A DNA stretch of 64,000 bases from Altererythrobacter sp. H2 (GTDB taxonomy: Bacteria > Pseudomonadota > Alphaproteobacteria > Sphingomonadales > Sphingomonadaceae). The notes beneath the pieces were generated by a model. The model saw nothing but the letters and a program-made list of their open reading frames with translations, made no database searches and had not been told where the DNA came from. Numbering within the stretch: position 1 is the first letter of the stretch; each line of letters begins with the position of its first letter. Shown here one piece after another: positions 1 through 64,000 of this stretch. The position numbers and the translations under genes are program-made. The DNA lies in contig NZ_CP141285.1 in NCBI RefSeq assembly GCF_035319885.1, forward strand, positions 1 to 64,000, written 5' to 3'.

Positions 1-1470
1 ATGGCTGAAGAACATGGCGTGGGCCACACGGCGAAACGCAGGACGGAGAGTGAGGGCATGGAAGATCTCGAAGCAGTGAACCTGGCAGCCGACTGGGCAG
101 ACATCAGCCAGGGCCTGCGAAAGGATCTGGGCCACCAGCTCCACAGCCAGTGGATCAAGCCGATCGTGCTGGGCGGGTTCGACAAGGCCGGCGGTCTGCT
201 CGATCTCTATCTGCCGACCGAATTTTCCGCCAACTGGGTCAAGGACCGGTTCGCGGACCGCCTCTCGCTGGCGTGGAAGATTGCCCGTAGCGAAGTGCGC
301 CAGGTGCGGATTTCGGTCCATCCGGGCCGTCGCAAGCTGCCCGAGATCAGCCTGGGCGGCGAGATGCGCCGGGCCGCCAACGATGGCGGCGACGGTTCCA
401 TGATCACCATCTCGGCCAGCCCGTTCGGCGAAAGCGGCCTGTCCGCCCCGGTCGGGCTGGACCCCTCGCTCACCTTCGCTGCCTTCGTCACGGGCGAAAC
501 CAACGTGCTGGCCTGCAACGCCGCACAGCGCATGGCCGCGACCGAGCAGCCCCAGTTCTCGCCGCTCTACATCAAGGCCGCTACCGGACAGGGCAAGACT
601 CACCTGCTCCACGCAATCGGCCATGCCTACCTCGGCCAGCACCCGCGGGCACGCATCTTCTACTGCAGCGCCGAGCGTTTCATGATCGAGTTTGTCCAAG
701 CGCTGAAGGCCGGGCAGATGATGGAGTTCAAGGGCCGCCTGCGCAGCTTCGACCTGCTGCTGGTCGATGATATCCAGTTCATCATCGGCAAGGCTGCCGC
801 GCAGGAGGAACTGCTCTACACGATCGATGCCCTGCTGGCCGAAGGCAAGCGGTTGGTGTTCGCCGCCGACCGTGCACCGCAGGCACTGGACGGGGTCGAG
901 CCGCGCCTGCTCAGCCGCCTGTCGATGGGGCTGGTGGCCGATATCGCCGCCGCCGACATCGAGCTGCGCCGCAAGATCCTCGAATCGAAATTGACCCGGT
1001 TCGCCCCGCTGGAAGTGCCGGAAGACGTGATCGGCTTCCTCGCCCGCACCATCACCCGCAACGTGCGCGAGCTGGTCGGCGGGCTCAACAAGCTGATCGC
1101 CTATGCCCAGCTGACCGGGCAGCAGGTCTCGCTCCAGCTGGCCGAGGAACAGCTGACCGATATCCTCTCGGCCAACCGCCGCCGCATCACCATCGACGAG
1201 ATCCAGCGCACGGTGTGCCATTTCTATCGGATCGACCGGTCGGAAATGTCCTCCAAGCGGCGCGCCCGGGCCGTGGTCCGCCCGCGTCAGGTGGCGATGT
1301 ACCTCTCCAAGGTGCTGACCCCGCGCAGCTATCCGGAAATCGGGCGCAAGTTCGGCGGGCGCGACCACTCGACCGTGATCCACGCCGTGCGCCTGATCGA
1401 GGACCTGCGCCAGCGCGATGCCGACATGGACGGCGATGTGCGCAGCCTGCTGCGCCAGCTGGAAAGCTGA
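1..1470 (+). CDS. dnaA: Chromosomal replication initiator DnaA
   Basis: DnaA binds oriC boxes and opens the origin in its ATP form. The 489-residue product has the expected layout: an N-terminal helicase-interaction domain, an AAA+ domain with Walker A (ATGQGKT, about residues 194-200) and Walker B (LLLVDDIQF, about 252-260), and a C-terminal domain IV with the signature FGGRDHSTVIHA. An internal ATG at base 58 (MEDLEAVNLA) is an alternative start and may be the true one, because conserved sequence begins about there. Base 1 being the ATG suggests the sequence was rotated to dnaA, so any upstream origin or promoter is not visible. The function is certain; the start is not. Confidence 0.97.
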   Translation: MAEEHGVGHTAKRRTESEGMEDLEAVNLAADWADISQGLRKDLGHQLHSQWIKPIVLGGFDKAGGLLDLYLPTEFSANWVKDRFADRLSLAWKIARSEVRQVRISVHPGRRKLPEISLGGEMRRAANDGGDGSMITISASPFGESGLSAPVGLDPSLTFAAFVTGETNVLACNAAQRMAATEQPQFSPLYIKAATGQGKTHLLHAIGHAYLGQHPRARIFYCSAERFMIEFVQALKAGQMMEFKGRLRSFDLLLVDDIQFIIGKAAAQEELLYTIDALLAEGKRLVFAADRAPQALDGVEPRLLSRLSMGLVADIAAADIELRRKILESKLTRFAPLEVPEDVIGFLARTITRNVRELVGGLNKLIAYAQLTGQQVSLQLAEEQLTDILSANRRRITIDEIQRTVCHFYRIDRSEMSSKRRARAVVRPRQVAMYLSKVLTPRSYPEIGRKFGGRDHSTVIHAVRLIEDLRQRDADMDGDVRSLLRQLES

Positions 1471-1520
1471 GTCGCAGCACGGATTGCGTGAGGATTGCGG
1501 CAGGCCTAGAGCTGCGGCCG

Positions 1521-1937
1521 ATGGACCAGTCCCCGCGCCAGCCCGCCCTGTTTCCGCTGACCCTGGCGCCCGCCGCACTGCGCGGCATGCGCGGTGCCTG
1601 CCCGCGGTGCGGTGAGGCGCGGCTGTTTGCCCGCTGGCTCCGCCCCACCGGGCGCTGCAGCCAGTGCGGGCAGGACTGGACGCTGCACGTGGCGGACGAC
1701 TTCCCGCCCTACATCTCGATTTTTCTGACTGGCCACCTGATGGCGCCGCTGCTGATCTGGCTGGTGCTGGAGCAGCACCTCTCCGCCTGGGCCGCCGCAG
1801 CGATCATCATCCCGTTCTCCGTGATCGTCATGCTGGGCGTGCTGCAACCGGCCAAGGGCGCGGTGATCGCGCTGCAATGGTGGCTCGGCATGGGCGCTTT
1901 CGTGCGCGAGCGGGCACAGGACAAGCCCGCCGCATGA
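1521..1937 (+). CDS. DUF983 family zinc-ribbon membrane protein
   Basis: A 138-residue protein with an N-terminal zinc-ribbon-like pair of motifs (CPRCG and CSQCG, about residues 27-50) followed by two hydrophobic membrane segments. This layout matches the DUF983 family, common in alphaproteobacteria and of unknown function. The start is the ATG after the dnaA stop; an open frame extends upstream inside dnaA and is not credible. Its stop overlaps the start of the next gene (ATGA), implying translational coupling to the adenylyltransferase. Confidence 0.85.
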   Translation: MDQSPRQPALFPLTLAPAALRGMRGACPRCGEARLFARWLRPTGRCSQCGQDWTLHVADDFPPYISIFLTGHLMAPLLIWLVLEQHLSAWAAAAIIIPFSVIVMLGVLQPAKGAVIALQWWLGMGAFVRERAQDKPAA

Positions 1938-2701
1938 GCCTCGGCCCGGACCGCCTCGAACGCTTCGCCCGCCAGATCATCGTGCCCGAGATTGGCGGCG
2001 CGGGGCAGGTCGCGCTGGCTGAGGCGCGGGTGACGCTGGTGGGCCTGGGCGGGATCGGCTCGCCAGTGCTGCAATATCTTGCGGGCGCGGGTGTGGGCCA
2101 TCTGCGGCTGATCGAGCCGGGGCCGGTGGAGCTGACCAACCTGCAACGCCAGACGATCTACACCACCCGCGACCTGGGCCATGCCAAGGCGGTCGCCGCG
2201 CGCCAGTGGCTGGCCAATTTCGACGCTGGCCTGAAGGTGGAGCTGATCGACCGCCCGCTTGACCGGAGCAACGCCGCCGAACTGCTCGGCGGGTGCGATC
2301 TGGTGATCGACGGGACAGACAATTTCGCCACCCGCCTCGCGGTGTCGGACACCTGCGTCGCGCTGGGAGTACCGCTGCTTTCAGCGGCCGTCGGGCGCTT
2401 CCAGGGGCAGGTCGCCGCCTTTTCCGGGCATCTGGCAGGCCAGCCGTGCTACCGCTGCTTCGTCGGCGATGCCTTCGATGCCGATGATTGCGACACCTGC
2501 GCCGATGACGGGATGCTCGGTGCCATGGCAGGCTGGACCGGCACGTTCGCGGCGATGCAGGCGGTTCGGGTGCTGCTCGCGGGCAAGGCCGCGCTGGGCG
2601 ACCCGCAATGGGGCAAGCTGCACCTGATGGACGGCCTCAAGCCGGGCATGCGGACGCTGGCCATCGCGAAAGACCCGGCCTGCAAGGGGTGTGGGGCGTA
2701 G
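1934..2701 (+). CDS. HesA/MoeB/ThiF family adenylyltransferase
   Basis: A 255-residue E1-like enzyme. It should adenylate the C-terminus of a small sulfur carrier such as MoaD or ThiS. It has the nucleotide-binding motif GLGGIGSPV near the N-terminus, a DGTDNFATR motif, and zinc-ligand cysteine pairs (CYRC in the middle, CKGC at the C-terminus). No rhodanese domain is present, so it resembles MoeB or ThiF rather than MOCS3-type fusions. MoeB and ThiF cannot be told apart from the sequence, and no moa or thi genes lie nearby. It overlaps the DUF983 gene by 4 nt. Confidence 0.9.
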   Translation: MSLGPDRLERFARQIIVPEIGGAGQVALAEARVTLVGLGGIGSPVLQYLAGAGVGHLRLIEPGPVELTNLQRQTIYTTRDLGHAKAVAARQWLANFDAGLKVELIDRPLDRSNAAELLGGCDLVIDGTDNFATRLAVSDTCVALGVPLLSAAVGRFQGQVAAFSGHLAGQPCYRCFVGDAFDADDCDTCADDGMLGAMAGWTGTFAAMQAVRVLLAGKAALGDPQWGKLHLMDGLKPGMRTLAIAKDPACKGCGA

Positions 2702-2704
2702 GCG

Positions 2705-3418
2705 TCAGCCCAAAATCTCCTCCACCCACGCCGGCACCAGTTCCCCGGCGCGGCCCTGGCGCGATTCGTGGAACCAGTGCGAGCCGTCGCTTCGGTCGAG
2801 GTTCAGCTCCAGCGTCCGCGCACCCAGCTCGCGGGCATCGCGCACGAAGCCTGCCGCCGGATAGACCGCGCCAGAGGTGCCGATGGAAACGAACAGGTCC
2901 GCCTCGCGGATCGCGCGGTAGATGCGGTCCATCTGGTAGGGCATTTCACCGAACCACACCACGTCGGGGCGCAGCATCGGTGCGCGGCATACCGGGCATG
3001 GCGGATAGTCCGCCATCGGCGCGTCCCACGAGCTGCGCGTCTCGCACGACCGGCACAGCGCGCTCTTCAGCTCGCCGTGCATGTGCAGCACCCGGCAGGC
3101 ACCGGCGCGCTCGTGGAGGTCATCGACGTTCTGGGTGACGATCATGAGTTCGCCCCGCCCGTTCTCTCTGGTCCATGCCGCATCCAGCCGCGCCAGCGCA
3201 TCATGCGCCGCGTTGGGAACCACATTTCCCAGGGCCTCACGCCGCATGTCGTAGAAGCGCAGCACCAGATCGGGATCGCGAGCGAAACCTTCGGGCGTCG
3301 CGACGTCCTCGACCCGGTGCTGCTCCCACAGTCCACCCGCATCGCGGAAGGTATCGATGCCGCTCTCGGCAGAAATCCCCGCGCCGGTGAGGATGACGAT
3401 GTTGCGTATCTCTGTCAT
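2705..3418 (-). CDS. cobB: NAD-dependent protein deacylase, sirtuin class III
   Basis: Removes acyl groups from lysines using NAD+. The 237-residue product has the Sir2 signature GAGISAESGIDTFRD (about residues 12-26), TQNVDDLHERAG (about 95-106), catalytic His in HMHGE (about 114) and a zinc site from CRSC and CPVC. FYDMRR supplies Y56 and R59, the YxxR pair that marks class III enzymes such as E. coli CobB and human SIRT5, which accept succinyl and malonyl groups. The start at MTEIRN is preferred over an upstream ATG that would read into dapB. It is convergent with the preceding gene and divergent from dapB. Confidence 0.92.
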   Translation of the reverse strand: MTEIRNIVILTGAGISAESGIDTFRDAGGLWEQHRVEDVATPEGFARDPDLVLRFYDMRREALGNVVPNAAHDALARLDAAWTRENGRGELMIVTQNVDDLHERAGACRVLHMHGELKSALCRSCETRSSWDAPMADYPPCPVCRAPMLRPDVVWFGEMPYQMDRIYRAIREADLFVSIGTSGAVYPAAGFVRDARELGARTLELNLDRSDGSHWFHESRQGRAGELVPAWVEEILG

Positions 3419-3453
3419 GGCCTGCATCAAGCACGCCACGACGAGGAAATCCA

Positions 3454-4182
3454 ATGGCACGTATCGGGATTATCGGCAGCGCAGGGCGCATGGGGCAGGC
3501 ACTGGCGCGCGCCATTGCCGATGCCGGGCACCAGCTCTCGGGCGGGATCGACAAGGGCGGCGATGTCGCAGCGCTGGCGCAGGCGAGCGATGCCCTGGTC
3601 GACTTTTCCGCTCCGGCCGCCCTCACCGCCAACCTGGCCGCCGCGCGCGCTGCCGGCATTCCGGTGCTGGTCGGCACGACCGGGCTGGAAGATGCGCACC
3701 ATGGCCTGATCGATGAGGCCGCCGCGCGCATCCCCGTCCTCCAGACCGGCAACACCTCGTTGGGCGTGCAGATGCTCGCCCACCTTGTCCACCGCGCGGC
3801 GGAGAAGCTGGGCGCGGACTGGGATATCGAGATCGTCGAGATGCACCACCGGATGAAGGTCGATGCGCCCAGCGGTACCGCCAAGCTGCTCGGAGAGGCG
3901 GCAGCTTCGGGTCGCGGGACCGACCTGGGCGCCAGTACGGAGAGCGGCCGCGACGGCATGACCGGGGCGCGCAAGCCCGGCGCGATCGGCTTCGCATCCT
4001 TGCGCGGCGGGACCGTCGCGGGAGAGCACAGCGTGATCTTTGCCGGCGAGCAGGAGCGGATCGTCCTCTCCCACAGCGCCGAGGACCGGATGATCTTCGC
4101 CCGCGGCGCGGTGCGCGGCGCGGCCTGGCTGATCGGGCAGGAACCGGGCCGCTACACCATGAATGACGTGCTGGGGCTGTAA
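3454..4182 (+). CDS. dapB: 4-hydroxy-tetrahydrodipicolinate reductase
   Basis: Reduces hydroxytetrahydrodipicolinate with NAD(P)H in lysine and diaminopimelate synthesis. The 242-residue protein begins with the dinucleotide fold GSAGRMGQ, and carries VGTTGL and the family signature EMHHRMKVDAPSGTAK with the catalytic His and Lys. An AGGA ribosome-binding site sits just before the ATG. nth follows after 10 nt. dapE of the same pathway lies about 2 kb further on, on the opposite strand. Confidence 0.96.
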   Translation: MARIGIIGSAGRMGQALARAIADAGHQLSGGIDKGGDVAALAQASDALVDFSAPAALTANLAAARAAGIPVLVGTTGLEDAHHGLIDEAAARIPVLQTGNTSLGVQMLAHLVHRAAEKLGADWDIEIVEMHHRMKVDAPSGTAKLLGEAAASGRGTDLGASTESGRDGMTGARKPGAIGFASLRGGTVAGEHSVIFAGEQERIVLSHSAEDRMIFARGAVRGAAWLIGQEPGRYTMNDVLGL

Positions 4183-4192
4183 CGCAGGCGCG

Positions 4193-4843
4193 ATGACGAA
4201 GGACCAGATCTTCGAATTCTTCCGCCGCCTGGCGGAAGACAACCCGGCGCCCGAGACCGAGCTGGAATATGGCAATGCCTACCAGCTGGTGGTGGCGGTC
4301 GCGCTTTCCGCACAGGCGACCGACGTGGGCGTCAACAAGGCGACGCGGGCGCTGTTCGCCAAGGTCAAGACGCCGCAGCAGATGCTGGAGCTCGGCGAAG
4401 AAGGCTTGAAGGAGCACATCAAGACGATCGGCCTGTTCAATTCCAAGGCCAAGAACGTGATCGCACTGAGCCAGATCCTGGTCGACCGGTTCGGCGGCGA
4501 GGTCCCCTCAACCCGCGAAGAGCTGGTGACCTTGCCCGGCGTGGGCCGCAAGACCGCCAATGTCGTGCTCAACTGCTGGTTCGGGCAGGAGACCTTCGCG
4601 GTCGACACCCACATCTTCCGGGTCGGCAACCGCACCGGCATGGCCAGCGGCAAGACTCCGGACCATGTCGAAGCCAAACTGGAAAAGCGCGTCCCCGCTC
4701 CGTTCCGCCTGGGCGCACACCACTGGCTGATCCTGCACGGCCGCTACGTGTGCAAGGCGCGCACGCCGGAGTGCTGGCGGTGCCCGGTGGTGGATTTGTG
4801 CAGTTATCGGAAGAAGGTGCTGGAGGCGCCGAAGGGGCGGTGA
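4193..4843 (+). CDS. nth: Endonuclease III
   Basis: A bifunctional DNA glycosylase and AP lyase for oxidised pyrimidines. The 216-residue protein has the helix-hairpin-helix LPGVGRKTANVV containing the catalytic Lys (about 120), the catalytic Asp in VDTHIF (about 138), and a C-terminal [4Fe-4S] cluster motif C-x6-C-x2-C-x5-C (CKARTPECWRCPVVDLC). The start MTKDQIF is chosen because the longer frame overlaps the end of dapB. It probably shares a transcript with dapB. Confidence 0.96.
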   Translation: MTKDQIFEFFRRLAEDNPAPETELEYGNAYQLVVAVALSAQATDVGVNKATRALFAKVKTPQQMLELGEEGLKEHIKTIGLFNSKAKNVIALSQILVDRFGGEVPSTREELVTLPGVGRKTANVVLNCWFGQETFAVDTHIFRVGNRTGMASGKTPDHVEAKLEKRVPAPFRLGAHHWLILHGRYVCKARTPECWRCPVVDLCSYRKKVLEAPKGR

Positions 4844-4865
4844 GGGAATGCACTTCCCAACGACC

Positions 4866-4955
4866 CGTCATTGGGAGCGACCGGAGGTCGCGCGGCAATC
4901 CAGAACCAACCGCGAAACGCCCTGGATTGCCGCGGCCTGCGGCCTCGCAATGACG
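4866..4955. repeat. REP-like inverted repeat
   Basis: An imperfect palindrome of about 90 bp after nth. The left arm begins CGTCATTGGGAGCGACCGG and reads into GCGGCAATCCAG; the right arm reads CTGGATTGCCGCGG and ends CGCAATGACG. This looks like the dispersed palindromic CGTCATTGCGAG...GGCAATCCAG element seen in many alphaproteobacterial intergenic regions. It lies between convergent genes, where it could act as a terminator. The identification rests on the arms; copy number in the genome is not visible. Confidence 0.6.
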
Positions 4956-5016
4956 GCTGTAGGAGGGCGTTACCCTTCAAACTCCGCTCCCCGAGGAGAG
5001 TGGGTTTTATCCAGCC

Positions 5017-6252
5017 TCAAACATCATCCGCCGAAACCATCTCCGCCTTGTCGATCTCGCCGGTCAGCACGGCCACGGTGGTTGCCACTGCGGCATCGCC
5101 GGTGACGTTGGTGGTGGTGCGCATCATGTCCATGATCCGGTCCACGCCCGCCACGAAGGCGATCGTTTCCAGCGGCACGCCGACTGCGCCGAACACCAGC
5201 GCCATCATGATCAGGCCCGCGCCCGGGATGCCCGCCGCGCCGACCGCACCCAGCGTGCCGAGCAGCGCGATCATGAAGTAGTCGCCCCATGACAGGTCGA
5301 CCCCGAACAGCTGCGCGCCGAACAGCGTGGCAAGGCCGAGGTACATCGCCGTGCCGTTCATGTTGATCGTCGCGCCCAGGCTGATGACGAAGCTCGCCAC
5401 CGACTTGCTGACCCCCAGGTTGCGCTCCGCACAGCGCAGGGTGACCGGCAGGGTCGCGTTGGAGCTGGCGGTGGAATAGCTGACCGCAATCGCGTCGGTC
5501 ATCCCGCGGAAGAAGTCGATCACCGGCAGGCGGGCGATGAACTTGATCATCCCGCCGTAGATCAGCAGGATGATCAGCAGGCAGCCGAGATAGTTGAGGA
5601 ACACCAGCTGGCCAAGCGCGGCCAGCGCGTCGAGGCCGAGCGTGCCCGCCACCCAGGCCATCAGCGCGAACACCCCGAACGGGGTCAGCTCCATCACGAT
5701 CGCGGTGACTTTCTGCATCACCACCGAGCCGCTCTCGAAGATCTTCAGCACCGGCTCGCCATCCCTGGCCGCCATCAGGATGCCGATCCCGAGCAGAAGC
5801 GAGAAGATGATCAGCGGCAGGACGTTGACGTCCGCCATGACCTGCACCGGGCTCTGCGGCACCATGCCCAGCACCATTTCGCGCCAGGTCGTCTCGCTGG
5901 GCTCAGGGATTGTGCCCATCTGCAGCGCCGAGGTATCGACCCCCACGCCGGGCCGGAACACCGAGCCGAGCAGCAGGCCGAGCCAGACCGCGATCTGCCC
6001 GGTCACCACGAACAGCAGCATGGCGCGCCAGCCGACGCTGCCGAGCTTGCGCAGGTCGCCGATGCTGGCGACCCCGGCGACCAGGCTGAAGAAGATCAGC
6101 GGCACCACCAGCATCTTGATGAAGGCGACGAAAATGTCGCCCACGATCTTGATGCTCTCCGCCCCCGGCCCCCACAGCCATCCGACCGCAATGCCCAGCA
6201 CCAGCGCGGCAATCACCCGCTTCCACAATGCGATCCGGAACCAGGTGCTCAT
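5017..6252 (-). CDS. Dicarboxylate/amino acid:cation symporter (DAACS family)
   Basis: An inner-membrane secondary transporter for C4-dicarboxylates or acidic amino acids driven by Na+ or H+. The 411-residue protein is hydrophobic throughout. It carries the family's serine-rich hairpin region (STASSNATLP), the ion and substrate segment GATINMNGTA (family consensus NMDGT) and GIPGAG. The start MSTWFRIALW is used because upstream codons overlap dapE. It starts 4 nt after the dapE stop, so the two are probably cotranscribed. The substrate cannot be told from the sequence. Confidence 0.9.
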   Translation of the reverse strand: MSTWFRIALWKRVIAALVLGIAVGWLWGPGAESIKIVGDIFVAFIKMLVVPLIFFSLVAGVASIGDLRKLGSVGWRAMLLFVVTGQIAVWLGLLLGSVFRPGVGVDTSALQMGTIPEPSETTWREMVLGMVPQSPVQVMADVNVLPLIIFSLLLGIGILMAARDGEPVLKIFESGSVVMQKVTAIVMELTPFGVFALMAWVAGTLGLDALAALGQLVFLNYLGCLLIILLIYGGMIKFIARLPVIDFFRGMTDAIAVSYSTASSNATLPVTLRCAERNLGVSKSVASFVISLGATINMNGTAMYLGLATLFGAQLFGVDLSWGDYFMIALLGTLGAVGAAGIPGAGLIMMALVFGAVGVPLETIAFVAGVDRIMDMMRTTTNVTGDAAVATTVAVLTGEIDKAEMVSADDV

Positions 6253-6256
6253 TCGG

Positions 6257-7381
6257 TCATCCTCCCAGGGCGGACAGTGCAATCCGCGCATAAATGCGGC
6301 TTAATGTATCGAGATCGGCCACCGCCACCGCTTCGTCACGCTTGTGCATGGTGGCGTTGCACAGGCCAAATTCGATCACCGGGCACAGGTCTTTCAGGAA
6401 CCGCGCGTCGCTGGTGCCGCCGGTGGTCGAGACTTCGGGCACGAGCCCCGTTTCCGCTTCCACCGCCGCTGCGACCATGGCCGAGAACGCGCCCGGCGGG
6501 GTCAGGAACGGCTCGCCCGAGACGATCGGCAGGGCGGTGCCGCCGTGCTTTTCCGCGATTGCGGCGACCATGTCCGACAGCGAGGCACCCGAATGCAGGT
6601 CGTTGAAGCGGATCGACAGGCGCGCGCGGGCGCGAGCGGGGATCACGTTGGTAGCCGGATTGCCGACCTCGATCTCGGTAATCTCGAGGTTGGATGGCTG
6701 GAACCAGTCGGTGCCTTCGTCCAGCACCCGCGCGTCCAGCTCCGCCAGCATGGCCACCAGCTTGCTGACCGGGTTGTCAGCCAGATGCGGATAGGCGACG
6801 TGGCCCTGCACGCCCTCCACCGTCAGCCAGACATTGACCGAGCCGCGCCGGCCGATCTTCATCATGTCGCCCAGCCGGTTGACCGAAGTCGGCTCGCCCA
6901 CCAGGCACAGGTCGGGAATTTCGCCCACGGCGCGCATATGGTCGATCAGCGCGCGGGTGCCGTGGATCGCCGGGCCTTCCTCGTCACCGGTAATGATGAA
7001 GCTGACCGTGCCCGCCCCGGCCGGGATCTCTGCCACGGCGGCAACCATGGCCGCAATTGCGCCCTTCATGTCGACCGCCCCGCGCCCGTGGAGCAGGTCG
7101 CCCCTTACTTCCGGCGCGAATGGCGCGCTGGTCCAGCCGTCCCCCGGCGGGACCACGTCGAGGTGCCCGGCAAAGGCGAAATGCTTCGAACCTTGCGGCC
7201 CCTTGCGCAGGGCGAACAGGTTCTCGACCGGGCCATCGGGTGCCTCGCCCGCCGTGAAGCGGTAGACCGCGAAGCCGAGCGGGGCGAGCATGGCCTCCAG
7301 CACCTCGAACACCAGGCCAGTGGCGGGTGTCACGCTGGGGGCGGCAATCAGGCGGTTGGCGAGCGTGGCGACGTCGGTCAT
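6257..7381 (-). CDS. dapE: Succinyl-diaminopimelate desuccinylase
   Basis: A dinuclear zinc hydrolase releasing succinate from N-succinyl-LL-diaminopimelate. The 374-residue M20 peptidase-fold protein has AGHLDVVPPGD (metal His and Asp), GAVDMKGAIAAM, the catalytic pair in GDEEGPA, TGGTSDARF and a C-terminal metal-binding NATMHKRDE. The start MTDVATLAN is supported by its distance from the divergent cupin gene, only 32 bp away. Confidence 0.95.
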   Translation of the reverse strand: MTDVATLANRLIAAPSVTPATGLVFEVLEAMLAPLGFAVYRFTAGEAPDGPVENLFALRKGPQGSKHFAFAGHLDVVPPGDGWTSAPFAPEVRGDLLHGRGAVDMKGAIAAMVAAVAEIPAGAGTVSFIITGDEEGPAIHGTRALIDHMRAVGEIPDLCLVGEPTSVNRLGDMMKIGRRGSVNVWLTVEGVQGHVAYPHLADNPVSKLVAMLAELDARVLDEGTDWFQPSNLEITEIEVGNPATNVIPARARARLSIRFNDLHSGASLSDMVAAIAEKHGGTALPIVSGEPFLTPPGAFSAMVAAAVEAETGLVPEVSTTGGTSDARFLKDLCPVIEFGLCNATMHKRDEAVAVADLDTLSRIYARIALSALGG

Positions 7382-7413
7382 ATTGAGGCCGTGCCTAGCA
7401 GGAGTGGCCGCCA

Positions 7414-7881
7414 ATGCCCAAGCTCGATCTTGATGCCATCCCCCAGACCAACGCGACCGGCTATCCTGCGCCCTTCAGCGAACCGGTGGCGGGGCGGATG
7501 TACCGCCGATTGGCCCCGGCGGCCGGCTTGGCGCACCTGCGCGCCAGCCATGTCGTGCTCCAGCCCGGTGCCTGGTCGAGCCAGCGCCACTGGCACCGCC
7601 TGATCGACGAGCTGCTGGTGATGGTATCTGGCGAAGCGGTGCTGGTCGACAATGAGGGCGAAAGCGTGATCCGGGCAGGCGATGTGATCGCCTGGCCGGC
7701 CGGGGTTGCCAATGGCCATCACCTGCAGAACCGGTCTGGCGCGCCGTGCGTGTTCGTGGTCGCCAGCGCCGGGTCGTACGAGGACGACAGCGGCGAATAT
7801 CCCGACATCGACATGGTGTTCGATCCAGCCGGCTATGTCCGCAAGGACGGGACGCGGTACGACACCGCGCGGGTGCCCTAG
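7414..7881 (+). CDS. Cupin domain protein
   Basis: A 155-residue single-domain cupin. The first motif is seen around QRHWHRLIDELLVMVSGEA (two His and a Glu-like metal site), followed by a GDVIAWPAG turn and a second-motif His in NGHHLQN. The family covers sugar-binding, dioxygenase and isomerase proteins, so no substrate can be assigned. It is divergent from dapE across 32 bp. Its stop overlaps the stop of the convergent nuclease by 4 nt, leaving no room for a separate terminator. Confidence 0.8.
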   Translation: MPKLDLDAIPQTNATGYPAPFSEPVAGRMYRRLAPAAGLAHLRASHVVLQPGAWSSQRHWHRLIDELLVMVSGEAVLVDNEGESVIRAGDVIAWPAGVANGHHLQNRSGAPCVFVVASAGSYEDDSGEYPDIDMVFDPAGYVRKDGTRYDTARVP

Positions 7882-8756
7882 CGCCGCTCCTGCACCGGCA
7901 GCGGCCCCGGCGCGAAGGCCTCGTCGAGCAGGCGCGCAATGCGCAGTCCCGCCTGCAGCACCCGCTCGTTGGCGACCGGGATCCCGGCCTCGATGTCCTC
8001 CTGGCTCAGCGCGGTTTCGCCCGGCAGTTCGCCCGCGCACGGGTCACGGTCGAAGGCCGTGGCATAGACGAAATCGCGCGCGATCTGCCATGATTCCCGG
8101 CCCCAGTCGTGCGGCCCGCCGGTGGCGATACGGGCGCGCTCTTCCGCCCGATAGCGCCGCACCAGCGGGGGCCGGGCGGAGGTGATCGACCGTTCTGCCA
8201 GCGGCCCGTCCCAGATGCCGTGCAGGTTGCGGCCCTCGACAATGCCATAAGCGGTTACCCGGTCATTCCCGCCGCGATCCTCGCGGTCGCCCGAATGGAG
8301 CGGCATGTGCACGTCGCCGACGAAGTGGACCAGGAACGACAGCGCCTCCAGCCGGATATGGCCGGGCAGGCTTTCGTCCGCCAGCAGGCGCTGGCTGCGC
8401 TCGATCTGCGCAGTGACGCAGTTGCCGCCGGAACAGTTGGCGCGCGGGTTGTAGGCCTCGCAGATCGGGGTGGTGCGGTAATGCCAGGCGGCGGTGTAGC
8501 CCCAGCGCCAGCCATCGCGGCGGACGCAGTCCGGCCAGGTCGAGGCATCACGCAAATCGCGCATCCGGCATTCGGGCGTGCCCAGCCGCGCCTCGTAGGC
8601 GAACAGGCGGTTCATCGCCGCGCGGGTTTCCGGGCGAACATTGGCTTCGGCAATCTCCGCCGTGGTGCGGTGGCCATAGCCGCCCCAGGCCAGCGTCGGT
8701 GCGGGCAGGCACAGGGCAAGCGCGACCAGCGCGGCAGCAATCCGGCGGGCGATCAT
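7878..8756 (-). CDS. S1/P1 family nuclease, secreted
   Basis: A 292-residue zinc-dependent nuclease of the S1/P1 (phospholipase C-like) fold, acting on single-stranded nucleic acids. Residues 1-23 form a signal peptide ending near TLA, so the mature protein would begin at WGGYGHRTTA, with the N-terminal Trp that serves as a zinc ligand in this family. Further metal residues lie in FLVHFVGDVHMPLHSGD and GGND. The start overlaps the stop of the upstream glutathione S-transferase gene (ATGA), indicating coupling. A longer frame exists but overlaps that gene. Confidence 0.88.
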   Translation of the reverse strand: MIARRIAAALVALALCLPAPTLAWGGYGHRTTAEIAEANVRPETRAAMNRLFAYEARLGTPECRMRDLRDASTWPDCVRRDGWRWGYTAAWHYRTTPICEAYNPRANCSGGNCVTAQIERSQRLLADESLPGHIRLEALSFLVHFVGDVHMPLHSGDREDRGGNDRVTAYGIVEGRNLHGIWDGPLAERSITSARPPLVRRYRAEERARIATGGPHDWGRESWQIARDFVYATAFDRDPCAGELPGETALSQEDIEAGIPVANERVLQAGLRIARLLDEAFAPGPLPVQERR

Positions 8757-9418
8757 CGCTGGCGCGCCACTTCGTATTGCTCGATGGTCCATTCTTCCTC
8801 TTCCGCCGCCGTGATCCAGGCCTGCATCCATTCCTGTTCCCACATGGTTTCGATGTAGGTCTCCGCAAAGCCGGGCAGACCCACGCCATAGGTGATGAAC
8901 CGGCTGACGACCGGGGCGAAGAACACGTCGGCCGCACCGAAGGTGCCGAACAGGAACGGCCCGCCCTGCCCGAACCGGGCCCGCGCCTCGGCCCAGATCT
9001 GGAGTACGCGGACCACATCCGCCTTGCACTCCTCGGAGATGCGATGGCCCTCGATCCGGGCGCGCACGTTCATCGGACATTCGCTGCGCATGGCGCGGAA
9101 GCCGCTGTGCATTTCGGCCACCACGGCCCGGGCCAGCCCGCGCGCGGCATCGTCCTTGGGCCAGAACCGGTCACGCCCGACCTTGTCGGCGAGATATTCG
9201 AGGATGGCGAGGCTATCCCACACCACCACTTCCCCGTCCCACAGGATCGGCACTTTGCCGCTCGGCATGATCTCGTCCGACTGGCGCTTGGCCACCTGCC
9301 AGTCATCGCTGCCGATGTTGACCGTCAGTTCCTCGAACAGGATGCCGGACTGTTTCGCCGCCAGCCAGGCCCGCATCGACCAGCTGGAATAGTTCTTGTT
9401 GCCGATGATCAGCTTCAT
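8753..9418 (-). CDS. Glutathione S-transferase family protein
   Basis: A 222-residue two-domain glutathione transferase. The N-terminal thioredoxin-like domain begins MKLIIGNKNYSSWSMRAW with the SSWS region in the active-site position, and KVPILWDGE contains the conserved cis-Pro. The C-terminal helical domain ends in a charged tail. A GGAG ribosome-binding site lies just before the ATG chosen. The S1/P1 nuclease gene follows with a 4-nt overlap. The substrate is unknown. Confidence 0.86.
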   Translation of the reverse strand: MKLIIGNKNYSSWSMRAWLAAKQSGILFEELTVNIGSDDWQVAKRQSDEIMPSGKVPILWDGEVVVWDSLAILEYLADKVGRDRFWPKDDAARGLARAVVAEMHSGFRAMRSECPMNVRARIEGHRISEECKADVVRVLQIWAEARARFGQGGPFLFGTFGAADVFFAPVVSRFITYGVGLPGFAETYIETMWEQEWMQAWITAAEEEEWTIEQYEVARQR

Positions 9419-9734
9419 GGGAGGCTCCACCTTGCCTGGACCGTGTGTGCTGGGGCGCGGGGTAGCCGTTCATCACTGCGCTGTCGAGGCTGAACGGCGT
9501 GCTTGACACCTGCTTGACGAAGTTGACACCGTGTCAAGCACTCTGGCCAGGCGTGTTTCCTCTTTTATTCATGCGTTTATGTGCAGGCCAGGCGCCGCCA
9601 TCCCCTGGCGGTGCCCCCCGCCCGCCCCCATTTGCCCAGCCTGCCGGCACCGCTTCAGCCCGGTCTTTCTTGCACCGCGGGCCGGTGTAGGAAAATCTTT
9701 CCCGCAAGGCCGGGTCCGCGCTAGAGGGCGAGGC
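9419..9734. other. Intergenic region upstream of GST and VOC genes
   Basis: About 315 bp with no supported gene. It serves as the upstream region of both divergent neighbours. The only clear structure is the cluster of TTGACAC-type half-sites described as a separate entry. A C-rich tract follows (about 9600-9650). Confidence 0.6.
9499..9541. promoter_or_regulatory. Nested palindromes, probable operator
   Basis: The perfect dyad TTGACAC-C-GTGTCAA lies at 9523-9537. Its right arm is also the right arm of a wider perfect 11-bp inverted repeat, GTGCTTGACAC (9499-9509) with GTGTCAAGCAC (9531-9541). A third TTGAC half-site lies between them (9514-9518). TTGACA also resembles a sigma-70 -35 element. 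The site lies 81 bp upstream of the GST start and about 200 bp upstream of the VOC gene. The binding protein is not identifiable here. Confidence 0.55.
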
Positions 9735-10154
9735 ATGACCTTGCGCCCGTTCCATCTCGCCTTCCCGGTTGACGACCTTGCTGCGGCCCGCGCCTTCTAT
9801 GGCGGCGTGCTGGGCTGCCCGGAGGGGCGCAGCAGCGACGAATGGATCGATTTCGACTTCTTCGGCCACCAGATCGTCACCCACCTCGCCCCGGGGCAGG
9901 CGGGTGACCGGGCCAGCAACCACGTTGACGGGCACGGCGTGCCGGTGCCCCATTTCGGGCTGGTGCTGGACATGGCCGAATGGGATGCCATGGCGGAGCG
10001 CCTGCGCGCAGCGGGCACCGTGTTCGCGATCGAGCCGACCGTGCGTTTCAGGGGCGAGCCGGGCGAGCAGGCAACGATGTTCTTCCGCGATCCGTCCGGC
10101 AACGCGCTGGAAGTGAAGGCCATGGCCAACCCGGATAACCTGTTCGCGCGTTAG
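9735..10154 (+). CDS. VOC (glyoxalase/bleomycin resistance) family protein
   Basis: A 139-residue single vicinal-oxygen-chelate domain. [20 protein letters not shown] at the N-terminus carries the first metal His, VPHFGLVLD carries the second, and the C-terminal [14 protein letters not shown] carries the Glu. Members include dioxygenases and lyases, so the substrate is open. The start is taken at the ATG preceded by GAGGGCGAGG; a longer upstream frame reads through low-complexity sequence and is unlikely. Confidence 0.85.
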
Positions 10155-10182
10155 GCTGTTCGCGCTGTCAGCAGTGCGATCG

Positions 10183-10812
10183 TCAGTCATGCCCCCAGGG
10201 GGCTGGCGGCGCGGGGATCGGCCGGGTCAGGTCGAACGATACCCGGAACATCCGCGCATTGGGTGGCTGGCGGCTGAGCTGGTAGGTGTAGGCGGCACCC
10301 GGCGTGCCCGCAGCATCGACTGACACCTGCCACACATTGGTGACCGAGCCGGTCAGCCCTTCGCGCCGGAACATGGCAATGCTCTCGTCGTCGACCGGAA
10401 ACTGCTGCGCGCCAGCCGTGCCGGGGGTCATGGTATCGCCGCCGTACATGGTCACGGCGTCCTCGCTGCCGTCCTCATGGCGATGGTCATGCTTGAGGCG
10501 CAGCCCCCGGTCCGTGCGGGTAATCAGCCAGGTGCGGCTGCGATCCCAGGTGCCGTCAGCCCGCTGGATGTGGAACGGCACGGCGATGCGGCTGTCCGAG
10601 CATTCGCGCACGTGCATCGCCATGGCCGCACCGCGCATCTCCGCATCGGGTGCCTCGTCGCTCACCAGCCGCCCGGCATAGGCCTTGCCGCAATGGCTGG
10701 AGAGCGCGGCCCAGAATGCATCCTGCGGCGAGGCTGGCGCAGGGGCCGGATTGTAGGCTGTGGCGCAGGCCCCAAGCAAAGGGGCAAGCGCGAAGACGGC
10801 CAGGCGGCTCAT
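10183..10812 (-). CDS. Hypothetical lipoprotein
   Basis: A 209-residue protein with a lipoprotein signal ([17 protein letters not shown], lipobox LLGAC, Cys about residue 16), so it is probably anchored in the outer membrane. The mature part has no domain I recognise; it is rich in His/Asp around [14 protein letters not shown]. Its start overlaps the stop of the DUF4870 gene (ATGA), so the two are translated together. Function unknown. Confidence 0.75.
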
Positions 10813-11180
10813 ATGCCGAGTGTCTCGGGATCGGGCATCGGTTCGTGCTTCTGGGCCTTCAGCAGCGAGACCACGCTGCGGACGATCACCCACACCGACA
10901 CCGCGATGATGATCGGAATGCCGATCAGCACGATCGACAGGACAATGCCGATGATCATCCCGATCAGGCCGAACCAGAAGGTGCGGATCAGATAGGTGAA
11001 GTGGCTCTGCTCCCACCCCGCCGGGCTGTCACCGCGCCAGATATGGGCGAGCACCACGCCGACAATCCCGGTGACCCCGGAAATGAACGAGGCAAGATAG
11101 AGCAGGCTGATGATGGTCGGCCGGTTGAAATCGAACCCTGCAGGCTGCGCCGGCGGTTGCGGAGTGCTGTTCTCGGTCAT
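10809..11180 (-). CDS. DUF4870 family membrane protein
   Basis: A 123-residue protein with three or four predicted membrane segments: [20 protein letters not shown], then [20 protein letters not shown], then [18 protein letters not shown]. The spacing and the AHIWRG loop fit the DUF4870 / TIC20-like membrane family. The N-terminal 18 residues are polar and proline-rich. No function is known. It is followed, with a 4-nt overlap, by the lipoprotein gene. Confidence 0.8.
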
Positions 11181-11237
11181 GCGTCAGATCCCCCTGATGG
11201 CCGCGCCAGTCTATCGCTGACAGCGCAAAGGGCAAGC

Positions 11238-11801
11238 TTACCCGCACCACCCGGCTTCGCCAGCGCCCCAGCCGGTGGTGCGGGCGAGGCCAGCCTCGAC
11301 CATCGCTTCGGCCAGCCATTCCTGCCCCATCGCATCGCTGCGGCGGGCCCCGCGCAGTTCCCGGCCATAGAGATCGCGCGGGGGATCGGCCCCGCCGTCA
11401 AGCTCGAACGCCCCCCGGTTCAGCCAGTCCCGCAGGGCCAGCTGCGCCCGGCGGGCGAGCAGGCGCTCCGCCTCGCACGCGCCGCCGATTTCGGGCGCGT
11501 CGTAGCCGGTCAGGCGGACCCGGCGCTGGCCCAGCATCACCGTGTCGCCATCGATCACGCAGTTGGCGGCGCGCCCTTCCCCGCGCCCTTCCCCGCACAG
11601 GACAAACCGGCCCGCGTCGTGCGCCTGCCAGTCTCCGCCCGATCCCTGCCAGCGCGCCAGCAGCAGCCCGCCTGCCAGCAGTGCGGCCAGCAAGAGCCAC
11701 CAGCGCGCGGCTCTCCACCGGGCGGCCCGGCGGCGGCGCGCCTGCCAGCGGGCATCGAAGCGGGGCGGAGAGTTTGCCGAAGACTTCGGGGGCGGGGCCA
11801 T
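11238..11801 (-). CDS. Thermonuclease-like (SNase fold) membrane-anchored protein
   Basis: About 187 residues: a basic Arg-rich N-terminus, one membrane segment ([16 protein letters not shown]), then a domain with [21 protein letters not shown] followed by [19 protein letters not shown] and [14 protein letters not shown]. These are the ordered motifs of staphylococcal-nuclease-like domains. The catalytic region is recognisable but short, so activity is uncertain. Start choice is uncertain: the ATG at 11801 follows GGTGGG, while 11834 would add 11 residues. Confidence 0.72.
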
Positions 11802-11903
11802 GTCCCACCATGGCGCGGGGCGGCAGCGGGGCAAAGGTGCTTTCCTCGCTCATCCCCAGCCGCTAGGGGCGCGGCACGAGACCGGCGAAGGAATCTGAGC
11901 GAC

Positions 11904-12809
11904 ATGCCCGAACCTGGCGAAAAGGCCCCCGATCCGGGCACCAAAGCAGCCGTGCTGATCGAGGCGCTGCCCTATTTCCAGCGCTATGCGGGGCGCACCT
12001 TCGTGGTGAAATACGGCGGCCATGCGATGGGCGATCCGGCCGCAGCGCGCGATTTTGCCGAAGACATCGTGCTGCTGAAAGCGGTCGGCATCAATCCCGT
12101 GGTGGTCCACGGTGGCGGGCCGCAGATCGGCGCCATGCTCAAGAAACTGGGTGTCGAGAGCACTTTCATCGATGGCCTCAGGGTCACCGACAAGGCCACC
12201 GCCGAAGTGGCCGAAATGGTCCTCTCGGGCGCGATCAACAAGGAACTGGTCGGCTGGATTGCTGCTGCCGGGGGCAAGGCGATCGGCATTTCCGGCAAGG
12301 ACGGGGGGCTGGTCACCGCGACCAAGGTCCAGCGCACCACCAAGGACCCGGGCAGCAATATCGAACAGGCGATCGACCTCGGCTTTGTGGGCGAACCGTC
12401 GCGGGTGGATACCTCGGTGATCGACACCATCGTTGCCGCCGGCATGATCCCGGTGATCGCCCCGATCGGCGCGGGCGAGGATGGCCATACCTACAACATC
12501 AATGCCGACACCATGGCGGGCGCAATCGCCGCCGCACTGGGCGCGGCGCGGCTGTTCCTGCTGACCGATGTTCCGGGCGTGCTCGACAAGGACAAGAACC
12601 TGCTGTCCGACCTGACCCCGGCCGATATTGCGCAGCTTCAGGACAACGGCACGATCAGCGGCGGGATGATCCCCAAGCTGGAAACCTGCATCCACGCGGT
12701 CGAGGCCGGGTGCGAAGCGGCGGTGGTGCTCGACGGGCGGGTGCCGCACGCCATGTTGCTGGAATTCTTCACCGCGCGCGGGGCGGGAACGCTGATCCGC
12801 GCCGGATAA
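11904..12809 (+). CDS. argB: Acetylglutamate kinase
   Basis: Phosphorylates N-acetylglutamate, the second step of arginine synthesis. The 301-residue protein shows the amino-acid kinase motifs [38 protein letters not shown] and [11 protein letters not shown]. Length and motif order match the arginine-inhibited type found in alphaproteobacteria. It starts within 100 bp of the divergent nuclease-like gene and is followed by a YggT gene and folD. Confidence 0.96.
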
Positions 12810-12892
12810 GGATTGGCAAGAGGCGTCTTACTCGGGTAAGACGCCTGCAAAGACCTGTTAATTTCCCCCGCGCAACAACAACGGACAGACCG

Positions 12893-13183
12893 ATGCAAGG
12901 CCTGATAACCCTCTACCAGATCATCTCGCTGATCACCAACGTGGTGGTCATGCTGGTGATCGTGCAGTTCGTGATCGGGCTGCTCTTTGCTTTCAACGTG
13001 GTCAATTCGAGCAACGATTTCCTTCATCAGATCTACCGTTCGATCAATTCGCTGATGGAGCCGGTGCTGGCCCCGATCCGGCGGATTCTGCCCGCCACCG
13101 GGGCGCTCGATTTCTCGCCGCTGGTGCTGATCATCGGCTTGCAGATCATGCTGATCGTCCTCGGCAGCGTGATCACCGGCTGA
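12893..13183 (+). CDS. YggT family membrane protein
   Basis: A 96-residue protein with two hydrophobic segments separated by the conserved amphipathic stretch [18 protein letters not shown]. This is the YggT/CCB3 family layout, associated with membrane protein or cell-division roles but without a settled biochemical function. It starts 83 bp after argB and ends 2 bp before folD, so it is probably cotranscribed with folD. Confidence 0.88.
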
Positions 13184-13185
13184 CC

Positions 13186-14073
13186 ATGGCGGAACGGATT
13201 GACGGCAAGGCCTTCGCCGCCACCCTGCGGGCGAAGGTCGGCGAACACGCCGCACAGTTCGCAGCGCAAGCGGGCCGCCCGGCTGGCCTCGCGGTGGTGC
13301 TGGTGGGCGAGGACCCGGCGAGCCAGGTCTATGTCCGCTCCAAACACAAGGCCACGGTGGAAGCGGGCATGGCGAGCTTCGAGCACCGCCTTCCCGCCGA
13401 CACCGACGAAGCCACCCTGCTGGCGCTGGTGGCGCAGCTCAATGCCGATCCGGCGGTTGATGGCATCCTCGTCCAGCTGCCGCTGCCCGCAGGAATCGAC
13501 GAGCAGGCGGTGATCGCCGCGATCAGCCCGGACAAGGATGTGGACGGGTTCCACGTCATCAACGCCGGGCGGCTGTCAGTCGGCCAGCCGGGGTTCGTCC
13601 CCTGCACGCCGCTGGGCTGCCTGATGCTGCTCAAGGACCGGCTGGGCGACCTGTCCGGCCTCGAGGCGGTGGTGATCGGCCGCTCCAACATCGTCGGCAA
13701 GCCGATGGCGCAGCTGCTGACCGATGCCAACGCCACGGTCACGATCGCGCACAGCCGCACGCGGGACCTGCCCGCCGTGGTCCGCCGGGCCGACATCGTG
13801 GTCGCCGCGGTCGGACGGCCGGAAATGATCACCGGGGACTGGATCAAGCCCGGTGCCTGCGTGATCGATGTCGGCATCAACCGCGTTTCGGCGCCGGATT
13901 CCGACAAATCGCGGCTGGTGGGCGATGTCGAATTCGACAGCGCCGAGAAAGTCGCCGGATCGATCACCCCGGTTCCCGGCGGGGTCGGGCCGATGACGAT
14001 TGCGGTGCTGCTGCGGAACGCGCTGGTCGCTGCCTATCGCAACCAGGGGCTGGATGTTCCGGCAGGCCTCTGA
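13186..14073 (+). CDS. folD: Methylenetetrahydrofolate dehydrogenase/cyclohydrolase
   Basis: A bifunctional enzyme of one-carbon metabolism, 295 residues. It shows [14 protein letters not shown] with the catalytic Lys, QLPLPAGID, the NADP-binding region [14 protein letters not shown], and the C-terminal signature [10 protein letters not shown]. It starts 2 nt after the YggT gene, suggesting one transcript. Confidence 0.96.
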
Positions 14074-14117
14074 GGGTTCCTTCGACAAGGGGCCTGCAAG
14101 CCGCTAGGCTGCCCGCC

Positions 14118-14861
14118 ATGCTCAAACCGGTCGCCGCGCTCACCCTTCTCGCCCTGCTTTCCGCCTGCGCCTCAGGCCCTCCGCGCACGCCGACCAAGGT
14201 GATCGAGCGCGCCTTGGCCAATGCCGGGACTACCGGCCTCGCTCAGCCCGGCCAGATCGTCGCTGCCGAGAGCGGCTTTGCCCGCACCGCGCGCGAGCAG
14301 GGGCAGTGGACCGCGTTCCGCGAATATGCCGCCCCCGGTGCCGTACTGCACGGGGCTGACGGCCCGGCCGATGCGGCGACCCTGCTGCGTGGCCGCGCCA
14401 ACCCTGCCCAGCCGATGCGCTGGGCCCCGCGCGACGTGTGGATGAGCTGCGATAGCAAGGTGGCGGTTAGCCAGGGCCGCTTCCGTAACGAGGCCGGGCT
14501 GGTCGGCAACTACGTGACCGTGTGGCAGCGGCAGGACAAGGGTGACTATCGCTGGAGCTACCACGCCAGCGCGCCCGACGTGCCCCAGCCGCCACCCCGC
14601 CCGCAGCAGGCGCGGGGCGAGGACGAAATCGTCGTGCTGGCGATGGAAATGATCAAGGGCCATGTCGCCGACTGCACCGGCCGCCCGGCTGATCCCGGCC
14701 CGGCGACCAACCCTGCGCCGCTGGTCAAGGGCACCTCTGCCGATGGCTCGCTCCACTGGCTCGCCCAGCAGCGCGAAGACGGCGCCCGGCGGTTCATCGT
14801 GCTGCTGAACAAGGCGGGCGAGTGGGACGAAGTGCTCGATATCGGCTTCAATCCCGGCTAG
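14118..14861 (+). CDS. Hypothetical lipoprotein, NTF2-like
   Basis: A 247-residue protein beginning with a lipoprotein signal (LTLLALLSACASG; Cys about residue 16). The first half (EQGQWTAFREYAAPGAVLHG through YVTVWQRQDKGDYRW) resembles the SnoaL/NTF2-like fold seen in DUF4440-type proteins, inferred from pattern only. The second half is followed by a conserved-looking WLAQQREDGARRFIVLLNK segment. Substrate and role unknown. Confidence 0.72.
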   Translation: MLKPVAALTLLALLSACASGPPRTPTKVIERALANAGTTGLAQPGQIVAAESGFARTAREQGQWTAFREYAAPGAVLHGADGPADAATLLRGRANPAQPMRWAPRDVWMSCDSKVAVSQGRFRNEAGLVGNYVTVWQRQDKGDYRWSYHASAPDVPQPPPRPQQARGEDEIVVLAMEMIKGHVADCTGRPADPGPATNPAPLVKGTSADGSLHWLAQQREDGARRFIVLLNKAGEWDEVLDIGFNPG

Positions 14862-14871
14862 GGGCGCGGCC

Positions 14872-15495
14872 ATGTTCGAGGTGTTCCTCTCTGCCTTCAT
14901 CACCCTGTTCGTGGTGATCGATCCGCCCGGCTGCGCGCCGATCTATGCCGGGCTGACCAAGGGCGCGACCGCGCGGCAGGCGCGGGTCATGGCGATCCGG
15001 GCGACGCTGATCGCCGGGGTCATCCTGGTCGGCTTCGCGCTGTTCGGCGAGCAACTGCTCGGCGCGCTCCATATCGAGCTCGACAGTTTCCGCATCGCCG
15101 GCGGGCTGATGCTGTTCCTGATCGCGCTCGACATGGTGTTCGAGAAGCGCACCCAGCGGCGCGAGGAACGGGCGGAGAAGATCGCCGCGACCCCTGAGGT
15201 CGAGGACGTCTCGGTCTTCCCCATGGCGATGCCGATGCTGGCCGGGCCGGGCGCGATTGCCGCGGTCATGCTGCTGCAGAACGAAGCGAGCGGACCGGAA
15301 GGCTCGCTGGTGGTGCTCGGTGCCCTGGGCGCGGTGCTGGCGATCACCATGGCCGCCCTGATCGCCGCCGGCCCGCTGATGCGCCTGTTCGGCGACCGGG
15401 TCGAGGCGGTCATCACCCGCCTGCTCGGTGTGCTGCTGGCCGCACTGGCGGCGCAATACGTGATCGACGGGCTGAAAGGCAGCTTCGGGATTTGA
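14872..15495 (+). CDS. MarC family integral membrane protein
   Basis: A 207-residue protein with six predicted membrane segments, beginning FLSAFITLFVVIDPPGCAPI and containing FRIAGGLMLFLIALDMV and PMAMPMLAGPGAIAAVM, the hallmarks of MarC/UPF0056 (YchE/YhgN type). The family is named after the mar locus but its transport role is unproven. It begins 10 nt after the lipoprotein gene. It is the last intact core gene before the scarred region. Confidence 0.9.
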   Translation: MFEVFLSAFITLFVVIDPPGCAPIYAGLTKGATARQARVMAIRATLIAGVILVGFALFGEQLLGALHIELDSFRIAGGLMLFLIALDMVFEKRTQRREERAEKIAATPEVEDVSVFPMAMPMLAGPGAIAAVMLLQNEASGPEGSLVVLGALGAVLAITMAALIAAGPLMRLFGDRVEAVITRLLGVLLAALAAQYVIDGLKGSFGI

Positions 15496-15940
15496 GCGGA
15501 CGGGAGCTGTCGGTCAGCTAACGACGCCAAAGCAGCCATTTGAAACAGCCTCCTCTTTCCCGATACCTGCCATCGACTCGCCTCTGTCCTCTTGGACCGT
15601 TTGCTGCCTGCCTTCCGCGGCGTGACACACCCATCAAACCGACCTGCGGGAAACAAACTATTGCGGACATCGACCGGCACTCTGTTTAGGAGCCGCGCAA
15701 GTCGTTCGAAGTGCCTGGTCCGATGATTTCTTGCCTATGAGAAGCGCTATCAGTTTCACTGCTCCAGTCGGCGCCGTGAGCCGTGCTAAGGGACCGTGGA
15801 ATCAAGCTTGCTGACGGACCCCGAAAGCGTGAGGCTCGGTCGAATTCTAGCACGAATCAATCGTTCCGTATTTCAAACTCCGGCACCGGCATGGCCTCGT
15901 GATGCGTGCTGCCTCTAAAGAAGGTTACAAACCGCTCATT
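15496..15940. other. Intergenic region, no gene seen
   Basis: About 445 bp of visibly lower GC than the core genes before it. No open frame with credible composition, no RNA gene and no strong hairpin were found. It marks the left edge of the scarred segment between marC and the LON-domain gene. Confidence 0.5.
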
Positions 15941-18469
15941 TCAATGTGAGGCACTTTTTCGTCCTTGGTCCAGTCGATTTCTAGTTATTGCTGACCAGAG
16001 TCCCCGCATTTGACTGGATTTCAGATCGTTCTGAAGCCACCCGCCCTTTTGCCGGGTCGTCAACTTCTTTAATTCGACAACAGCGCGGCTGGAGCTGATC
16101 CGCTCGGCGGATAACTCTTTGTATATGAGATCTGCTTTTTTGCGCCGCCGCACCGCGTCGCCGGAATCAAGAAACGCCTCGATCCACGCGACCAAGGCGC
16201 TCCAGCTACCGGATTTTTCCTGCCCCTCTCCACTCTTCTTTTGTTGTGCGAGCTGTTCCAGCAATTGCGCTTCGATCAGGTCGAGAAGGGTCTGCGAGAT
16301 CTCGCCGCCGGTGATCTCGCGCGCGCGAAGTTCCTTCACGACGTGGCGCACTAGTTCCGCGGAAAGAATTCCGAACTCGCGGAAAGAGGATAGCGTCTCA
16401 AGCCCGCGCTGAACCTTGGCTTGATCGTCTCCAAGAGCGTCGGCGCACGCGCGGTGGACGGTCTCCCATGCATGCCAGCGATAGACGAAATCGAGCCCGG
16501 TGCCCTTGATGTTCTGCATGCCCATGACGCGGTTCCGGAAGCCGGGAGGGGTTATTCCGGCCAGAGTCCGCACGATCTCCTCGCCCGTAGCATAGTAATC
16601 CTGGACTACGACAATCTTGGCTTGGAACCAGCGATGCGCCTGCTCGCGCAATTGCAGGTCGATTTCATCCGGTGCGGCGCTCGATTGCAGGCTGGCTTCA
16701 AGGATGCGGTATTCCTGTAATTGCTGGCGCGCAGCTTCGAAATGGTCGGCGATCCCTGTTGCCTCGGCCAAACCACTCGTGCGAAGGAGCTGCGCCACTT
16801 CTGCCTCCTGAGCCGAAGAGAGTCGCTCTGTACCTGACTTCCCGCGCGTGCCCCATCCGCCGACGACGATGGCGAGAGATTCGCGCGCACGGCGCATTCT
16901 CCTGGCTTTGAAGACGTGTCTGAAGAAAAACCACGCTGATGCCAATGCGATGAACAGAGCAAGTTGAAGTAGAGTGTTGGCATAAAGCGAGCTGAAATAG
17001 GTCGCGGCCTGATCCCAGAACAGCGGAACGGCAAGGAAGACCGGGCCAAATGAAAAGAACTGGACGACCTGTGGATCGACTTCACGATCAGGGTTCTGCT
17101 TCAGAACCAGGTTCACGCCGATCTTCCTTAGACCATTGGAATAGGCATCGGGAGTGCTGCCACTGCCTTCGTCCCAGTTCCGCAAGGAAGCAAATCGTGC
17201 GAAGTTCCAAGTTAGCTTAATCCGCGCCAAGAGCCGCTCAAGGAAGGTTTTCGGCGGGTGTATTTCCGTTATCCCTTCAGCCGAATGCACTTTCACAAGC
17301 TTTCCAGTATCGATCGTCGAAAGGATCAGATCGGGAAGCGGCAGCCAGGGTCTCCAATTGCCCTCGCTCGGCTGGAACAGCGGCTCACCGGGAACCTTGG
17401 TCGGCGCAAGCTCCGCCATGATGTTGCTCGGCGCGACGGTACGCCCGCGCCAGATTCGGCCGGTCCAGTGCGAAAAACCCTGCCGCTTATCTGAACCCGG
17501 ATGGCGCCATTCATGGAGCAGGCGCCAGCTACGAAACCCGATCAATTCCCCATGGCGAAGCCTTCCCCCAGACAGAAGTTCGAGCGAGTAGCCCTCTTGG
17601 GCGAGCACGCTGAGAACCCGGCCCACTAAGATTTCGTCTTGCGCAGCAGCTTCGGCGAGGCCGGGAACGACAACCACCCGGCCTTCCGCTACCGGCGCGG
17701 TAGCCGCGCGGACCCGGGCGGCGAGTGCGCGCGCCTCCGGATCTGCCGCACACCAGATTTGTTCGATGGTCTCGGCCGCCCACCGCCGGAGCTTCGGATC
17801 GGTCCCACCCGAATGGATGACGGTCAAATCCTCTCGCAGTTCGGCAGCGAGCATCTGTGCGATGCCTACATCCGACCACGACCATTCGACTGCAACACGG
17901 AGTGCCGCTCGCAAGACGAACGGTTCCGCTTCCTGCGCCAGCCGTGATTGCAGTATTCGGGCAGCCCGATCCGTTCCGATCGATTGCGCGAGGAGTGGCA
18001 GGCGAACCACCAGCATGGCGCGCACCTTGGGTTCGTTATCCCCCGCTAACTCCTCGCTATTCGTCTTCGCCGCGCCGGGTCGGCGCCACAATTCCCCTGC
18101 CACGCACTGGCGAACCGCAGCACTGGGATCGGACGTCGCTTGTCGCAATCTGTCCTCGCATGTCCGGTCAAAAGCCGCCGAACTGGCGACCAGACGAACG
18201 ATCTCACGGCGGACGAAGAAATCGTCGCCGGGTAGAGGGCTCGTGAGACGCCGCTCGACGATCTCCTCGGCCGATTGCGGCGCAGCCAGAGCGAGAATTC
18301 GCAGCGCCTCGCATTGCGCGTCAACGGTCTCGTCCGGCTGTAAGCCAGTACGCTGAGCCTCCCACAGCGCGACCTCACCCGCCTTTGTCTCTTCCTCTGC
18401 CTCAGACGCATTCTCGAGCGCGATCCGCAAGCAAGTGAAGCCGGATTCGCGAATGCGGGGGTCACCCAT
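15941..18469 (-). CDS. HEAT-repeat membrane protein with CapB/PgsB-like P-loop, probably degraded
   Basis: 842 residues. About residues 1-330 are helical repeats resembling HEAT repeats. Around 460-520 lie hydrophobic segments (LQLALFIALASAWFFF), followed at about 533-548 by VVGGWGTRGKSGTERL, the nucleotide-binding loop of CapB/PgsB poly-gamma-glutamate ligases and Mur ligases. The rest of that ligase domain is not recognisable; the sequence passes straight into helical, charged segments, suggesting an internal in-frame deletion. A GTG at 18570 overlaps the upstream stop (GTGA) and opens a frame that would join this one if a single G were added near 18469, so the 5' end may be frameshifted. 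Function is inferred weakly. Confidence 0.6.
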   Translation of the reverse strand: MGDPRIRESGFTCLRIALENASEAEEETKAGEVALWEAQRTGLQPDETVDAQCEALRILALAAPQSAEEIVERRLTSPLPGDDFFVRREIVRLVASSAAFDRTCEDRLRQATSDPSAAVRQCVAGELWRRPGAAKTNSEELAGDNEPKVRAMLVVRLPLLAQSIGTDRAARILQSRLAQEAEPFVLRAALRVAVEWSWSDVGIAQMLAAELREDLTVIHSGGTDPKLRRWAAETIEQIWCAADPEARALAARVRAATAPVAEGRVVVVPGLAEAAAQDEILVGRVLSVLAQEGYSLELLSGGRLRHGELIGFRSWRLLHEWRHPGSDKRQGFSHWTGRIWRGRTVAPSNIMAELAPTKVPGEPLFQPSEGNWRPWLPLPDLILSTIDTGKLVKVHSAEGITEIHPPKTFLERLLARIKLTWNFARFASLRNWDEGSGSTPDAYSNGLRKIGVNLVLKQNPDREVDPQVVQFFSFGPVFLAVPLFWDQAATYFSSLYANTLLQLALFIALASAWFFFRHVFKARRMRRARESLAIVVGGWGTRGKSGTERLSSAQEAEVAQLLRTSGLAEATGIADHFEAARQQLQEYRILEASLQSSAAPDEIDLQLREQAHRWFQAKIVVVQDYYATGEEIVRTLAGITPPGFRNRVMGMQNIKGTGLDFVYRWHAWETVHRACADALGDDQAKVQRGLETLSSFREFGILSAELVRHVVKELRAREITGGEISQTLLDLIEAQLLEQLAQQKKSGEGQEKSGSWSALVAWIEAFLDSGDAVRRRKKADLIYKELSAERISSSRAVVELKKLTTRQKGGWLQNDLKSSQMRGLWSAITRNRLDQGRKSASH

Positions 18470-18566
18470 CGCGCCACGCCGCGCGCATCAGGGTCTGGGC
18501 CGGTTTCTCCCAACATTCGATCTTCGATATCTTGCTCGGCGCGAGCAAGGTCCGGCGAGATCGTCC

Positions 18567-19154
18567 TCACAGGCCTGCCTCAAGGCAATTTCCAAACCGG
18601 CCCCTCAATTCCTCGTTCTCCATCAGTTGCACGCGGAAATGATAAGCAAGCTCCACATGAACAAAACCGTGAAACCCAGTGGCGCGCAATTGCCTGCCCT
18701 GAGCATTCTTGCGCGCGCCCAATTCGCGTACATCGTTCGGGAAAACGGCAACCTGCCAGTCTGGCAGATCGTCACGAACGCAGCGGGCGATCGCGCGCAC
18801 GGCTGGGGTGGCAGTTTCCGATCCGCTGCTGAGGATCAGGTCGGCGTTCCGCCCGGCTGTGCTTACCCTCCGGTCCGGGTCAAATCCATGAATCTGCACG
18901 ACGCGTCCCTTCGGGTAAGCCGCGGCGAAGGCCAAGGAGAACGCGGTGAACGGGTTGCGTCGCAGGCGCGCCAAGTCGGTAGTTCCTTCGCAATTCGATT
19001 CACCAGCGCGCCGGTGGACACTGTTCCACGCTGCGGCTGCCGCGCCGAGCTCGTTGAAGAGCCGCAAGGTCAGTGCGCCGGTCAGCCGGTCCGCACGGCG
19101 GTGAGGCGCGCTGATGAGTAGCGGCGGACCCGCCAACTCCTTCGAGCGGATCAT
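18567..19154 (-). CDS. Hydrolase-like protein coupled to the HEAT/CapB-like gene
   Basis: 195 residues starting MIRSKELAGPPLLISAPHR. Motifs seen: SAPHRRADRLTG near the N-terminus, AWNSVHR, VVQIHGFD and FVHVELAY. The ordered His/Glu motifs recall N-formylglutamate amidohydrolase or poly-gamma-glutamate hydrolase-type enzymes, but this is resemblance only. Its stop overlaps a GTG start for the HEAT/CapB-like protein. Its own ATG overlaps the stop of a truncated upstream gene, so the three were once a coupled operon. If the pairing with a CapB-like protein is meaningful, the substrate could be a glutamyl polymer. Confidence 0.5.
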   Translation of the reverse strand: MIRSKELAGPPLLISAPHRRADRLTGALTLRLFNELGAAAAAWNSVHRRAGESNCEGTTDLARLRRNPFTAFSLAFAAAYPKGRVVQIHGFDPDRRVSTAGRNADLILSSGSETATPAVRAIARCVRDDLPDWQVAVFPNDVRELGARKNAQGRQLRATGFHGFVHVELAYHFRVQLMENEELRGRFGNCLEAGL

Positions 19155-19435
19155 GTATATTCCGCCGCCCCTGCACGCGCCTGATCCGGACATCGCGGAG
19201 CACCGCTTACGTCTTGCGGCTGCACGGCCCACCCGCCCGAAGTGGTTCGCCGGAGAGAGTAGCCGCTCTCTTCGAGCAGCAGGCGGGCCTCGGCCCCAGT
19301 CCTTCCGCCTTCGATGAGTTCTAGCGCTCGCTGGATGTTCCCGGCGGCCCGCAGGGGCACCCGACGCTCATCTTTCCGCACGGCTTCTAAATGGGCCGAG
19401 CCGATTGCGGTCGCGATCAGCCCGGTCGGTCTTAC
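19151..19435 (-). pseudogene. 5'-truncated gene fragment upstream of hydrolase-like gene
   Basis: An open frame on the minus strand whose last ~90 residues (LRAAGNIQRALELIEGGRT, then GAEARLLLEESGYSLRR) have the composition of a real protein and whose stop overlaps the ATG of the next gene. Going upstream, the frame runs into the antisense of the response regulator near 19435, so the 5' part of the gene is missing. No family recognised. The breakpoint is approximate. Confidence 0.45.
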
Positions 19436-19765
19436 AGGCGCCTCGCTCTCGAAGATTTCGGCGGCTTTGAACTGGCGCACTTCCCGGCGGGTGAAGAGGC
19501 TCTGAAGGGACTCGAATCGTCGCGGCCGGATATCATCATCCTCGACTACCGCATGCCGGGCATGAACGGAGCCGAGGTGCTGCGCCGGATCAGGGCGAAT
19601 CCGTCCTTGAACGACATTCCCGTTGTTTTCATGACCGCGAGCGTCATGCCTCAGCACGTGGAAAGTCTTCTTAGGCTGGGCGCTGCCGAAGTCATAGCGA
19701 AGCCCTTCGATCCGCTGACGCTGGCGGAGCGGATCGAGGGCATTTACGAGGCCAGCCGAAAGTAA
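19391..19765 (+). pseudogene. Truncated response-regulator receiver domain
   Basis: From about residue 15 (YRRLALEDFGGFELAHFPAG) the frame matches a CheY-like receiver: PDIIILDYRMPGMNG contains the phospho-acceptor Asp, VVFMTAS carries the conserved Thr, and VIAKPFDPLTLAERI carries the conserved Lys. The first beta strand with the acidic pair (usually VDDD) is absent, and the first 14 residues are unrelated. A receiver without the acidic pocket should not bind Mg2+, so it is probably dead. The broken 5' edge coincides with that of the opposite-strand fragment. Confidence 0.7.
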
Positions 19766-20223
19766 GGGTGAAGACCTCCCCCGCAATTGCGACAATCACC
19801 TGACCCGTTGCGGATTACGACGCGAGTAGGCCTACTGACGGAAGCGATACTCGCGCGGAGCAAGGGGCCCTGGGGCCTTTACTAAAGCCTTCGGCATTGT
19901 CGGACCATTGAGACAGAGGCGCGTCTCTCGAAATTTCATCGTGCTTTAGGCGAATTTGGGGGACACGCGTTCGCGTACTCACGGCGCCTCCTGAGCGTCC
20001 TTACCGCCTCCAGTCACCGGATTGAGGCAATCAAAATTCCGCTTCCGAGAGCTGCGAAAGAAGACTTGGGAGGGCCGGAACGATGGCGGTTTGCTACTGA
20101 CATGGCTTCTCGTTCCAGCGTCCGCTTTCTCGCTTTAGTTTCCTAAAAGCGGAAAGGAAGCTTCCCACCCCACTTCCGGTCATTACCTTGCGTGAGGCAG
20201 TCACCTGAAACCGGCCTTGCTCC
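19766..20223. other. Intergenic region, no gene seen
   Basis: About 458 bp between the truncated response regulator and the LON-domain gene. No credible frame, RNA gene or repeat was found. Confidence 0.5.
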
Positions 20224-20835
20224 CTACTGCAGCGTAATAATTTCCTCATCGCCATCGCGGTGGCCGAAGAACTGCATCAGCTGGACCAGCAGCTCGCACC
20301 GGGCGGCGAGGCTGTCGGCCTCGAGCAGGGCCTGCTTGGCCGCCGCATCGAACGGGGCGATCTGGCTGACGCCGTTGATCAGGGTCTGGTCGTCCAGCCG
20401 CTCGACCGACTGCCAGTCGACCTTGTATCCCTGCGCCTCGGCAAAGCGGCGCGCCTCGTGCTCGAACCCGGCGCGCTCGATCGCGGACAGCGATTCCTCC
20501 GGATCATCGGGCAGGATTTCCGCCTCGACCTTCCGGAACGGCAGGGTCGTTTCCAGCTCGCGCAGGACCCGGAACCGGCTTTCGCCTTCGAGAACGACAT
20601 TGAAGCGCCCGTCGCCCAGCATCTCGACATCGCCGATCCGCCCGACACAGCCGACCGTGTACAGCGGCGCGCCCTCTTCCGCGCGCTGCGGCTGGATCAT
20701 CCCGATCCGCCGGTCACGCGCCAGGGCATCGCTGATCATGGCGCGGTAGCGCGGCTCGAAGATATGGAGCGGCAGGTGCAGGCCGGGGAACAGGATCGCG
20801 CCGGTCAGCGGAAAGATGGGAAATCGCTGGGCCAT
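20224..20835 (-). CDS. LON peptidase substrate-binding domain protein
   Basis: 203 residues consisting only of the LON N-terminal substrate-binding domain: FPIFPLTGAILFPGLHLPLH, IFEPRYRAMISDAL, GMIQPQ and VGCVGRIGDVEMLGDGRF. There is no ATPase or protease domain, so it is the stand-alone YcaP/LonB-N type found in alphaproteobacteria, possibly a substrate adaptor. The start MAQRFPIFPL is used; a longer frame overlaps the thioredoxin gene. The upstream thioredoxin gene ends 5 nt before it, implying one operon. Confidence 0.9.
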   Translation of the reverse strand: MAQRFPIFPLTGAILFPGLHLPLHIFEPRYRAMISDALARDRRIGMIQPQRAEEGAPLYTVGCVGRIGDVEMLGDGRFNVVLEGESRFRVLRELETTLPFRKVEAEILPDDPEESLSAIERAGFEHEARRFAEAQGYKVDWQSVERLDDQTLINGVSQIAPFDAAAKQALLEADSLAARCELLVQLMQFFGHRDGDEEIITLQ

Positions 20836-20840
20836 CCGCT

Positions 20841-21758
20841 CTAGCCGAACAGCACGCGCGACAGCTTGCGCCGGGTGGCGACAACCCATTCGTCTTCCAG
20901 CCCCACGGCCTCGAAGATTTGCAGCAGCTTGGTGCGCGCGGCGCCTTCGTTCCACTCGCGGTCCTGCGTCACCATCCGCAGCAGCGTATCTGCCGCCTCG
21001 TCCCGCGCGCCCGCAGCATAGGCCGCCTCGGCAAAGGCGAGCTGCTTGTCCATGTCGGCCGGGCTTTCCGCCGCCATGGCGCGCAGGGACTGGAGCTCGC
21101 TGTCGTCGACCCGGGTTGCCGCCAGTTCGAGCGCGGTGCGGACCGGCTGGAGCGCGGCATCGGCCTGGATCTCGGGGGGCAGCGCGTCGTAGGCCTGCTG
21201 CGCCTCGTCCCCCTGCCCCGCCGCCAGCAGGGCCCGGATCAGCCCGGCATGGGCAGGCACGTTGTCCGGCGCCATCTCAACCACCTGGCCGAAGATCGCC
21301 GCCGCGCGGGCACCATCGCCCCCGGCCAGCACTTCCTCGCCCATGGCGATGAACTGCGACACGTCCTGCGCCGGTTCGGCGCCGTCCGCACCGGGCTGGA
21401 CCGGCAGCTGGGCCAGGATCTGGTCAAGCGTCTGGCGCAGCTGCGATTCGCTGCGGGCATTGGTCAGGTCAGCCACCGGCTGGCCCTGGAACATGGCATA
21501 GACGGTGGGGATCGAGCGTACCTGGAACTGGGACGCGATGAACTGGTCCTCATCGACATTGATCTTGGCCAGGACCACGCCCTTGTCGGCATATTCGCCG
21601 CAGACCTTTTCCAGCACCGGCGTCAGCGCCTTGCACGGCCCGCACCATTCGGCCCAGAAATCGAGCACCACCAGCTGGGTCATCGAAGGTTCGACCACAC
21701 TGGTGCGGAACCGGTCGACCGCTTTCTGTTCGTCGAGGCTGAGGCCCATGCTTGCCAA
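20841..21758 (-). CDS. Thioredoxin-TPR fusion protein (CnoX-like)
   Basis: About 305 residues. The N-terminal thioredoxin domain has the full active site WAEWCGPCKALTPVLEK and the cis-Pro in SIPTVYAM. The C-terminal ~170 residues are helical TPR-like repeats. This is the YbbN/CnoX arrangement (chaperone-linked thioredoxin), although CnoX of E. coli lacks the CxxC pair and this one keeps CGPC. An AGGAG ribosome-binding site is 6 nt from a TTG at 21758 and about 15 nt from the ATG at 21749, so TTG is preferred. Confidence 0.88.
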   Translation of the reverse strand: MASMGLSLDEQKAVDRFRTSVVEPSMTQLVVLDFWAEWCGPCKALTPVLEKVCGEYADKGVVLAKINVDEDQFIASQFQVRSIPTVYAMFQGQPVADLTNARSESQLRQTLDQILAQLPVQPGADGAEPAQDVSQFIAMGEEVLAGGDGARAAAIFGQVVEMAPDNVPAHAGLIRALLAAGQGDEAQQAYDALPPEIQADAALQPVRTALELAATRVDDSELQSLRAMAAESPADMDKQLAFAEAAYAAGARDEAADTLLRMVTQDREWNEGAARTKLLQIFEAVGLEDEWVVATRRKLSRVLFG

Positions 21759-21945
21759 GGTGTGCTCCTGAATGTGTCTGCGCGTGCGTGATTCGGATTG
21801 CGCCGGGATGTGCGCCCCAATGTGGGCCTTTGCACGCGATTGTGAAGGGCTTGCGAGCCTGCACATTTTCCCCTTGCCCGGGCACACCGCCACTGCTAAT
21901 CGCGCGCCTCCCAACCGGAGACACATGTCCCGGTAACGCCAGTGA

Positions 21946-22020
21946 GCGGGCGTAGCTCAGGGGTAGAGCACAACCTTGCCAAGGTTGGGGTCGAGGGTTC
22001 GAATCCCTTCGCCCGCTCCA
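21946..22020 (+). tRNA. tRNA-Gly (GCC)
   Basis: A complete cloverleaf with encoded CCA. Acceptor stem GCGGGCG pairs with CGCCCGC, discriminator T then CCA. The anticodon stem CAACC/GGTTG encloses TTGCCAA with anticodon GCC at 21978-21980. The T-arm is GAGGGTTCGAATCCCTT. The mobile element begins directly after the CCA, so its 3' end is the probable integration site. Confidence 0.97.
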
Positions 22021-22047
22021 GTTTTCCATAGCAAGATCATGCAGTTA

Positions 22048-22072
22048 GGCGGCTTTCACAGCCGCCTTTTTT
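22048..22072 (+). terminator. Rho-independent terminator after tRNA-Gly
   Basis: GGCGGC (22048-22053), loop TTTCACA, GCCGCC (22061-22066), then TTTTTT. A classic terminator 28 bp past the tRNA CCA. Confidence 0.85.
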
Positions 22073-22297
22073 GCTTACGCGCTCCGTCAGGAACAAAAAG
22101 TAAGCAATACGTAAGCAGGAAATGCCCAGGAAATGCGTGGTTCTGGCGTGCTCCCGGCGGAAATAGGCCTATCCTCCATATTTCACGCCCCTCAAGGTTG
22201 CTCATTCGGCGTTCTTCCGCGTGCTCTCATCCTGACGCGAAAAGTTGCTTACGCGCCTTTCCGCTCCTGCTTACGCGGAGCTGTTTTTGCTTACGCG
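22071..22297. repeat. GCTTACGCG repeat array at the ICE left end
   Basis: Four direct copies of YTGCTTACGCG lie at 22071-22081, 22245-22255, 22267-22277 and 22287-22297. Two inverted partial copies lie at 22100-22107 (GTAAGCAA) and 22110-22118 (CGTAAGCAG). The last three direct copies start 22 and 20 bp apart, near two helical turns. Short repeats next to a tRNA attachment site fit arm-type sites for a tyrosine recombinase or sites for an excisionase. That role is inferred. Confidence 0.65.
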
Positions 22298-22521
22298 AAC
22301 GATGAAAGGCCCGACGTCAATCTTAGCCGCTCGCTTGTTGCCAGCCGGGGAATGAGGCGCGGCGAGCGTCTCTGGTCCGGCGGCTTTGGAGCCGACCGCC
22401 ACGAAGGTTTTGCGAATATCGCGCGCCCGCCCCAGCTTGTTCTTCAATTCTTGGAGCGTTTGCGTTATTGAATCAGGAACGATGGGGGAAATGTGTGTGA
22501 GAAAGAAATCGAGTAGATTCA
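22298..22521. other. Leader of ietA; possible minus-strand remnant
   Basis: About 220 bp between the repeat array and ietA. On the minus strand a frame ending at 22271 stays open to about 22520 with high third-position GC (readable segment RARDIRKTFVAVGSKAAG), but it has no ATG or GTG start and no recognisable family. It may be a remnant of an older gene or chance. No clear promoter was identified. Confidence 0.35.
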
Positions 22522-23517
22522 GTGTCTAATGCCAAACAGATATTGGCCATGCTGCGCAGTCGAGCGGAAGGCGACGACGAGCAGTTCTATTCGATCGCTT
22601 TGCAGGTTGCCGCTGCTGAGGCCCGGCAGGGTCGCAGAGACACCGCAAACGACTTGCGCACGGCTGTCGATACGGCGCGCGCCGCGCGCGGTGTCAGCCC
22701 ATCAATTCCTATCGTTTTCGCCCGCCCGCGCGGTGATCTTGAAGGTCTCCTCGATCTTCGCGAACCTACGGTGACGCTCGCCGACGTGATCCTCCCGGCC
22801 GCAGTCTCGGAACGGCTCGGCAATGCTCTTCTCCAGCAACGTCGACGGGACTGGCTGCGCGAGCATGGCAAGGCCCCTAACCGGCGGCTCCTGTTCGTCG
22901 GTCCGCCCGGATCGGGCAAGACCATGACCGCCGAAGCCTTGGCTGGCGAGCTGAAGCTGCCGCTCTTCATCATAAGGCTGGAGACGCTCATTACCCGCTT
23001 CATGGGTGAGACCGCCGCCAAGCTCAGGCTTGTGTTCGACGAGACCCTGCGCCGCCGCGCCGTCTATCTGTTCGATGAGTTCGATGCCGTAGGCGGGCAT
23101 CGCACGGCCTCGAACGACGTTGCCGAGATGCGCCGCGTCCTCAACAGCTTCCTTCAGTTCATGGAGGAAAAGAGCGCCACCGATAGTCCGCTCGTGGCGG
23201 CAACCAACCATCCCGAATTGCTCGATAGGGCCTTGCTGCGCCGCTTCGACGACGTGATCGAGTTCGAGCTGCCCTCGGCCGAACAGGTGCGGGCCGTGGT
23301 CAAGGCCAACCTCAAGCCGCTGAAATATCCCCGCCTGGCTTGGTCCACCATCGAGAAGGCGGCGCGCGGCCTCAGCCAGGCCGAGATTGCGCGCGCAGCC
23401 GACGAAGCCGTCAAGGCCGCGATCCTCGACCAGCGCGACCAGATCGCCACGCCCGACATCATCGCTCGCCTCGCCGAGCGCCAAGCGATGCGCACCGCGT
23501 TCTCTGCGAAACACTGA
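22522..23517 (+). CDS. ietA: AAA+ ATPase, IetA-like
   Basis: 331 residues: an N-terminal helical region, then an AAA+ domain with Walker A GPPGSGKT (about 127-134), Walker B VYLFDEFDAVGG (about 180-190), sensor ATNHPELLD and the arginine-finger region RALLRRFDD. It starts at GTG. The next gene is a subtilisin-like protease 3 nt downstream. ATPase-subtilase pairs of this kind are known as IetA/IetS: described as a toxin-antitoxin-like stability locus on pTiC58 and later listed among anti-phage gene pairs. Which role applies here is open. Its place next to the attachment site fits an element-stability function. Confidence 0.85.
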   Translation: MSNAKQILAMLRSRAEGDDEQFYSIALQVAAAEARQGRRDTANDLRTAVDTARAARGVSPSIPIVFARPRGDLEGLLDLREPTVTLADVILPAAVSERLGNALLQQRRRDWLREHGKAPNRRLLFVGPPGSGKTMTAEALAGELKLPLFIIRLETLITRFMGETAAKLRLVFDETLRRRAVYLFDEFDAVGGHRTASNDVAEMRRVLNSFLQFMEEKSATDSPLVAATNHPELLDRALLRRFDDVIEFELPSAEQVRAVVKANLKPLKYPRLAWSTIEKAARGLSQAEIARAADEAVKAAILDQRDQIATPDIIARLAERQAMRTAFSAKH

Positions 23518-23520
23518 CCT

Positions 23521-26022
23521 GTGGCGCAACACGACCGACCGCATCTCGACATTTCGGGACTGGCTCACAGCGTTGCGTTCAAATCTCCGGGCAGCAATGC
23601 CCGGCAGCGCCCGCTCATCCGCATCCGCGAGGACCACGGCCAGCGCTTGATCGCCGAACTCGCTTCGGCCTTTCAACAGGCCGAACAGGCCCGACAGAGG
23701 CCGGACGGCGTTGCGCTCCTTCCTCCGCCGGACGGCACTTTCCTTGAAGTGGAGCTGTCGCCGCAAGCCGGCCCGACCACGCTCGAACGCACGCGGGAGA
23801 AAACCCGGCAAGGCGCTGTGACCTTCACCGAACAAGGCGCGCGTCGCATCGCCTTGTTCGTGCCCGACGACATGCGCGACACGCTCGAAGCGGTGTTCCA
23901 GGATTACACTTTCGGGCCGCTCAACGAGCGCACCGGCTCGCCCAAAGGGAAAACCCGCGTCGAGACGATCGAGCATATCCGCGAAGCGCGCATCCGCACC
24001 TTCTGGCGGGACGATCCCGCCGCATTGCCTGAAGACCCTCAAGCGGAAATGTGGTGGTCGCTGTGGTGCTTCCGCGACAGGGTTGACCGCGTTCTCGAAG
24101 CCGCCGCCCAGCTTGGGCTCCATGTCGGCGAGGGCGACACCTTCCTGCGCTTTCCCGAAACCATCGTCGTTCCAGTCTATGGTCGCCGTGCCGCGATCGA
24201 GTTGTTGCTGTTCGCCACTGGCGGCATTGCCGAGCTGCGGCGCGCCAGCGACAATCCTCATGTTTTCACCCATGACCTGCGCGACGAGGCGCGCGCGTTC
24301 ATCGAAGACCTTGCCGAACGGACGATCTGGCCCGGCCGCGAGGCGCCGGCCATCTGCCTCCTCGATACCGGCGTCAATCGTGCCCATCCGCTCATCGAGC
24401 CCGCCCTGGCGGTCGAAGACCTCTTGAGCGTCGATCCCGCCTGGGGCGGTGACGATCATGCGCCAGGCTCCGGCCACGGCACCGGCATGGCGGGATTGGC
24501 GCTGCACGGCGACCTCGTGGCGCCCTTGGCCGATCAGGAACAGCGACGCCTTACCCACCGACTGGAGTCGGTCAAAATCCTGCCGCCCGCAGGTTTTCCC
24601 CCAAACGACCCGCACGCTTACGGTCCCATCACCCAAGGCGCCATCGCACGCGCCGAAATCCAGAACCCTGACCGAGCGCGTATGTTCTGCATGGCCGTTA
24701 CCAATGGTGGACGTAGCGGTGCCGACGCGACTGCATGGAGCGCCGCCATCGACCAGGCCGCGGCCGGCGCCGAATCCGAGGATCAGGAGAACCCGGCGCC
24801 CAAGAGGCTCATCGTCCTCGCCGCCGGCAATGTCCCCGACCACGCCGATCCGGCTGAGATCGCGGACACCGATGCCTTTCCGGCCGAAGATCCCTGTCAG
24901 GCTTGGAATGCGCTTGCGATCGGCGGCTACACCGAAAAGAGCCAGATCGCGGAAGCCGGCTACGAGGGCTGGACGCCGATGGCGACCGTCGGCGCCGGAA
25001 GCCCCTACAGCCGCACCTCCTACCTCTGGCGCTCGGGCCAATCGCCGTTCAAGCCCGACCTCGTGTTCGAGGCAGGCAACCGGGCGATCAGCCCCGCGAA
25101 AACTGAAGCGATTGCCGGCCTCGACTCTCTTTCGCTTCTGACCACCGCGCGCGATGTCGGTCAGCGCCCGCTCGACAGCTTCTGGGCGACCAGCGCGGCG
25201 ACCGCGCAGGCGGCCCGCTTAGCCGCGCAGATCGCGGCAGACCATCCCGACTATTGGCCGGAAACCATCCGGGCGCTGATGGTCCATAGTGCGCGCTGGA
25301 CCCCGCCCATGACCGAGGCCATCGCTGCCTGCGCGGCCAAGCGCGACAAGGCGGATTGTCTCCGCCGCTATGGTTACGGCCTTCCCGGCCTTGCCCGCGC
25401 TCGCGCATCCGCGATCAACGATCTCGCGCTTGTCGCCCAAAGGGAGATTCAGCCCTTCCGCAAGGAGGCGTCAGGCATCCGCTTCAACGAGGCCCATGTC
25501 TATCCGCTGCCCTGGCCACGCCAGATTCTCGAAGACCTCGACAATCTGCGTGTGCGGCTGAAGGTGACGCTCTCCTATTTCATCGAGCCCAATCCCAGTT
25601 TCGCCACGGCAATCGACCCGGCGCGCTACCAATCCTTCGGCCTTCGCTTTGACTTGAAACGGTCGCGGGAGACCACCGCGAACTTCCTGCGCAGGAACAA
25701 CGCAGAAGGGCGCGAGGAGAATGACCCGCGGCCGGTGAATGAGAATAATGATGGCTGGCTGTTCGGTGAGCGCGCCATCTCGGCCGGATCGCTGCATGTC
25801 GACATCTGGGAAGGCCCGGCCGTCGAGCTTGCCGCCCGGAACATGCTTTATATCCACCCGATCACCGGCTGGTGGCGGGAGCGAACCGGGCTCAAGCGCT
25901 TCAACGACAGAGCACGTTACGCCTTGATCGTCAGCCTTGAGACGCCGGAAGCGGAAGTCGATCTCTATACTCCGATCGAAACGGCCATCCCGACACTGAT
26001 CGGCGTCGAAATCGAAGGATAA
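23521..26022 (+). CDS. ietS: S8 subtilisin-like serine protease, IetS-like
   Basis: 833 residues with no signal peptide, so cytoplasmic. The catalytic triad is visible: Asp in CLLDTGVN (about 281), His in GSGHGTGMAG (about 319), and Ser in FWATSAATAQAARLA (about 557). About 270 residues before the protease domain and 270 after it have no family I recognise. It starts with GTG three bases after the ietA stop, so the two are one transcript. In the pTiC58 work the protease is the toxin-like partner of the ATPase; transfer of that role here is inference. Confidence 0.85.
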   Translation: MAQHDRPHLDISGLAHSVAFKSPGSNARQRPLIRIREDHGQRLIAELASAFQQAEQARQRPDGVALLPPPDGTFLEVELSPQAGPTTLERTREKTRQGAVTFTEQGARRIALFVPDDMRDTLEAVFQDYTFGPLNERTGSPKGKTRVETIEHIREARIRTFWRDDPAALPEDPQAEMWWSLWCFRDRVDRVLEAAAQLGLHVGEGDTFLRFPETIVVPVYGRRAAIELLLFATGGIAELRRASDNPHVFTHDLRDEARAFIEDLAERTIWPGREAPAICLLDTGVNRAHPLIEPALAVEDLLSVDPAWGGDDHAPGSGHGTGMAGLALHGDLVAPLADQEQRRLTHRLESVKILPPAGFPPNDPHAYGPITQGAIARAEIQNPDRARMFCMAVTNGGRSGADATAWSAAIDQAAAGAESEDQENPAPKRLIVLAAGNVPDHADPAEIADTDAFPAEDPCQAWNALAIGGYTEKSQIAEAGYEGWTPMATVGAGSPYSRTSYLWRSGQSPFKPDLVFEAGNRAISPAKTEAIAGLDSLSLLTTARDVGQRPLDSFWATSAATAQAARLAAQIAADHPDYWPETIRALMVHSARWTPPMTEAIAACAAKRDKADCLRRYGYGLPGLARARASAINDLALVAQREIQPFRKEASGIRFNEAHVYPLPWPRQILEDLDNLRVRLKVTLSYFIEPNPSFATAIDPARYQSFGLRFDLKRSRETTANFLRRNNAEGREENDPRPVNENNDGWLFGERAISAGSLHVDIWEGPAVELAARNMLYIHPITGWWRERTGLKRFNDRARYALIVSLETPEAEVDLYTPIETAIPTLIGVEIEG

Positions 26023-26403
26023 CGCGAAAAGCGGAGCCGTCCCGTGCCGACGAATGCACGGATTCAGCAGAGCTTGCCGACATACCGCCGGTGCCTTTTG
26101 TTTTCCGGGCAGGTTGAATGGCTTGCGGGGGAAGGCCTTCCCCTGCTGCCGAGCCCCAGCGGGTCTCGCCAGACCCCTTCGAGCGGGGACACCCCGCAAC
26201 GCCCCTGAGCAGAACGCGGGGATCTGGTGAGCGCACTCTGGCGGCTAAGGCCGCCCAGGGTTCGCGCGTATTTCTCGGCCCGCGTGGCACTCTTGCTCTG
26301 GTCGGGGGCGCGGCAACGGCTGGCCCCCAGTGTCCGCGCGCACGCCGCCGCGCCGGCTGTCCGCCGCAAGGGTGCGTCTCTTTGTGGCGCCGCAAGCGGC
26401 CCG
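26023..26403. other. GC-rich intergenic region before the ParB leader
   Basis: About 380 bp with no credible gene. It contains a perfect 16-nt palindrome GGGGAAGGCCTTCCCC at 26128-26143 and further G/C-rich stems (for example CGAGCGGGGACACCCC, about 26188). An open frame from 26227 continues in phase into the ParB-like gene, but its sequence is Arg/Ala/Pro-rich filler and it spans the conserved RNA-like leader. Confidence 0.45.
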
Positions 26404-26570
26404 GTGCTTGGGGCGCTGCCCCTGGCGCACTTCGGAACGTCTTCCGCCCAGCTTCCTGCGCTTCGCTCCGTGCAGCCGGTTCCCCGCGAAGCCGTCCCTC
26501 CGTTTGCACCCCCGGTCTCGCCGACGGGCAGGGTTTCAGCGCGGCGCTTCCCGCTGCGCGGAAACCCAAG
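26404..26570 (+). promoter_or_regulatory. Conserved structured leader, copy A (before ParB-like gene)
   Basis: A ~167-nt stretch ending 10 nt before the ParB-like ATG that reappears at 31571-31742 before a different gene. The 52 nt from CCGTTTGCACCCCCGG onward are identical in both copies. Predicted stems: GGGG-CGCTG-CCCC near the 5' end, and GGGTTTC...GGAAACCC enclosing CAGCG...CGCTG at the 3' end. The closing hairpin sits immediately upstream of the AAGGAGTAGGAAG ribosome-binding region, as in translational leaders. No known RNA family is assigned. Confidence 0.65.
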
Positions 26571-26580
26571 GAGTAGGAAG

Positions 26581-28689
26581 ATGACCAAGATTGTTCAGAT
26601 CGAAACCAGTGCCGCCGAGCCGGTGTCGGGCATCGAGATTTTCGTGCCCCTCAACAAGCTCAAGAAGTCGCCGAAGAATGCGCGAAAGGTGCCGCACGGC
26701 GAGGCAGCGATCGAGGCGCTGGCGGCGTCCATCCAGCACAAGGGGATGATCCAGAACCTTGTCGTGGAACCGGAGACGAAGGACGGCGTGCCGACCGGCT
26801 GCTATTTCGTCACCGCTGGCGAGGGCCGGAGGCTGGCGCAGTTGCTGCGCGCCAAGCGCAAGCAGATCAAACGGACGCAGCCCATCCGCTGCTATCTCGA
26901 CACCGAGAACGACGCGGCGGAGATCAGCCTTGACGAGAATGTCACCCGGACGCCGATGCACCCCGCCGACCAGTTCGAGCGGTTCCATGAACTGTCCCGC
27001 GACAAGGGATGGGGTGCGGAGGAAATCGGTGCGCGGTTCGGCGTGTCCCCTGATGTGGTGAAGCGGCGGCTGCGTCTCGGTGCGATCAGCCCGAAGCTGA
27101 TGGATGTGTATCGGCAAGACGGCCTTACGCTCGACCAACTGGCCGCGTTCACCATCACCGACGACCATGCCCGGCAGGAGCAGGTCTTCGAGAACCTGTC
27201 ATGGAACAAGGAGCCGTGGATCATCCGGCGCGATCTTACCGCAAGCAATATCCCGGCGACTGACCGGCGGGCGGTGTTTATCGGGGCGGACGCCTATGTC
27301 GAGGCGGGCGGCACGATCATCCGTGACCTGTTCACCGAGGATGACGGTGGTTTCTTCGAGGATGCAGGCTTGCTCGATACGCTTGTGGTGGAGCGGTTGC
27401 GCGAGATCGCCGGGGAGGTTCTGGCCGAGGGCTGGAAATGGGGCGAGGTCAGCATCGACTTCCCCCACGGTCATGGGATGCGGCGTTATTATCCGCAGCA
27501 TATCGCCCTGTCCGATAAGGACGAGGTGCGGCTGTCGGAGGCAGCGGAAGCCCATGATGCGCTGATCGAAGGCTATGACTCTTATGAGGACATGCCCGAG
27601 GCCGTGGCGGCGAAGGCGCAGGCGTTGAGCGACGAGATCGATGCGCTCTGCGCCAAGCGTTCTGCCTATGATCCTGCGGTGATCGAGCGTGGCGGCGTTT
27701 TCGTTTCGCTCGGCTCCACCGGCGAGGTGAAGATCGAGCGCGGTTATGTCCGTGCCGAGGACGAGCCGCAGCCGGAAGCGGACCCGGAGGACGACAGCGA
27801 CGGCATCCGTGTGGAGGACGGCGGAGCCAACGAACACGACGAGGATGCGGACGAAGAAGTGGAATTGGGGGAGGCCGACGCGGGCAAGCCCATTTCCGAC
27901 AGCCTCATTCGTGACCTCACGGCGCATCGGACGCTCGGCCTTCGTCTGGCCCTTGGCGAGCAGCCCGACATGGCGATGGTCGCGTTGACCCACGCGCTGG
28001 TGCTGGACCTGTTCTATCATGGGTTCGGCAAGTCCTGTCTCACCGTCACCGCCAAGAGCGAAGACCTCACCACCCACGCCGAGGGCATCGCGAACACCGA
28101 GGCGGGCGAGGCGCTGGCGGCGCGGCATGACCAGTGGGGCGAGCAGCTTCCGGGTGAGACGGCGGACCTGTGGTCGTTTCTCGCCGGGCTGGACGCCGAA
28201 AGCCGCACCGCATTGCTGGCGCATTGCGTGTCGCTCACCGTCAATGCGGTGAAGGTGCCGTGGGAACGTCCCGTCACCCGCATCGAGGCGGCGGACGGGC
28301 TGGCGCAGGCCATCGGGCTCGACATGACGGCGACGTGGACCGCGAACACGCGTAGCTATTTCGGGCGCGTCACCAAGGCTCATATCGCGCAGGCGGTGAG
28401 CGAGGCCATCTCCCCGGAGGCAGCGGAGCGCATCCAGCCGTTGAAGAAGGAAGCAATGGCCGACGAGGCGGAGCGGCTTGTCGCCGGAACGGGATGGTTG
28501 CCAACTGTGTTGCAAACCGTCGAGCCGGAAGCCGAAGCGCCGGAGGCCGTGGAGGTGAAGGAGGAGGATTTCGAGACGGACGCGCAGCCGTCCGAAGCGG
28601 AGGCCCCCAATACCGAAGCGCAGGACGGCGGGGATATGGTGGAGCCGTTGGAAGGCGAGCAGTCGCACTATGCGGTAGCCGCTGAATAG
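26581..28689 (+). CDS. ParB/RepB/Spo0J-like nuclease-partition family protein
   Basis: 702 residues. The N-terminal ParB-type domain is clear: VPLNKLKKSPKNARKVPHGE, then IEALAASIQHKGMIQNLVV, the ParB box-like TAGEGRRLAQLLRA, and a helix-turn-helix HPADQFERFHEL ... IGARFGVSPDVVKRRLRLG (about 120-160). The C-terminal half is long, with an acidic stretch (EDEPQPEADPEDDSDG) and an acidic tail. Large ParB-like proteins of this kind are typical of ICE and plasmid early regions. There is no parA in the window, so partition in the usual sense is doubtful. AAGGAG precedes the ATG. Confidence 0.88.
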   Translation: MTKIVQIETSAAEPVSGIEIFVPLNKLKKSPKNARKVPHGEAAIEALAASIQHKGMIQNLVVEPETKDGVPTGCYFVTAGEGRRLAQLLRAKRKQIKRTQPIRCYLDTENDAAEISLDENVTRTPMHPADQFERFHELSRDKGWGAEEIGARFGVSPDVVKRRLRLGAISPKLMDVYRQDGLTLDQLAAFTITDDHARQEQVFENLSWNKEPWIIRRDLTASNIPATDRRAVFIGADAYVEAGGTIIRDLFTEDDGGFFEDAGLLDTLVVERLREIAGEVLAEGWKWGEVSIDFPHGHGMRRYYPQHIALSDKDEVRLSEAAEAHDALIEGYDSYEDMPEAVAAKAQALSDEIDALCAKRSAYDPAVIERGGVFVSLGSTGEVKIERGYVRAEDEPQPEADPEDDSDGIRVEDGGANEHDEDADEEVELGEADAGKPISDSLIRDLTAHRTLGLRLALGEQPDMAMVALTHALVLDLFYHGFGKSCLTVTAKSEDLTTHAEGIANTEAGEALAARHDQWGEQLPGETADLWSFLAGLDAESRTALLAHCVSLTVNAVKVPWERPVTRIEAADGLAQAIGLDMTATWTANTRSYFGRVTKAHIAQAVSEAISPEAAERIQPLKKEAMADEAERLVAGTGWLPTVLQTVEPEAEAPEAVEVKEEDFETDAQPSEAEAPNTEAQDGGDMVEPLEGEQSHYAVAAE

Positions 28690-28750
28690 GTGACGGGCCG
28701 GGGCTGCTATGGCGGTCCCGGCCTTACCTTTGACGAGAGGCCGAAAAATG

Positions 28751-28785
28751 CGGCCGCGCCCTGACCGGGCGCGGCCGTTCTTGTT
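28751..28785 (+). terminator. Terminator after ParB-like gene
   Basis: CGGCCGCGCCC (28751-28761) and GGGCGCGGCCG (28767-28777) form a perfect 11-bp stem with a TGACC loop, followed by TTCTTGTTT. It lies 60 bp past the ParB-like stop and just before the convergent DUF2026 gene. Confidence 0.75.
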
Positions 28786-28805
28786 TCATAGGCGGGGTTG
28801 AATGC

Positions 28806-29435
28806 CTACCAAGCTCCGCGCGCTATTGTGGGGGGTAATGTGAGATGCCGCACGATTCCGTCGTTGCTGCCCATGCTGATCGTCGGCCGCTGCTTCCCGC
28901 GCCGGCTCCCGAACCACGCCTCGGCTATGCCCAACAGGTCGGTATTGATCGGGCGGCTCAGGAAATGGTCGATCAATTCCTCGCTCAGATCGGGATCAGG
29001 AAAGACCATATAGTCGCCCGTAGCCTGTAAATCGTCCAGGCTCTGCTTGTCGTCCTCAAGGCGTTTCTGGAACATCTTGCGCGGGAGCACGACATCGGGT
29101 TGGGCAATGGCGAACGACTCAGCGTAGATCGGCGCCATAAAGTCGATGACATGATCTTTCGTCTGCACCCACATATGGAAGCCATCGTTGCCCCAACTGA
29201 ACTTACCGCCCTCATCCTTGCCATAGAAGATGCACTTGGGAGCATCATCGACACAGAGCGCGAATCCGCCCGCAACCGCCGTGGCGGCAATTCCGTAGTG
29301 CTTATTCAACAGATACGACCCGACGATCGAGAAGAACGTGCAACCACGTTCAACATTCCCCTCATCTTTGATGACGCCATGAATAATCTGATGGACCCGG
29401 TTATATTCGGGCATTGGCAGAACAAATTTGCTCAT
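28806..29435 (-). CDS. DUF2026 family protein
   Basis: 209 residues starting MSKFVLPMPEYNRVHQIIHG. The pattern CTFFSIVGSYLLNKHYGIAA, GNDGFHMWVQ and DHVIDFMAPIY resembles the DUF2026 family, whose Cys/His/Asp arrangement suggests a papain- or transglutaminase-like fold (inference). No function is known. It lies in the ICE cargo region on the opposite strand to the ICE backbone, downstream of a 110-residue gene with which it probably forms an operon (43-bp gap). Confidence 0.7.
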   Translation of the reverse strand: MSKFVLPMPEYNRVHQIIHGVIKDEGNVERGCTFFSIVGSYLLNKHYGIAATAVAGGFALCVDDAPKCIFYGKDEGGKFSWGNDGFHMWVQTKDHVIDFMAPIYAESFAIAQPDVVLPRKMFQKRLEDDKQSLDDLQATGDYMVFPDPDLSEELIDHFLSRPINTDLLGIAEAWFGSRRGKQRPTISMGSNDGIVRHLTLPPTIARGAW

Positions 29436-29478
29436 GGACACTCCGCAGTCACATCGGCCGAGCCTTGATTGCCTTGGA

Positions 29479-29811
29479 TCAACCGAACAAGCCAGGCAGC
29501 AACGGCAGGGGCTCGCCGCGTGCCGCGCGGGCCGCATTACCTGCGGAGGCTACCGTCACCCATTCCACGCGCCAGTCGAGCCGTAGCACATCGGCAGCAC
29601 CGTCGCGCTGAATCTGCGCGATGCCTGCGCCTTCCTCACTGACAACGAAACGGCAAGCGTTGTCGTCGACATAAGCGGCTTCGATCAGCGTGCCGTCCGA
29701 AACGCTGATCCAACAACGGCCAGCAGCCCCTGGTGGCACCGCTAACTCCGCCTCGATGTCCCCCGTCACTTTCAATCTGGCACGGTCTTCGCCGCGGATC
29801 ATCACGCTCAT
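29479..29811 (-). CDS. Hypothetical protein
   Basis: 110 residues beginning MSVMIRGEDRARLKVTGDIE, with a GAGGAA ribosome-binding site just before the ATG. The start and internal spacing suggest an all-beta domain, but no family is recognised. It precedes the DUF2026 gene on the same strand and is probably cotranscribed with it. Confidence 0.55.
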   Translation of the reverse strand: MSVMIRGEDRARLKVTGDIEAELAVPPGAAGRCWISVSDGTLIEAAYVDDNACRFVVSEEGAGIAQIQRDGAADVLRLDWRVEWVTVASAGNAARAARGEPLPLLPGLFG

Positions 29812-30447
29812 ACGCCGTTCCTCACACTGTCGATTCGGAGAGTGGCAATGTGGAACAAATAAGGAACAATATGCAAGGGTATTGCGGCAAGACGCGGCGT
29901 GGATTGCCATCGGTCAGGGCGTAGCGGCCGACGCTCGCCCTATAGGTGCAAGGCGGGTAGGCCGACGAGCGGCTTCAATCCGAGCCTGTTTCCCAGCGCG
30001 TCATCCTCGCTGGTTTCCCGGCAGCGCAGTGCCACCGTCCACAGATGTCGCTATCGGGCGGAAACTGGGGCCAGCGTGGTTTCTCTTCACCTTGTTCCAT
30101 GCTCTCTCTGCATCAGCCAATCAGGGCATGATTACCGGGATCGCCGCACGTGGAAGCGCCCGATTGCCTCACCACATTGTTAGTCCCGAGATCCTCCACG
30201 ACACGACCGCCACACGGCCTCTCGAAAGGCTTGTCTGGCCGAGGTTCGCCCGCCTTCCCGCAACAGCAGCGGGCGGCTTTTTTCCGCCGCCGGGCGAGCC
30301 CGGCTTTGCATCGCGAAGCAAAAAAGCCGCCCGCTGCCGCCAGCCACTGCGTTCTGTCCTTCGGATGCAGGTCGGTCATCCCCCGTCCGGGCGACAGCCA
30401 TCGAGGCCGCAATGGGTGCGGTCCCGAGGCAAGAAAGGACTGACGAC
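29812..30447. other. Intergenic region upstream of DUF736 gene
   Basis: About 636 bp with no credible gene. It must hold the promoter of the divergent 29811 gene and of the DUF736 gene. Its main feature is the perfect 18-bp inverted repeat listed separately. Confidence 0.5.
30266..30337. repeat. Perfect 18-bp inverted repeat, bidirectional terminator-like
   Basis: GCAGCGGGCGGCTTTTTT at 30266-30283 and its exact reverse complement at 30320-30337. The 36 nt between contain two small hairpins (CGGGC-GA-GCCCG and GCTT...GAAGC). On either strand the outer arm ends in a run of T, so the structure could end transcription in both directions. Confidence 0.65.
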
Positions 30448-30747
30448 ATGATCCGCGGCATCTTCACCACCACTGAGAATGGCTACACCGGCGAAATACG
30501 CTCCTTCGGAGTCCGTGAGCAGGTTGAATTGCGCCGGGTTGAAGGCAAGGACAACGACAAGGCGCCTGACTTTCGCATCCATCCAGTCGACGACGATCGC
30601 ATCGACTTCGGCGCTGCATGGGCGAAGACAAGCAAGGAGAACAGGGCTTACGTCTCGTTCAAGCTGACCCTCCTTGGTGGCACGCCGGTCTATCTCAGGC
30701 TGTTCAAGGACGAAACGAGCGGCACTTACGAGCTGGTTTCCGACTGA
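30448..30747 (+). CDS. DUF736 family protein (first copy)
   Basis: 99 residues starting MIRGIFTTTENGYTGEIRSF, ending SGTYELVSD. This is the DUF736 family, small all-beta proteins found almost only on alphaproteobacterial ICEs and plasmids, function unknown. A good AAAGGA site precedes the ATG. A second, diverged member lies at 37078-37410 in the transfer operon; this one stands alone with its own terminator-like stem. Confidence 0.85.
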   Translation: MIRGIFTTTENGYTGEIRSFGVREQVELRRVEGKDNDKAPDFRIHPVDDDRIDFGAAWAKTSKENRAYVSFKLTLLGGTPVYLRLFKDETSGTYELVSD

Positions 30748-30752
30748 TCCTA

Positions 30753-30786
30753 TAGCGCCCCGACCATCCAACGGAGCGGGGCGCTA
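30753..30786. terminator. Stem between convergent DUF736 and AbiGi-like genes
   Basis: TAGCGCCCCG (30753-30762) and CGGGGCGCTA (30777-30786) form a perfect 10-bp stem between two convergent stops. There is no T-tract on either side, so termination strength is uncertain. Confidence 0.55.
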
Positions 30787-30800
30787 CACTCTCGGCCATC

Positions 30801-31454
30801 TCACGGGAACAGGACGCTATTGACCTGCTCTAAGCTCCAATAGGGATCAATGAATGGACATTTATAGCTGGGTCCGAGCTGCTCCTGTTCTGCATCCTCG
30901 AAAAAAGCCTTGGCAGCATCGTGCAGGCCTTCAGGAATAATGAGAAATGCTGGATCGGATTCCTCGAAACTGAGGTCGCCAACGATCCGCCATTCGCGTT
31001 CCCATTCGAAGAAATAAGAGGCGCTGCCGTATAATCCCGGCTGATCGACAAAGGGCGCGATCTTCCAGACAGGACTTTCGGGGTCGCCGACCGATTCTTG
31101 TATCATCGCTCGCAGCGCCAGTGCGTGCGGCGTATCTTGATACGCATACATGATCGGTCCGCCGGCTCGTGCGACGATGAAATCTTTTCGAAATCCGATG
31201 CCATAAGACCCTCGCTTGTCTGCGAGGCGTTTGAGTTGATGAAGCGGCACCTCGCTAAAACACACGCATTTCGGGGATTCGGCGTAATTCTTTCCGCTTC
31301 CGAAGCGATTGCGTGCCTCAACCCTCCTCTCAGAAAGAATAGATATTGAATTGTCATATTCACTCTGATGGGCGGACTTTTTTGTGAAATGAACTACGAA
31401 CGGAGACATATCGTGCCAATCTGGATGTGTTGACCCGACTAATTTCTGCGTCAC
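30801..31454 (-). CDS. AbiGi/DUF2971-like protein, candidate phage-defence cargo
   Basis: 217 residues. Ordered motifs: FVVHFTKK near the N-terminus, KCVCFSEVPLHQLKRLADKR, YGIGFRKDFI, GGPIMYAYQD and EWEREWRIVGDL. These resemble the AbiGi antitoxin family of abortive phage resistance and the related DUF2971 proteins. No partner toxin is next to it, so a working abortive system is not shown. It lies in a cargo position on the strand opposite the ICE backbone. Confidence 0.6.
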   Translation of the reverse strand: MTQKLVGSTHPDWHDMSPFVVHFTKKSAHQSEYDNSISILSERRVEARNRFGSGKNYAESPKCVCFSEVPLHQLKRLADKRGSYGIGFRKDFIVARAGGPIMYAYQDTPHALALRAMIQESVGDPESPVWKIAPFVDQPGLYGSASYFFEWEREWRIVGDLSFEESDPAFLIIPEGLHDAAKAFFEDAEQEQLGPSYKCPFIDPYWSLEQVNSVLFP

Positions 31455-31570
31455 TCTTCGTGCCCCCCTTGGCCTGGCAATCTACGCGACCCTTGTATCT
31501 TGATCCGGCCGACATCGAGAGAATGCAAGTCGCCTAGTAACTCGATCGAATGCGCCGCTCGCGCGGCGCC

Positions 31571-31742
31571 GTGCTTGGGGCTCTGCCCCCGGCGCACTCC
31601 AAGCGGCTTCCGCCCAGCTTCCTCCACGCAGCAGCCGCGTTCCGTGCAGCCGGTTCCCCGCGAAGCCGCGTTCCGTTTGCACCCCCGGTCTCGCCGACGG
31701 GCAGGGTTTCAGCGCGGCGCTTCCGCTGCGCGGAAACCCAAG
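31571..31742 (+). promoter_or_regulatory. Conserved structured leader, copy B (before DUF932 gene)
   Basis: A ~172-nt copy of the leader at 26404-26570. Stem GGGG-CTCTG-CCCC keeps the arms while the loop differs (CGCTG in copy A), and the closing hairpin GGGTTTC...GGAAACCC is kept although its loop is one base shorter. This one-base difference breaks any shared reading frame, which favours an RNA rather than a peptide. It ends 19 nt before the DUF932 ATG. The rest of the gap (31455-31570) holds nothing recognised. Confidence 0.65.
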
Positions 31743-31761
31743 CCCAATGAAAGGAAGACCC

Positions 31762-32607
31762 ATGACCATCCACCACCTTGCTACCCGGTTCGGCCGCAAC
31801 AGTCATCAGATCGGCGGTTATGAGCCGCTCGACAATGAGGCGCTGTATCGCCACGTCCCGTCCATCTTCGCCCGCGAGGCGCACGACAGCCGTTCCGAGC
31901 GGTATGTCTATGTCCCCACCATCGACATCGTTGAGGGGTTGCGCCGGGAAGGATGGTTCCCGTTCTTCGCCGTGCAGTCCGTCCCCCGCGACGGCAGCCG
32001 CCACGGCCACGCCAAGCACATGCTGCGCCTGCGCCGGGATGAGGGTATCGGCAAGCCCGAGGCGGCCGAGGTCATCATCGTGAACAGCCACGATGGCACC
32101 AGCGCATATCAGATGTTCGCCGGTATGCTGCGTTTCGTCTGCACCAACAGCATGATTGCAGGCGAGCGGTTCGAGGAGGTCCGCGTGCCGCACAAGGGCA
32201 ATATCGAGCACGACATTATCGAGGGCGTTTACACCGTGGCCGAGGACTTCCCCCGGCTGATCGACGCCAGCGCGGCAATGAAGGAGGTTCGGTTGTCCGA
32301 GGTTGAGCAGCGCTTGCTTGGCGAGGTCAGCCTTGTCGCCCGCTATGGCGACGATGAAAGCCCGCTCACCCCCGAGCAGATCATCGCGCCGCGCCGCTAC
32401 GAGGATCGGGGCGATAGCCTGTGGACCACGTTCAACGTGATACAGGAGAACGTCATTCGGGGCGGATTGCATGGCCACAAGCACAATGCCGAGGGCCGTA
32501 TCCGCCGCAGCCGTTCGCGCCCGATCAACGGCATCGACCAGAATGTGACGCTCAATCGCGCGCTCTGGACACTGGCCGAGGGGATGCAGCGCCTCAAGAC
32601 GGGTTAA
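31762..32607 (+). CDS. DUF932 family (ICE/plasmid) protein
   Basis: 281 residues starting MTIHHLATRFGRN. Segments FFAVQSVPRDGSRHGHAKHM, FAGMLRFVCTNSMIAGERF and RALWTLAEGMQRLKTG match the DUF932 family (phage/plasmid-like protein, sometimes named after YfdQ/YfjQ-type or LGT proteins), function unknown. The ATG at 31762 follows GAAAGGAAGACCC and is preferred over one 15 bp upstream. It shares its leader with the ParB-like gene. Confidence 0.83.
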   Translation: MTIHHLATRFGRNSHQIGGYEPLDNEALYRHVPSIFAREAHDSRSERYVYVPTIDIVEGLRREGWFPFFAVQSVPRDGSRHGHAKHMLRLRRDEGIGKPEAAEVIIVNSHDGTSAYQMFAGMLRFVCTNSMIAGERFEEVRVPHKGNIEHDIIEGVYTVAEDFPRLIDASAAMKEVRLSEVEQRLLGEVSLVARYGDDESPLTPEQIIAPRRYEDRGDSLWTTFNVIQENVIRGGLHGHKHNAEGRIRRSRSRPINGIDQNVTLNRALWTLAEGMQRLKTG

Positions 32608-32614
32608 CCGTTTC

Positions 32615-32656
32615 AAGCCGCAGGGCTGGACCGTCCGGCCCTGCGGTTTCGCTTTT
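32615..32656 (+). terminator. Terminator after DUF932 gene
   Basis: CCGCAGGGC and GCCCTGCGG form a strong stem (about 32618-32646) followed by TTTCGCTTTT, 10 bp past the DUF932 stop. Confidence 0.7.
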
Positions 32657-32792
32657 ACCGTCCGCATGACGCTGCCGACCCGCTCCCCGGATCGGCGGCG
32701 GCCGCGCTTCCCAATGGTCCGCGCGGCCGCTGAAAGAGGCGCGCTCGCCGGGCGTTCGCCCGGCTCGCGGTGTCTGATGCCACTATGCCAAG

Positions 32793-32809
32793 ACGACTAT
32801 AATAGTCGT
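32793..32809. promoter_or_regulatory. Palindromic operator upstream of XRE gene
   Basis: ACGACTAT-A-ATAGTCGT is a perfect 17-bp dyad in an otherwise GC-rich region, 41 bp upstream of the XRE ATG. Small XRE regulators commonly repress themselves at such sites; that is inference here. Confidence 0.6.
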
Positions 32810-32850
32810 TTTGATGGCGTATAGCGCCGGGCTCGTGAACGTGACCGCGC

Positions 32851-33102
32851 ATGATTACTTCCCGCCAGGTGCGGGCCGCACGCGCGCTTCTCAATTGGAC
32901 CCAGGAGATGCTTGCCGACGAGGCCCTTGTTGCGTTGACCGCGCTGAAACGCCTCGAATCCGAGAATAACCTGCCCGTGCGCGAAGATACGCGCCATCAG
33001 GTGGTCAAGGCGCTGGAGGAGGCGGGCATCGTCTTCCTTGATTCGGAACGCGGCGAAGGCGTTATGTTGGTGCGCGGTGCGGTGGAGAAATCGCGGAAGT
33101 AA
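32851..33102 (+). CDS. XRE-family transcriptional regulator
   Basis: 83 residues that are nearly all one helix-turn-helix: QVRAARALLNWTQEMLAD, then a second helix LKRLESENNLPVREDTRHQV, then the common tail KALEEAGIVFLDSERGEGV. This is the small XRE form found in many alphaproteobacterial ICEs and phages. A palindrome lies just upstream. It probably controls itself and the ICE regulators downstream. Confidence 0.85.
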   Translation: MITSRQVRAARALLNWTQEMLADEALVALTALKRLESENNLPVREDTRHQVVKALEEAGIVFLDSERGEGVMLVRGAVEKSRK

Positions 33103-33241
33103 TGGGCGCCGATGCTCGCCCGGCTATACTCTCCGCGTCATCCGGCCATAGCGTGGATGGCGTGATTACTTCGGTCCATTGTGGTGTATAAGCCATCAAT
33201 CTGCGGGCGCACGGAGCAATAGCTGAAGGCGGAACGAGGCG

Positions 33242-33505
33242 ATGGCGATAGCCGCTTTCGAGGACCGTGCACCCGACGCACCGCACGTCACCGACTATGA
33301 CGAACGCCATGTCCGCACCTACTGGCGGCTGCTTGATGCGGCGGACGAAAACGCCGACTGGCGCGAGGCCGTGCGGATCATTTTCGGGATTGAACCCGAG
33401 GCTGAACCCGAACGCGCCCGCCTTGTGCATGATTCCCATCTCGCGCGCGCCCGATGGATGACTGAGACCGGCTATCGCCATTACATGCGGCCGCCCCAAC
33501 TGTAG
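33242..33505 (+). CDS. ICE-associated DNA-binding domain protein (DUF2285-like)
   Basis: 87 residues: DYDERHVRTYWRLLDAADEN, then WREAVRIIFGIEPEAEPERA, then HDSHLARARWMTETGYRHYM. This short all-helical pattern is typical of proteins encoded next to DUF2285 regulators on rhizobial and sphingomonad ICEs; I assign it to that group with moderate confidence. It lies between the XRE gene and the larger fused regulator. Confidence 0.65.
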   Translation: MAIAAFEDRAPDAPHVTDYDERHVRTYWRLLDAADENADWREAVRIIFGIEPEAEPERARLVHDSHLARARWMTETGYRHYMRPPQL

Positions 33506-33665
33506 GTGCGGGCCGGGGTCACACAGTCGAAAATGCGGAAACCTCGTCAAATCGCTGACTTTAATCCGCTATGCGCCTCTCCGCCCGGCAGGGCTTCTCG
33601 ACGCTCGCACGGCTGAGAACATTCCCTGACGCGCTCCATAGAGAGCCACGCTTGGGAGGATTGCC

Positions 33666-34442
33666 GTGCCGCCTGAGAGGGACTGGCGCGCGCCCCCGGA
33701 CGAAGCCGGGGACGAGGCGCTGCAATATTCCGACATCGCCATCGGCTATCTCAGCCGCAATGCCCGCTATCGCGCTGACTATACCCGCGCGCTCGGCCAC
33801 GTGAAACGCGGCGCGACCACCGCCGACGAGGCGACCGCCGCCCTGGTGAACCGCTGGGGCATCAGCTACCACGCCGCGCCTGGCGCAGCCTTCGACCGCA
33901 AGCTGGCGGTCGCGCGCCCCGACCTGTCACCGGCCAGCATCATCATAGCGCCAGTGCTCGCCGGCCTCGGCGCCAGCCCCCTCGACATGGAGGCGCTGGG
34001 CGACATTCGCGCGCAGATTAGGATGGGCGACTTCCTGCATGTCATCCTCGCCGATCCTGATGGCGACGAACATCTGTGCGTGTGCGGTTCGTGCCGCCGC
34101 CCAATGGCGGTGATGCTGCCGATCGAGCTCGATCCCCTCGCGCGCCTCGCGTCCGCCGAGCGCCTGTGCCGCCGCCTCAGCGGCATGGCGGCCGGCCCAC
34201 CGGCGCTGCGTCCCCCGCCCTTCCGGCGCGAACATCTCCTCACCCTGCTGCAAGTGCTCGACGGCCGCCGCGCCGGCGCCAGCCAGCGCGAGTTGGCCGC
34301 CTCTCTGATCCATCCCAAGGTTCGCCGTTACACTCCCACCAAATGGACGGACAGCGCTGAGCGCAAGTGCATCAGGCGCTGGCTCAAGGAAGCCATCGAA
34401 CTGCGCGATGGTGGCTACATCCGGTTGCTGCGCGGCGGCTGA
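33666..34442 (+). CDS. DUF6499-DUF2285 fused regulator, FseA-like
   Basis: 258 residues starting at a GTG preceded by GGGAGGA. The N-terminal part (LSRNARYRADYTRAL, about 25-45) matches the DUF6499-type segment, and the C-terminal part (LLTLLQVLDGRRAGASQREL through RRWLKEAIELRDGGYIRLLR) matches DUF2285. In ICEMlSym of Mesorhizobium these two halves are separate genes joined by programmed +1 ribosomal frameshifting to make FseA, the excision activator. Here they are one continuous frame, so no frameshift is needed. A role in activating excision or transfer is inferred. Confidence 0.7.
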   Translation: MPPERDWRAPPDEAGDEALQYSDIAIGYLSRNARYRADYTRALGHVKRGATTADEATAALVNRWGISYHAAPGAAFDRKLAVARPDLSPASIIIAPVLAGLGASPLDMEALGDIRAQIRMGDFLHVILADPDGDEHLCVCGSCRRPMAVMLPIELDPLARLASAERLCRRLSGMAAGPPALRPPPFRREHLLTLLQVLDGRRAGASQRELAASLIHPKVRRYTPTKWTDSAERKCIRRWLKEAIELRDGGYIRLLRGG

Positions 34443-34562
34443 GGGGGACATTCCCAACCCAGTCTCCGGCGTCCCCTTCTCCGCATAGGGGGCATTTCGC
34501 CACCATTCCCTTCTGTCCGCCGAACCCCTTTTTCGGGGCCGGCCATCACCAGGAGGATCATC

Positions 34563-34829
34563 ATGGCCGAGCCTGTCGCCGCCACAACGCCACGCTATCT
34601 CAAGACGCCCGACGCGGCGATCCATCTCGGCCTCTCGGCCCGCACGCTGGAAAAGCATCGCTGCTACGGCACCGGCCCGGTGTTCCGCAGGCTCGGCGGC
34701 CGGATCGTCTATGCAATCGACGACCTCGACGCCTGGGCCGCGCTCGGCACCCGCCGTTCGACCTCCGATCCGGGCAGCGGCGTCGTCCATCCCGCCAAGC
34801 GCTTGCCCACCGATTGCGTGCGCCGCTGA
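34563..34829 (+). CDS. AlpA/HTH_17-type DNA-binding protein, candidate excisionase
   Basis: 88 residues with a winged-helix core: YLKTPDAAIHLGLSARTLEK, then FRRLGGRIVYAIDDLDAW. This is the AlpA/MerR-like excisionase fold. CAGGAGG precedes the ATG. In ICEMlSym the excision factor RdfS has a similar size and fold and is activated by FseA, and the FseA-like gene lies directly upstream here. Equally it could regulate repA, which follows 6 nt downstream. Confidence 0.75.
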   Translation: MAEPVAATTPRYLKTPDAAIHLGLSARTLEKHRCYGTGPVFRRLGGRIVYAIDDLDAWAALGTRRSTSDPGSGVVHPAKRLPTDCVRR

Positions 34830-34835
34830 GCACCG

Positions 34836-35729
34836 ATGCCCACCGCACGCTCCCTTTCAGGCCGGTCGAGCGCCGAGCGCACGCAGCTTGAGCTGTTCCG
34901 CTCGGTCCCCGGCGACCTTGCGGCCCGCGACGCGCAGGACTTGATGGCCTGGCCGTTCTTCTCGCTCGGCAAGGCCCGCCGCACCGCGCCCATCGACTTC
35001 CGCATGGGCGCGACATGGATTTCGGTCGAGGCCGTCCCCGAGCATGGCATGGCGAATATTTGGGACGCCGACGTGCTGATCTGGGCGGCGAGCCAGCTCA
35101 TCGAGGCGCGTGACGCCGGACGGCCGACCTCGCGCCTGATGGTGACGACGCCGCACGAGATACTGGCGTTCACCCGGCGCGGCACCGGCAAGGCGAGCTA
35201 CGAGCGGCTGAAGGCCGCGCTCGACCGCCTGCAATCCACCACCGTCGCCACTTCGATCCGGCAGCGGCACCAGCGCCGCCGCCACCGGTTCTCATGGATC
35301 AACGAATGGCGGGAACTGGCGGACGGCAACGGCCGTTCGCTCGGCATCGAGCTGATCCTGCCCGATTGGTTCTATGCCGGCGTGCTCGACCGCGCGCTCG
35401 TGCTGACCATTGACCGCGCCTATTTCGACCTGACCGGCGGCCTCGAACGCTGGCTCTACCGCATCGTGCGCAAGCATGGCGGCCGCCAGCAGGGCGGCTG
35501 GAGCTTTGACGTTCCGCATCTCTATCTCAAATCCGGCGTGCTCTCGCCGCTGCGCCGGTTCGCGTTCGAGCTGCGCGCCATCGTCGCGCGCCAACCGCTC
35601 CCCGGTTACGTCCTCACGCTCGAACATGCGCTCGGCCGCGACCGGCTGAACTTCACCCCCATCCCCGTCGATCCGTTCGACGCCGCCATGCGCCGCGTCG
35701 GCCTCAAGCCTGTGGAGAACTGGCCATGA
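34836..35729 (+). CDS. repA: Replication initiator protein RepA (ICE type)
   Basis: 297 residues, recognised as the RepA family (DUF2201-type replication initiator A) of alphaproteobacterial ICEs and plasmids: WPFFSLGKARRTAPIDFRMG, VLIWAASQLIEARDAG, TPHEILAFTRRGTGKASYER, ERWLYRIVRKHGG. It starts 6 nt after the AlpA-type gene. Three 18-bp iterons begin 3 bp past its stop, the usual target of such initiators. It implies the element replicates after excision, inferred from family knowledge. Confidence 0.85.
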   Translation: MPTARSLSGRSSAERTQLELFRSVPGDLAARDAQDLMAWPFFSLGKARRTAPIDFRMGATWISVEAVPEHGMANIWDADVLIWAASQLIEARDAGRPTSRLMVTTPHEILAFTRRGTGKASYERLKAALDRLQSTTVATSIRQRHQRRRHRFSWINEWRELADGNGRSLGIELILPDWFYAGVLDRALVLTIDRAYFDLTGGLERWLYRIVRKHGGRQQGGWSFDVPHLYLKSGVLSPLRRFAFELRAIVARQPLPGYVLTLEHALGRDRLNFTPIPVDPFDAAMRRVGLKPVENWP

Positions 35730-35731
35730 GG

Positions 35732-35796
35732 TTCGGACTATCGGGAACGGACGGATTCGGACGATCGGGAACGCGAGACTCGGACTTTCGGGAACG
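35732..35796. repeat. Three 18-bp iterons, probable replication origin
   Basis: TTCGGACTATCGGGAACG (35732-35749), TTCGGACGATCGGGAACG (35756-35773) and CTCGGACTTTCGGGAACG (35779-35796). Starts are 24 and 23 bp apart. The copies agree at 15 of 18 positions. They lie directly after repA, where the ICE origin of replication would be expected. Confidence 0.75.
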
Positions 35797-35861
35797 CGCG
35801 ATGCTCGCAAACCCGCAGAAATCCTCGCGGAATCGGTCCCCTTCTAACGGTGCTAATAGAA

Positions 35862-35880
35862 AAGAATCCTTCGGATTCTT
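35862..35880. promoter_or_regulatory. Hairpin in AT-richer tract after iterons
   Basis: AAGAATCC-TTC-GGATTCTT, an 8-bp stem, with CTAACGG on both sides (about 35844-35850 and 35882-35888) and GTTAGC nearby on the other strand. It lies between the iterons and the DUF2840 gene. Either an origin element or a terminator remnant. The usual parA gene of this position is missing. Confidence 0.45.
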
Positions 35881-36000
35881 GCTAACGGCGCACGCGGCTG
35901 TGAACAGCACGGCCATGTTAGCAGGCTCGGCGCACGGTCGGCGGACAAGCCGCCGGCCTCGGCTCGCGCCCATAGCGATCCCCATCCCCGGAGACCTCCC

Positions 36001-36522
36001 ATGATCGACGACCGGCCCCCCGCCGTGCGCGGCGGCGGCGCGTTCAGCGCGCTCGCCCGCGACGGTCTCACCCATGTCGAACTGACCTGGATCGAGAAGA
36101 AGCTGGAACATTGGATACGCTTCGGCCGGATCGCCCATGACCGCATCCTGACGCGCCGAACCCGCGTCGTCGGCTTCCGTCCGGGCGCCGTCTTCGCGTT
36201 CGTGCGCTGGGCGGCCAACGACTTCGGCACGATCGTCTCGCGCATCGACGTGGTGCGCGCGGTCGCGGCCAACGAGCCCTATGCGACGCTGCCGTTCGTG
36301 CGGCCAGGCGGCGACATCCTGCTCAAGATCGAGGGCTGGCCCAAGGTCCAGCAGGTGCTCGCCGCAATCGACGCGGTTGAGGCGGCCGGCGTCGATCCCT
36401 GCGACGCGGCGGCCGACCATTGGCGGCACGTCCACAATCGCATCGCAGCCGGCCATCAGCCGCGCCTCTACACGATCGCACGCCATTGCGCCTGGCTCAA
36501 GCGCCGGGAGATCGAAGGATGA
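36001..36522 (+). CDS. DUF2840 family protein
   Basis: 173 residues starting MIDDRPPAVRGGGAFSAL. Segments HVELTWIEKKLEHWIRFG, VFAFVRWAANDFGT and SRIDVVRAV fit DUF2840, a family confined to ICE and plasmid transfer regions and of unknown function. It overlaps traF by 4 nt. In related elements it follows repA and parA; no parA is present here. Confidence 0.83.
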   Translation: MIDDRPPAVRGGGAFSALARDGLTHVELTWIEKKLEHWIRFGRIAHDRILTRRTRVVGFRPGAVFAFVRWAANDFGTIVSRIDVVRAVAANEPYATLPFVRPGGDILLKIEGWPKVQQVLAAIDAVEAAGVDPCDAAADHWRHVHNRIAAGHQPRLYTIARHCAWLKRREIEG

Positions 36523-37097
36523 AGCGCCTCCGCACTGTCATGGCGACGGCCATCGCCGCGTCCGCCTTCGCCGCGGCCTTCGTCGCCGTCGCCGTCGCCG
36601 ATCCGCTCCCGCGCGTCATCTGGAACGCCAGCGCCAGCGCGCCGATCGGGCTCTACCGCATCCATCCCGACCGCGACCCGCCCACCGGCGCGCTGGTCGC
36701 CATGGCGCCGCCCGAGCAACTTTCCCGCTGGCTGGCGGCGCGCGGCTATCTGCCCGAGGGCGTGCCGCTCCTGAAGCATGTCGCGGCGAAGGCCGGGCAG
36801 CGCGTGTGCAGGAACGGCGATGCCGTGAGCGTCGATGCCCGGCGCGTCGCCATCGCCCGCGCGCGTGACGGCCAGGGCCGTCCGCTGCCGGTCTGGCAGG
36901 GATGCCGCACCCTGCGGCCGGACGAGCTGCTGCTGCTCAATCCCGCTCATCCCGACAGTCTGGACGGCCGCTATTTCGGCCCGCTGCCGGCCTCCGCCGT
37001 CATCGGACGCGCCACGCCGCTCTGGCTGCGCGCGCCGTCCCCAACACCTTCCACCCCCGAAGCCAAGGAGATCGGCCATGCAAGTGAATATCTTTGA
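36519..37097 (+). CDS. traF: TraF, conjugal-transfer signal peptidase (S26)
   Basis: 192 residues with an N-terminal membrane segment (TAIAASAFAAAFVAVAVA). The catalytic Ser lies in SASAPIGLYRI (about 38-48) and the catalytic Lys in LLKHVAAKAGQ (about 85), as in S26 signal peptidases. In RP4 TraF processes and cyclises the TrbC pilin; a TrbC is encoded in this element. DUF2840 overlaps its start, DUF736 its end. Confidence 0.88.
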   Translation: MKRLRTVMATAIAASAFAAAFVAVAVADPLPRVIWNASASAPIGLYRIHPDRDPPTGALVAMAPPEQLSRWLAARGYLPEGVPLLKHVAAKAGQRVCRNGDAVSVDARRVAIARARDGQGRPLPVWQGCRTLRPDELLLLNPAHPDSLDGRYFGPLPASAVIGRATPLWLRAPSPTPSTPEAKEIGHASEYL

Positions 37098-37410
37098 ATC
37101 CACCACCAACGGCTATGCCGGCCGCGCCCGCTATTTCGGCATCAACGAACAAATCGTGCTGGTCACGCTCGATCCGAGCGACGCCGAAAACGCGCCCGAT
37201 TACCGCGTCCACCTCGACGACGAGGACGGCCCCGAAGTCGGGGGCGCGTGGAAACGGGTCGGCGAGCGCGCCGGTGACTACATTGCGCTGGAGATCGACA
37301 GCCCGCTTTTCCCGGCGGCGTTCCGGCCGGTGCTGTTCCGCGCCGATGATGATGGGCGGACGTTCCGGCTGTCGTGGAAACGCCCCCGGCCGCGCGACGA
37401 TCGGAGCTGA
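37078..37410 (+). CDS. DUF736 family protein (second copy)
   Basis: 110 residues starting MQVNIFESTTNGYAGRARYF. It belongs to the same family as the 30448-30747 gene (shared pattern: NGY.G..R.FG, DYRVH.DD). It overlaps the end of traF by 20 nt in another frame and is followed closely by the lytic transglycosylase gene, so it belongs to the transfer operon. Function unknown. Confidence 0.85.
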   Translation: MQVNIFESTTNGYAGRARYFGINEQIVLVTLDPSDAENAPDYRVHLDDEDGPEVGGAWKRVGERAGDYIALEIDSPLFPAAFRPVLFRADDDGRTFRLSWKRPRPRDDRS

Positions 37411-37413
37411 TCG

Positions 37414-38316
37414 GTGCCGTCCCCGATCATCCCTCTGCTCGCGGAAAGGCCGTCTCATCCCTCCGTCCCGCTCGGTCGCAGGCCGGCCGGCGCGCGCAGC
37501 GAAGGTCAAGGGCGGCCCCCGGCCGGCGCATCGCGCGCACCCTTTACCGGAGCGAGCACGCTGGCAGGCTGGCGGCGGAGCGGGGGCGGGTCGGCCGCCA
37601 TGCTCGCGGTCCTGCTGCTGCTTGCGCCGGGCGCTGCGCCCGTTGCCGCGCTGGCGCAGGACACGCCGCCGGAGCGATTGACCGCACGCCATTCCTATGC
37701 GGACCATGTAGCGGACGCGGCCCGGCGCTTCGGCATCCCCGAACGCTGGATATGGGCCGTAATGCGCGTCGAGAGCAACGGCGATGTCCGCGCCGTCTCG
37801 GAGGCCGGGGCGATGGGCCTCATGCAGATCATGCCCGGCACCTGGGCGGGCCTGCGCACGCGCCATCGCCTCGGCTCCGATCCGTTCGATCCGCGCGACA
37901 ACATCTTGGCGGGCGCGGCCTATCTGCGCGAGATGCACGACCGCTACGGCAACGTGACGGCGATGCTGGCGGCCTACAATGCCGGGCCGGGCCGCTACGA
38001 CGAACATCTGTCGCGCGGCCGTCCGCTGCCCACCGAGACGCGCGCCTATCTCGCAAAGCTGGCGTCGATCAGGGGCGGTTCGGACGACAGCCAGCTTGCC
38101 GCCGCACCGCCGTCCGATCCCTTCGCATGGCGTCGCGCGGCGCTGTTCGCGGTGCGGCCGGGGGCGCTTTCGACCGCGCAACCGTCCGCCGATCGCACGG
38201 CGTCCGACGCGCAGCCGGAGCGGCCGACCGACGACCGCTCCGGGCTTTTCATGGCCGATGCTGCTCCACCTTCCAACGGCCTGTTCGTCCCGCTTTCCGG
38301 CCGCTCCCCGCCATGA
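37414..38316 (+). CDS. Lytic transglycosylase, conjugal type (TrbN/VirB1-like)
   Basis: 300 residues starting GTG, with a long polar N-terminus, a membrane or signal segment (AAMLAVLLLLAPGAAPV, about 62-80), and a transglycosylase SLT domain: catalytic Glu in MRVESNGDVRAVSEAGAMG (about 120), then GLMQIMPGTW and YLREMHDRYGNVTAMLAAYN. It should cut peptidoglycan to let the secretion apparatus cross the wall. The C-terminal tail is Ala/Pro-rich. Confidence 0.87.
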   Translation: MPSPIIPLLAERPSHPSVPLGRRPAGARSEGQGRPPAGASRAPFTGASTLAGWRRSGGGSAAMLAVLLLLAPGAAPVAALAQDTPPERLTARHSYADHVADAARRFGIPERWIWAVMRVESNGDVRAVSEAGAMGLMQIMPGTWAGLRTRHRLGSDPFDPRDNILAGAAYLREMHDRYGNVTAMLAAYNAGPGRYDEHLSRGRPLPTETRAYLAKLASIRGGSDDSQLAAAPPSDPFAWRRAALFAVRPGALSTAQPSADRTASDAQPERPTDDRSGLFMADAAPPSNGLFVPLSGRSPP

Positions 38317-38422
38317 GCGGCTCCCGCGCGCTCTGGCGGGTTTCGGCGCACGCTTTCGCAGCGCCGGAAGGGAGCAGGGCTGACTTTCTGAAGGGGGAAG
38401 CTGGAGGGCAAGATAAAGGGCG

Positions 38423-38562
38423 GCAATGTGCGGAGCCCCTGCGCCTCGGTTGTGGCCTTGATTCTCAAGGCTTTTGGTCATTGCTGCGCAATGTGCGCGG
38501 AAACCGCGCAATGTGCGGCGAGAGCCGAAAACCAGCAGACAGCAGGGTTTGCCGCACATTGC
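38423..38562. repeat. Four CGCAATGTGCG dyad sites upstream of the relaxase
   Basis: GCAATGTGCGG at 38423-38433, GCAATGTGCGC at 38488-38498, GCAATGTGCGG at 38508-38518, and the inverted CCGCACATTGC at 38552-38562. The second to fourth include the dyad CGCA-ATG-TGCG; the second extends to GCGCA-ATG-TGCGC. The two middle copies start 20 bp apart. The region is 14-150 bp from the relaxase ATG, where oriT and the relaxase promoter would be expected. No nick site was identified. Confidence 0.6.
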
Positions 38563-38575
38563 GGCGTTCCGCGTC

Positions 38576-40306
38576 ATGAGCCGTGACGATGATTTCCGTG
38601 TCCGGCCAGGGCGTATCCGCTCGCGGGGAAGCCAGCGCGCGCTCCCGATCATTGCCCAGGCGCTTGCCGCCGCCCAGCGTGCGGGCGGTCATGTTTCGCG
38701 CCGTGGCCGCATCGTCGCGCCGGGGCGCTCGACCTTCGGGCGGGGCCGCGTGGCGAGCGTGCGCGCCACCCACCGGCTCGGCCACCGATCGCGCCAGGTC
38801 GTCGTCAAGGCGCGCGTGGTCCGGCATGGCGGCCGCGCCTCGCTCGCCGCCCATCTCAACTATCTGCAACGCGATGGCGTCACCCGCGACGGCGAGCGGG
38901 GCGTGCTGTTCGGCGCCGAGGCGGACGGCCTCGACCGCAACGAGTTTGCGGCGCGCTGTGAGGACGACCGCCATCATTTTCGCTTCATCGTCTCGCCCGA
39001 GGACGCCGAGCAGATGCGCGACCTCAAGGGCTTCACCCGCGAACTGATGACGCGAATGGAAAAGGATCTCGGCACCCGCCTGGACTGGCGCGCGGTCGAG
39101 CACTGGAACACCGACAACCCCCATGTCCACATCATCGTGCGGGGCGTCGCCGAGGACGGGCAGAACCTCGTTATTTCGCGCGACTATATCCGCGAAGGGA
39201 TGCGGGCGACTGCGCGCGAGATAGTCACCCAGGAACTCGGCCTGCGCACCGACCTTGAAATCCGGCAGTCGCTGGAGCGGCAGGTCGAGGCCGAACGCTG
39301 GACCGAGATCGACCGCGACCTTTCCCGCGCCATGCAGCGCGACGGGCTGATCGACATGGCGCCTGAGCCCGGCGTGCGGCCGGATGGCGACCATGTGCTG
39401 AGGATGGGGCGGCTGCGCAAGCTGGAGCGCCTCGGCCTCGCCAGCGAGATCGCGCCCGGCAAGTGGACGCTGGCTGGCGGCGCCCAGGCGGCGCTGCGGG
39501 AGCTGGGCGAGCGCGGCGACATCATCAAGCGGATGCACAAGGCGATGAGCGACCGCGGCATCGACCGGGGCGCCGGCAGCTATGTCCTCGACGCCGATCC
39601 GGCCCAGCCCGTTATCGGCAGGCTGGTCGATCGCGGCTTGCATGACGAGCTGACCGGCAAAGCCTATGCGATCGTGGACGGCATCGACGGGCGCACCCAC
39701 CACATCCGCTTTTCCGACATCGAGGCGACCGGCGATTGCAAGCCGGGCGCGATCGTCGAGCTGCGCCATTTCGAGGACCGCAAGGGCCGGCAGCGGGTGG
39801 CGCTCGCCGTCCGGTCGGACGCGGACTTGTCCGCGCAGGTCCACGCGCCGGGCGCCACCTGGCTCGACCGCCGCAACCTGTCGAGCGACGGCCGCGACCT
39901 CGGCGGCGGCTTCGGGACCGAGGTGCGCGCCGCGATGGAGGCCCGCGCCGAGCATCTGGCCGATGAAGGGCTGGCGCGGCGGCAGGGCCAGCGCATCATC
40001 TTCGCACGCAACCTGCTCGACACGCTGCGGCGGCGCGAACTCGACGTGGCCACCAAGGACTTGTCGGCCGAAATTGGCCTGCCGCACGCGCCGTCCAAGG
40101 CCGGGGAATATGTCGCGGGCACGGCGCGACAGCGCGTCACGCTCGCCTCGGGCCGCTTCGCCATGATCGACAACGGGTTGAGCTTCCAGCTCGTGCCCTG
40201 GTCCCCGTCGCTCGACCGCCAGATCGGCAAACATATCTCGGGCGTCATGCGGACCAATGGCGGCGTCGATTGGTCATTTGGGAGAGGACGAGGGCTGGGG
40301 CTTTAG
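38576..40306 (+). CDS. Relaxase/mobilisation nuclease, DUF3363 type (RlxS-like)
   Basis: 576 residues. It begins MSRDDDFRVRPGRIRSRG and has a catalytic-His region HWNTDNPHVHIIVRG (about 172-186) like MOBP-type relaxases, then a long C-terminal region (SRDYIREGMRATAREIVTQE and further) of the DUF3363 type, seen in rhizobial and sphingomonad ICEs. It should nick oriT and pilot the strand. The ATG at 38576 is preferred; a longer frame upstream runs through the repeat sites. TraG follows after two cargo genes. Confidence 0.87.
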   Translation: MSRDDDFRVRPGRIRSRGSQRALPIIAQALAAAQRAGGHVSRRGRIVAPGRSTFGRGRVASVRATHRLGHRSRQVVVKARVVRHGGRASLAAHLNYLQRDGVTRDGERGVLFGAEADGLDRNEFAARCEDDRHHFRFIVSPEDAEQMRDLKGFTRELMTRMEKDLGTRLDWRAVEHWNTDNPHVHIIVRGVAEDGQNLVISRDYIREGMRATAREIVTQELGLRTDLEIRQSLERQVEAERWTEIDRDLSRAMQRDGLIDMAPEPGVRPDGDHVLRMGRLRKLERLGLASEIAPGKWTLAGGAQAALRELGERGDIIKRMHKAMSDRGIDRGAGSYVLDADPAQPVIGRLVDRGLHDELTGKAYAIVDGIDGRTHHIRFSDIEATGDCKPGAIVELRHFEDRKGRQRVALAVRSDADLSAQVHAPGATWLDRRNLSSDGRDLGGGFGTEVRAAMEARAEHLADEGLARRQGQRIIFARNLLDTLRRRELDVATKDLSAEIGLPHAPSKAGEYVAGTARQRVTLASGRFAMIDNGLSFQLVPWSPSLDRQIGKHISGVMRTNGGVDWSFGRGRGLGL

Positions 40307-40370
40307 TTGAAGGGATTGAGTAGCTAGCGGGCTGGCTAGCTCGGCAACTGGATTTTGCGAAAGCCGTCGA

Positions 40371-41027
40371 TCAAATAGCGCGCTCACCGACGATCGCATT
40401 GTAGGGTTCGACCCTAGCGGTCCCTGCCTCCCTGTCGAGAAACAGAAAATGACATTGAATGTCGTCGGTGTTCCGCTCGACATGGACGTGAAATCGGGAT
40501 TGTTGGTCAGCGAGAACGATCAGGTGGTCCATTAGCAGATTCCAGAATCTTTCTTTGAGGCGTGCTACTGCCAGCAGGTCAATGTCTTGGGCGTCCGTCA
40601 GGTATCGCTTCGCCGATCCACGATGCAAATGCGCCCCGGACAAGTTCCAGATTTCTTCGATATCCGCGCGCGTGATCGTATTGCCGTGCCCGTCGCCGTC
40701 GAAATGCCACCGGCCTTCGCCGACACGTTGCATGATAGAGGGCGTCGGAAAGAATGCGGGATACAGTGCTTCCAGCGCCCTGAAGATAGCGCCCGGCTCA
40801 TACCTGTCACGAAACGCTTTGTGCGTTTCGAAGTCGCCCTGCGCGGCCAGGCACGCGATCGCCAGACACTCGGCGGCGAGACGGAGCTGCAACTGGCAAA
40901 ACTCGTGTATAAGCAACGGTGCCATGTTGCCGGTCAACAGGTCGTCCACGCATCGAAGCCGCGCACGAATTTCGTCCACGGCTTTGAAGTAAAGAGCTGC
41001 CTTCTCCGGATTAGTTTGAGGATACAT
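40371..41027 (-). CDS. Hypothetical protein in the relaxase-traG cargo gap
   Basis: 218 residues starting MYPQTNPEKAALYFKAVDEI. Mostly helical, soluble, with a Cys/His-poor sequence and no motif I recognise; the second half ends EAGTARVEPYNAIVGERAI. It lies on the minus strand next to the PHP-SMC gene and divergent from it (145 bp between). Both interrupt the relaxase-traG neighbourhood, suggesting cargo. An upstream alternative start at 41066 is possible. Confidence 0.6.
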   Translation of the reverse strand: MYPQTNPEKAALYFKAVDEIRARLRCVDDLLTGNMAPLLIHEFCQLQLRLAAECLAIACLAAQGDFETHKAFRDRYEPGAIFRALEALYPAFFPTPSIMQRVGEGRWHFDGDGHGNTITRADIEEIWNLSGAHLHRGSAKRYLTDAQDIDLLAVARLKERFWNLLMDHLIVLADQQSRFHVHVERNTDDIQCHFLFLDREAGTARVEPYNAIVGERAI

Positions 41028-41172
41028 GCGACAAGAATGCCTGTGAGTCCGGGAGGGCGCAAGCACCGTCGCCTTACGGGGGCGCCGGGTGTCGACCGCA
41101 CCAACATGAAATAAAACACCGCGTTCTCATGTCGCTGGATTGTGATAGCCTCACCGAAGGGGGAGGCTCTCG

Positions 41173-43863
41173 ATGGTCGATAGTGATGATTTTGCGGATG
41201 TAATCGCGCTGACGAACGGTGCGCGTTTTGTGCGCGGCGACCTTCACATTCACAGTTATGGTGGATCACACGACGTAACAGACATAACTGCCACTCCAAC
41301 AAACATCGTGCAGACAGCGATTGCTCACGGCCTGTCGGTAATCGCAATCGCTGATCACAACGCCATCAACAATGTCGCACCAGCCATTACGGCTGCGGCG
41401 CTTGATAACCTGCTCGTCGTTCCTGCGGTCGAACTCAGCACGATGCAGGGTCATCTGCTTTGCTATCTGCCGTCCCTGCAATCACTTAGTGCATTTTATT
41501 CGCAATTGACTGTCCGCGACTTGGGCCTGCCCACGTCGCGCGTCGACAACCCGATGGTGGACTGCCTCACGAAGATGCACGTCTTGGGCGGTTTCGGCGT
41601 GCTCGCGCATGTGGACGGACCGAAGGGATTGGAAGTCGAAGTGCCAGGGGCTCCGCCATACAAGGCCGACATCATCAACCACCCTGCCTTGCTCGGCATC
41701 GAACTGAAGAATGCGGGGTCGTCCATATCCTACAGCGTCAATGACCCCGACAACGTGCGCAAAGGCTTGGGCAAAACGAGAAGCGAGCTTCACGATGGCA
41801 CGTTGCCAACGCTCGCGCGTGTCCTGAACTCCGATTCTCACACCTTGCAGGCGCTTGGCCGCAATGCCGCAGGCGACAACAAGGTGACGCGATACAAAAT
41901 GCAATCGCTCACCTTCGAATCCCTGCGTCACGCGATGACCGAAGGGGATTCGCGGGTGCGGCTTGAAGACGAGTTGCCCAAGAGCGTGCCGACCGTCACC
42001 GGCATCCGGTTCAAGGGCGGATTTTTGAAGGATCAAGCGATTCATTTCAGCTCTAACCTGACGTGTATCATCGGCGGCCGTGGCACAGGGAAGTCGACGA
42101 TGTTCGAAGGCGTCCGGGCGTTTTCAAAGACGCCCAGTGGCGCTTCGGTCGTCAACTCGGACGTTTGGCCGGAACGTATTGATATACAATTTGTCGATGG
42201 AGCCGGAGCTGCTCACCGACTTTGCTGGAGCAAGGGTGACGATTGCGGAACCAATATCAACGATCCGTTTGATGGCCCGGATACCATCCCGGTGGAGTGC
42301 TACGGCCAGGGCGAAACGCAGAAAATTAGCGAGCAGGCTCAGGCAGACCCGGGCGCTTTACTGCGTTACCTTGACCGCTTCACCAACGTGCTCAGCGAGA
42401 CGGTAGAAGAAGAGCGCATCCGCGCAGAGATCGCCGAGTTGGAAATCGCTATCGACGAAGCACGCGGGAAGGTTGCCCTCATTCCCCAATATGAGCGTGA
42501 ATTGAGCATCACTAAGCAGCAGATCAAGAAGTTTACGGATGGAAACGCAAAGGGTCTGATCGAAACCTATCAGCAGATAGAATCCGAGCGTCAATCTAGG
42601 CGTAGCGTAATGGAACATGCGCGCGCCATCGCCAAAAATTTGAACTACGAAGCGGTAAAGACGTCGCTCGGTCTGCTCAAGGCAGCGGCCGACGAGAGCA
42701 AGCTGGTTCTCGGGAAGGACGAATTCGCCGCGATCAAAACGAAGGCCGATGACTTCGAGAGCAACCTGTCAGTGTCGGAAGGCGATCTCAAAGCGGGATC
42801 GCAGGCACTCAGCCAAGTTGTCACCACCAAGGTCGAGGAGTGGTCGAAGAAAGAGACGACCCTGCTCGCGACTGTGGATTCCCAAAAGAGCGCCTTGGAA
42901 GCCCAAGGCATCACCGTGAACACCACCTACATTGCGCAGCTCACACGAGATGAAGCTACACACCAAACATCGGTGACAAACCTGAAAACGTGGGAACCCC
43001 GTCTGTCGGAGAAGATCAAAGAGCGCGATGAGGTTGCCGTAAAGCGCTGGTCAGCGCGTGCTGCAACTTATCAAAAACGACGGGCATTTGCGGCATCGGC
43101 CACGGTGAAACTTCGCAGCGCGCTGTCAGATCTGAATGTCTCTCTGAAGTTCGAGGAGAACGCCCATTCGCCGCAGGCACGAGACCTGCTGATCGAGATC
43201 ATGGGGTGGCGGACCAATCAGGTGCCCCGCGCTTCGGTGATCGAACGCCACCTCACCGTCCCGAAACTCCTCGCCGCCATCAGGGCGAAAGACCCTTTGG
43301 CAATTGCATCGCTCGTTAGTGACGAGGGCGCGTCGTATTTCAACACACAGGAGGCGAACACTCTCATCGAGCGTTTCAGCGAACCCAAAACGCTTGCGCG
43401 CTTGGAAACGATGCAGGTGTTTGACCGGCCCTATCTCACTGTCACGCGCGAGGTCACAGATGGGAGCGGTCAGAAGCACTATCGCACGCGTGAGTTCGCC
43501 CAACTCTCTCTCGGGCAACAGCAATCCGTCCTGTTAGCCTTAATGCTATCTTCGGAAAATCCGAACCCGCTTTTGATCGACCAGCCGGAAGACAATCTCG
43601 ATGGACAGTTCATTTACTCACAGCTCGTCCCTGTCATCCGATTGGCGAAGGAGCGACGCCAGATCATCATCGTAACGCACAATCCGAACATTGCCGTTCT
43701 AGGCGACGCCGAGCAGATCGTCGTGCTCGGCGCGAACAGTGAGCAAGCGGTCATTACGTCACGCGGCTCGATAGACCATGAGCAGACGCGGGATATCACC
43801 TGCAGCATCCTCGAAGGAGCAAAGGCAGCCTTCACGCGGCGAGGCAAGATATACGGGATTTGA
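41173..43863 (+). CDS. PHP-domain SMC-like ATPase (TrlF family)
   Basis: 896 residues. The N-terminus is a PHP phosphoesterase domain: RGDLHIHSYGG (about 21-31), IAIADHNAINN (about 57-67), GVLAHVDGPKG and LNSDSHTL (about 219-225). It is followed by an SMC/RecN-like ATPase: Walker A IIGGRGTGKST (about 299-309), a long coiled-coil region (about 410-640), the ABC signature QLSLGQQQSVLLALML (from about 777), Walker B PLLIDQPEDNLD and an H-loop IVTHNPN. It lies in a cargo slot of the ICE and its codon use is visibly less GC-rich. A DNA-acting defence role is likely but inferred. Confidence 0.85.
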   Translation: MVDSDDFADVIALTNGARFVRGDLHIHSYGGSHDVTDITATPTNIVQTAIAHGLSVIAIADHNAINNVAPAITAAALDNLLVVPAVELSTMQGHLLCYLPSLQSLSAFYSQLTVRDLGLPTSRVDNPMVDCLTKMHVLGGFGVLAHVDGPKGLEVEVPGAPPYKADIINHPALLGIELKNAGSSISYSVNDPDNVRKGLGKTRSELHDGTLPTLARVLNSDSHTLQALGRNAAGDNKVTRYKMQSLTFESLRHAMTEGDSRVRLEDELPKSVPTVTGIRFKGGFLKDQAIHFSSNLTCIIGGRGTGKSTMFEGVRAFSKTPSGASVVNSDVWPERIDIQFVDGAGAAHRLCWSKGDDCGTNINDPFDGPDTIPVECYGQGETQKISEQAQADPGALLRYLDRFTNVLSETVEEERIRAEIAELEIAIDEARGKVALIPQYERELSITKQQIKKFTDGNAKGLIETYQQIESERQSRRSVMEHARAIAKNLNYEAVKTSLGLLKAAADESKLVLGKDEFAAIKTKADDFESNLSVSEGDLKAGSQALSQVVTTKVEEWSKKETTLLATVDSQKSALEAQGITVNTTYIAQLTRDEATHQTSVTNLKTWEPRLSEKIKERDEVAVKRWSARAATYQKRRAFAASATVKLRSALSDLNVSLKFEENAHSPQARDLLIEIMGWRTNQVPRASVIERHLTVPKLLAAIRAKDPLAIASLVSDEGASYFNTQEANTLIERFSEPKTLARLETMQVFDRPYLTVTREVTDGSGQKHYRTREFAQLSLGQQQSVLLALMLSSENPNPLLIDQPEDNLDGQFIYSQLVPVIRLAKERRQIIIVTHNPNIAVLGDAEQIVVLGANSEQAVITSRGSIDHEQTRDITCSILEGAKAAFTRRGKIYGI

Positions 43864-44003
43864 TCAGCCTTTGCCCTTCGGTAGCAGATGCTAGACAGCC
43901 AGTCATGGGCGTAACTACGCTATTCCCTGTATTTCTACGCTAGACTTTCCCCTATAATAACAGCGGCTTGATTTGATGTCCGGCACGCATCGACTTCGAT
44001 GCC

Positions 44004-46034
44004 ATGTCGGCAACCAAAATCCTCTGGGGTCAGGTATTCACGGTCTTCCTGATCGTGCTCAGCACCATATGGGCCGCGACGCAATGGACGGCCGCGGCGC
44101 TCGCCTATCAGCCCGAGCTTGGGGCGCCGTGGTTCATGCTCGGCGACTGGCCGGTCTATCCGCCGCCGGCCTTCTTCTGGTGGTGGTTTTCTTTCGACGC
44201 CTATGCGCCGGAGATATTCCAGACCGGCGCGTTCATCGCCGTGTCGGGCGGGTTCGCCGCGATCGTCGTCGCCATCGGCATGTCGGTCTGGCGCGCGCGC
44301 GAGCTGAAGAACGCTGAGACTTATGGCTCGGCGCGCTGGGCAGGGCGCAACGAAGTGCGCGCCGCCGGGCTGCTGGGCGACAGCGGCGTCATGCTCGGTC
44401 GGCTCGGGCGCGACTATCTGCGCCACGATGGTCCCCAGCATGTGCTGTGCTTCGCGCCGACGCGATCGGGCAAGGGCGTGGGGCTGGTGGTGCCGACGCT
44501 GCTCACTTGGCCCGGCTCGGCCATTGTCCATGACATCAAGGGCGAGAACTGGCAGCTCACCGCCGGCTTCCGCGCCCAGCACGCGCGGGTGCTGCTGTTC
44601 GATCCGACCAATGGCGCGTCGGCCGCCTACAACCCCCTTCTTGAAATCCGCAAGGGCGCCTGGGAAGTGCGCGACGTGCAGAACGTCGCCGACGTGCTGG
44701 TGGACCCGGAAGGTTCGCTGGAGAAGCGCAACCATTGGGAAAAGACCTCACATGCCTTGCTGGTCGGCACGATCCTCCATGTGCTCTACGCCGAGGCCGA
44801 CAAGACGCTGGCCGGCGTCGCCGCCTTCCTGTCCGATCCCCGCCGCCCGATCGAAAGCACGCTATGGGCGATGATGACGACGCCGCACCTGGGCGAGGCG
44901 GGCGTCCATCCCGTCGTCGCCTCGGCCGCGCGCGAGCTGCTCAACAAATCGGCCAACGAACGATCGGGCGTGCTCTCGACCGCCATGTCGTTCCTCGGTC
45001 TCTATCGCGATCCCGTCGTCGCGCAGGTCACGCGCACCTGCGAGTGGCGCATCAAGGATCTGGTCGAGGGCGAGCTGCCGGTGACGCTCTACCTCGTCGT
45101 GCCGCCCAGCGACATCTCGCGCACCAAGCCGCTCATCCGCCTCATCCTCAACCAGATCGGGCGCCGGCTGACCGAGGACTTGAAGGCGCGGCGGTCGCGC
45201 CACCGGCTGCTGTTGATGCTCGACGAGTTTCCCGCGCTCGGCCGGCTCGACTTCTTCGAGAGCGCGCTGGCGTTCATGGCCGGATACGGCATCCAGAGCT
45301 TCCTCATCGCCCAAAGCCTCAATCAGATCGAGAAAGCTTATGGGCCGAACAACGCGATCCTCGACAATTGCCATGTGCGCGTGTCGTTCGCCACCAACGA
45401 CGAGCGCACCGCCAAGCGCATATCGGACGCGCTCGGCACCGCGACCGAGATGCGGGCGATGAAGAATTACGCCGGGCATCGCCTCTCACCCTGGCTCGGC
45501 CATCTGATGGTGTCGCGCTCCGAGACCGCCCGCCAGCTTCTCACCCCCGGAGAGATCATGCAGCTCCCGCCCGACGATGAGATCGTCATGGTCGCCGGCA
45601 TCCCGCCGATCCGGGCGAAGAAGGTCCGCTACTTCAAGGACCGGCGGTTCACGCAGCGGGTGATGTCGCCGCCCGATAGCAATGTCGGAGGCGGCCCGCC
45701 GCGCCCCGACGACTGGAGCGGCCTGGCGCCGATCGAGGCGCCGCCGATGCCCGAACCGATCGAGCATGGAGCGCCGAAGAAGCCCAAGAAGAAAAAGGCC
45801 GCCAGGAAGGCGGATGCCGAGGACGATGCCGACAATGCGGACCTGCGCCGCGAGCCGGCGCTGGAGCACCATATCGACATTGCGCCGACGCCCCGGCCAG
45901 CGCCCGCCAACGAGTTCGAGCTGGACGAGCCCGATCCCGATAGCGACGCGACGCGGCAGGCGGCGGTGCGCCGCCAGATGCAGCGCGTGGCCCGCCAGGC
46001 GTCGCTCGATCCCGACGACGGCATCGAGCTATGA
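44004..46034 (+). CDS. traG: Type IV coupling protein TraG/VirD4
   Basis: 676 residues. Two N-terminal membrane segments, then the NTPase domain with Walker A APTRSGKGVGLVVPTLL (about 149-165) and Walker B LLLMLDEFPALGRLDF (about 401-416). It links the relaxosome to the secretion channel. The C-terminal ~100 residues are acidic and Lys-rich (KKPKKKKAARKADAEDD), commonly variable in this family. Its stop overlaps the next gene by 4 nt. Confidence 0.93.
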   Translation: MSATKILWGQVFTVFLIVLSTIWAATQWTAAALAYQPELGAPWFMLGDWPVYPPPAFFWWWFSFDAYAPEIFQTGAFIAVSGGFAAIVVAIGMSVWRARELKNAETYGSARWAGRNEVRAAGLLGDSGVMLGRLGRDYLRHDGPQHVLCFAPTRSGKGVGLVVPTLLTWPGSAIVHDIKGENWQLTAGFRAQHARVLLFDPTNGASAAYNPLLEIRKGAWEVRDVQNVADVLVDPEGSLEKRNHWEKTSHALLVGTILHVLYAEADKTLAGVAAFLSDPRRPIESTLWAMMTTPHLGEAGVHPVVASAARELLNKSANERSGVLSTAMSFLGLYRDPVVAQVTRTCEWRIKDLVEGELPVTLYLVVPPSDISRTKPLIRLILNQIGRRLTEDLKARRSRHRLLLMLDEFPALGRLDFFESALAFMAGYGIQSFLIAQSLNQIEKAYGPNNAILDNCHVRVSFATNDERTAKRISDALGTATEMRAMKNYAGHRLSPWLGHLMVSRSETARQLLTPGEIMQLPPDDEIVMVAGIPPIRAKKVRYFKDRRFTQRVMSPPDSNVGGGPPRPDDWSGLAPIEAPPMPEPIEHGAPKKPKKKKAARKADAEDDADNADLRREPALEHHIDIAPTPRPAPANEFELDEPDPDSDATRQAAVRRQMQRVARQASLDPDDGIEL

Positions 46035-46450
46035 CCACGAAATCCCCCCTGTCGGTCTATCTCGATCCCGACCTCAAGGACGCGCTTGAAGCCTATGCCG
46101 ATCGGCGCGGGCAATCGCGTTCGCTGATCGCCGAGGCCGCTATCGCATCCTTCCTGTCGCCCGATGCCGACGAGCAGCGCGAGGCCGCCATCGCCAAGCG
46201 GCTCGACAAGCTGGACCGGCGCTTGACCCGGCTGGAGCGCGACACGGGGATCGGCGTCGAGATGGTCGCGATGTTTGTCCGCTTCTGGCTGTCGAACACC
46301 CCGCCGCCACCCGAGAGCGAGCGCGCCGCGATGCGTCGGCAGGGCGGCGACCGCTACGATGCCTTCATGGATGCGCTCGGCCGCCGACTCGCGAAGGGGC
46401 CGAAGGTCAGACAGGAAATCAGTGAGGACTTGCCGCCTCAAGAAGAATGA
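46031..46450 (+). CDS. Ribbon-helix-helix (CopG-like) protein
   Basis: 139 residues with an N-terminal ribbon-helix-helix: [20 protein letters not shown], then a short helix [16 protein letters not shown] coiled segment ([18 protein letters not shown]) follows. Position after traG and before trbB is standard for alphaproteobacterial ICEs, where it is annotated as a conjugal transfer regulator. It overlaps traG by 4 nt. Confidence 0.82.
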
Positions 46451-46540
46451 GCGGCCTACGCTGCTCCCTGTCGTTCTTCGCCAGCCTACGACGCCCGCGT
46501 TTACTTGTTGAAGCCCGGTCTTTTCTGTCTCTCTTGATGT

Positions 46541-46589
46541 GCCCCTGACGCCGGGCGGCGGTTCGCCCGGCCCTCACCAGGGGCTTTTT
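46541..46589 (+). terminator. Strong hairpin with T-tract abutting trbB
   Basis: Outer stem GCCCCTG (46541-46547) with CAGGGGC (46578-46584), inner stem GCCGGGCG (46550-46557) with CGCCCGGC (46564-46571), then TTTTT at 46585-46589. The TTG taken as the trbB start is at 46591. The only ribosome-binding candidate for it, AGGGG, lies within the outer stem, so it would be both a terminator/attenuator and a block on translation. Confidence 0.65.
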
Positions 46590-46590
46590 C

Positions 46591-47577
46591 TTGACCGTCC
46601 ACCCGATCCGTTCCGAGGCGAAGACACGTGGCGCGCGGATGCTGCGCACGGCGTTGGGGCCGTCGATCGCGGCCTGGCTCGACGATGCCGCCGTTATCGA
46701 AGTGATGCTGAACCCGGACGGCCGGCTGTGGGTGGACCGGCTCGGCGAAGGCATCAGCGACACCGGCATCACGCTGGCCGCCGCGGACGGCGAGCGCATC
46801 GTCCGCCTGGTCGCGCACCATGTCGGCGTCGAAGTCCATGCCCGGTCCCCGCGCGTCTCGGCCGAGCTGCCCGAAGGCGGCGAGCGGTTCGAGGGGCTGC
46901 TGCCGCCCGTCGTCGCGGCCCCGGCCTTCGCCATCCGCAAGCCCGCCGTCGCGGTCTTCACGCTCGACGACTATGCGGCCGCCAGGATCATGTCGGCGGC
47001 GGAGGCGGAAACGCTCCGCCAGGGCGTCGCCGCGCGCGCCAACATCCTCGTCGCGGGCGGGACCGGCAGCGGCAAGACCACGCTGGTCAATGCGCTCTTG
47101 GCCGAAGTCGCCAAGACCGCCGACCGCATCGTCCTGATCGAAGACACGCGCGAGTTGCAATGCGCCGCGCCGAACCTCGTCGCCATGCGGACCAAGGATG
47201 GCGTCGTCACGCTGTCCGATCTCGTGCGGTCCTCGCTGCGTCTGCGCCCCGACCGCATCCCCATCGGTGAGGTGCGCGGGAGCGAGGCGCTGGACCTCCT
47301 GAAAGCCTGGGGAACGGGGCACCCCGGCGGCGTGGGCACGATCCACGCCGGGACCGCGCTCGGGGCGCTGCGCCGCATGGAGCAGCTCATTCAGGAGGCC
47401 GTCGTCACGGTCCCGCGCGCGCTGCTGGCCGAGACCATCGACCTGATCGCCGTGCTGGTCCGCGACGGGCACGGCCGCCGCCTCGCCGAGCTGGCCCGCG
47501 TCGAGGGGCTCGACGCCGCGACCGGCGACTACCGGCTCACCCCGCTTGCCAACCCCCAGCCCGGAGACCTGCCATGA
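46591..47577 (+). CDS. trbB: TrbB, type IV secretion ATPase
   Basis: 328 residues, VirB11-like ATPase. Motifs: Walker [18 protein letters not shown] (about 153-169), an Asp box [12 protein letters not shown], and [19 protein letters not shown] start is used ([12 protein letters not shown]), because conserved sequence is expected before the first ATG (46639). It lies directly behind a terminator-like hairpin. Its stop overlaps trbC by 4 nt. Confidence 0.92.
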
Positions 47578-47909
47578 TCCATGCCTTGTCGCATGGCGCA
47601 CGCCGCGCCATGCTCGCCGCCACCGCCAGCGTGATCGCGCTCACCATCTCTGTTCCGGCCCATGCAGGCGGCTCGTCGATGCCGTGGGAAGCGCCACTCC
47701 AGTCGATCCTCGAAAGCATCGAGGGGCCGGTGGCGAAAATCATCGCGGTGATAATCATCATTATCACCGGCCTCACGCTGGCGTTCGGCGACACGTCGGG
47801 CGGGGCGCGGCGCATGGTGCAGATCGTGTTCGGCCTGTCGATCGCGTTCGCGGCCAGCTCCTTCTTCCTGTCGTTCTTCTCGTTTGGCGGCGGGCTCGTC
47901 GTCGCATGA
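47574..47909 (+). CDS. trbC: TrbC, conjugal pilin (VirB2-like)
   Basis: 111 residues: an N-terminal signal segment ending PAHA, then a mature pilin with two hydrophobic stretches (AKIIAVIIIIITGLTLAF and VQIVFGLSIAFAASSFFL). It is probably processed by the element's TraF. Overlaps trbB and trbD by 4 nt each. Confidence 0.92.
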   Translation: MIHALSHGARRAMLAATASVIALTISVPAHAGGSSMPWEAPLQSILESIEGPVAKIIAVIIIIITGLTLAFGDTSGGARRMVQIVFGLSIAFAASSFFLSFFSFGGGLVVA

Positions 47910-48187
47910 CGGGCGCGGCCGATCCCGTCGAGCCGATCGCCGGCTTCTATGCCCCGGTGCATCGGGCGCTGACCGAGCCGATACTGCTCGGCGGCGCCCC
48001 GCGCTCGCTCGCGATCGTCAACGGCACGCTCGCCGGCGCGATCGGCCTGGGCCTGCGGCTCTGGATCGCCGGCCTCGTGATTTGGGCGCTCGGTCATGCG
48101 CTGTCGGTATGGGCCGCTCGGCGCGATCCGCAATTCGTGGACGTGGCCCGGCGCCACCTTCGCTACCCGGCGTGGATGCGGCCATGA
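47906..48187 (+). CDS. trbD: TrbD, inner-membrane T4SS protein (VirB3-like)
   Basis: 93 residues. Segments GFYAPVHRALTEPILLGGAP, then a hydrophobic stretch, then WAARRDPQFVDVARRHLRYP are the usual TrbD/VirB3 pattern. It overlaps trbC and trbE by 4 nt each. Confidence 0.92.
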   Translation: MTGAADPVEPIAGFYAPVHRALTEPILLGGAPRSLAIVNGTLAGAIGLGLRLWIAGLVIWALGHALSVWAARRDPQFVDVARRHLRYPAWMRP

Positions 48188-50661
48188 TGAGCTTGCGCGA
48201 ATATCGCAGCAAGGCCGCGCACCTGGCCGACTTCCTGCCCTGGGCGGCGCTGGTCGGCGAAGGCGTCGTTCTCAACAAGGACGGCAGCTTTCAGCGCACG
48301 GCCCGTTTTCGGGGGCCGGACCTTGATTCCGCCACGCCGGCCGAACTGGTCGCCACCACCGCGCGGCTCAACAACGCGCTGCGCCGGCTCGGCTCGGGCT
48401 GGGCGATCTTCGTCGAGGCGCAGCGCACGCCCGCGCTCGACTATCCCGAGTCCGGCTTTCCCGATCCCGTCTCGGCGCTGGTCGATATGGAGCGGCGCGA
48501 GCAATTCCGCGAGGAAGGCGCGCATTTCGAGAGCGGCTACTATCTGACGCTGCTGTGGATGCCGCCCGCCGAGGAAGCCGCGCGGGCCGAAACCTGGCTC
48601 TATGAGGGCCGGTCCACCAATGGCGTCGATCCGTGGGAATTGCTCAGGGGCTTCACCGATCGCAGCGACCGCGTTCTCAATCTGGTCGAAGGCTTCGTGC
48701 CCGAGGTCCGCTGGCTCGACGACGGCGAGACGCTGACCTACCTGCACAGCACGATCTCGACCCGGCGCCAGCGCGTGCGCGTCCCCGAGACGCCGATGCA
48801 TCTGGACGCGCTGCTCGCCGACGAGCCGCTCACTGGCGGACTCGAACCGCGCCTGGGCGACCATCATCTCCGCACGCTGACGATCACGGGATTCCCCAGC
48901 GTCACATTCCCCGGCCTGCTGGACGAACTGAACCGGCTCGCCTTCGAGTATCGCTGGGCGGCGCGCGCGATCATGCTCGACAAGACCGACGCGACCAAGC
49001 TGCTCTCCCGCATCCGCCGCCAATGGTTCGCCAAGCGCAAGAGCGTCGCCGCGATCCTCAAGGAAGTGATGACGAACGAGGCGTCCACGTTGCTCGACAG
49101 CGACGCCTCCAACAAGGCCGCTGACGCCGACGCCGCATTGCAGGAACTGGGCGCCGACTATGCCGGCATGGCCTATGTCACGGCGACGGTGACGGTGTGG
49201 GACCGCGACCCCGCCATAGCGGCCGAGAAGCTGCGGCTGGTCGAGAAGGTCATTCAGGGCCGCGACTTCACCGTGATCCCCGAGGGCATGAACGCCATTG
49301 AAGCATGGCTCGGCTCACTTCCCGGCCACACCTACGCCAATGTCCGGCAACCGCCGATCTCCACCATCAATCTCGCCCACCTGATCCCCCTGTCAGCGGT
49401 ATGGGCGGGGCCGGAACGGGACGAGCATTTCGGTGCTCCCCCCTTGCTCTACGGCAAGACCGAAGGCTCGACCCCGTTCCGGTTTTCCCTTCACCCGGAC
49501 GGCAGCGATGTCGGCCACACGCTGATCGTCGGCCCGACCGGGGCCGGCAAGTCCGTCCTGCTCGCGCTGATGGCGATGCAGTTCCGCCGCTACGAGAACG
49601 GCCAGGTCTTCGCCTTCGACTTCGGCGGTTCGATCCGCGCTGCCGCGCTGGCGATGGGCGGGGACTGGCAGGATCTCGGCGGCGGGCTGTCCGATGATGC
49701 CGATACCGGCGTCCAGCTACAGCCGCTCGCCCGCATCGACGATCCCGCCGAACGCGCCTGGGCGGCCGAATGGCTGGCGGCGATCTTCGCGTCGGAAGGC
49801 GTCGCGGTCGATCCCCAGGCCAAGGAGCATATCTGGTCGGCGCTTAATTCGCTGGCCAGCGCACCGCCGGCCGAACGCACGCTGACAGGGCTCGCGGTCC
49901 TGTTGCAGAGCCAGCAGCTCAAGCAGGCGCTCGCGCCCTATTGCATCGGCGGGCCGTGGGGCCGGCTGCTCGACGCCGAGGCCGAGCGGCTGGGCGAGGC
50001 CGACGTGCAGGCGTTCGAGACCGAGGGGCTTGTGGGCGCCGGCTCGGCCGCCGCGGTGCTCTCCTATCTGTTCCACCGGATCGAGGGACGGCTGGACGGT
50101 TCGCCGACGCTCATCATCATCGACGAGGGCTGGCTTGTCCTCGACAGCCCGGACTTCGCCGCGCAGCTCCGCGAGTGGCTGAAGACCTTGCGCAAGCGCA
50201 ACGCCAGCGTCGTCTTCGCGACGCAGAGCCTCGCCGACATCGAAACGTCGAGCATCGCGCCGGCCATCATCGAGTCCTGCCCGACGCGCATCTTCCTGCC
50301 GAACGAACGCGCGGCCGAGCCGCAGATCGCGGCCATCTACGAGCGATTCGGGCTCAACGCCCGGCAGATCGAAATCCTCAGCCGGGCGACCCCGAAACGG
50401 GATTATTACTGTCAAAGCAGGCGCGGCAATCGCCTGTTCGAGCTGGGGCTGGGCGAGGTCGCGCTGGCCTTCACCGCCGCCTCGGCCAAGTCCGACCAGC
50501 TCCGCATCACCGAGATCATAGAAGCCCACGGGCAAGCCGGTTTCGCCGCCGAATGGCTGCGGCACCGCGGCTGCGCCTGGGCCGTCGAGCTGCTGCCGGA
50601 ACCGGCCTCCGACCGCCAGCACCAGCTTCCCCTCACGCCAGACATGGAGATCGAATTATGA
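48184..50661 (+). CDS. trbE: TrbE, type IV secretion ATPase (VirB4-like)
   Basis: 825 residues. Walker A LIVGPTGAGKSVLLALM (about 448-464) and Walker B LIIIDEGWLVLD (about 642-653) are clear. The N-terminal ~400 residues are the usual CagE-type domain. It energises pilus assembly and transfer. Two adjacent ATGs start it; the first overlaps trbD by 4 nt. Confidence 0.94.
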   Translation: MMSLREYRSKAAHLADFLPWAALVGEGVVLNKDGSFQRTARFRGPDLDSATPAELVATTARLNNALRRLGSGWAIFVEAQRTPALDYPESGFPDPVSALVDMERREQFREEGAHFESGYYLTLLWMPPAEEAARAETWLYEGRSTNGVDPWELLRGFTDRSDRVLNLVEGFVPEVRWLDDGETLTYLHSTISTRRQRVRVPETPMHLDALLADEPLTGGLEPRLGDHHLRTLTITGFPSVTFPGLLDELNRLAFEYRWAARAIMLDKTDATKLLSRIRRQWFAKRKSVAAILKEVMTNEASTLLDSDASNKAADADAALQELGADYAGMAYVTATVTVWDRDPAIAAEKLRLVEKVIQGRDFTVIPEGMNAIEAWLGSLPGHTYANVRQPPISTINLAHLIPLSAVWAGPERDEHFGAPPLLYGKTEGSTPFRFSLHPDGSDVGHTLIVGPTGAGKSVLLALMAMQFRRYENGQVFAFDFGGSIRAAALAMGGDWQDLGGGLSDDADTGVQLQPLARIDDPAERAWAAEWLAAIFASEGVAVDPQAKEHIWSALNSLASAPPAERTLTGLAVLLQSQQLKQALAPYCIGGPWGRLLDAEAERLGEADVQAFETEGLVGAGSAAAVLSYLFHRIEGRLDGSPTLIIIDEGWLVLDSPDFAAQLREWLKTLRKRNASVVFATQSLADIETSSIAPAIIESCPTRIFLPNERAAEPQIAAIYERFGLNARQIEILSRATPKRDYYCQSRRGNRLFELGLGEVALAFTAASAKSDQLRITEIIEAHGQAGFAAEWLRHRGCAWAVELLPEPASDRQHQLPLTPDMEIEL

Positions 50662-51374
50662 GACTGCCCCCCATTCGCCGCGCCATCGTGGCCGGCGTCC
50701 TCGCCAGCGCGGCCGTCGTGCCGATCGCCCTGCCGATGCCGGCCTACGCGCAATTCGGCGGGATCGTCTATGACCCCACCAATTACGCCCAAAATGTGCT
50801 GACGGCCGCCCGGTCGCTGCAACAGATCAACAACCAGATTCAGCAAATTCAGAACCAGGCGACGAGCCTCATCAACGAGGCGCGCAACCTCACCTCGCTG
50901 CCGTTCTCGTCGCTCCAGCAGCTCCAGCAGCAGGTTCAGCGCACGCAGCAGCTTCTCTCCGAGGCGCAGCGCATCGCCTATGACGTGCAGGACATCCAGC
51001 AGGCGTTTGGCGCCCGCTACAAGGGCGCGGCCCTGACCGGCGATCACGCGCAGATGGTCGCCAACGCCAATGCCCGCTGGGAGGATAGTGTCGGCGCCTT
51101 TCAGGATGCCTTGCAGGTGCAGGCCGGCGTCGTCGGCAACATCGAGGGCGCGCGCACGACGATGGACAGCCTGGTCTCGGCCAGCCAGTCCGCGACCGGC
51201 GCGCTTCAGGCGGCACAGGCCGGCAACCAGCTCCTCGCCCTCCAATCGCAGCAGCTCGCCGACCTCACCGCCGCCGTCGCGGCGCAGGGCCGGGCGCAGG
51301 CGCTCGAATCCGCCCGGCAGGCCGCCGAGGAGGCCGAAGGGCGCGAGCGGTTCCGCCGCTTCATGGGCAACTGA
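50658..51374 (+). CDS. trbJ: TrbJ, VirB5-like pilus component
   Basis: 238 residues with a signal peptide (cut near PAYAQFGG), then a helical, Gln-rich region (ARSLQQINNQIQQIQNQATS). The C-terminus ends EAEGRERFRRFMGN, nearly the same as the end of the TrbK-like protein at 56193-56501. It overlaps trbE by 4 nt. Confidence 0.9.
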   Translation: MRLPPIRRAIVAGVLASAAVVPIALPMPAYAQFGGIVYDPTNYAQNVLTAARSLQQINNQIQQIQNQATSLINEARNLTSLPFSSLQQLQQQVQRTQQLLSEAQRIAYDVQDIQQAFGARYKGAALTGDHAQMVANANARWEDSVGAFQDALQVQAGVVGNIEGARTTMDSLVSASQSATGALQAAQAGNQLLALQSQQLADLTAAVAAQGRAQALESARQAAEEAEGRERFRRFMGN

Positions 51375-51382
51375 GACGGCCC

Positions 51383-51643
51383 ATGTCGCGGACGGGGAAG
51401 ATCGCAGGGATTGCCGCGCTCGCGGGCATGATGCTGGCAATCGGCATCCTCGGCCTGCGGGAGCGGCCGGCCCCGCCGCGCGAGATCATTCCGATCGCCG
51501 GCAGCGAAGGCGACGAGCATCTGGCGAGCGAGCTGGAACGCTGCGCCACGCTTACCATGCCCGACAGCGGTTGCGAAGCGGCCTGGGCCGCGAACCGCCG
51601 CCGCTTCTTCCGGCAGGGTGACGCTCAGGACAAGACGCCATGA
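51383..51643 (+). CDS. trbK: TrbK-type small membrane protein, putative entry exclusion
   Basis: 86 residues: one N-terminal membrane segment (IAGIAALAGMMLAIGILGL) and a periplasmic part with two Cys (LERCATLTMPDSGCEAAW). The position between trbJ and trbL and this layout match the TrbK-alt family, named for entry exclusion. Function is inferred from position. It overlaps trbL by 4 nt. Confidence 0.8.
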   Translation: MSRTGKIAGIAALAGMMLAIGILGLRERPAPPREIIPIAGSEGDEHLASELERCATLTMPDSGCEAAWAANRRRFFRQGDAQDKTP

Positions 51644-53025
51644 ACGACACCGGCGTCATCAATACCTTCCTCGACACTTTCACCGGCTACATCGACAGCG
51701 GGTTCGGGCTGCTCGGCGGCGAGGTCGCGTTCCTCTCGACCACCCTGATCGCCATCGACGTGACGCTTGCCGGCCTGTTCTGGGCCTGGGGCGCGGACGA
51801 GGACGTGCTGCAACGCCTCGTCAAGAAGACGCTCTATATCGGCACCTTCGCCTTCATCATCGGCAATTTCCCGCTGCTCGCGACCATCGTGTTCGAGAGC
51901 TTCGCCGGCCTCGGTCTCCAGGCCAGCGGCGGGACGCTGACCATCGACGACTTCATGAAGCCCGGCACGATCGCGGCCACCGGACTCCAGGCGGCCAAGC
52001 CGCTGATGGATGCGGCGGGGCAATTCTCCAGCCTTTGGGCGTTCTTCGCCAACGCCGCGCTGATCCTCGTGCTGCTGATCGCCTGGCTGATCGTCGTCCT
52101 CGCCTTCTTCATTATCGCCGTGCAAGTCTTCATCACGCTGATCGAGTTCAAGCTGGTGACGCTCGCCGGCTTCGTCCTGCTTCCCTTCGCCTTCTTCAAC
52201 AAGACCGCCTTCATGGCCGAGAAGGTGCTGGGTCATGTCGTCTCCAGCGGCATCAAGGTTCTGGTGCTCGCCGTCATCACCGGCATCGGCACGACGCTGT
52301 TCAGCCAGTTCACCGCCGCCGGGCTGGGCGTGGAACCCGACATCAACCAGGTCATGGCCATCGCGCTTGCCGCGCTGTCGCTGCTGGGTCTTTCGATCTT
52401 TGGTCCCGGCATCGCCAGCGGCATCGTCTCGGGTGGTCCCCAGCTCGGCGCGGGTGCGGCGGCGGGGACCGCCCTGGCGGCAGGCGGTGCGCTGATCGGC
52501 GGCGCTGCGGCGGCGCGGCTTGGCATCGGCGCGGCCGGTTCCGCTGTCGGTGCGGCCGGCAGGATGACCGGCGCTGCTGCCCGTGGCGGCGCGCAGATGG
52601 CAGGCGGCGCGACCAGCGCCTACAGCCTCGGTTCGTTCGGCAAGAGCGGCGGGGGCGCTGTCGCGGGCGGCATGGCCGCTGTCGGCCAGGCGGCGGCGGG
52701 AAGCGCGGCGAACGCTGTCCTTTCGCCCCTGCGCAAAGCGGCCGCCAAGGGCGGCGAGGCGATTAAGTCCAACTTCCGTTCGGGCGCCCGCGCTGGATTT
52801 ACCGCCACCGGCGGCACGATCACCGGCGGGGCTGCGCCCGCTGCCCCGGCCGCCGCACCCGCTGGCGCTTCCGCGTCGGCCGGCGCGTCCGCCCAACCCA
52901 CATGGGCCGCCGCGATGAAACGCCGCCAGTCCATGACCCACGGCGCAACCGTCGTCGCCCATACGGTGAAGGCGGGCGACAGCCACGGCGGCGGCGGCGG
53001 TCCCGACATCAAAGAGAAGGACTGA
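51640..53025 (+). CDS. trbL: TrbL, inner-membrane T4SS protein (VirB6-like)
   Basis: 461 residues with several membrane segments in the first ~250 residues, then a low-complexity Gly/Ala-rich C-terminal region (about 280-420), as usual for TrbL. It overlaps the trbK-type gene by 4 nt; trbF follows after 6 nt. Confidence 0.92.
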   Translation: MNDTGVINTFLDTFTGYIDSGFGLLGGEVAFLSTTLIAIDVTLAGLFWAWGADEDVLQRLVKKTLYIGTFAFIIGNFPLLATIVFESFAGLGLQASGGTLTIDDFMKPGTIAATGLQAAKPLMDAAGQFSSLWAFFANAALILVLLIAWLIVVLAFFIIAVQVFITLIEFKLVTLAGFVLLPFAFFNKTAFMAEKVLGHVVSSGIKVLVLAVITGIGTTLFSQFTAAGLGVEPDINQVMAIALAALSLLGLSIFGPGIASGIVSGGPQLGAGAAAGTALAAGGALIGGAAAARLGIGAAGSAVGAAGRMTGAAARGGAQMAGGATSAYSLGSFGKSGGGAVAGGMAAVGQAAAGSAANAVLSPLRKAAAKGGEAIKSNFRSGARAGFTATGGTITGGAAPAAPAAAPAGASASAGASAQPTWAAAMKRRQSMTHGATVVAHTVKAGDSHGGGGGPDIKEKD

Positions 53026-53031
53026 CCCTCC

Positions 53032-53715
53032 ATGTTCCGACGCCCCACCATCCGCTACGGCCAGACCCCCGAACCCACGACACCCTATCAGCGTGCCGCC
53101 CAGGCGTGGGACGACCGCATCGGCGCCGCGCGCGTGCAGGCGAAGAACTGGCGCCTCGCCTTCTTCGGCGCGCTGGCGCTGTCCGGCGGTCTTGCCGCCG
53201 GCCTCGTCTGGCAATCGGCTCGCGGCCATATCGTGCCCTGGGTGGTGCAGGTCGATCGGCTCGGCGAGGCGCAGGCGGTCGCGCCGGCCGAAAGCGGCTA
53301 CCGCGCGACCGATCCGCAGATCGCGTTCCATCTCGCCCGCTTCATCGAGCAGGTCAGGGCGATCCCAGCCGATCCCGTCATCGTCCGCCAGAACTGGCTC
53401 AGAGCCTATGATTTCACGACCGATCGGGGCGCGATGGCGCTCAACGACTATGCCCGCGCCAACGACCCCTTCGCCAATGTCGGCCGCGTGCAGGTCGCGG
53501 TGGAGGTGTCGAGCGTCATTCGCGCCTCGCCGGACAGCTTCCGCGTCGCCTGGACCGAGCGGCGCTATCAGGACGGGAGCCTCACCGCCATCGAACGCTG
53601 GTCGGCCATTCTCACCATCGTCGTGCAACCGCCGCGCACACCCGACGCGCTGCGCAAGAATCCGCTCGGCGTCTTCGTCAACGCCCTCAACTGGTCAAAG
53701 GAGCTGTCGCAATGA
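53032..53715 (+). CDS. trbF: TrbF, VirB8-like T4SS protein
   Basis: 227 residues: an N-terminal cytoplasmic part beginning MFRRPTIRYGQTPEPTTPYQ, one membrane segment (LAFFGALALSGGLAAGLVW), and a periplasmic VirB8-like domain with EARRYQDGSLT-type sequence near 180. It overlaps trbG by 4 nt. Confidence 0.92.
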   Translation: MFRRPTIRYGQTPEPTTPYQRAAQAWDDRIGAARVQAKNWRLAFFGALALSGGLAAGLVWQSARGHIVPWVVQVDRLGEAQAVAPAESGYRATDPQIAFHLARFIEQVRAIPADPVIVRQNWLRAYDFTTDRGAMALNDYARANDPFANVGRVQVAVEVSSVIRASPDSFRVAWTERRYQDGSLTAIERWSAILTIVVQPPRTPDALRKNPLGVFVNALNWSKELSQ

Positions 53716-54728
53716 CGCCCACGCCTTTCCGCCGCTCCGCTTCGGCGGCCTTGCTCGTCTCCGCCGCCGCGCTTGCCGGCTGCGCCACTACTTCGGCGAA
53801 GCCGCCCGCAATCGCTTACGACGATCCGCCGCGCGAGATCGCAGCGACGCCGGCCGCACAGCCGCCGCGTGCCGTCGAGGTGGTGACGATCCCCGAGCCG
53901 CTGCCGCTCCCCGGCCAATTGAAGCCGGTGACGGCCAGCGCGCCGACTTCCGAGCCTGCCGATCCGCGCCGCCGCGTCGGGGCGGCCAATGCCGCTGCCC
54001 GCGTGCAGCCCACCCGCGACGGCTATGTGAACGCCATCCAGCAATATCCCTGGACGCAGGGCGCGCTCTATCAGGTCTATACCGCGCCCGGCCAGGTGAC
54101 GGACATCGCCTTGCAGGAAGGCGAGCAGCTCGTGGGGCCGGGGCCGGTCGCGGCGGGCGATACGGTCAGGTGGATCATCGGCGATACGGTGAGCGGCAGC
54201 GGCGCGACGGCGCGCGTGCATATTCTCGTGAAGCCCACGCGGCCCGACATCGCCACCAACCTCATCATCAACACCGATCGGCGCACCTATCATGTGGAGC
54301 TGCGCGCGACGGCTTCGACCTACATGGCCTCGGTATCGTGGACCTATCCGCATGACGCGCTGATCGCCTTGCAGGGACGCAATGCGGCGGCTGCATCGGC
54401 CGCGCCAGTGGCGACCGGCGTGGACGTGTCCGCGCTCAATTTCCGCTACCGGATCGACGGCGATAGTGTGCCGTGGAAGCCTGTGCGCGCCTTCGACGAT
54501 TCCGCCCAGGTGTTCATCGAGTTTCCGGCCGGGATCTCGCAGGGCGAGATGCCGCCGCTGTTCGTGACCGGCGCGGCCGGCGATGCCGAGCTGGTCAATT
54601 ACCGCGTGCAGGGCCGCTACATGGTGGTGGACCGGCTGTTCGCCGCCGCCGAGCTGCGCCTGGGCGACCGGCGCAGCGAGCAGCGCGTCCGCATCGTGCG
54701 GGACGATGGGCGCAGGGGGCGGCCGTGA
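53712..54728 (+). CDS. trbG: TrbG, VirB9-like T4SS protein
   Basis: 338 residues with a lipoprotein-like signal (AALAGCATTS), a proline-rich linker, then the VirB9/CagX domain (GALYQVYTAPGQVTDIALQE through RRTYHVELRATASTYMASV). It should form the outer-membrane core with TrbI. It overlaps trbI by 4 nt (GTGA). Confidence 0.92.
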   Translation: MTPTPFRRSASAALLVSAAALAGCATTSAKPPAIAYDDPPREIAATPAAQPPRAVEVVTIPEPLPLPGQLKPVTASAPTSEPADPRRRVGAANAAARVQPTRDGYVNAIQQYPWTQGALYQVYTAPGQVTDIALQEGEQLVGPGPVAAGDTVRWIIGDTVSGSGATARVHILVKPTRPDIATNLIINTDRRTYHVELRATASTYMASVSWTYPHDALIALQGRNAAAASAAPVATGVDVSALNFRYRIDGDSVPWKPVRAFDDSAQVFIEFPAGISQGEMPPLFVTGAAGDAELVNYRVQGRYMVVDRLFAAAELRLGDRRSEQRVRIVRDDGRRGRP

Positions 54729-55957
54729 GCGATCCCGCCGACAATTCCCTGCCCGAAGCGCCCGCACCGCAGACGCCGCGCCCCGATCCTCAAGCCTTCC
54801 AGCTTCGCGGCGAGCCACCCCGTGTCATGCGGCTCTCGCGCAAAGCGCTGGCCGTCATGGGCGTCGCCGCCGGCCTCGGCATCGGCGGCTCGCTGATCTA
54901 CGCGCTCAAGCCGCCCGGCGAGAAGGAGGCTAAGGAACTTTACAGCACCGATGGCCGCGCCACGTCCGAGACGATCAATTCGGGGCCGAAGGACTACGGC
55001 CAAGTCCCGAAACTTGGGGCGCCGCTTCCCGGCGACCTCGGCGGGCCGATCGTCTCCGCCCAGCAGCGCGGGGAGAACGTCCCGGTCCCGCCGGTCGGCG
55101 CCCAGCCCGATCCGCGCGCCCAGGCCGAGGAAGCCGCCCGCCAGCGCGCCGAGCAGGAACGTGAATCCGCCCGCATGAGCGGCGTGTTCCTCGGCGGTAG
55201 CAGCGCCGGGGCCGCTGCAATGCCGTCTCTGCCGAATCTCGCGATGGCAGCGCCGGACGCTGCCGCTCCGCAGCCCCCAGGACAACCAGATGGCTCGGCC
55301 GCGCAGGGCGACCAGGCCGCCAAGCGGGCCTTCATGGCGCAGGCGTCCAATGCGCGCACGGTGAGCGTCGAGCGGCTCATGGCGCCGGCCTCGCCCAACA
55401 TCGTGCAGGCCGGCAGCATCGTGCCCGCCGCACTCATCACCGGCATCCGCTCCGACCTTCCCGGCCAGATCACCGCCCAGGTGACGGCCAACGTCTATGA
55501 CAGCCCCACGGGCCGCATCCTGCTCATTCCGCAGGGCGCGCGGCTGATCGGCGAATATGACAGCGAGATCGCTGCCGGACAGACGCGCGTGCTGCTGGCC
55601 TGGGATCGGCTGATCCTGCCGGACGGCCGCTCGATCGTTCTCGAGCGCCAGCCCGGCGCCGATGCGGCCGGATACGCCGGCTTGCAGGACCGCGTGAACC
55701 AGCATTGGGGCAATCTGCTCAAAGCCGCCGCCGTCTCGACCTTGCTCGGCGTCGGGGCCGAGCTTGGCGCGGACAGCGAGGACGACCTGACCCGCGCGCT
55801 GCGCCGCGGCTCACAAGACACCATCAACCAGACCGGCCAGCAGATCGTGCGTCGGCAGCTCAATGTGCAGCCGACGCTCACCATTCGGCCGGGCCATCCT
55901 TTGCGCGTGGTTATCACGCGCGACCTTGTATTGGAGCCGATCGGAGGCGCGCGATGA
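54725..55957 (+). CDS. trbI: TrbI, VirB10-like T4SS protein
   Basis: 410 residues starting GTG. A membrane segment (ALAVMGVAAGLGIGGSLIYA, about 42-61), a Pro/Ala/Glu-rich periplasmic linker (about 100-200), then the VirB10 C-terminal domain (GSIVPAALITGIRSDLPGQI through LIPQGARLIGEYDSEI). It spans the envelope with TrbG. It overlaps the DUF2274 gene by 4 nt. Confidence 0.93.
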   Translation: MSDPADNSLPEAPAPQTPRPDPQAFQLRGEPPRVMRLSRKALAVMGVAAGLGIGGSLIYALKPPGEKEAKELYSTDGRATSETINSGPKDYGQVPKLGAPLPGDLGGPIVSAQQRGENVPVPPVGAQPDPRAQAEEAARQRAEQERESARMSGVFLGGSSAGAAAMPSLPNLAMAAPDAAAPQPPGQPDGSAAQGDQAAKRAFMAQASNARTVSVERLMAPASPNIVQAGSIVPAALITGIRSDLPGQITAQVTANVYDSPTGRILLIPQGARLIGEYDSEIAAGQTRVLLAWDRLILPDGRSIVLERQPGADAAGYAGLQDRVNQHWGNLLKAAAVSTLLGVGAELGADSEDDLTRALRRGSQDTINQTGQQIVRRQLNVQPTLTIRPGHPLRVVITRDLVLEPIGGAR

Positions 55958-56175
55958 GCAAATTGAAGCTGGGGCCGTTGGCCGACGATCGGCCGGTCAA
56001 GCTCTCGGTGGAGCTGCCCGCCGCCGTGCATCGCGACTTGCAAGCCTATGCCGCCGCCCTCGCGGCCGAGACCGGGGGAGCGCCGGTCCCGCCCGACAAG
56101 CTGGTCGCGCCAATGCTCACCCGCTTCATGGAAACCGACCGGGCCTTTCGCCGGCACCGCACGCAGGGGAATTGA
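55954..56175 (+). CDS. DUF2274 family protein
   Basis: 73 residues: LKLGPLADDRPVKLSVELPA then VHRDLQAYAAALAAETG and ending MLTRFMETDRAFRRHR. The pattern is a small ribbon-helix-helix-like protein of the DUF2274 family, always found at the end of trb operons. Function unknown. It ends 17 bp from the stop of the convergent TrbK-like gene. Confidence 0.85.
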   Translation: MSKLKLGPLADDRPVKLSVELPAAVHRDLQAYAAALAAETGGAPVPPDKLVAPMLTRFMETDRAFRRHRTQGN

Positions 56176-56192
56176 AGGCTGGTTCGCTCGCC

Positions 56193-56501
56193 TCAATTCC
56201 CCATGAACTTCTTGAAACGCTCCCGGCCTTCCGCTTCGATCACGGCTTGCTCCGCGTTGGCGCACTCAGCGCTCCGCACTGTCCCTTCCGCGCATTGAGC
56301 CACGACCTGCCGCGCTTCATCGAGATGCGCCGCGAAATATTGCGTCCCGCGCGGCTCGGCCGGCGCCGGGGCGGCGGCAGGCGAGCCGGCGACGATCGCT
56401 GTCCGATCGACGGGGACGATGATCGGGCGCAGCACGAAACCTGCTCCGAACCCGATGATGAGCGTGACCAGCACGATAATGAGTGTCTTTCCTTGCGTCA
56501 T
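56193..56501 (-). CDS. TrbK-like small membrane protein with TrbJ-type tail
   Basis: 102 residues: an N-terminal membrane segment (TLIIVLVTLIIGFGAGFVL), a Pro/Ala linker and a short domain with two Cys (AQCAEGTVRSAECANAEQAV). It ends EAEGRERFKKFMGN, matching the TrbJ tail at 12 of 14 positions. The layout recalls entry-exclusion proteins of the TrbK/EexN kind. Its ATG overlaps the stop of the LysR gene, so it is coupled to it. Function inferred. Confidence 0.7.
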   Translation of the reverse strand: MTQGKTLIIVLVTLIIGFGAGFVLRPIIVPVDRTAIVAGSPAAAPAPAEPRGTQYFAAHLDEARQVVAQCAEGTVRSAECANAEQAVIEAEGRERFKKFMGN

Positions 56502-57445
56502 GACGGCTCCTTTCCCGTTTGCTGAGACGATGGTTGCGGCACAGGCACAGACGGCATCGAATAGCGGGCGGTGACGAACTTAAGAAACCGGCGCAGCACC
56601 GCATTCTCATTGTCTTCGCGCCAATAGCCGGAAAAGCCGATCCGCGCGTGGCCGTTGGTCTCGTGAACCTCGCGGAAGACCACGCCGGGGACATGGATGC
56701 CGAGAGTAGATTCCTCGACAATCGAAATATGCATACCGAGCGCGATAATACTTAGGACAGTATCGCGCCCGATGTCCTCCATGTCGATCTCAGGCGAGTA
56801 GCCTGGCATCCCGAGCTTACTAAAGATCATGTTACAGCTTTCTGGACCGGGATCTCGCTGCGTCAGCAGAAAGCGTTCACCGATGAGGTCGGCCCAGTGA
56901 ATCTTTTCACAGGCTGCAAGGCGATGGTCTTCCGGCATAGCCACCATCATCCGCTCGCTCCAGAATGATCGGTTAAGCAGCCCTGGACAAGGCGACTCGC
57001 CAACCATAATCGCGATATCGAGCACCCGGTTTTCGATCCCGGCCAGCAGCATTTTGCGGTCGCGCTCGAACCCGCACAGCTTCACCTCGGGATGACGTTC
57101 GCCAAACTCGCTCAGGGAGGCGCGCAGGTTCCCGGCCGCAAAGGAGGTATAGAAGCCCACCCCCAGCCTGCCGGCCTCTCCATTGCGCGTCGAACGCACC
57201 CAGGCGTTCAGTTCTTCCCACTCGTCCACGATCCGTTGCGCGGTGCGAAGATACGTCTCGCCGTCTCGCGTAAGTGTGGCGCCGCGCGTCCTTCGGTCGA
57301 ATAGCGCTAAACCGAGCCGCTTCTCTACATTTAGAATATGCCGGCTGAGCGTTGCTTGTTTGATATTTAGTGCGCGTGCAGCCCGGCTGAAACTTCCAGC
57401 TTCGGCGGCCGCTACTAAGTAACGAAGATGTCGCAGTTCAATCAA
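56498..57445 (-). CDS. LysR-family transcriptional regulator
   Basis: 315 residues starting at TTG. The N-terminal helix-turn-helix is clear: LRYLVAAAEAGSFSRAARAL, then IKQATLSRHILNVEKRLGL. The effector domain follows (LGVGFYTSFAAGNLRASLSE). It overlaps the TrbK-like gene by 4 nt (ATGA), so the regulator and the exclusion-like protein are made together. LysR genes are common just after trbI in Tn4371-like elements. The effector is unknown. Confidence 0.88.
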   Translation of the reverse strand: MIELRHLRYLVAAAEAGSFSRAARALNIKQATLSRHILNVEKRLGLALFDRRTRGATLTRDGETYLRTAQRIVDEWEELNAWVRSTRNGEAGRLGVGFYTSFAAGNLRASLSEFGERHPEVKLCGFERDRKMLLAGIENRVLDIAIMVGESPCPGLLNRSFWSERMMVAMPEDHRLAACEKIHWADLIGERFLLTQRDPGPESCNMIFSKLGMPGYSPEIDMEDIGRDTVLSIIALGMHISIVEESTLGIHVPGVVFREVHETNGHARIGFSGYWREDNENAVLRRFLKFVTARYSMPSVPVPQPSSQQTGKEPS

Positions 57446-57498
57446 ATCGCGTCGCCTGACAATAGATTCTTACTGGCTGCATTTGCCCAACCTAGAGA

Positions 57499-58347
57499 TC
57501 AAAGTGCGATCAACAGCGGAACGGTCGTGTCGGTCAGCAGCGGGCGCGTCACCCCGCCCAGCAGCATCTCGAACAGGAGCGGGTGGCTGTAGGCGCCGAT
57601 GACGAGGAGGTCCGCGTCCTGGTCGGCCGTGAAGGACAGGATCGCCTCGGCGACGGACTGATCTCCCGCCTCTATCCGCTCGACCTCGACGGCCTCGACA
57701 TCGTGGCGGGCAAGATAGTGGGCCATGTCGGTGCCGGGATAGGGGCCGTGCTTCTCGGGATGGCGGTCGGCATCGACCAGCAGCACTTTCACCCATTCGG
57801 ATCGCGCGAGGAACGGCATGGCGTCGACGATGCCCCGGCGGGCCTGCCGACTGCCGTTCCAGGCGATCACGGTCCTGCTTCCGATACGCGCTCCCTCCCA
57901 TTGCGCGGGCACGATCAGCACCGGCGTTCCGGCATTCAGCAACAGTTGATCGGGACGCAGGCTCGACACGCGCTCGGGCATGGGATGCGCGAGGATCAGA
58001 AGGTCGCAATGGAGTGCGTGCGCTGTCAGATCGAGATCGTCTCCCTGTCGCCAGATCAAACGGAACTCGACACTCAGATCGTAGCGATGGGAGAGTTCCG
58101 CCAGAAACGTCTCTGCCTTGAGCACCTTGCTGTCGTGCTCGGAACGCATGTGGGTGAGGACGTCACCGATCGCCTCCTTGCCGACGGCATAGCTGCCACT
58201 CAGCGAGACCTCCGGGTTGGCCGCACTGTAGATGGCAATCAGATGCGCGCCATGGCGCTTGGCGAGCCGCGCGGCATGGTCCGCCACATTGTTATCACGC
58301 TGCGTTTCATCGACGACGACAGCAATGACCTTGAAACTGCTGAACAT
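57499..58347 (-). CDS. Universal stress protein, tandem domain
   Basis: 282 residues with two UspA-like domains; the second has the ATP-binding pattern with VIGAYSHPLLFEMLLGGVTR near the C-terminus. It lies 53 bp upstream of the LysR gene and 118 bp downstream of the efflux operon, on the same strand. Role in stress is family knowledge; its place here suggests cargo. Confidence 0.85.
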   Translation of the reverse strand: MFSSFKVIAVVVDETQRDNNVADHAARLAKRHGAHLIAIYSAANPEVSLSGSYAVGKEAIGDVLTHMRSEHDSKVLKAETFLAELSHRYDLSVEFRLIWRQGDDLDLTAHALHCDLLILAHPMPERVSSLRPDQLLLNAGTPVLIVPAQWEGARIGSRTVIAWNGSRQARRGIVDAMPFLARSEWVKVLLVDADRHPEKHGPYPGTDMAHYLARHDVEAVEVERIEAGDQSVAEAILSFTADQDADLLVIGAYSHPLLFEMLLGGVTRPLLTDTTVPLLIAL

Positions 58348-58465
58348 GACATCCCTTCCTGGACAATGGTCTAAGCGCGTCCCGATCGTTGCGACCGTAT
58401 CCCCGGCCCGAAACGAGGACCCGGACGCGGGAGTCCTCGATCGGATGCCGAGGGGCTTGCTCCAT

Positions 58466-59926
58466 TCAGTTCCGGCTCGCGCCGCTGGCGTCGGCCGTCA
58501 CAGGCACGTCGCGCCACCCGCCGCCCAATGCCTTGAACAGGTCGACCCGCACCGAAGCGAGCTGGCGAACGGAAGTGGCGTAAGCGGTCCGCGCGTTGAG
58601 CAGGTCGGCCTGCGCCACCAGCACGTCGAGATAGCCGACCGAGCCGGCGCGATAACGCAGATCGGCGAAGCGATAGGCACGCTCCGACCGCTCCTGCGCC
58701 TCGCGCAGGGCGTCGAGCCGCTCCTGTTCGGTCGCGACGCTGGTCAGCGCCTGCTCGACCTCCTTGAGCGCGGTCAGCACGCGGCCGTCGAACGCTGCGA
58801 GCGAGGCGTCGCCCTGGGCCTCGGCCTGGCGCAGCCGCGCGCGCGCTACCGACATATTGGGGAAGCTCCATGACAGGAGCGGCCCGAGCGAGAAGGAGAA
58901 GCTGTCGCCCCCGCGCACGAAATCGTTGCGGAAGAAATTGCCGGAGCCGCCCAGGCTGATCCTGGGATAGAGATCGGCCGTCGCCACGCCGATCCGCGCT
59001 GTGTCGGCCGCGAGCGTCCGCTCGGCTTCGCGAAGGTCGGGCCGGCGGCGCAGCAGCGCCGCGCCATCGCCGACTGGGATGGCGGCAAGCGGCTCGGGCG
59101 CCACCGCGCAGGCGCGCGCGGCTTCCGGCACCTGGTCAGGCGTGGTGCCGAGCAGCGCCGCCAGCTCGAACAGGACGATCTGCCGCTGGCCTTCAAGCGC
59201 GGGGATCGCGGCGCGCGCGGTTGCGGCGGCCGCACCGGCGCGCTCGACATCGAGCTTGCCGACCGATCCGGCCCGCTCCTGCGCGGTGACGAGCCGCAGG
59301 CTCTGGTTGCTGGTCTCGAACGACTCCCGCGCCACCGACAGCGCATAGGCCGAGGCGCAAGCGTCGAGATAGGCCCGTGTCGTCTCCGCGACCACCGTCA
59401 CGCGCACGGCGTCGCGCGCGGCCTCGACGGCCTGCGTGTCGGCGCGCGCCGCTTCGATCGCGCGGCCCACCCGCCCGAACAGGTCGACTTCCCAGGACAG
59501 GGCAACGCCTGCATTCTGGGACCATTGCGCATCGCCGCCGACGGGCGTTCCGCCTTGCCCGCCACCCTGGCCGGCAGCGCCCTGGACGCCGTCGCCATAG
59601 CTGACGCCGCCGGAGATGTCGGTGGACGGAAGCCGTCCGGCGCGTGCTTCCGACAGGACCGCGCGGGCTCTTGCGAGATTGGCGGAGGCGACGCGAAGAT
59701 CGGTGTTGGCGGCCAGCGCCTTGGCCACCAACTCGTCGAGCGCCGGATCGCGGTAGAGCCGCCACCAGTCATCCGGTAGTTCGGCGGCGCGATCAAATCC
59801 GGCCGCCTCCGTAACGAACGGCCCTGCCGCCGCCGGGGGGCTGAGCGGACTTTTATAGGCAGGGCCGGCCGCGCACGCCGAAGCGAGCAGCGGCAAGAGC
59901 AGGAGCGAGAGTCTCGATTTACGCAT
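58466..59926 (-). CDS. RND efflux outer-membrane factor (OprM/NodT family)
   Basis: 486 residues with a lipoprotein signal (LLLLPLLASACAAG). The two repeated TolC-type segments are seen: LPDDWWRLYRDPALDELVAK with ALAANTDLRVASANLARARA in the first half, and GDGAALLRRRPDLREAERTL in the second. The start MRKSRLSLLL is used; it overlaps the permease stop by 8 nt. It completes a three-part efflux pump with the two genes upstream. Confidence 0.92.
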   Translation of the reverse strand: MRKSRLSLLLLPLLASACAAGPAYKSPLSPPAAAGPFVTEAAGFDRAAELPDDWWRLYRDPALDELVAKALAANTDLRVASANLARARAVLSEARAGRLPSTDISGGVSYGDGVQGAAGQGGGQGGTPVGGDAQWSQNAGVALSWEVDLFGRVGRAIEAARADTQAVEAARDAVRVTVVAETTRAYLDACASAYALSVARESFETSNQSLRLVTAQERAGSVGKLDVERAGAAAATARAAIPALEGQRQIVLFELAALLGTTPDQVPEAARACAVAPEPLAAIPVGDGAALLRRRPDLREAERTLAADTARIGVATADLYPRISLGGSGNFFRNDFVRGGDSFSFSLGPLLSWSFPNMSVARARLRQAEAQGDASLAAFDGRVLTALKEVEQALTSVATEQERLDALREAQERSERAYRFADLRYRAGSVGYLDVLVAQADLLNARTAYATSVRQLASVRVDLFKALGGGWRDVPVTADASGASRN

Positions 59927-62900
59927 GGGCCAGACCTCCTTCGGCCGGGAGTTCGTCGCTCTGTGCATCCGCCTTGGGGCGGTGGTCGCCCGCGATCAGC
60001 GTGTAGATGGTCGGCAGCACGAACAGGGTGAACAGGGTGCCGATCAAGAGGCCCATGACCACGACGATGCCGATGGCGAACCGGCTGTTGGCGCCCGCGC
60101 CGCCCGCGAACAGCAGCGGCACCAGGCCCGCCGCCATCGCGGCGGTGGTCATCAGCACGGGCCGCATACGCACGGCGGCGGCGTGCCGCATAGCCTCCAT
60201 CCGGTTTGCTCCCTCCTGCCGCTGCATCTGGTTGGCGAAGGAGACCATCAGGATGCCGTGCTTTGAGATCAGCCCGATCAGCGTGATGAGGCCGATCTGG
60301 GTGTAGATGTTGAGCGTGGTGAAGCCGAGATAGAGCGGCACCAGCGCCCCGCACACGGCGAGCGGCACCGTCACCAGGATCACCAGCGGATCGCGGAAGC
60401 TCTCGAACTGCGCCGCGAGCACCAGGAAGATCACGATGAGCGCGAAGCCGAACGAGATGGTGAGTTGGTTGCCTTCCTGCACATATTGGCGGCTGTTCGA
60501 CAGCCAGTCGACCGTGGTGCCGGCCGGCAGCGGCTGGCTCTTGAGGAAGTCGACCGCCTGGCCCATCGTCACGCCCGGCAACAGCACCGCCGAGAGCGTC
60601 GCCGAGTTCATCTGGTTGAACTGGGGCAACCTGTTGGGTTGGGGACGGATCTCCACGCTGGCGACCGTGGACAGCGGCACGAGGCTGCCCGAGGATGCCT
60701 TGACGTAGAATTGGCCGAGATTGTCGGGCGTCAGCCGCTGCTCCTGCGGCACCTGGGCGATCACATCATAGGAACGATCGTGCCAGTTGAAGCGGTTGAC
60801 ATAGTTCTCGCCGACCAGGGTCGCCAGCGTGTCTGCGATCTCCGCCATGGAGATGCCGAGCTGACCTGCCTTTTCATGGTCGATGCTGATATGCGCTTCG
60901 GGACTGTCGAAGGCGAGGTCGCTGTCGACGAAGGCGAACAGGCCGCTGCCCCAGGCCGCGCCCTTGATCGCTTCGAGCGTCTGGAAGATCTCGGGATAAT
61001 CATCCGCCGACCGGATCACCATCTGCACGGGCAGCCCGCCACTGCCGGCGGGCAGCGGACTGTCCTGGAAGGTTGTGGCATAGACGCCGGTGACCGCGCC
61101 GCTGCGTCCGGTCAGCTCGCCCTGGATGTCGTCGGCGCTGCGTGTCCGATCCCCCCATTCCTTGAGCACGACACCGCCGAAGCCGCCATTGGCATTGTTC
61201 TCTCCGCCGGTGCCGAACCAGCTGCTTGCGAACTCCGGCAGCGAGCGGAAGATGCCATCGACCTCGGCGTTGAAGCGTGAGGTATAATCGACATTGGCAT
61301 ATTGCGGCGCCTTCGTCTGGACGAAGACATAGCCCATGTCCTCCGGCGGCGCGAGTTCGCGCTGGGAGCCGCTGAACAGCACCACGATCGCACCGAGCAT
61401 GGCGACGCCGACGATCAGCACGGCGCCGCGTGCGGCCAAGGTCTTGTCAAGCAGTCGGGCATAACCCTGCGTTAGCCTGTGCATGTTGCGCTCGATCGCC
61501 TGGGACAGCCTGCCTTCGCCCAGCTTGGCATGGAGCAGTTTGCCGCTCATCATCGGCGACAGCGTGAGCGCCACGACGCCCGAGACGATGACCGATCCGG
61601 CCAGCGTGAACGCGAACTCGCGGAACAGCGCGCCGGTGAGCCCACCCATAAGCCCGATCGGCGCATAGACCGCCGCCAGCGTGATCGTCATCGCGATCAC
61701 CGGCCCGACGATCTCGCGCGCGCCGACAAGCGCCGCGTCGAAGGGCTTCAAGCCTTCCTCGATATGCCGGTGGATATTTTCCACCACCACGATGGCATCG
61801 TCGACGACGAGACCGATCGCCAGAACCATGGCGAGCAGGGTCAGCAGGTTGAACGAAAAGCCGAACGCCAGCATCAGCGCCGCCGTGCCGAGCAGCGACA
61901 GCGGAATGGTGACGATCGGGATGATGACCGCGCGGAAGCTACCCAGGAACAGGAAGATGACGACGATCACGATAATCACCGCCTCGATCAGCGTGCGCTG
62001 GACCTCCTCGATCGACGCGTTCACGAAATGCGCCACGTCGAACGTGTTGGTGACTTCGAGACCGGGCGGCGCAACTCGCTGGATGTCGGGAAGCAGTGTC
62101 CTCACCGCCTCGACGATCTCCAGCGGATTGCCGTCCGGCGTCGGGGAAATGGAGATCGCGACAGCCGGCTTGCCGGACGTGATGAAGGAGGCGTCGTAGT
62201 TCTGGCCGCCGAGCTCGACGGTCGCGATGTCGCCGAGCCGTACGATTCCGTCCGATCCGGTCTTGATGACCATCGTGCGGAACGCCTCGACATCACGCAG
62301 ATCGGTTCCGGCGGTGATGTTGATGGCGGTGTTGGCGCCCTTGAGCTGGCCCGGCGACGCCTGCACATTGTTGGACCGCAGTGCGGTGGCGACATCGCTG
62401 GCCGAAAGGCCACGCGCCGTGAGCTTGACCGGGTCCACCCAGATACGCATCGCGAGCGGAGCACCGCCGCTGATCTGCGCGGACGCGACGCCCGGAACGG
62501 ATGTGATGAGCGGCTGAGCGACGCGCGTCGCAAAATCGACCATCTGCGGCGCCGGCACGGTCTCGCTGGTAAAGGTGATATACTGGATGGCCGAGGCGCC
62601 ATCGGTGATCTTGTTGATTACCGGATCGGTGACGCCGGCCGGCAGGCGGAACTTGACCTGCTGCACCTTGGCGAGGATCTCGGTCATCGAACGGTCGGCA
62701 TCGGCATTGAGTACCAGCTTGGCGCTGATCCGGCTTGTGCCCTGGGTCGAGGTCGATGTCAGATACTCGATGCCGCTGGCGGTCGCGATCGCCTGTGCGA
62801 TCGGCGTGGTGACGAACCCCTGCATGACGTCCTGCGTCGCGCCGGGCAGCGCCGTGTCGATGGTGATCGTCGCGCTTTCCATGCGCGGATACTGGCGCAC

Positions 62901-62999
62901 CTGCAGGCTCAACATCGCACTGACGCCCACGAGCAGGATCAGCAGGCTGACGACGATCGCGAGGATCGGGCGGCGGATGAAGATGTCGGTGAAGGCCAT
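59919..62999 (-). CDS. RND multidrug efflux permease (HAE1/MexF-like)
   Basis: 1026 residues, the normal size for the family. FTDIFIRRPILAIVVSLLIL starts it, with the large periplasmic loops and the membrane helix LAIGLVVDDAIVVVENIHRH carrying the proton-relay Asp pair. It ends LPTIYTLIAGDHRPKADAQS. HAE1 type (drugs) rather than heavy-metal CusA type. The substrate is not identifiable. The adaptor gene ends 1 nt before its start. Confidence 0.94.
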   Translation of the reverse strand: MAFTDIFIRRPILAIVVSLLILLVGVSAMLSLQVRQYPRMESATITIDTALPGATQDVMQGFVTTPIAQAIATASGIEYLTSTSTQGTSRISAKLVLNADADRSMTEILAKVQQVKFRLPAGVTDPVINKITDGASAIQYITFTSETVPAPQMVDFATRVAQPLITSVPGVASAQISGGAPLAMRIWVDPVKLTARGLSASDVATALRSNNVQASPGQLKGANTAINITAGTDLRDVEAFRTMVIKTGSDGIVRLGDIATVELGGQNYDASFITSGKPAVAISISPTPDGNPLEIVEAVRTLLPDIQRVAPPGLEVTNTFDVAHFVNASIEEVQRTLIEAVIIVIVVIFLFLGSFRAVIIPIVTIPLSLLGTAALMLAFGFSFNLLTLLAMVLAIGLVVDDAIVVVENIHRHIEEGLKPFDAALVGAREIVGPVIAMTITLAAVYAPIGLMGGLTGALFREFAFTLAGSVIVSGVVALTLSPMMSGKLLHAKLGEGRLSQAIERNMHRLTQGYARLLDKTLAARGAVLIVGVAMLGAIVVLFSGSQRELAPPEDMGYVFVQTKAPQYANVDYTSRFNAEVDGIFRSLPEFASSWFGTGGENNANGGFGGVVLKEWGDRTRSADDIQGELTGRSGAVTGVYATTFQDSPLPAGSGGLPVQMVIRSADDYPEIFQTLEAIKGAAWGSGLFAFVDSDLAFDSPEAHISIDHEKAGQLGISMAEIADTLATLVGENYVNRFNWHDRSYDVIAQVPQEQRLTPDNLGQFYVKASSGSLVPLSTVASVEIRPQPNRLPQFNQMNSATLSAVLLPGVTMGQAVDFLKSQPLPAGTTVDWLSNSRQYVQEGNQLTISFGFALIVIFLVLAAQFESFRDPLVILVTVPLAVCGALVPLYLGFTTLNIYTQIGLITLIGLISKHGILMVSFANQMQRQEGANRMEAMRHAAAVRMRPVLMTTAAMAAGLVPLLFAGGAGANSRFAIGIVVVMGLLIGTLFTLFVLPTIYTLIAGDHRPKADAQSDELPAEGGLAHA

Positions 63000-63000
63000 C

Positions 63001-64000
63001 TCAGCGCTCCTCCGTCTTCACGAGGCGCGAGACCTTGACCTCGGCGCCCGGCTGCACGCGCAGTTGCCCTTCGGTGACGACGACGTCACCGGGCTTCAGG
63101 CCACCGGCGATGACGACGCTGTTGCCGATACGGCGGCCGGTGTGCACTGGCACGATCTCGGCCTTGCCGGCCTTACGTGCATCCTTGCCGCGAATGACGA
63201 TCACGCTGTCGCCCTGCGCGGAGGTCTGGATCGCGGTCGCGGGCACGACCAGCGCGCCGGTCTGCGGCGGCAACTCGAGCGCGGCCGTCACATACATGCC
63301 GGGCCGTAGCGCCCGGTCCGGGTTGGGCAGGACCGCCTGCACCGTGACGTTGCGGGTGTCCTGGCCGATCTGGGGCTCGATCGCGTTGACGCGCGCGGTG
63401 AAGGTCCGGTCGGGGAAGGCGTCGCTGGTGACGGTGACGCTCGATCCGCGCCGCAGCTGTCCCAGCTCCTGCTGCGGCAGGGCGAACTCGACATAGAGGC
63501 TGGAGAGGTCGGTCAGCGTGGCGATCGCATCGCCGGGATTGAGGAACTGGCCGAGGTTGACGCGGCGAATGCCGATCTCGCCGGAGAAGGGTGCGCGCAC
63601 CTGCTTCTGGATGAGCCGGGCGTCGAGCTGGCGCACGGCGGCGACCGCCTGGTCCCGCTCCGCGCGGCGCTGTTCGAGCAGTTCGCGCGGCTCCGCGCCG
63701 GTCGGCGCAAGCTCCTCGGAACGGGACACCTGCACGCGGGCGAACGCGGCCCTGGCCTGGGCCGCCTGCCGATCGGCCGTCTCGGGACCATCGAAAAGCT
63801 GGACCAGCAAGGCGCCGCTGCGGACCTGCGAACCGGCCTCGAACCGGATGGCGGTCACGCGCCCCGCGATCTCCGGCGAGAGCGTCACCTCCCGAACCGC
63901 GCGCAAGCCCCCGACCGCTTGCAGAGCGGCCGGCACGTCTTGCGGCGTCACGACGGTCGCGGCGACGGACGTCGCCTGCTGCTGCCAGCCTTGTTGCTGC
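63001..64000 (-). CDS. RND efflux periplasmic adaptor (partial, 5' end outside window)
   Basis: The frame is open to the window edge, so the N-terminus with the signal is missing. Visible parts: the lipoyl/barrel-sandwich region LSPEIAGRVTAIRFEAGSQV, a coiled-coil hairpin (REEL.. to RAERDQAVAAVRQLDARLIQ), RAPFSGEIGIRRVNLGQFL and LPNPDRALRPGMYVTAALEL. It is a membrane-fusion protein of the MexA/AcrA family. A GTG at 63951 is in frame but internal, since upstream residues (QQATSVAATVV) read as the same protein. Confidence 0.9.
   Translation of the reverse strand, partial: QQQGWQQQATSVAATVVTPQDVPAALQAVGGLRAVREVTLSPEIAGRVTAIRFEAGSQVRSGALLVQLFDGPETADRQAAQARAAFARVQVSRSEELAPTGAEPRELLEQRRAERDQAVAAVRQLDARLIQKQVRAPFSGEIGIRRVNLGQFLNPGDAIATLTDLSSLYVEFALPQQELGQLRRGSSVTVTSDAFPDRTFTARVNAIEPQIGQDTRNVTVQAVLPNPDRALRPGMYVTAALELPPQTGALVVPATAIQTSAQGDSVIVIRGKDARKAGKAEIVPVHTGRRIGNSVVIAGGLKPGDVVVTEGQLRVQPGAEVKVSRLVKTEER

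Follow-up and report, generated by a model that had tools for sequence, protein, structure and literature searches.

A duplicated hairpin leader in an Alphaproteobacterial ICE is probably a single-stranded-DNA promoter

Within the window analysed here (positions 1 to 64,000 of the Altererythrobacter sp. H2 contig NZ_CP141285.1, that is, the whole stretch of 64,000 nucleotides), two genes of an ICE, encoding a ParB-like protein and a DUF932 protein, are each preceded by one copy of a structured leader (Table 1), and each of these leaders is likely to be a single-stranded-DNA promoter that resembles Frpo of the F plasmid in its action and is unrelated to it in sequence. The duplication, first reported in an initial annotation made from the sequence alone, is real and forms part of a large family. 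The coordinates given there were confirmed by blastn, with 87% identity between the copies (26404-26570 vs. 31571-31742), and the 52 nt of ungapped identity correspond to a longest identical stretch of ~52-53 nt as counted by eye. No third copy was detected in the 3.24-Mb genome by blastn, and the covariance model likewise found these two only. On the coding (plus) strand, the leader consists, from 5' to 3', of the hairpin H1, the long hairpin P2 (with outer and inner stems, the latter termed P2b, and a variable tip), the short stem H4 with a near-fixed TCGCC loop, the ~36-nt hairpin H5, a ribosome site and the ATG. Both copies keep H1 (GGGGC..GCCCC) and H5 (GGGTTTC..GAAACCC), as originally described, including the difference of one base between the H5 loops.

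Table 1 Coordinates of the leaders, their parts and associated features in the window
Feature	Position	Strand	Remarks
Leader copy A (type 1)	26404..26570	+	5' of ParB-like gene; covariance model R1 match 26432-26579, E 2.7e-14
H1 copy A	26410..26422	+	GGGGC-GCT-GCCCC; from sequence
P2 copy A	26434..26498	-	outer arms 26434-26444 / 26488-26498; pairing read from sequence; presumed folding strand
P2b copy A	26448-26452 / 26475-26479		A.C on + strand
H4 copy A	26511..26528	.	conserved loop TCGCC
H5 copy A	26531..26567	+	basis: stem diversity, pooled G.U bias
ParB-like leading-region gene	26581..28689	+	702 aa; PF02195 E 1e-4, below family cut-off
Leader copy B (type 1)	31571..31742	+	5' of DUF932 gene; covariance model R1 match 31599-31751, E 2.1e-15
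H1 copy B	31577..31589	+	from sequence
P2 copy B	31603..31669	-	outer arms 31603-31610 / 31662-31669; pairing read from sequence; presumed folding strand
P2b copy B	31614-31618 / 31649-31653		
H4 copy B	31684..31701	.	
H5 copy B	31704..31739	+	
DUF932 leading-region gene	31762..32607	+	281 aa from homologous start; PF06067
Predicted oriT region	38317..38572	.	between SLT transglycosylase gene and relaxase; alignment of 11 ICEs (window and ten others)
Predicted nic core	38406..38415	-	minus strand TATCTTG/CCC; near-invariant GGGCAAGATA; predicted nick between 38409 and 38408; transferred strand would run left
Relaxase gene, MobA/VirD2-like, DUF3363	38474..40306	+	PF03432, PF11843

The two downstream genes are mutually unrelated, yet both are homologues of leading-region genes of the F plasmid: the ParB-like protein of the window shares 32% identity with the F ParB-like protein (E 5e-66), and the DUF932 protein 49% identity with F DUF932 (E 4e-97). 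The initial annotation had called them two unrelated genes, which is correct for their relation to each other, but they are not a random pair, and both are probably sent early into the new cell by the mobile element. The DUF932 gene most likely starts at the ATG at 31762 (MTIHHLATRFGRN), 22 nt past H5, and not at 31747, because its homologues start likewise. A similar gene content is found behind the other copies of the leader, 109 of which yielded 106 ORFs and, after exclusion of 13 ORFs of 41-110 aa, 93 proteins. The domains detected among these are HTH_ParB (34), DUF932 (22), ParB_N (21; this set may overlap with HTH_ParB), ArdA (7) and Sigma70_r4_2 (3), together with one each of RadC, ArdC, DNA methylase, DUF3768, DUF3991/Toprim, MerR, TIR and a few others. 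In the window, the interval that separates the two downstream genes (28806-31454) contains minus-strand cargo genes, whose products include a DUF2026 protein and an abortive-infection protein of AbiGi type.

With one copy used as the blastn query, 59 plasmid records and, counting the genome of the window itself, 17 of the 385 class genomes were matched. R1, a covariance model whose 22 source copies were anchored with the type 2 pattern (A4) and include none from the window, detected the leader at E <= 0.001 in 26 genera of the class (28 of 372 genomes) and in 24 of 398 phylum genomes, two of these 24 outside the class, the window's own genome being included in both counts. Chance duplication is far exceeded by the plasmid matches and by the class genomes found in either search. 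The anchored copies sort by sequence into type 1, to which both window copies belong, and type 2. A pattern scan of species genomes returned at least 119 stretches; among the 80 listed with titles, most are from Alphaproteobacteria, and two from Pseudomonas and one bin each of Solidesulfovibrio and Bryobacteraceae are also present. The copies reside mostly on Alphaproteobacterial plasmids and ICEs, 5' of leading-region genes (ParB-like, DUF932, ArdA), and in some elements two or three of them face the same way, as in Sphingobium pDE2, where they precede the DUF3768, ParB and ArdC genes. By blastn, the leader had no match in the phage collection. One contig was matched among the viral contigs, and the best match in R388 was insignificant (E 0.39). 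In a Sinorhizobium plasmid (L022:18628-20151) and a Roseibium plasmid (L024:18631-20150), an IS110 transposase gene ends ~120 nt 5' of the leader, at equal distance in both, and the leader may be a target of IS110. In two chromosome-sized contigs (L011:1501-1534 of G379 and L012:1501-1528 of G380), the conserved H4 block is present with an H5-like hairpin and no P2 recognisable by eye.

Both main hairpins, P2 and H5, covary. For the model structure, 85 distinct rows were aligned to R1, an alignment that is fitted to that structure and so biased towards it; in these rows, 94.2% of the cells are paired vs. 76.8% after shuffling, both sides change in 18 of the 28 pairs (366 cells vs. 131 +/- 11 shuffled), and the covariation score is 0.352 vs. 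0.096 +/- 0.006 shuffled, falling to 0.075 or less when the structure is slid by 1-3 columns. A fifth measure, which takes in further pair types, is weaker (41 vs. 37.5; reached by 28 of 500 shuffles). The sequences of the P2 arms vary widely while the pairing is kept. H5 lies outside the scored structure, and its best hairpins comprise 65 distinct stems among 104 copies, a few of them poor. The spacing of the parts is near-fixed across copies, the distance from TGCA to the H4 loop being mostly 56-58 and that from the H4 loop to the start codon having a median of 66; a GGG/CCC hairpin 5' of P2 is present in 106 of 109 copies, and an ATG with a loosely defined ribosome site follows the leader in 98 of 109. 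In line with the initial annotation, copies are present in sphingomonad and rhizobial genomes 5' of ParB-like and DUF932 genes, with many compensatory changes.

Pairing in itself is compatible with folding of either strand, and the strands can be told apart by the mispairs. Loss of one base from a G-C pair leaves G.T or A.C; of these, the folding strand tolerates G.T but not A.C, which is however equivalent to G.T on the other strand. The two mispairs were scored alike, so that no preference was built in, and changes were counted by parsimony on a tree. From 121 anchored rows, 115 passed the stem cut and 109 unique copies made up the first set, in which (a few copies having been entered twice) the outer stem of P2 showed 28 A.C and 5 G.T changes, and H5 2 A.C and 19 G.T. 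The final set of 131 copies joins 106 of the first set with 25 found later, 5 matches of wrong spacing and 44 identical ones having been dropped. Pooled over these 131 copies, A.C prevails in the outer stem of P2 (26 A.C, 8 G.T; p 0.003) and in the inner stem P2b (32 and 4; p 2e-6), and G.T in H5 (5 and 21; p 0.002); the contrast with H5 is significant both for P2 and P2b together (Fisher p 1e-8) and for the outer stem alone (p 2e-5). One inner pair is A-C in 72 copies, G-C in 39, A-T in 11, C-G in 3 and G-T in 2, with four others.

The asymmetry was repeated in the 25 later copies alone for P2b (6 A.C, 0 G.T; p 0.03) and was absent from their outer stem (3 and 4) and H5 (4 and 3). By type, the outer stem gave 10 A.C and 2 G.T in type 1 (p 0.04) and 15 and 6 in type 2 (p 0.08, not significant). 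Among copies placed by the model, 83 that come mostly from the first set gave 41 A.C and 9 G.T, and 35 mostly divergent ones, with a few rows from the first set and with poor helices included, 11 of each; unanchored helices, a set that also includes poor ones, gave 13 and 16. We read the mispair signal as likely to be real for types 1 and 2; in H5 and in the divergent copies it is unproven. The coding strand carries more T than A at 4-fold sites of 84 downstream genes (AT skew -0.34, a value that is also shaped by codon choice); since drift on such a background would favour G.T, the A.C excess of P2 runs against it, and the G.T excess of H5 may partly reflect it. By predicted DNA folding energy, P2 is more stable on the minus strand in 103 of 109 copies, and H5 on the plus strand in 71, but the advantage of P2 is mostly a matter of base composition, the difference being -3.73 kcal/mol in the real and -2.96 in the shuffled sequences, with a small remainder (71 of 109; p 4e-4). 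On the pooled counts, P2 and H5 seem to fold on different strands, P2 on the template strand and H5 on the mRNA strand, and the pooled asymmetry favours a putative assignment of P2 in both window copies to the minus strand. Once checked on larger control sets, the mispair test could separate DNA hairpins from RNA hairpins elsewhere.

The direction of transfer was predicted by homology. The gene order of the window, DUF736, SLT transglycosylase, relaxase and TraG, resembles that of ICEMlSymR7A, the oriT of which is located between msi107 and the relaxase gene (PMC11963761); msi107 is described as a transglycosylase, and DUF736 is also reported (PMC8627217). When the region between these two genes was aligned for the window and ten other ICEs, a near-invariant block, GAGGGCAAGATA, was seen at 38404-38415, the minus strand of which, TATCTTG/CCC, is one base off the MOBP consensus (C/T)ATCCTG(C/T), described as being cleaved at its G or immediately after it, the relaxase being attached to the 5' end (PMC3772185). 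From the homology of the nic core, the minus strand, which is the template strand of the leaders, should be the one transferred, with the region to the left entering first. Both leaders would then lie in the leading region with their genes pointing at oriT, the P2 hairpins being ~6.7 and 11.9 kb from the predicted nick. The relaxase itself probably starts ~100 nt later than the ORF, given that homology begins at residue 33-38. A second GGGCAAGATA occurs at 57708-57717 in the same strand sense, probably by chance.

The orientation of the leader is near-invariant across the family. We surveyed 67 leader places, located by pattern in 55 genomes or records, for relaxase matches (E <= 0.001) and found one within 30 kb on the same contig for 42 of them, on 34 contigs. 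In 41 of these 42 cases, many of which share one ICE backbone and are thus not independent, the leader points at the relaxase, and 41 are on the strand of the relaxase gene; nine of the 42, including the one upstream case, rest on relaxase matches below the family cut-off. Among the copies missed by the pattern, three in pDE2 and two in each of two Caulobacter plasmids agree in direction. The same two Caulobacter plasmids each carry one extra copy (L028:14912-15078, plus strand; L031:10286-10381, minus strand) with the direction reversed relative to the others; these copies are located between mobC and the leading genes, their H5 is degenerate and the ribosome site is not clear. A 17-kb Nitrosospira plasmid with a copy is too small for the direction to be judged, and in two copy-bearing plasmids the nearest relaxase match is more than 30 kb away.

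Taken as a promoter, the leader would act as follows. The relaxase would nick the minus strand at ~38408, and on the homology of nic this strand would enter the recipient 5' end first, so that the region left of 38.4 kb would be the first to arrive. While single, the complement of P2 would form a long imperfect hairpin mimicking double-stranded promoter DNA, the folding strand being that indicated by the pooled mispair asymmetry. RNA polymerase or another host polymerase could then start RNA between P2 and H5 and proceed rightwards along the transferred strand, and H5, which its pooled G.U bias weakly suggests to be an RNA hairpin, would come to lie at or near the 5' end of the mRNA, ahead of the ribosome site and the coding sequence. 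If the analogy with F holds, both proteins would be made at once on entry, and second-strand synthesis would destroy the hairpin and turn the promoter off; more speculatively, the same transcript may prime second-strand synthesis. The main gap in this explanation is the missing sigma-70 boxes: no sigma-70-type promoter was detected on either strand of either leader in a scan that covered boxes other than composite ones from mispaired arms. Another host sigma factor, a bubble-driven start or a primase may be involved instead.

The closest parallel is the F plasmid, where non-coding repeats 5.39 kb apart are located 5' of ssb/ParB-like/psiB and 5' of DUF932. By position, with the gene names of the paper matched to the annotation used here, these are Frpo2 and Frpo1, respectively. 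Deletion of Frpo1 and Frpo2 is reported to abolish the early signal in the three fusions tested, and expression of the F leading genes to cease after second-strand synthesis (PMC9849209). The leaders share the leading-region position, with genes facing oriT, with Frpo1 and Frpo2 of F and with ssi2 and ssi3 of ColIb-P9; with Frpo1 and Frpo2, they also share repeats ~5 kb apart and homologous ParB-like and DUF932 genes downstream; and they may have a hairpin on the transferred strand in common with Frpo and ssi, as judged here from the pooled mispairs. In ten distinct coding-strand hairpins of F/IncI type, one pair is A-T, G-C or A.C and never G.T (by eye), and all mispairs together amount to 23 A.C and 8 G.T, in what is a small control with some poor folds. 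In contrast, R1 had no match at E up to 1 in six loci (F, ColIb-P9 and four E. coli plasmids), and the leaders, which are very GC-rich, have no sequence homology to Frpo/ssi. In Frpo, -10 and -35 boxes are reported to be reconstituted, whereas no sigma-70-type site was found in the window leaders, which have the further hairpins H1, H4 and the mRNA-type H5. The RP4 leading region likewise shows early (zygotic) induction in the leading part of the transferred strand, but the authors of that work report having identified no single-strand promoter in it (PMC7314908).

Several observations fit a cis-regulatory RNA, the reading of the initial annotation, in which a double-strand promoter upstream drives transcription of the whole leader, which then folds in the mRNA and controls translation or attenuation: H5 covaries and in the pooled set prefers G.U on the mRNA strand, and a fixed distance separates the end of the leader from the start codon, mostly with a ribosome site. 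The claim of a structured, non-coding element common to two early ICE genes with many compensatory changes stands. The claim that it is mainly RNA is not supported, since in P2, the largest covarying part, pooled A.C, a mispair that would not be tolerated in an RNA helix, exceeds G.U on the mRNA strand, most mispairs reading as G.T on the template strand, and the strand that enters first appears to serve as template for the genes; only H5 is RNA-like, and less securely so. Nor does an RNA switch need the near-invariant orientation to the relaxase, and no terminator-like site was detected at H5 in the window. At the gathering threshold of Rfam 15, the only match in the window is a tRNA (21946-22017), and at E up to 5 three weak sub-threshold matches appear in the window, none in the leaders, in agreement with the earlier statement that no named RNA family fits. 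We accordingly regard this reading as unlikely. The one signal proposed to act on both genes would most likely be the entry of single-stranded DNA into the recipient and not a ligand or an RNA-binding protein.

Somewhat less probable still is that the leader is an ssi/sso at which RNA polymerase or primase primes the second strand on the transferred strand, gene expression being a side effect. Such a function would suit several GC-rich hairpins on that strand and multiple copies in some elements; Frpo is described as a promoter that also serves as a primer site (PMC11541004, in the title of one of its references; PMC7736820), and ICEBs1, also an ICE, has a single-strand origin, sso1, that like other sso consists of several stem-loops active only when single-stranded (PMC4595007). 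However, sso1 is a priming site for which the account consulted mentions no link to a start codon, and priming alone does not require the near-fixed distance to a start codon with its ribosome site (98 of 109 copies) seen here. An antisense RNA from the minus strand, with P2 folding as RNA of the other strand and controlling the gene, would leave the same strand asymmetry as template-strand DNA, but a sigma-70-type promoter and, on the minus strand, a terminator-like site are lacking from both leaders, and the orientation towards oriT is left unexplained; this reading is very improbable. Least probable of all is a duplex operator or a binding site of ParB type, in which the inverted repeats would be recognised in double-stranded form, which the strongly conserved blocks and fixed spacing would suit, but in which there are no mispairs to tolerate, so that strand asymmetry is not expected, and which does not account for P2 arms that vary widely with pairing kept.

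Beyond the single-stranded-DNA promoter as such, we tentatively suggest, with somewhat less than even confidence, that the leaders represent a separate widespread class of these promoters, mainly in Alphaproteobacteria, of an origin independent of Frpo and without sigma-70 boxes, working as a two-strand device with one hairpin in the transferred DNA and the next in its mRNA. Experimental descriptions of single-strand promoters were found for F- and IncI-type plasmids (PMC9849209, PMC7736820), and a literature search of licensed PMC papers, preprints excluded, yielded, among the matches listed, no description of one in Alphaproteobacteria. Two large surveys targeted Frpo/ssi sequences and sigma-70-box relatives (PMC11541004, PMC12826799), that of Samuel et al. 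among them, which searched for homologues of five known Frpo/ssi sequences and for candidates with sigma-70 boxes; such surveys would probably overlook a GC-rich family that lacks these boxes. The proposal, if correct, would explain how anti-restriction and establishment proteins are synthesised on entry of Alphaproteobacterial ICEs and plasmids, including pAgK84, would provide a marker for leading regions and would make the question of the polymerase directly testable.

Finally, the tRNA gene detected with Rfam is a possible left edge of the ICE and a possible integration site. Beside it (22522-26022), an AAA ATPase gene is directly followed by a subtilase (S8) gene, and the two might constitute a defence pair.
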